Assembly (NCBI GenBank): GCA_947483545.1
Contig: CANKNP010000068.1
Span: 1-17,599 of the forward strand
Source: Deltaproteobacteria bacterium
Lineage (GTDB): Bacteria; Myxococcota; UBA796; SXON01
Reading direction: 5' to 3'
Length of the DNA: 17,599 nucleotides
Each line of letters starts with the position of its first letter. Position 1 is the first letter of the stretch. Shown here in pieces: positions 1-17,599 of the stretch. Both the position numbers and the translations under genes were made by a program. Below the pieces are notes generated by a model. It worked only from the letters and a program-made list of their open reading frames with translations, did not search any database and was not told the DNA's origin.

Positions 1-528
1 GACTGCGACGGCACGGTGGATGAGGATTGTCCCCCAGAGTCGGACACGGCGCTGGGGGTGCTCTGGTACGCCGGAGATGCGACCGTGTGTGACGGGCCCA
101 CGTTCGTAGATGGGCATTTCGGTTGGGTGGTCACCAAGACGTCGTTTGACCTGTCCGATCCGGTCTGCATGTCGCTGAGCAGCTGGGTCGAGGATGGCCT
201 GCCGCCACGCGCCGAGTGCCCGGGATGTGACTGGGAGTTCACCCTCACCGCTGAGAATGGCACCGTTGCCGGCGCCGCGTGCGAGGGGATGGGCATTGTG
301 GGAGGAGAGTGGGACACCTTCTCGGGGGGCTGGGGCTTCGCTACGGAGTACGAGTTCACCTATGGGTCTGGCGTGTACGTGTATGAAGATGCTGTCATGT
401 ATTACTACGCCACCGGACGCTACTGGTTCATGCTCACCGGCAATTACGGCTCCTACGGCTACAACGAAGGCGACGCGACCCACATCGAGTTCGCCCGGCC
501 CTACACCTACATTTACTACTACCCGTAA
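1..528 (+). CDS. C-terminal part of a secreted MopE-type metal-binding-motif protein (5' end outside window)
   Basis: The frame is open from the first base and ends at TAA (526-528), giving 175 residues of a gene that starts upstream. It opens with DCDGTVDEDC, the tail of the Asp-rich 'CDGxDxDCDGxVDE' repeat of MopE-like putative metal-binding proteins, which is frequent in secreted proteins of Myxococcota. An acidic linker (PPESDTA) follows, then a domain of about 150 residues with five Cys (including CPGC) and many Gly, Trp and Tyr. That domain looks like a secreted beta-rich fold, and it ends in a Tyr-rich strand (YTYIYYYP). I do not recognise this terminal domain. The likely location is the cell surface or periplasm, judged from the motif and the cysteines; the signal peptide is not in view. 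The stop directly abuts the stop of the convergent amidohydrolase gene. Confidence 0.75.
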   Translation, partial: DCDGTVDEDCPPESDTALGVLWYAGDATVCDGPTFVDGHFGWVVTKTSFDLSDPVCMSLSSWVEDGLPPRAECPGCDWEFTLTAENGTVAGAACEGMGIVGGEWDTFSGGWGFATEYEFTYGSGVYVYEDAVMYYYATGRYWFMLTGNYGSYGYNEGDATHIEFARPYTYIYYYP

Positions 529-1914
529 TCAACGCACCGCCGCGCCCCCGACCCACACCTGCACGATCGCCTCCGTGCGGGTGATGTCCAGGGTCGGATC
601 TCCCTCGACCAGGAGCAAATCCGCCGCGTAGCCCTCCGCGATGAGCCCGAACCGCGCGGCCGGGTCCAACAATCGCGCGTTTCCCCAAGTAGCGGCCGTG
701 AGCACCGCGACGTTGGGGATCCCGGCCTCGACGAGCAGCCGGAGCTCGTCATGCATCGCTCCGGGGAATGTCGCGATCGATCCCCCCGAGTCGCTGCCCA
801 CGTACAGCGGGATGCCCGCCGCAAACACCGCCGCCGCGTTCGCGATGCGGTCTTCGCGGTGCGCCGTGAGCTGCTCGGCCCAGGCGTTGAACGTCGAGTC
901 GGTCAGCACCTGCTCGTGGCGCCGGAGCTGGTCCGCGTCGAAGCTTTTCAAGACCGCTGGGGCTTGGGTGGCGCGCTCGGAGACTGTGGGTTGAAAATCC
1001 AGGGCGACCAGATCGTCAAACCGTTGCCAGTTGACCAACGTGGGCTCGTACCCAATCCCGGCGGCACGGAGGGTCGCCAAATCGGCGGGCGTTAGCAACG
1101 AGGTCTCTACGCCATGCGCGAGCAGATCGACCCCCGCGCGGGCGCAGAGCAGGGCGTCCTCGGTGTCGTCGACGTGGGCGGCGACGCGCAAACCACGGGC
1201 GTGGGCACGGGCTGTGGCGGCGATCACGAGCTCCTCGGAGAGCGTCGCGGGGTTTCCGGGGGGGATGGCCGCCACCATGAGCTTTACGAACTGCCCACCC
1301 GCGTCCGCGATGTCGTCCACCCGCTGCTCGATGTCCTGCACGTCGCGGACCGGGATGAAGTGCCTGTTCACGACGCTCGCGTAGGCAAGACCCCCGTAGA
1401 CGTCCTTCAACATCGAGAGCGGGTATGCGCCCTCGACGGTCAGACCCGGCCCAGCGAATACGATCCGCGGGCCAAGGAACGCTCCCCGGGCAGCTGCGGC
1501 TTGGAGGCCGAGCAGGACCTTCGGATCCCCGCCCAAATCCAACACCGTCGTCACGCCCGCGTACACGGTGGACTGCGCGGCTTGAGCAGGGTCCGGGACC
1601 GCCAGAAACCACGGCGGAGCCGCAGACAGCGCGAGGTGAACATGCAGGTCGATGAGGCCCGGCAGGAGCGTTCGACCCCGGCCGTCCACGATCTCGTCGG
1701 TTTTCTGCGCCTCCGAGGGGGCGCCCCGGCCGGTGGTGGTCACGCTGGTGATGACGCCCCCGACGAGCCGAACGTCCTGGTGGTCGAGGGTGCCGTCTGG
1801 ATGAAAAACACGCACGTCTTGGATCAGGACAGTGGGCAATTCCGGGGGCGGTCGCGCGCGGATATCCGGCGCCACGGGAAAATGAATACAGGCGACCCAA
1901 AGCAGCAAGATCAC
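529..1914 (-). CDS. Imidazolonepropionase-like metal-dependent amidohydrolase, probable lipoprotein
   Basis: 461 residues of the amidohydrolase superfamily, in the branch annotated as imidazolonepropionase-like or Xaa-Pro/Xaa-Arg dipeptidase-like. Visible metal-site elements are HVH (91-93) in GLIDLHVHLAL, the lysine of FVKLMV (211, candidate carboxylated bridge), His247 (AAHVDD), His267 (LLAHGVE) and Asp375 (VGSDSGG). The 'AGVTTVLDLGG' segment (119-129) is typical of this branch. These residues point to a binuclear-metal hydrolase of amide or peptide-like bonds; the substrate cannot be read from sequence. The N-terminus is MILLLWVAC, a very short signal with Cys9 as probable lipidation site, although Trp at -3 is not classical. 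The start is GTG, overlapping the symporter stop by 4 bases (GTGA), so translation is probably coupled. Family membership is firm; export is likely. Confidence 0.9.
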   Translation of the reverse strand: MILLLWVACIHFPVAPDIRARPPPELPTVLIQDVRVFHPDGTLDHQDVRLVGGVITSVTTTGRGAPSEAQKTDEIVDGRGRTLLPGLIDLHVHLALSAAPPWFLAVPDPAQAAQSTVYAGVTTVLDLGGDPKVLLGLQAAAARGAFLGPRIVFAGPGLTVEGAYPLSMLKDVYGGLAYASVVNRHFIPVRDVQDIEQRVDDIADAGGQFVKLMVAAIPPGNPATLSEELVIAATARAHARGLRVAAHVDDTEDALLCARAGVDLLAHGVETSLLTPADLATLRAAGIGYEPTLVNWQRFDDLVALDFQPTVSERATQAPAVLKSFDADQLRRHEQVLTDSTFNAWAEQLTAHREDRIANAAAVFAAGIPLYVGSDSGGSIATFPGAMHDELRLLVEAGIPNVAVLTAATWGNARLLDPAARFGLIAEGYAADLLLVEGDPTLDITRTEAIVQVWVGGAAVR

Positions 1915-3107
1915 GCGCGGCGGCCCTCGATGAGGATGGACAACATCATGTCGCTCAACACGTTGACGACCGAACGCCCCCGGGCGATCACCCAGTCCAC
2001 GGTGAGCAACAACGGGAGGATCTCGATGGGTAAACCGACGGTGTTCAAGACCAGCGCGAGGGAGATGAACCCGGCTTCGGGCACGCCCGCCACGCCGGCG
2101 GCGGCCACCATGCAGGTGAGACCGGCGGTGACCTGTTGGGCGAGCGAGAGCTCGATGCCGCTGGCCTGCGCGACGAACAACACCGCCATGCCCTCGTACA
2201 AGAGGATGCCATCGTTGTTGAGGTTTGTGCCCACGCAGGCGCCGAGCGTGGAGGAGGGCTTCGAGATCCCGAGGCGGTCAAGCGCCCGCAGCGTGACCGG
2301 CAGCGTCGCAAGGCTGCTGTTCGCGCCGGCGGCGTAGATCACGGGCTCCTGAGCAGCGGCCCAGAAGGTCCGCAGCGGGATCCGTACCCAGAGCAAGAGC
2401 CACGCCTGGTAGGTCACGAGCGCGTGGAGGGCGAGCCCCAAGACGCCCACGCCGACGTAGGCGGCCAGCCCTCGGAGCGGCGCGAAGCCGTACTCCCCAA
2501 CGGTCTTGGCGACGACGCCGAACACGGCCAACGGCACCGCGAGGATCACCCACCCCAGCACGACCTCCAACGCCCTCAACCCGCTGCCGACCAGCTCCTC
2601 TACCGCCGGGATCCCACCCTCCCGCTCCACGCGCACACGCCGAAGGGCGAAGCCCGAGAGCAAGGCCATCGCGACGATCGAGATCACCGCGTTGTCGATG
2701 AACGGGCTCACCCAATTCGACGGGATGTAGCTGGAAAGCGTCTTGATCAGCTCGACCTTCTTGCCAACGTAGGCTGCGGGGTCTCCGGCCGGGGTGATCC
2801 CGCGCATCTGGTCCCCAGGCCGCAGCACATTGCTCAAGAGCAGCCCCAACCCCAAGGCCAGAACCGCATTCACGAGGGAGAAGCCCAACAGTCGTCCAGC
2901 GCCGCGCCCGCCGATGTCATTCATCAGGATCGCTTGCACGATCGCGAAGAAGATGAGCGGTGTGGCAACCGCCTTGATGGCCTGAATGACCAGCTTTCCA
3001 AGCTCGCCGAGGGGGGCGGCGTTGGACCCCAGCAGCGGCCCGACCACAAGCCCGAGCACCAACCCGACGACGATGGCAGCGGAGAGGTTGAACCGGGGTT
3101 TGGTCAA
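1911..3107 (-). CDS. Dicarboxylate/amino acid:cation symporter (SDF/DAACS family)
   Basis: 398 residues, a normal length for the GltP/DctA family of Na+- or H+-coupled carriers of acidic amino acids and C4-dicarboxylates in the inner membrane. Hydrophobic helices run from the N-terminus (AAIVVGLVLGLVVGPLLG). The family signatures are present: the re-entrant-loop serine motif as NSSLATLP, the substrate/Na+ motif as TNLNNDGILLYEG (NMDGT in well-studied members; the Asp-Gly is kept, Met is Asn, Thr is Ile), and a C-terminal DWVIARGRSVVNVLSD block. I place the start at TTG 3107, because its TTGA overlaps the stop of the preceding lipoprotein gene, as at the next junction (GTGA). A longer frame upstream only reads through that gene out of frame. 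Coupling to a secreted amidohydrolase suggests uptake of an acidic hydrolysis product, which is inference. Confidence 0.93.
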   Translation of the reverse strand: MTKPRFNLSAAIVVGLVLGLVVGPLLGSNAAPLGELGKLVIQAIKAVATPLIFFAIVQAILMNDIGGRGAGRLLGFSLVNAVLALGLGLLLSNVLRPGDQMRGITPAGDPAAYVGKKVELIKTLSSYIPSNWVSPFIDNAVISIVAMALLSGFALRRVRVEREGGIPAVEELVGSGLRALEVVLGWVILAVPLAVFGVVAKTVGEYGFAPLRGLAAYVGVGVLGLALHALVTYQAWLLLWVRIPLRTFWAAAQEPVIYAAGANSSLATLPVTLRALDRLGISKPSSTLGACVGTNLNNDGILLYEGMAVLFVAQASGIELSLAQQVTAGLTCMVAAAGVAGVPEAGFISLALVLNTVGLPIEILPLLLTVDWVIARGRSVVNVLSDMMLSILIEGRRA

Positions 3108-4390
3108 CTTGGCGCCACCAACGCCAGCAGCCTCCGCGCCTCCGCCGCGATTCGCGGATCTGCGGCGCTGGTAGCCTCCCGGAGGAGCGCAAGGTCCGGC
3201 GGATCTGCGTGCGCAGCGCTGATCACCACGCAGTACAGCGTGTCCGCCGCCGGATCCTGCCCCAGCGGTCGCAGCACCGAATTCAGGAAAGGCGTGGTCG
3301 GCCCATCCTCGGCCGGGCGACCGAAATTCTGGACGGCGATCAGCGCCGGCGGACGGCCCACCATGCGCTTGCCATCCGCCCGACGCGCCAGCGCCGCCTC
3401 CAACGCCGCGACCTGCTCCGCCAGCGAACCCTTGAGCACACCAAGCTCGCGCATGCGCGTAGCTGCAGCCGCCCGGACGTGCGGCCACGCAACGCTCGGG
3501 AACCGAGAGAGCGGCGTGCCATCTGGGTCGTCGGTGAGCTGGTAGGATCTGGCCAGGTAGATCGCCCAGAACCGTTCGACGTGCCGGTCGCCAACCCCTT
3601 CGCCCGCAGGGATCCAGGCGATCTGGATCTGCTTCGCGACCCCCGTCGCCTCGGTGGCCGGCATCGCCCCAGCGTTCGGCGCCCACACCTGTCGAGGCAC
3701 CCACGTGAGGATGTGGACGTAGCACTCCTGTTCGAACATGGTCGCGGCCCCGCAAAGCGCGGCGGCCGTCGCATAGGCCTTGCCGCTGCGACGCTTCACG
3801 GCCTGCTCCGCGGCCTGGAATCGGCACTCGTCCGCCCATCGCGCGTCGGACTGCCGACCGCAGATCGCGTCCGCCAGACCCGCCTCCCCCAGCAACGCGG
3901 CGCGGCCCGCCTCTTCGTCCAGGCAGGCGGCGGCGTCGGCGCTGCCCACGCAGAGCGGCGCGTCCGGCGTATTCGGGATGATCGCGATCCGGACGTCTGG
4001 CAGCCCGTGCTCGCGCTCGCCGAGGATCCCTGCGGGGGTCGTCGCCATCTTTCTTTGCTGGCCCGCCGCACCTTCCAACGGGGGGCGTTCCGGCGGCTCG
4101 TTGGGGTCGTAGGAAAGGTGCGGCCGATTGTTCAGCCGGTCGCAGCGCTCCCGACTCACCCCCTTCGGGAGCGCCTTGCAGAGTTGTCGGGTCTGCCCCG
4201 GAAAAGCGTCCGAAACCCGGCCCACGACCGTGGTGCGCACCATGTCATCCGGGATCGCAGCGATGCGCGCGGTGACCCCCTCCCTGTCGCCGGGCCAGTC
4301 CCTCACCGCCTGGTCGCCGACACAGGTGGCCGTCGCACACTCCCCCCCGCACCCGAGGAGGCCAAGCAGCAGAACCAGCGACGCGAACAT
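3104..4390 (-). CDS. Orphan Cys-rich lipoprotein, first gene of the symporter operon
   Basis: 428 residues starting at ATG 4390, chosen because it begins MFASLVLLLGLLGC, a clean lipobox (LLGC) with Cys14 as lipidation site. Longer in-frame starts would add a Pro/Arg-rich, non-signal-like stretch. I do not recognise the family. Visible features are twelve cysteines, clustered near the N-terminus (14, 18, 23) and in pairs (71/83, 147/156, 177/189, 213/223), and a Pro/Glu-rich stretch (96-106). Two similar Cys pairs (ICGRQSDARWADEC and LCGAATMFEQEC) lie in helical-looking sequence, and an Ala/Leu/Arg-rich helical C-terminus could be a HEAT-like remnant. It should be a periplasmic or outer-membrane-anchored protein. 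Its stop TGA overlaps the TTG start of the symporter, so it is expressed with it; a substrate-handling role is only a guess. Confidence 0.78.
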   Translation of the reverse strand: MFASLVLLLGLLGCGGECATATCVGDQAVRDWPGDREGVTARIAAIPDDMVRTTVVGRVSDAFPGQTRQLCKALPKGVSRERCDRLNNRPHLSYDPNEPPERPPLEGAAGQQRKMATTPAGILGEREHGLPDVRIAIIPNTPDAPLCVGSADAAACLDEEAGRAALLGEAGLADAICGRQSDARWADECRFQAAEQAVKRRSGKAYATAAALCGAATMFEQECYVHILTWVPRQVWAPNAGAMPATEATGVAKQIQIAWIPAGEGVGDRHVERFWAIYLARSYQLTDDPDGTPLSRFPSVAWPHVRAAAATRMRELGVLKGSLAEQVAALEAALARRADGKRMVGRPPALIAVQNFGRPAEDGPTTPFLNSVLRPLGQDPAADTLYCVVISAAHADPPDLALLREATSAADPRIAAEARRLLALVAPS

Positions 4391-4446
4391 GCGCGGGGCT
4401 AACCCCGTCGGTTGATCCGGGCGGGCGACAGGAGTAGGGTACGCCG
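4391..4446. promoter_or_regulatory. Divergent intergenic region with a perfect hairpin
   Basis: These 56 bases separate two divergent genes, so promoters for both directions must lie here or inside the coding ends. A perfect inverted repeat CGGGG-CTAA-CCCCG (4394-4407) sits 3 bases upstream of the lipoprotein ATG on the minus strand and would form a hairpin in its leader RNA. On the plus strand, AGGAG (4430-4434) lies 12 bases before the GTG of the transglutaminase-like gene, a long but possible ribosome-binding site. I see no convincing -35/-10 pair. The hairpin could be an operator, a leader structure or chance in GC-rich DNA. Confidence 0.4.
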
Positions 4447-5310
4447 GTGACCCCCGCCCCTTACACACCTCTGGGCCGCAGCGCTTTGTGCCTCGTCGCC
4501 TGCTTGTTGGCGTCGGTCGCTGCGGCTGGAGAGACCCAGTACACCGCCACCCCAAGCGGCTCCCGCACCCAGGTGGACACCTCCTTTCGGAGCTACGACG
4601 CCTCCACCCTCACGCTCTCGTTCACGCTGGACAGCGCGGCGGTGCGGACGTCGATGCAGGAATTTGGCTACGCGGACGTCGAGGTGAAAGCGCTCCTCGC
4701 CGTGTGCACCGCCGAACAATGCGGGCAGAGCGAGCTGGATCGCCGCGTCGAACGCTACTACCGCGACCACGGGATGACACCCACGTATGGCGCGGGCAAC
4801 AGCCTGAAGCTGACCGTGGACATCGCCTCCGTCGTCCGAAAGAACGGGACGCGGATCCGGCCGGTCGCGGCGGAGCTCGAGCGGGTGTCCGGCACCCGTG
4901 GCTACGGCGCCGATCAACAGATCGCGGCAACCCTCGCTTTTGTGCAGACTGCGCTGCCCTATCGACAGCCGCCGATGTCCGAAGGCGGGCGCCAAATCGT
5001 TGGTTTTTATCCCCCACCGCGCTTGCTGGAGGCGGGCTGGGGCGACTGCGACAGCAAGTCCGCGCTCCTGGCCGCGATCATCAGCAACTACCAGTCCTCG
5101 CACATGGTCGGCGTACACCTGCCTGGGCACTACCTGGTGGGGATCGATCGGGTCCCCCGATCCGGGGATGCGTACATCGAATACCGCGGTGTCCCCTACG
5201 TGCTCATGGAGGCCTCAGGCCCAGCCATGCTGGCTCCGGGCCGGATCGCGGAGACCACCCAGGCCGCCCTGAACACCGTGTCCGGCGTTCGCATCGACCC
5301 CATCTTCTGA
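4447..5310 (+). CDS. Periplasmic transglutaminase-like cysteine-protease-fold protein
   Basis: 287 residues from GTG 4447. A Sec signal peptide (ALCLVACLLASVAAA, cleavage expected near residue 27) sends it to the periplasm. The C-terminal half has the transglutaminase-like core: Cys201 in GWGDCDSKSALLAAI, His228 in GHYLVGI and the acidic residue Glu255 in YVLMEAS, a plausible Cys-His-Glu triad where many relatives use Asp. The N-terminal 130 residues are a beta-rich region of unknown role. Such domains act as transglutaminases or as peptidases/amidases, and the reaction here cannot be decided. It sits 16 bases upstream of a DUF350 membrane protein gene, which has its own GGAG site, so the two form an operon and probably work together at the inner membrane. 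Confidence 0.87.
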   Translation: MTPAPYTPLGRSALCLVACLLASVAAAGETQYTATPSGSRTQVDTSFRSYDASTLTLSFTLDSAAVRTSMQEFGYADVEVKALLAVCTAEQCGQSELDRRVERYYRDHGMTPTYGAGNSLKLTVDIASVVRKNGTRIRPVAAELERVSGTRGYGADQQIAATLAFVQTALPYRQPPMSEGGRQIVGFYPPPRLLEAGWGDCDSKSALLAAIISNYQSSHMVGVHLPGHYLVGIDRVPRSGDAYIEYRGVPYVLMEASGPAMLAPGRIAETTQAALNTVSGVRIDPIF

Positions 5311-5326
5311 ACCCCGGAGCCCCCCC

Positions 5327-5863
5327 ATGAGTGGCATCTATGTCCTGCTCGCCGTGTTTGAGTTCATCCTCACGGCGGCCTTGTCCATGTTGGTGATCTA
5401 CTTCCACTACCGGAGCTACATCATCACCAACTCCGATTATGACGCCAGCGAGGAGCTCAAGAAAAACAACATCGCCGTCGCTATTCTTCTGAGCGCCATG
5501 CTCGTAGGCGCCGGGTGGATCGTGAAGCAGGGCATCTACCCGGTCGTCAACTTGGTGCGTTTGCAGCTTACTTCTCCGCTGCTGAACCTGAGCATGCCGC
5601 AGGTCGGGCTCATCGCGGTGCTGCACCTCATGCTGGTGTTCATCGTCGCGGTGTTCACCATCTCGCTCGGGCTGCGGTTCTGGGGCCGACTGAATCGCTC
5701 GCTGCGATGGGGCGAGGAGTTGAAGAAGGGCAACGTAGCCGTCGGGCTCGTGCTCGCCGCGGTTGTGCTGGTGCTCGCCAGCTTCATGAGCGACGGGGTC
5801 TCCCGCCTCACCAAGTCGCTCATCCCCCAGCCATCGCTCGGCGTGGTGCAGATCGCCGAGTAG
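5327..5863 (+). CDS. DUF350 family inner-membrane protein (internal duplication)
   Basis: 178 residues with four predicted transmembrane helices (about 5-26, 48-68, 93-116, 138-156). It contains the DUF350 hallmark twice: EELKKNNIAVAILLSAM (42-58) and EELKKGNVAVGLVLAAV (130-146), 88 residues apart. DUF350 proteins such as E. coli YjfL are built from two such two-helix units. Their biochemical role is unknown, but comparative genomics has placed them with envelope-stress (PspA-linked), ATP-grasp and transglutaminase-like genes. A good ribosome-binding site (GGAG, 5316-5319) lies 7 bases before the ATG. The transglutaminase-like gene just upstream is the likely partner. The C-terminal tail (IPQPSLGVVQIAE) is soluble. 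Confidence 0.88.
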   Translation: MSGIYVLLAVFEFILTAALSMLVIYFHYRSYIITNSDYDASEELKKNNIAVAILLSAMLVGAGWIVKQGIYPVVNLVRLQLTSPLLNLSMPQVGLIAVLHLMLVFIVAVFTISLGLRFWGRLNRSLRWGEELKKGNVAVGLVLAAVVLVLASFMSDGVSRLTKSLIPQPSLGVVQIAE

Positions 5864-5887
5864 GTTCGGCCGTTGGGCGGCTTCTCG

Positions 5888-5904
5888 CCCCGCGTCCGGC
5901 GGGG
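5888..5904. terminator. Possible hairpin terminator between convergent genes
   Basis: CCCCGC (5888-5893) pairs perfectly with GCGGGG (5899-5904) around a 5-base loop. It lies in the 42-base gap between the convergent DUF350 and collagen-like lipoprotein genes. The position suits a two-way terminator, but only TTC follows on the plus strand and no T-run exists on either side, so it may depend on Rho or be a stable 3' end only. Confidence 0.4.
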
Positions 5905-5905
5905 T

Positions 5906-6451
5906 TCAGCGCTTCTGTTGGCCCTGCTGGCCCGATTGGCCCTGCTGACCCGATTGGCCCATCTGGCCCTGTTGGCCCATCTGGCCTTGCTGGCCCATCT
6001 GCCCTTGTTGACCCATTTGGCCCTGCATCTGCTGGCCCGACGGGGGCTGCTGCCCACCCTTCGGAGGCCCCTTCGGCAGCTCAAACAAGCCCGAGCCCGG
6101 CTGTCCCTGGTCGTTCGACGTGAGCTTCGCTTCGACCGCCATCAGCCGTTGGTCCAGCGCGACGAGCGTGACGGGGGCGACCGGGCCAGGCTCCCCGGGC
6201 GCTGAGCTCGGCAGCCCGCCAGACACCTGCAGTTGCGCCATCACGGTCTCGATACGGGCGAGCCGCGCGTCGAACTCGTTGAGCCGCTCACCGGACAGCT
6301 CGGCGGCCGTTGGCGTCGTGTCCTCCAGCCGGCCAAGCCGGGCGTCGTGACGGGTGAGAAGGTCCTTCACGGTAGACCCATCAAAGCTCACTTGCTCGGA
6401 TGGGATGAGCTCAGGCTCAGAGGCGCAGGCGAGCAGGAACAGGAGCATCAC
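5906..6451 (-). CDS. Small lipoprotein with coiled-coil repeats and a Gly-Gln-X collagen-like tail
   Basis: 181 residues from GTG 6451, or 180 from the adjacent ATG 6448. The N-terminus MMLLFLLAC is a minimal lipoprotein signal (LLAC), with Cys9 lipidated. A charged region follows with three copies of a motif like DxRLxxIE (35-43, 60-68, 99-107), typical of coiled coils. Then come a Pro/Gly linker (79-92) and a Pro/Gly/Gln region (115-140). Residues 144-179 are twelve consecutive Gly-X-Y triplets, all Gly-Gln-X, encoded by tandem 18-base units. A trimerising coiled coil plus Gly-X-Y tail resembles the layout of bacterial collagen-like proteins, but without proline in the triplets, so triple-helix formation is uncertain. 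It lies 12 bases downstream of the PhoD-like gene and is probably co-transcribed. No known function. Confidence 0.82.
   Translation of the reverse strand: MMLLFLLACASEPELIPSEQVSFDGSTVKDLLTRHDARLGRLEDTTPTAAELSGERLNEFDARLARIETVMAQLQVSGGLPSSAPGEPGPVAPVTLVALDQRLMAVEAKLTSNDQGQPGSGLFELPKGPPKGGQQPPSGQQMQGQMGQQGQMGQQGQMGQQGQMGQSGQQGQSGQQGQQKR
5915..6022 (-). repeat. Coding tandem repeat, ~18-base unit, encoding Gly-Gln-X triplets
   Basis: The 3' end of the lipoprotein gene is a degenerate tandem array. Plus-strand units resemble GGCCCATCTGGCCCTGTT and vary at a few positions; each 18-base unit encodes two triplets such as Gly-Gln-Met-Gly-Gln-Gln. Units nearest the stop lose Met for Ser or Gln. Such an array is prone to length change by slippage in steps of 9 or 18 bases, which would keep frame. 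Confidence 0.85.
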
Positions 6452-6463
6452 GAGGGCTAACGG

Positions 6464-7876
6464 CTATTCTGTCAACAGGAGGGAGAGCGTGGTCCGACCG
6501 ATCTCATTGCGCGTCCGCAGCAGGCAGGAATGAACGCCGGAGGTCGGGTCGTAGGAGATCGAGACCTGGGCGAAGCCCTTGTGCGAGAACTCGTCCTCGA
6601 CCCCGACGCTCCAGGCCCCACAACTCGGCGCAGTGCAACCGCCGCCGACATTCGTCGTCGGGATGGACATCTCGGGGTAGTGCGCGTTCGTTCCATCGTC
6701 GATGGCGCCCCCCGTGTGTGCGTCCGCCGAGAGGATGACCACGCCGGTGATGCCATTGCCGTCGATGAAGTTCTGAAGCTCGGCCTGCTCGTCCGGGAAC
6801 CGGTACCAACTGTCGCGCCGCTTGGCGGCTGGGTTCCAACTCGACGTCGAGACAATGAACTTCCAGGTCGCGGTCGAGGCGAGAAGCCCGTCCTGAAGCC
6901 ATGTCTGCTGATCCCCCCCTCCCCCTTCCAGCATCGACTTGGAGGGCGAGTCCGGGAGCGCGTTGGGATCCCGTTGCGACCGCAGGTCGAGCATGAACAC
7001 CTCGGCCTGACCGTGACGAAAAGAGTACCAGAGGCCATCGTCGGGGCTCGGGAATTCGGGGGTGGGAAAGTATTCGCGGAACGCAGTCGTGGCGATCCTT
7101 CGGAACGGCTCAGTCTTGTCGGTGTCGTCCTCGCCGTAATCGTGGTCGTCCCACATGTGAAACAGCGGGACGGTCGGGAGCAGCCAGGTCGCCCAGTCGA
7201 TGCCATGGCCACCGGTCCCCAAGCACGAGCGGTGCATCTCCCGCCAGGCTTCGATGTCGAGGCCGGCCTCCCGGTACGGGTCGCGGTGGTCGAGATCCCC
7301 GATCTGCAGCATGAACGAAGGACCGAGCGCTGCCGCGTACTCCATCACGGGGGCGGGCACGGGGCACAGCGCGTCGGCGAACACGACGAACTCGAAGTTT
7401 GTGTTGGTGCCGGCCGAAGCGAAGGTCGTGAAGGAGTTCGGGGAGCTGGAGGCCAGGAGTTGGTTCCCGATCAGCACCTGGTAATGGTAGGTCGTCTCCG
7501 GCGTGAGCCCGAAAATCGGAAAATGTAGGGTGTAGTCGGACTCCTCAACGGCGTCGAGGTATCCAGTGTAGTGAACGTCCGACGCGAAGGTGGGGTCGGT
7601 CGACCAGGCGACCCTGGCCTTGCCCTCCCCGTCCAGGCGGGCCCACACCTTCGCGGTCCCATCGCTGACGCCGCCCGTCATCGGGCCAACGTGCACGGAC
7701 GCTACGGCCTCACCGGTGTCGTCCGCGCCGGAGTCGCCTGCGCCTGCGGCGGTCCGGCGAGCAACTGCCCCGCTCCGTTCAGCGTCCGCCGACGGCACGG
7801 GAGCGCCATCCGGTCCTCGCCCACAAGAGCCGCAGAGGGTGAGCACCACCAAGGAGGACGAAAACCGAGGACGCAT
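6464..7876 (-). CDS. PhoD-like metallophosphoesterase, probable lipoprotein
   Basis: 470 residues of the PhoD alkaline phosphatase / metallophosphatase family (Fe3+/Ca2+ enzymes in characterised members) that hydrolyse phosphodi- or monoesters outside the cytoplasm. The N-terminus has a signal segment ending LCGSC, so Cys18 may be lipidated, then a low-complexity linker rich in Asp, Gly, Ser and Thr (45-56). A fibronectin-like N-terminal domain (about 58-155, with TYHYQVLIG) precedes the catalytic domain. Catalytic motifs seen are FADAL (166-170), QIGDLD (191-196), MWDDHDYG (241-248), DLRSQRD (297-303) and LSADAHTGG (382-390, in place of the usual SGDVH). No twin-arginine motif is visible, unlike classical PhoD. 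The ATG has a good ribosome site (AAGGTGAG, 7879-7886). Substrate is unknown; no phosphate-regulation box is recognised upstream. Confidence 0.9.
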   Translation of the reverse strand: MRPRFSSSLVVLTLCGSCGRGPDGAPVPSADAERSGAVARRTAAGAGDSGADDTGEAVASVHVGPMTGGVSDGTAKVWARLDGEGKARVAWSTDPTFASDVHYTGYLDAVEESDYTLHFPIFGLTPETTYHYQVLIGNQLLASSSPNSFTTFASAGTNTNFEFVVFADALCPVPAPVMEYAAALGPSFMLQIGDLDHRDPYREAGLDIEAWREMHRSCLGTGGHGIDWATWLLPTVPLFHMWDDHDYGEDDTDKTEPFRRIATTAFREYFPTPEFPSPDDGLWYSFRHGQAEVFMLDLRSQRDPNALPDSPSKSMLEGGGGDQQTWLQDGLLASTATWKFIVSTSSWNPAAKRRDSWYRFPDEQAELQNFIDGNGITGVVILSADAHTGGAIDDGTNAHYPEMSIPTTNVGGGCTAPSCGAWSVGVEDEFSHKGFAQVSISYDPTSGVHSCLLRTRNEIGRTTLSLLLTE

Positions 7877-7930
7877 GGCTCACCTTCGCGGAGATCTTCG
7901 ATGTGTACCCGAAGTGCGTACGGCATGCAA

Positions 7931-7943
7931 CCCCGACGCGGGG
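7931..7943 (-). terminator. Weak hairpin after birA
   Basis: CCCCG-ACG-CGGGG forms a 5-base-pair hairpin in the 71-base gap between the birA stop and the PhoD-like start. On the minus strand it is followed by TTGCATGCC, without a T-run. It may end the six-gene operon. The rest of the gap holds only a poor promoter-like pair (TTGCAT, 17 bases, TACACA) that I would not rely on. Confidence 0.3.
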
Positions 7944-7947
7944 GTAC

Positions 7948-8625
7948 CTAGGACACCTCCCCCACATGAACCGGCACCCCGTCCACGAGCAAGGCCCCGT
8001 CGTCCGCCAGGCCTGTTGCAACCCCGGCCCGCTCGCCATCCATGGCTCGGATCGTGACCCTCCGGCCTAGGGTATGGGCGTGCGCCTTCCATAGCTCCAG
8101 GCGGTCCGGATGGGCGTGCCATTGCAGGATGGCCGCGACGGCACGTTCGAACACCCGGTCGAGGTCGGACTCCAATCCCTCCATCGCGAGCGACGTGGCG
8201 TCGGGCAGCTCCAACGGAAACTGCGTCTGTCGTACGTTGAGGCCAATGCCCAACACCACGTGCCGGACATTCGCGCCGTCTGCCTCCAACTCGCCCAGGA
8301 CCCCGCCAACCTTCGCTGGCCGGCCGCCCCCCCGGTCCACCACAAGATCGTTGGGCCACTTCACCTGCACGCCGAGCACGCTCGCCATTCCGGCGGCTGC
8401 TCCGAGCGTCAGGAGCGGCGCCTCCCGAAGCGCACAGGACGGGCGTAGGACCATGGAGAACAGCAGGCCCTGGCCGCGGTCCGATTCCCACCGACGCGCC
8501 AGTCGCCCCCGACCCGCCGTCTGCACCTCCGCGCGGACGATCAGCCCGTGCGGGGCCCCCTCCGCGGCCAATTCTTTCGCAACATCCTGGGTAGACGTCA
8601 CCTCCTCCAGCCGGAGGACGTTCAT
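7948..8625 (-). CDS. birA: Biotin--[acetyl-CoA-carboxylase] ligase, no DNA-binding domain
   Basis: 225 residues, matching the catalytic and C-terminal domains of biotin protein ligase (group I, without the N-terminal helix-turn-helix). It activates biotin as biotinyl-AMP and attaches it to the carrier lysine of acetyl-CoA carboxylase and other biotin enzymes in the cytoplasm. Motifs seen are TSTQ (10-13), the biotinyl-AMP loop QTAGRGRLARRW (35-46; GRGRRGRxW in E. coli), KWPNDLVV (89-96), KVGGVLGEL (105-113) and VVLGIGLNV (123-131). A small C-terminal domain (GRRVTIRAMDGE onward) is complete. Lacking the HTH, it cannot act as a biotin-operon repressor in the E. coli manner. Its ATG overlaps the Hsp33 stop (ATGA), and it is the last gene of the six-gene run. 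Confidence 0.96.
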   Translation of the reverse strand: MNVLRLEEVTSTQDVAKELAAEGAPHGLIVRAEVQTAGRGRLARRWESDRGQGLLFSMVLRPSCALREAPLLTLGAAAGMASVLGVQVKWPNDLVVDRGGGRPAKVGGVLGELEADGANVRHVVLGIGLNVRQTQFPLELPDATSLAMEGLESDLDRVFERAVAAILQWHAHPDRLELWKAHAHTLGRRVTIRAMDGERAGVATGLADDGALLVDGVPVHVGEVS

Positions 8626-9470
8626 GACGAGGGCGCGAGCCCGACCATCAGGGCTTCCAGCGCGGGCTTGTCGAACGTGTACCGCTCGTTGCAGTAGTGG
8701 CAGTTCACCTCAGCCTCGCCTTGCTCGGCGTACAACGCCTGTAGCTCCTCCAAACCGAGCCCCCGCAACACGCCCGCCACCCGGTCTCGGCTACACGAGC
8801 ATTGGAACACAAAATCCTGGCCCCCCAGCAGCTCGACCGGGGATCCCCCGAGCTGTCCCATCGCGAATTCGGTCATCAGCTGCTCGAACTCCTTCCCGTG
8901 CATCGGTTCGTCGATCCAGGCCGCGAACGCCTCTGGCGTGATCCCGGGCAGCCGCTCCACCAACATCCCCGCCGCAAACCGAACCTTGGCGTGCTTGTCG
9001 AGCCGGGCGAGGATGCGCACCCGGGCGTCCGTCTGTTGGCTCTTGGTCAGAAACCGGTGCAACGCCTGTTCAAACGTCTCGCCCTCGACCGCCGAGACCC
9101 CCCGGTAGAGCTCTCTCTGGCCAAGAGACTTCATCGCCGAGAGCATCCCCGTGAACTTTTTCACGGGCATCAGGTTCTTCGCCGGGGTGAACCGGGCCCG
9201 TAGGACCCCGATGGCGTCGATGTCTGCGGTGAACTGGAACGGCGGCGCCTCGCTCGCCACCTGGACAGTCATCCGCTCCTCGCCCTTGATGTGGGCCGAG
9301 AGCAGCACGCTCGCGACCAACCCCTCCGCCGCCAGCACGGTCGCGGCGCGATCCAGGTCATGACGCTCCCGGATCTCGTCGGCCTGATGCTGCAAGGTCG
9401 CGACCATCACCCGCGCCTGCCCCCCGAGGCCAAGGGCCACAGCGAATCGCCCCGGGACGGCGTCGGTCAC
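8622..9470 (-). CDS. hslO: Hsp33 redox-regulated chaperonin
   Basis: 282 residues, normal for Hsp33, a cytoplasmic holdase that is off when reduced and zinc-bound and is activated by oxidative unfolding. The C-terminal zinc centre is intact: Cys-Ser-Cys (224-226) and Cys-His-Tyr-Cys (257-260), separated by 30 residues as in the family CXC-(27-32)-CXXC pattern. The N-terminal domain shows the expected order (FQFTADIDAIGVLRARF, then the LTKSQQTDARVR region). I choose GTG 9470, because its GTGA overlaps the HAD gene stop; a TTG at 9479 would add Met-Ala-His. Neither start has a clear ribosome site, so coupled translation is likely. Confidence 0.95.
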   Translation of the reverse strand: MTDAVPGRFAVALGLGGQARVMVATLQHQADEIRERHDLDRAATVLAAEGLVASVLLSAHIKGEERMTVQVASEAPPFQFTADIDAIGVLRARFTPAKNLMPVKKFTGMLSAMKSLGQRELYRGVSAVEGETFEQALHRFLTKSQQTDARVRILARLDKHAKVRFAAGMLVERLPGITPEAFAAWIDEPMHGKEFEQLMTEFAMGQLGGSPVELLGGQDFVFQCSCSRDRVAGVLRGLGLEELQALYAEQGEAEVNCHYCNERYTFDKPALEALMVGLAPSS

Positions 9471-10213
9471 GTGCGCCAAAAGCTGCGCAGCCAGGGGATC
9501 GTAGGCCCCGGGCTGACCGGCCGGGGGCTGTGATCCGTCTCCACGAAGACAACGAGCGCGTCCGGGTGGCGCTCCTTGAACAGGTTCACGTTGGCGGGCT
9601 CATTATCCAGGTAGATACTGGTCACCCCCAGATCCGCGATCGACTCCAGCGCGCTGTCTTTGAACGCGGTGTCGTCCATGTCGAAGCGGGGCTTCACCAA
9701 AAGGGTCGTCCGCACGGCGTTGTACGGAAAGCCGAACGCCCGCAGGGCCGCTTCGGTGCCTGGCGCCATGGTGATGTCGCGACCCGTCAGGTAGACGATC
9801 TGCGCGCCGCGCTCCCAGACGGCACGGACCAGCTCGGGGGAGCCCGGCATGGCGTGGTCGTAGGTCACATAGAGCGAGCTGAAAAAGCACCGCTCCCAGT
9901 AGGTCCGCACTGCAGCTTCATGCGCGTTCACCCAGTCCACACCGATGCCGGCGTTGACCATCGTCGTGCGGAGGGACCAGTCCACGAAGTGCTCCTCGCG
10001 CACATCACAGAGCGCCGGCCAACCCCGTTGCGCCGCCAACTCTCGAAAAATCCGGACCTGGCGGGGGCGGGTGTCGAACACGCAACCATCCAGGTCAAAC
10101 ACCGCGACCTGGCCGGGCCGAGCCGCCGCGATGATCTCGTCCAGCAGCGCGTCGTTCTCCGACGAGGCTGCGAACGGCGCATAGCCGCGCGATCGGCTGG
10201 GTCGGTCGGTCAT
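9467..10213 (-). CDS. HAD-superfamily hydrolase
   Basis: 248 residues. The haloacid dehalogenase motifs are all present: motif I VFDLDGCVFDT (nucleophile Asp40, acid/base Asp42), motif II YLTGRD (Thr143), the motif III lysine (Lys185 in FKDSAL, or Lys174) and motif IV IYLDNEP (Asp203). The cap insert lies between motifs I and II (about 52-130) and is helical, as in C1-type caps. It is most likely a cytoplasmic phosphatase or phosphonatase acting on a small molecule. A polynucleotide-phosphatase-like role cannot be excluded, and the substrate is unknown. ATG 10213 overlaps the TPR gene stop (ATGA) and has a good GGAGG site 4 bases upstream inside that gene. The first 20 residues look disordered. 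Confidence 0.88.
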   Translation of the reverse strand: MTDRPSRSRGYAPFAASSENDALLDEIIAAARPGQVAVFDLDGCVFDTRPRQVRIFRELAAQRGWPALCDVREEHFVDWSLRTTMVNAGIGVDWVNAHEAAVRTYWERCFFSSLYVTYDHAMPGSPELVRAVWERGAQIVYLTGRDITMAPGTEAALRAFGFPYNAVRTTLLVKPRFDMDDTAFKDSALESIADLGVTSIYLDNEPANVNLFKERHPDALVVFVETDHSPRPVSPGPTIPWLRSFWRT

Positions 10214-11463
10214 CCCGCCTCCAGCTCGGCCAGGATCGGCCTCAGCGCGTCTGCGGCCTCGCTGCCGAGCCCCTCCAACGCCGTGAGGCTCTCCCGCATC
10301 ATCGTCACGCCGACCGGGTCGCCCATCGCTGCGCAGACCTGCCCGAGCATCCCAAGGCTGACCGCCGCCTCATGAATCTGGCCCGCCTGGTTTTGCAGTG
10401 CGTGCGCGGCCGAGAACCCATTTCGGGCGCCGGCCAGATCTCCGGAGACCGCGAGCCGGGTCGCCAAGCCGAAGTGCGCCGCGGCGATGGCCTCGGCATC
10501 CTCGGTACGCGCCGCAGCCTCAATCATCTCGCGGCCAGCCTGATCCCCGAGCTCCGGGCGACCATGCTCATCGCCAAAGGCCTGCACCAACTGCAGGATG
10601 GTGACCTCGCCGATGAAGTTCTGGGCCTCGCGCAACGTGCGCACCGCGTAGTCCAGACGCTCAAAGCCCGCGTCCACCTCGCCCGCGGCAAACTCCAGGG
10701 TCGCCAGCTCCCGAAGCGCCTGCGCCCGCCCCTCCAGATCCTTGAGCAGCTCCCGCCCGACCAGCGCCTCCTCCAGCGCGCGACGCCCGGCGACGAACTC
10801 GCCCATCGCCGCATGCAACGTACCAAGTTGCTGGAGCGCATCGATTTCACCCGGCCGAAACCGCGCCTGCCGAGCGAGCTCCAACGCCTCCTTGCCATGC
10901 CGCAGGCCTTTCTCGGGCGACCCGCGGGCCACCTCAATGTTGGCCAGCAACAGGTGCAGCGCCGACCGCCCGCGCGCCCCCTGAGGCCCCTCCATCGCGA
11001 AGATCGCCTCCTGGGCCAGCGACTCCGCCGCGTCGATCTGACCTTCTTGGAGCAGGATCTGGGCGAGCTGGTGGCTCGCATGCGCGACCCCCTCTCGATC
11101 CCCGGCGCGCTCGTGGGCGTCCTTCTGGCGGATCAAGGCGGCCCGCGCCCCCGCCACATCCCCGATGTGCAGAGACAGCTCAAAACGCTCCTGATACAAC
11201 GAAGCCAGCCCTTCGTGATCCCCCGTGCCCTGACGGAGCGGGATCGCAGCATCCACGTGGGCCAGGGCCGTCCGCAGGTCGCCCCGGGAGGCCGACACCA
11301 TCGCGAGGACCTGATGCGCAGCGGCAGCGCCCGTCGCATCCTCGGCGGTCGTGAACGCCTCCAGGGCATCGGCGGCAGCGCCGGCGGCGACCGCGTGATT
11401 CTGCTGCTGCAATGCGGATAGGGCCGCGTGGAGGTGGCGGGCGCCAGGGCCAGACTCGGACAT
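10210..11463 (-). CDS. Tetratricopeptide-repeat protein
   Basis: 417 residues made almost wholly of Ala/Leu-rich helix pairs with TPR spacing. Clear units include AHQVLAMVSASRGDLRTALAH (near 46), the ASHQLAQILLQEGQIDAAESLA region, LQQLGTLHAAMGEFVAGRRA and FGLATRLAVSGDLAGARNGF. There is no signal peptide, membrane helix or attached enzyme domain, so it is probably a cytoplasmic scaffold; the partner is unknown. It starts 2 bases after the stop of the membrane-anchored protein and ends overlapping the HAD gene. The sequence AGGGAAG upstream is a passable ribosome site. Similar TPR proteins are abundant in Myxococcota, so the fold assignment is firm while the function is open. Confidence 0.9.
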   Translation of the reverse strand: MSESGPGARHLHAALSALQQQNHAVAAGAAADALEAFTTAEDATGAAAAHQVLAMVSASRGDLRTALAHVDAAIPLRQGTGDHEGLASLYQERFELSLHIGDVAGARAALIRQKDAHERAGDREGVAHASHQLAQILLQEGQIDAAESLAQEAIFAMEGPQGARGRSALHLLLANIEVARGSPEKGLRHGKEALELARQARFRPGEIDALQQLGTLHAAMGEFVAGRRALEEALVGRELLKDLEGRAQALRELATLEFAAGEVDAGFERLDYAVRTLREAQNFIGEVTILQLVQAFGDEHGRPELGDQAGREMIEAAARTEDAEAIAAAHFGLATRLAVSGDLAGARNGFSAAHALQNQAGQIHEAAVSLGMLGQVCAAMGDPVGVTMMRESLTALEGLGSEAADALRPILAELEAG

Positions 11464-11465
11464 GG

Positions 11466-12071
11466 TTACTTCCCTGGGCGGGTGATGGTGGACGGGTCCC
11501 CGCCCTGAATGGTGGTGTGCGCCGAGTTGTTGATGTAGTCAAGGATCTCCGTCAGCTCTGGGTTGTCGATGCCCAGCGTGCGGATCTTCTTCTCGAGCGC
11601 GAGCTCCTGGTTCAACACCTCATCGATGTTCAGGTCTTCGCTCTCCAGCTTGCTCTGGTCCCGCAGATAGAGCTCCATCGCCGCGCACTCCTTCGCCACG
11701 GCCATGTCGGTCGGGCCGACGAGCGGGCCGAGCCGGTTCCAGAACGGGGCGACGCCAAGGTAGTGCTTGTTGAAGGGGCGTGCTTTCCGCGCTGCCAAGG
11801 CGATCTCGCCCTCGTTCAGCGGCCGCAACGTGCCAGGCTCCGGCGGCAGGATCCCGCCTGCACGTTCCGCTGCGACCCTCTCCGTGATGGTCTGCGCGTC
11901 CGGATCCCCGTCATGCACTTGCTGGATCGTCGTCTTCTCCTTGGTCACCGTCGTGACCGGCTTCGTCGACTTCGGCTTGGGCGCCTCGGTCGCCGTGTCC
12001 GGCATAAACATCAGCGCCGCGACGCCGAGCCCGAGAAAGGCCGCGACGATGTAGGGGATCCACTTTTTCAT
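11466..12071 (-). CDS. Single-pass inner-membrane anchored protein of unknown function
   Basis: 201 residues from ATG 12071, chosen because it starts one base after the thiolase stop and gives a clean anchor: MKKWIPYIVAAFLGLGVAAL (Lys-Lys, then a hydrophobic helix at 4-23). The next 25 residues are Lys/Pro/Thr-rich (linker), followed by a soluble, mostly helical domain to 201 with a charged stretch (LRDQSKLESEDLNIDEVLNQELALEKKIR) likely to form a coiled coil. There is no lipobox and no Cys except Cys129. The orientation should put the bulk in the periplasm. I do not recognise the family. Neighbours (thiolase, TPR, HAD) do not define its role, although the operon spacing shows co-expression. 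Confidence 0.85.
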   Translation of the reverse strand: MKKWIPYIVAAFLGLGVAALMFMPDTATEAPKPKSTKPVTTVTKEKTTIQQVHDGDPDAQTITERVAAERAGGILPPEPGTLRPLNEGEIALAARKARPFNKHYLGVAPFWNRLGPLVGPTDMAVAKECAAMELYLRDQSKLESEDLNIDEVLNQELALEKKIRTLGIDNPELTEILDYINNSAHTTIQGGDPSTITRPGK

Positions 12072-12072
12072 G

Positions 12073-13332
12073 CTAGCCCACGTTCTGGTAGACGCCCACG
12101 ACCGTCGTCCGGTCATCGCCGCCCATGTTCACGCTCATCCCGACGCCGGGGGCGCCAGGCACTTGGTAAGCGCCGGCCTTGCCCTTCATCTGGCGCCAGA
12201 TCTCGATTGGCTGCTTCACGCCGGTCGCGCCCACGGGATGCCCGAACCCGACAAGCCCGCCGCCCGTGTTGACGGGCGTTCGACCCCCAATGTCGGTCAC
12301 CCCTTCGCGGAGCAGCTGACCCGCCTGACCCGGCCCGCAAAGGCCCATCGCCTCGTACATCATCAGCTCGGTCACGGTGAAGCAGTCATGCACCTCTGCA
12401 ATGTTCAACGCCGCGGCGTTCTTCCCGGACTCCGCGTAGGCGGTGTGGATCGCGTGTGCAGAGGTGGAGAGCACAGTCGGATCGCTGTCCTCGTACAACG
12501 AGGCGGTCGAGTGCCCGGTGCCGATGATCTCGACGCATAGGCTCTGGCTTTTCCCGAGCTTGCGCAGCCCCTCCTCGCTCACCAGGAGCATCGCGCTCGC
12601 GCCGTCCGAGACCTGAGAGCAGTCGCTCATCTTGATGAACGGCGCGTACTCAGCGTTCTGCAGGAACGTGGGGTTCTTCTCGGAAGCCGCCGCGGCCGTG
12701 TCCAGGTCCATCTTGCGGGCGCGCATGTGTGCGAGCGGGTTTTTGTTGGCGTTCGCGTAAGCCTTCACTGCCGCGCGGCCGATGTCCTCTTCGGAGACGC
12801 CGAACGCCTCGCGGTAGGCCTTGGTCCGGCGCCCGAACAGCGCGGGGAAGGTGAATTCGTCGATGCCACGCTGGCGCGCGTAATGCGAGGCGCGAGCGAG
12901 GTAGTCGGCGCCCACCCGCGCGCTCTCCGTCGTCTGAACCTCGACCCCAGCGACCAGCACGACGTCGACGCCCGCCCGGATCGCGTCCACCGCGCAGAGC
13001 ATGGCAAGGCCGCCGGAAGCGCAGGCGCCCTCGGTCCGGGTCATGGGCTTCATCGCGAGCGCCGGATGGCTGCCCGCGAGCGCCGCGCCGAGATGGCCTT
13101 GCTTCGAGAACAGCTCCCCGACGAAGTTCCCGACGTACCCCCGCTGGATCAGCGTCGGATCTGCGCCTGTCTCGGCCAGGGCGAGATCCACGGCCTGCTT
13201 CAGCAACTGCTCGATCGTCGGGTTCTCCCGCTTGCCGAAGTCCGGGTGGTTCTTCCAGATGAAGTCTGGGCTCCCCTTGCCGACAAATGCGGTGTTGGCG
13301 CCACCGAGAAGGAATACGCGACGGGTAGACAT
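12073..13332 (-). CDS. SCP2-type thiolase (acetyl-CoA acetyltransferase family)
   Basis: 419 residues from ATG 13332, which has a GGAG site 6 bases upstream (13339-13342). Thiolase loops are present: nucleophile Cys104 in TEGACASGG, VHDCF (314-318) and GFGHPVGATG (362-371). The HDCF motif replaces the NEAF of classical thiolases, and no C-terminal CxG is seen (GMSVNMGGDD instead). This is the SCP2-thiolase pattern, in which the Cys of HDCF is thought to serve as the second catalytic cysteine. It probably cleaves or forms a 3-ketoacyl-CoA in the cytoplasm; direction and chain length are unknown. It heads the six-gene cluster, 77 bases downstream of the PpsA-Xfp fusion. Confidence 0.93.
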   Translation of the reverse strand: MSTRRVFLLGGANTAFVGKGSPDFIWKNHPDFGKRENPTIEQLLKQAVDLALAETGADPTLIQRGYVGNFVGELFSKQGHLGAALAGSHPALAMKPMTRTEGACASGGLAMLCAVDAIRAGVDVVLVAGVEVQTTESARVGADYLARASHYARQRGIDEFTFPALFGRRTKAYREAFGVSEEDIGRAAVKAYANANKNPLAHMRARKMDLDTAAAASEKNPTFLQNAEYAPFIKMSDCSQVSDGASAMLLVSEEGLRKLGKSQSLCVEIIGTGHSTASLYEDSDPTVLSTSAHAIHTAYAESGKNAAALNIAEVHDCFTVTELMMYEAMGLCGPGQAGQLLREGVTDIGGRTPVNTGGGLVGFGHPVGATGVKQPIEIWRQMKGKAGAYQVPGAPGVGMSVNMGGDDRTTVVGVYQNVG

Positions 13333-13345
13333 GCGGGACTCCGAT

Positions 13346-13359
13346 GCGGCGCTAGCCGC
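13346..13359 (-). promoter_or_regulatory. Short inverted repeat in thiolase leader
   Basis: GCGGC-GCTA-GCCGC sits just upstream of the thiolase ribosome-binding site, in the 77-base gap after the fusion gene. It could be a weak terminator for the upstream gene or a leader structure. There is no T-run. Nothing else is recognised in the gap. Confidence 0.25.
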
Positions 13360-13409
13360 CAGTTGAGGGCGCGGCGGAGCTAATCTGAAACCGGGCGGGG
13401 CGCTCACCG

Positions 13410-16400
13410 TCAACCTCCCCACCGCCAGTCGCGGATCGCCGGGATGTCGTCGCCGTGGGCCCGGATGTAGGCGTGGTGCTCGGCAAGTCGCTCGTCCATG
13501 ACCGCTCGCACATCCGCCGCGCTCACGCCCAGCGACGGCACCCGATCGATCACGTCCTGCACGAGGTGAAACCGGTCAAGGTCGTTGCGCACACACATGT
13601 CGAAGGGCGTGGTGGTGCTGCCCTCCTCTTTGTACCCCCGGACGTGAAGGTTGGGGTGGTTCCGGCGTCGGTACGCCAGCCTGTGGATCAGCCACGGATA
13701 GCCGTGGAACGCGAAGAGGATGGGCCGGTCCGTCGTGAAGATCGCGTCGAACGCAGGGTCCGAGAGCCCGTGCGGATGCTCGGACGCCGGCTGGAGCTTC
13801 ATCAGGTCTACGACGTTGACGAGCCGAACCTTCAGCTTCGGAAGGTGCTCCCGCAACAGTTCAACAGCGGCCAGGGCTTCGAGGGTGGGCACATCCCCGC
13901 AGCAGGCCACCACGACGTCTGGGTCAGCGCCCCCATCGTTGCTCGCGAACTGCCAAATTCCAACCCCCGCTTTGCAGTGGACGATGGCCTCGTCCATCGT
14001 CAACCATTGCGGTGCGGGCTGCTTTCCCGCGACGATCACGTTCACCACGTTCATGCTGCGCAGGCAGTGGTCGGTCACCGACAGGAGCGTGTTCGCATCG
14101 GGTGGGAGGTAGACCCGGATCACGCTCGCCTTCTTGTTGACGACGTGGTCGAGAAAGCCGGGATCCTGGTGGCTGAACCCGTTGTGATCCTGCCGCCATA
14201 CGTGCGACGTCAGGAGGTAGTTCAGCGAAGGGATCGGCCGCCGCCACGGGATCTCCCGGGTGACCTTCAGCCACTTCGCGTGCTGGTTGAGCATCGAGTC
14301 GATGATGTGGATGAAGGCTTCGTAGCACGAGAACATGCCGTGCCTGCCGGTGAGGAGGTAGCCCTCCAGCCAACCCTGACACTGGTGCTCCGACAACACC
14401 TCCATCACCCGGCCGTCCGGGGCGACATGGTCGTCGCCGGGGAGGATCTCGGCCGTCGATGCGCGACTTGTCACCTCAAACACCGCGTTCCACAGGTGCG
14501 CGACCAGCTCGGAGTCGCGGTCCACGCCGAGGATGAGCTGGGTGAGATCGTTGCTGCCGATCGAGAACCCGTCGAATACCTCGGCGAACTCCTCCGCGAG
14601 CTCCACGTTCGACGGGATCTCGCACATCACGTAGACCTCCAGCCCGTCCTCGCCCTGGACGAGCCCGTTCTTTGCCATTTCGGCGATCACCAACCGACCC
14701 TCCTCCGGTGTCCGGCAGAACGGCACCATGACCGTCACATTGGTGAGGCCCATCGTCTTGCGCACCCGCAGCATCGCGCGGCATTCCAACGCGAAGGCGT
14801 CGCGGTAGCGCGGATCGTAGTAGCGTGACGCCCCGCGGAAACCCAGCATCGGGTTCTCCTCGCGCGGCTCGTACGCCTCCCCGCCGAGCAGGTGTGCATA
14901 CTCATTGGTCTTGAAATCCGACAGTCGCACGATGACCGGCCGCGGAAAGAACGCGGCGGCGATGGTCCCAACGCCGTGCGCGAGCCGCTCGACGAACCAG
15001 TCGGGGCCGGGCTCAAAGCCCCTTGCGGCCTCCGCGATCTTCGCGCGAAGTGCAGGCTTCAGGGTCGGAAAGGCCAACAGCGCTTTGGGATGGACGCCGA
15101 TCCAGGTGCTGATGATGAACTCCAGCCGCGCCAACCCGACCCCGTCACTTGGGAGGCGGGACAGCCGCAGCGCTTCCGCTGGGTTGCCCACGTTCATCAT
15201 GATCTTCGTGCGCGGCCGCTTCATCTCACCAACGGGTGTACGCTCGACGTGGAACGGCACCGCCCCCTCCAAGACGCGGCCCTCGTCGCCCCCGTCGCAG
15301 GCCACCGTGATCACCTGACCGAGAATGAGCTTCGCCGTCGCTTCGCCCGCGCCGACCACCGCCGGGATCCCGAGCTCGCGGCTCACGATCGCCGCATGGC
15401 AGGTCCTGCCTCCGCGCCTTGTCACGATCGCGGACGCCTTCTTCATGATGGGCTCCCAATCGGGGTCGGTCCGATCGGCCACGAGCACCTCGCCATCCTG
15501 AAACTCGGCAAGGTGGTGTACGTCGGTGACCTCGCGCGCCGGGCCGCTCCCAATCCGATCGCCGACCGCGCGGCCGACCATCAGCACCTCGCCTTTTCCG
15601 TCCAGCACCCAACGCTCCAGCACGTCCGCGGAGCGTCGCGCCTGCACCGTCTCCGGCCGCGCCTGGACGATGAACAGCTCGCCTGTGCGGCCGTCCTTCG
15701 CCCACTCCATGTCCATCGGCGTGTGCACACCGCGCACTTCAGAGTAGTGATCCTCGATCACACACGCCCAGCGCGAGAGCGTGAGCACCTCGTCATCCGT
15801 CAAGACGAACCGCGCGCGCTCGGTCGGGGGCGTCGAGATCGTTCGCGTGCCCCGCGTTCCGCCCACCCGGTAGACCATCTTCAGCTCCTTCGAGCCGAGC
15901 GTCTTCTGAAGAATCGGCTCAAGCGCCCCCCCCTGGCTGTTCGACCGACGGAGCGTGGGCTTGAACACCACGAACTCGTCTGGGTTCACCGACCCCTGTA
16001 CCACGGTCTCCCCGAGCCCCCACGCCCCGGTGACGAGCACCACGTCGGAAAACCCCGTCTCGGTGTCGATCGAGAACATCACACCCGAACAAGCAAGGTC
16101 GGAGCGTACCATTCGCTGAACGCCGACGGAGAGCGCCACTGCGTCGTGTGCGAAGCCCTTGTCCACCCGGTACGAGATGGCGCGGTCGGTGTAGAGCGAC
16201 GCAATACACCGATGCACGGCGTCCAAAAGCGCTCTTTCGCCGCGTACATTCAGGAACGTCTCCTGCTGCCCCGCGAAGCTGGCGTCGGGCAGATCCTCCG
16301 CGGTCGCGGACGAACGGACCGCAACATCGGTGCCGCCTTCCACGCCCGCACTTAGCGCTTGGTAGGCATCCAACACGGCCCGCACCAAGTCTTCAGGCAG

Positions 16401-16679
16401 CGGCGCCGCGAGGATGGCATCGCGGACGGCCGCGCCGGTGCGAGCGAGCGCATCGGTGTCATTGATGTCGAGCCCGGCGAGTAGCGCGACGATGCGCTCC
16501 CGGAGCCCATCGCAAGCGAGGAACGCGCGAAACGCCTCCGCCGTCGTCGCGAACCCGTCCGGCACGCAAACGCCTCGCGGCACGAGCGTTCGCACCATTT
16601 CACCGAGCGAAGCATTCTTGCCGCCCACGCGTGGCACGTCGGCGAGGGTGAGGGCAGAGAAGGGGAGAACCAGTGTCAT
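13410..16679 (-). CDS. In-frame fusion: PEP synthase (N-terminal ~730 aa) joined to phosphoketolase C-terminal part (~359 aa)
   Basis: A 1089-residue uninterrupted frame from ATG 16679; an in-frame GTG at 16685 would add two residues, and MTLVLPF fits the PpsA start. Residues 1-340 are the PpsA ATP-grasp domain ([31 protein letters not shown]). The swivelling phosphohistidine domain follows, with His428 in [17 protein letters not shown]. The PEP/pyruvate barrel then runs through [14 protein letters not shown] and [22 protein letters not shown] (to about 729). Here PpsA should continue for ~70 residues holding the GICGQ catalytic Cys; they are missing. The chain becomes phosphoketolase instead: [58 protein letters not shown], ending DWRWGG. 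The ~430-residue N-terminal thiamine-diphosphate domain of Xfp is absent. As it stands neither known reaction is likely. It is a deletion-derived fusion (pseudogene-like) or an assembly chimera. Confidence 0.9.
14487..14492 (-). other. PpsA/phosphoketolase fusion joint
   Basis: Codons Trp (14490-14492) and Asn (14487-14489) mark the switch. Upstream sequence reads as PpsA up to ELVAHL; downstream sequence reads as phosphoketolase from NAVFEV. The Trp is not clearly assignable to either parent. No repeat, inserted element or change of base composition is visible at the joint. Confidence 0.8.
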
Positions 16680-16685
16680 GGGCAC

Positions 16686-17363
16686 TCAAAAATAGAAGGT
16701 GAGATTCTGGTCGCCGATTCCGACCAGGATGGTGCCCGATTCTGCGCCGTAGGTGTGCTGCCACGCCTTGCGGAGGGGGGCGAGATCGAAAGCGACCTCC
16801 TCGGAGATCCACGCATCGCACATGTCGTCGTTGGCGTCGTGCCAGACCTCCAAGCGGGCCTGCACCGGCTCGCTCTCTGCGAACGCGCCGTCCGGCCAAC
16901 ACAAGACCCATTCGTGCCGCTCGCAGCCGCCGCCCGCAGAGAGCTGGACCTGCAGCGCGTCGCCCTGGATCGAGGCCCCATCGACCTCGTACGCATCGCC
17001 CCGCTCGGCGCGACAGTTCGGCAGCCAAACGCCCTCGGGATAGTCCCACCCGCAGATCCCGGCGTCGCACGCGAAGCCGTAAGCCTCGGGGCAGTCGCAT
17101 ACGCTCTCCAGCCCAAGGTCACATCCGCCATCGGCGGCGTCGATAAGGTCGTAGATCTCCGTTGTGTCCGCGTCGATGCGAGCGACAAGATCCCGGGTGC
17201 AACCACAGCTGGTCCCCGTCAAAACCTGACCGCACTCCGGGTCGGTGGTGCAGGAGCGGGCCTCGGCGAGGGCGTCCGCGAAGGAGATCTGGATCTCCTC
17301 GCACGTTCCGAACGGCTCCGGCGCAACGTCGGGGATGCAAGCGGCGAGCAGCAGGGGGAACAT
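16686..17363 (-). CDS. Orphan Cys-rich lipoprotein preceding the fusion gene
   Basis: 225 residues from ATG 17363, chosen because it starts MFPLLLAAC, a minimal lipoprotein signal (LAAC, Cys9). The same frame stays open upstream to the window edge with further possible starts, so a longer product cannot be excluded. About fourteen cysteines occur in the mature part, including CGCTRDL and VCDCPEAYGFACDAGICGWDYP. The latter resembles the small disulfide-rich modules of secreted Myxococcota proteins that follow 'CxCP...C' patterns. The C-terminal half (beta-rich, LQVQLSAGGGCERHEWVLCW) is unrecognised. It is probably anchored in the outer membrane or the periplasmic face. The stop TGA lies 6 bases before the ATG of the fusion gene, so the two are co-transcribed; no functional link is evident. 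Confidence 0.75.
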   Translation of the reverse strand: MFPLLLAACIPDVAPEPFGTCEEIQISFADALAEARSCTTDPECGQVLTGTSCGCTRDLVARIDADTTEIYDLIDAADGGCDLGLESVCDCPEAYGFACDAGICGWDYPEGVWLPNCRAERGDAYEVDGASIQGDALQVQLSAGGGCERHEWVLCWPDGAFAESEPVQARLEVWHDANDDMCDAWISEEVAFDLAPLRKAWQHTYGAESGTILVGIGDQNLTFYF

Positions 17364-17599
17364 GCCCGAGGGACAAGCAAACGGCGTGCCAGGGGCGGGG
17401 GCGAGGTTGTGCCGCGCTCCGGGGGCGAACGGTCCCCCACGCGGCATCATCTTGAGCGCTCGCTCCGTCAGTTTGATGTCGCCGAGTTGGGCGGCCTTGG
17501 AGCCATCGCCGGGAGCGCACCACCGCCGTCCAACGGCCGTGGGCATCGCGACGCCCCCCGCCGCCGATCCGCGCGCTCGGCGAACCTCGCTCGCGGCTC
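17364..17599. other. Right edge, no confident gene
   Basis: These 236 bases run to the window end. On the minus strand the frame of the lipoprotein stays open to the edge with GC-rich third positions. It reads a basic/Pro-rich stretch including KAAQLGDIKLTERALKMMPRGG, which could be coding or simply open by high GC. I recognise no domain, promoter or RNA here. Confidence 0.3.

What the first reader, a model, noticed from the sequence alone, without database searches (positions are those of the whole stretch)
13410..16679. A single open frame joins truncated PEP synthase to truncated phosphoketolase
The first ~730 residues follow PpsA collinearly and stop ~70 residues short, losing the GICGQ catalytic-Cys segment and the end of the barrel. 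The next residue onward is phosphoketolase from just before its pyrimidine-type domain, losing ~430 residues that include the N-terminal thiamine-diphosphate domain. The joint is in frame and both halves keep clean motifs without stops. Both parents are central carbon enzymes (pyruvate to PEP; sugar phosphate to acetyl phosphate), so adjacent genes joined by a deletion of roughly 1.5 kb is the simplest biological model. If real and expressed, it would be an unusual two-enzyme chimera retaining the ATP-grasp and phosphohistidine domains of PpsA. If artefactual, it flags a misassembly in this contig.
Basis: partly seen in the sequence, partly recalled or inferred. Interest (0 to 1): 0.85.

Follow-up and report, generated by a model that had tools for sequence, protein, structure and literature searches.

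The report
Two truncated metabolic genes joined in frame
One reading frame joins the front of a PEP synthase gene to the back of a phosphoketolase gene; both enzymes lose essential catalytic parts, so this is most likely a recent deletion scar or an assembly error, not a new enzyme.

Summary
Window 13410-16679, minus strand, is one open frame of 1089 aa. Residues 1-729 are PEP synthase (PpsA) lacking its last 71 residues, with the Cys motif; residues 730-1089 are phosphoketolase (Xfp) lacking its first 424. Of 120 hits listed across the joint, only the window's own protein carries both parts. The closest PpsA relative and the second-closest Xfp relative, both full length, are each listed on one contig of 23,261 bases, so the two genes are very probably linked there; order, strand and distance could not be read. 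Neither half shows relaxed constraint (1 of 283 and 0 of 181 near-invariant sites changed): the joint is very young or an artefact, and an old repurposed chimera is unlikely. Both active sites are cut, so neither normal reaction is expected. The parents share only 1-2 bases at the joint (codon logic), which speaks against a repeat-collapse misassembly but not against a chimeric read. Reads and the rest of the genome were not available. Verdict: a correct observation; a probable recent deletion allele, or an artefact; low interest.

The parts
13410..16679 (-). fused open frame, 1089 aa, ATG at 16679, stop TGA at 13412-13410
14493..16679 (-). PpsA (phosphoenolpyruvate synthase) part, residues 1-729: ATP-grasp (PPDK_N), phosphohistidine domain with GGRTCHA at residue 423, incomplete PEP-binding barrel
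14490..14495 (-). junction, CTG|TGG: last PpsA-like codon Leu729, first Xfp-like codon Trp730
13410..14492 (-). Xfp (phosphoketolase) part, residues 730-1089: most of the XFP domain and the whole XFP_C domain
16686..17546 (-). upstream open frame, 286 aa, no Pfam or NCBIfam match; its stop lies 6 bases before the ppsA ATG
12073..13332 (-). downstream thiolase-family gene (419 aa from my choice of ATG), 77 bases after the fused frame's stop

Best explanation
A recent deletion of about 1.5 kb or more in an uncultured bacterium (probably Myxococcota, from names on two PpsA relatives) removed the 3' end of ppsA, the spacer and the 5' half of a nearby xfp, and happened to leave the remaining halves in frame. 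The product is most likely a dead or residual protein. It keeps the ATP-grasp and phosphohistidine domains, so at most it could still autophosphorylate. It is not expected to make PEP (no GICGQ cysteine, barrel not closed) or acetyl phosphate (no diphosphate-binding domain, 7 of 13 listed pocket residues lost). Shown: the anatomy, the losses, the lack of relaxed constraint. Inferred: linkage of the parent genes (from contig length), the deletion itself, its recency, the lack of function.
For: The best PpsA and second-best Xfp relatives are each on one contig of the same length, 23,261 bases, source ena (coincidence estimate). Both halves are similarly close to that pair (PpsA 91% over 723 aligned sites, Xfp 89% over 360). 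Codon-usage distance between the halves is 0.066; distances from either half to other window genes are 0.065-0.103. No relaxed constraint: 1 of 283 and 0 of 181 columns conserved at 97% deviate, against a median of 1 among 118 and 210 relatives; the single deviation sits at the edge of a short insertion. Window-only substitutions are 14 and 4, of which 1 and 0 at such columns. If neutral changes struck such sites at random, at most about 9 could have followed the joint. I saw no interrupted frame among the other Pfam-matched genes of the window (not compared with relatives one by one). By codon logic the parents share 1-2 bases at the joint, too few for a k-mer collapse.
Against: Only one sequence has the joint (one member, one contig, the window's own length). 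The contig-length match holds for 1 of the 4 nearest Xfp (P0003; not P0002, P0004, P0027), and the 39,844-base contig with PpsA P0123 matches no listed Xfp. Adjacency and orientation in the relative were not read. In two other phyla the genes are not neighbours: of 34 genomes with both, 18 have them on one contig, the nearest about 15 kb apart on opposite strands, and 16 have them on different contigs. A chimeric read would look the same.
Confidence: 0.6

Rival explanations
1. Assembly or library artefact: a chimeric read or local misassembly skipped about 1.5 kb between two intact nearby genes, so the organism has normal ppsA and xfp.
For: A unique record; both halves look fully constrained, as intact genes would; both genes are full length and on one contig length in a near relative; no genome is held for the window (the tool names several possible reasons, a metagenome record among them).
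Against: Almost no shared sequence at the joint by codon logic, so no repeat for an assembler to collapse; none of the listed repeats within the frame covers 14490-14495 (the removed DNA itself is not available); no interrupted frame seen among the other Pfam-matched genes.
Confidence: 0.36
2. A functional new chimera under selection, for example an ATP-dependent phosphohistidine module attached to half of Xfp, with a regulatory or structural role.
For: The frame is open, the phosphohistidine motif GGRTCHA is intact, the ATP-grasp domain is complete and near-invariant residues are kept in both halves.
Against: Among the 120 listed hits no other protein has both parts, though I would expect a similar fusion to outscore single halves (8000 candidates scored, 120 listed). 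Residues that serve only the lost reactions are kept too, which points to recency rather than a new role. Both active sites are incomplete. The structure model was too poor to judge either way (mean pLDDT 45).
Confidence: 0.04

Closest known systems
Phosphoenolpyruvate synthase PpsA (pyruvate, water dikinase; TIGR01418; solved example 2ols)
   Same: Collinear over residues 1-729, 90% identical to the nearest relative; 1017 bits against a cut-off of 740
   Different: Lacks the last 71 residues, with the GICGQ cysteine motif and the end of the PEP-binding barrel
Xylulose-5-phosphate/fructose-6-phosphate phosphoketolase Xfp (solved examples 3ahc, 8io8)
   Same: 360 C-terminal residues, 89% identical to the two nearest relatives, incl. 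the equivalents of Glu479, Tyr501, Gln546, His548, Asn549, His553
   Different: Lacks 424 N-terminal residues: PF09364 domain, GDGEAETG motif, and the equivalents of His64, His97, His142, Gly155, His320, Gln321, Ser440
P0029, a truncated Xfp followed in frame by a histidine-phosphatase domain (PF00300), 626 aa, contig of 245,575 bases
   Same: A partial Xfp joined in frame to another protein
   Different: Other partner, on the other side of Xfp; its first ~25 residues look like frame-shifted xfp (my reading, not tested)

Membership tests
Phosphoenolpyruvate synthase (PpsA) | ATP-grasp nucleotide-binding domain (PPDK_N) | tested here: met
   PF01326 18-353, 393 bits
Phosphoenolpyruvate synthase (PpsA) | Phosphohistidine domain with GGRTCHA motif | tested here: met
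   PF00391 395-466; GGRTCHA at 423
Phosphoenolpyruvate synthase (PpsA) | Complete PEP-binding barrel with the catalytic Cys (GICGQ; its catalytic role is recalled) | tested here: not met
   PF02896 ends at profile 227 of 293; no CGQ in the window protein, present in 118 of 118 relatives over 700 aa
Phosphoketolase (Xfp) | N-terminal ThDP diphosphate-binding domain (XFP_N) | tested here: not met
   No PF09364 match; GDGEAETG absent, present in 206 of 210 relatives over 700 aa
Phosphoketolase (Xfp) | Central XFP domain complete | tested here: not met
   PF03894 matched only from profile position 31 of 177; the stretch DE[TS]xSNR, found in 203 of 210 relatives, lies before the joint in P0002-P0004
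Phosphoketolase (Xfp) | C-terminal XFP_C domain | tested here: met
   PF09363 888-1089, profile 1-202 of 202
Phosphoketolase (Xfp) | Active-site residues (13 modelled for the Bifidobacterium enzyme) | tested here: not met
   6 of 13 retained, 7 lost; list from passages of PMC10547157, mapping
Deletion-made gene fusion | Parent genes adjacent and in the same orientation in relatives | tested here: inconclusive
Deletion-made gene fusion | Reads cross the joint at normal depth | not testable with these tools
   No reads available

The most novel reading that the evidence does not exclude
A newly born, expressed chimera in which PpsA's ATP-driven phosphohistidine module is tethered to half of phosphoketolase, caught before either half has begun to decay.
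Probability: 0.04. Interest if true: 0.5.

Novelty: new member of a known kind. Interest (0 to 1): 0.15.

Why it matters
If real, it is a fresh example of how an in-frame deletion joins neighbouring metabolic genes and removes two central-carbon enzymes at once; if artefactual, it flags a local error in this contig and in any protein record derived from it. In neither case does the evidence point to a new enzyme.

Tried and rejected
Old functional chimera: unlikely, because near-invariant sites of both halves are intact and no second fusion was among the 120 listed hits. Chimera of two different organisms: disfavoured by similar codon usage and by near relatives of both halves sharing a contig length. 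Repeat-mediated misassembly: disfavoured by 1-2 shared bases at the joint (codon logic); no listed repeat covers it.

Led nowhere: no genome is held for the window. Two phylum searches with P0121 (99 genomes each, nearly all shared; cut-off 1e-200, matches in 25 of 99 each) gave PpsA of at most 64%, so no close relative's DNA was reached. AlphaFold of the fusion failed (mean pLDDT 45, 24-row alignment; an earlier 56-row alignment had misaligned the Xfp rows); no fold search was run. Paper searches (one search found nothing) showed no PpsA-Xfp fusion in the listed titles and abstract starts; only passages of PMC10547157 were read. Rfam, tRNA and promoter/terminator scans were empty.

Full report
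What is there. The fused frame lies on the minus strand, 16679 to 13410, 1089 codons plus stop; the + strand of the interval has stops. Pfam and NCBIfam place a truncated PEP synthase first and a truncated phosphoketolase second, meeting at residues 726-734 (1091-aa numbering). Compared with close relatives, the PpsA part ends at ...DSELVAHL and the Xfp part begins at [10 protein letters not shown]; the joint is CTG|TGG at 14495-14490. Compared with P0121 and P0003, 71 PpsA and 424 Xfp residues are missing, i.e. at least 1,488 bases if the genes abut.

Uniqueness. A protein search with residues 620-880 scored 8000 candidates and listed 120; by their Pfam domains only the window's own protein (one member, one contig of 17,599 bases) carries both parts. 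I would expect a related fusion to outscore single halves on this query and so to be listed. In 150 genomes of one phylum (centre G006, titled Proteobacteria; at most 5 candidates scored in most genomes, weakest matches not listed) and 79 of another (centre a cyanobacterium; cut-off 1e-100), 0 of 229 showed a listed match covering most of both parts. By my count of the listed matches 7 and 27 genomes hold both genes. In 18 of these 34 both lie on one contig, the nearest pair about 15 kb apart on opposite strands (G322), the next 118 kb or more; in 16 they lie on different contigs, so adjacency there is not seen but not strictly excluded.

Linkage in a near relative. The top PpsA relative (P0121, 90%) and the second Xfp relative (P0003, 93% over the Xfp part of region 620-880) are both single-contig entries, source ena, with contig length 23,261. 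Comparing 119 PpsA lengths with 210 Xfp lengths, two are shared, 23,261 and 5,360; over all pairs about 0.8 coincidences were expected, but the chance for one given Xfp to have exactly 23,261 was about 6e-6. The 5,360 pair (P0189, P0010) comes from different sources and more distant proteins and is probably the chance coincidence. I infer that ppsA and xfp lie within 23 kb of each other in that relative, both full length (794 aa each). The other three nearest Xfp (P0002, P0004, P0027) and the PpsA on a 39,844-base contig (P0123) gave no such match. I could not fetch any of these contigs. Names on two members of the PpsA group (P0132 Deltaproteobacteria, P0134 Myxococcota) suggest a Myxococcota-type host.

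One genome or two. GC3 is 0.84 and 0.86 in the two halves and 0.82-0.90 in the 12 other genes measured; codon-usage distance between the halves is 0.066, at the low end of the distances to those genes, 0.065-0.103 (the halves were cut two codons from the joint). Nothing suggests two organisms.

Age. Against 118 PpsA and 210 Xfp relatives, the window deviates at 1 of 283 and 0 of 181 columns conserved at 97% or more, and at 0 of 243 and 0 of 150 at 99%; the median relative deviates at 1 and 0. The single deviation (residue 252) is at the edge of a short insertion. Window-only substitutions are 14 and 4, with 1 and 0 at such columns; the controls among near relatives have 2 to 33 substitutions, with 0 to 2 at such columns. 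Neutral change would strike such sites about 43% of the time, so at most about 9 neutral residue changes can have followed the joint. The joint is very young or not real; an old chimera would have lost residues that serve only the missing reactions.

Function. PpsA without the GICGQ cysteine and the end of the barrel should not make PEP (role of the cysteine recalled; the motif is in 118 of 118 relatives). Of 13 Xfp pocket residues used in a published model of the Bifidobacterium enzyme (passages of PMC10547157), 7 lie before the joint and are gone, 6 remain (mapping). The ATP-grasp and phosphohistidine domains are whole, so partial autophosphorylation is conceivable. The structure model was too poor to use.

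Deletion or artefact. By codon logic the parents share 1-2 bases at the joint: the first base of the Phe codon that follows Leu in PpsA, and the last base of the Arg codon before Trp in Xfp if it was G. This assumes that the lost parent codons were like those of the relatives, of which I saw proteins only. It is too little for a k-mer collapse, and no listed repeat within the frame covers the joint, though the removed DNA could not be examined. A true deletion by illegitimate recombination or a chimeric read remain, and only reads can decide. I put 0.60 on a real recent deletion, 0.36 on an artefact and 0.04 on a functional chimera; these are judgements, not computed.

Verdict. Interest is low.

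Noticed in passing
genomes G282, G324, G308, G332, G328: Five genomes of the cyanobacterial phylum carry PpsA interrupted near query residue 430, just after the phosphohistidine motif, by about 1.2 kb inside one frame of 1212-1230 aa; looks like an intein.
   Followed up: no
P0029: A 626-aa protein on a 245,575-base contig joins a truncated Xfp in frame to a histidine-phosphatase domain; its first residues look like frame-shifted xfp.
   Followed up: partly
G311:C1:1536002-1538131: A PpsA match (query 4-718) is reported in an open frame of 14,105 aa; possibly a run of N. Not examined.
   Followed up: no
window 15924-15950, minus strand (approximate): The window's PpsA has a short insertion (RRSNSQGGA, about residues 244-252) that P0121, P0122 and P0123 lack.
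   Followed up: no
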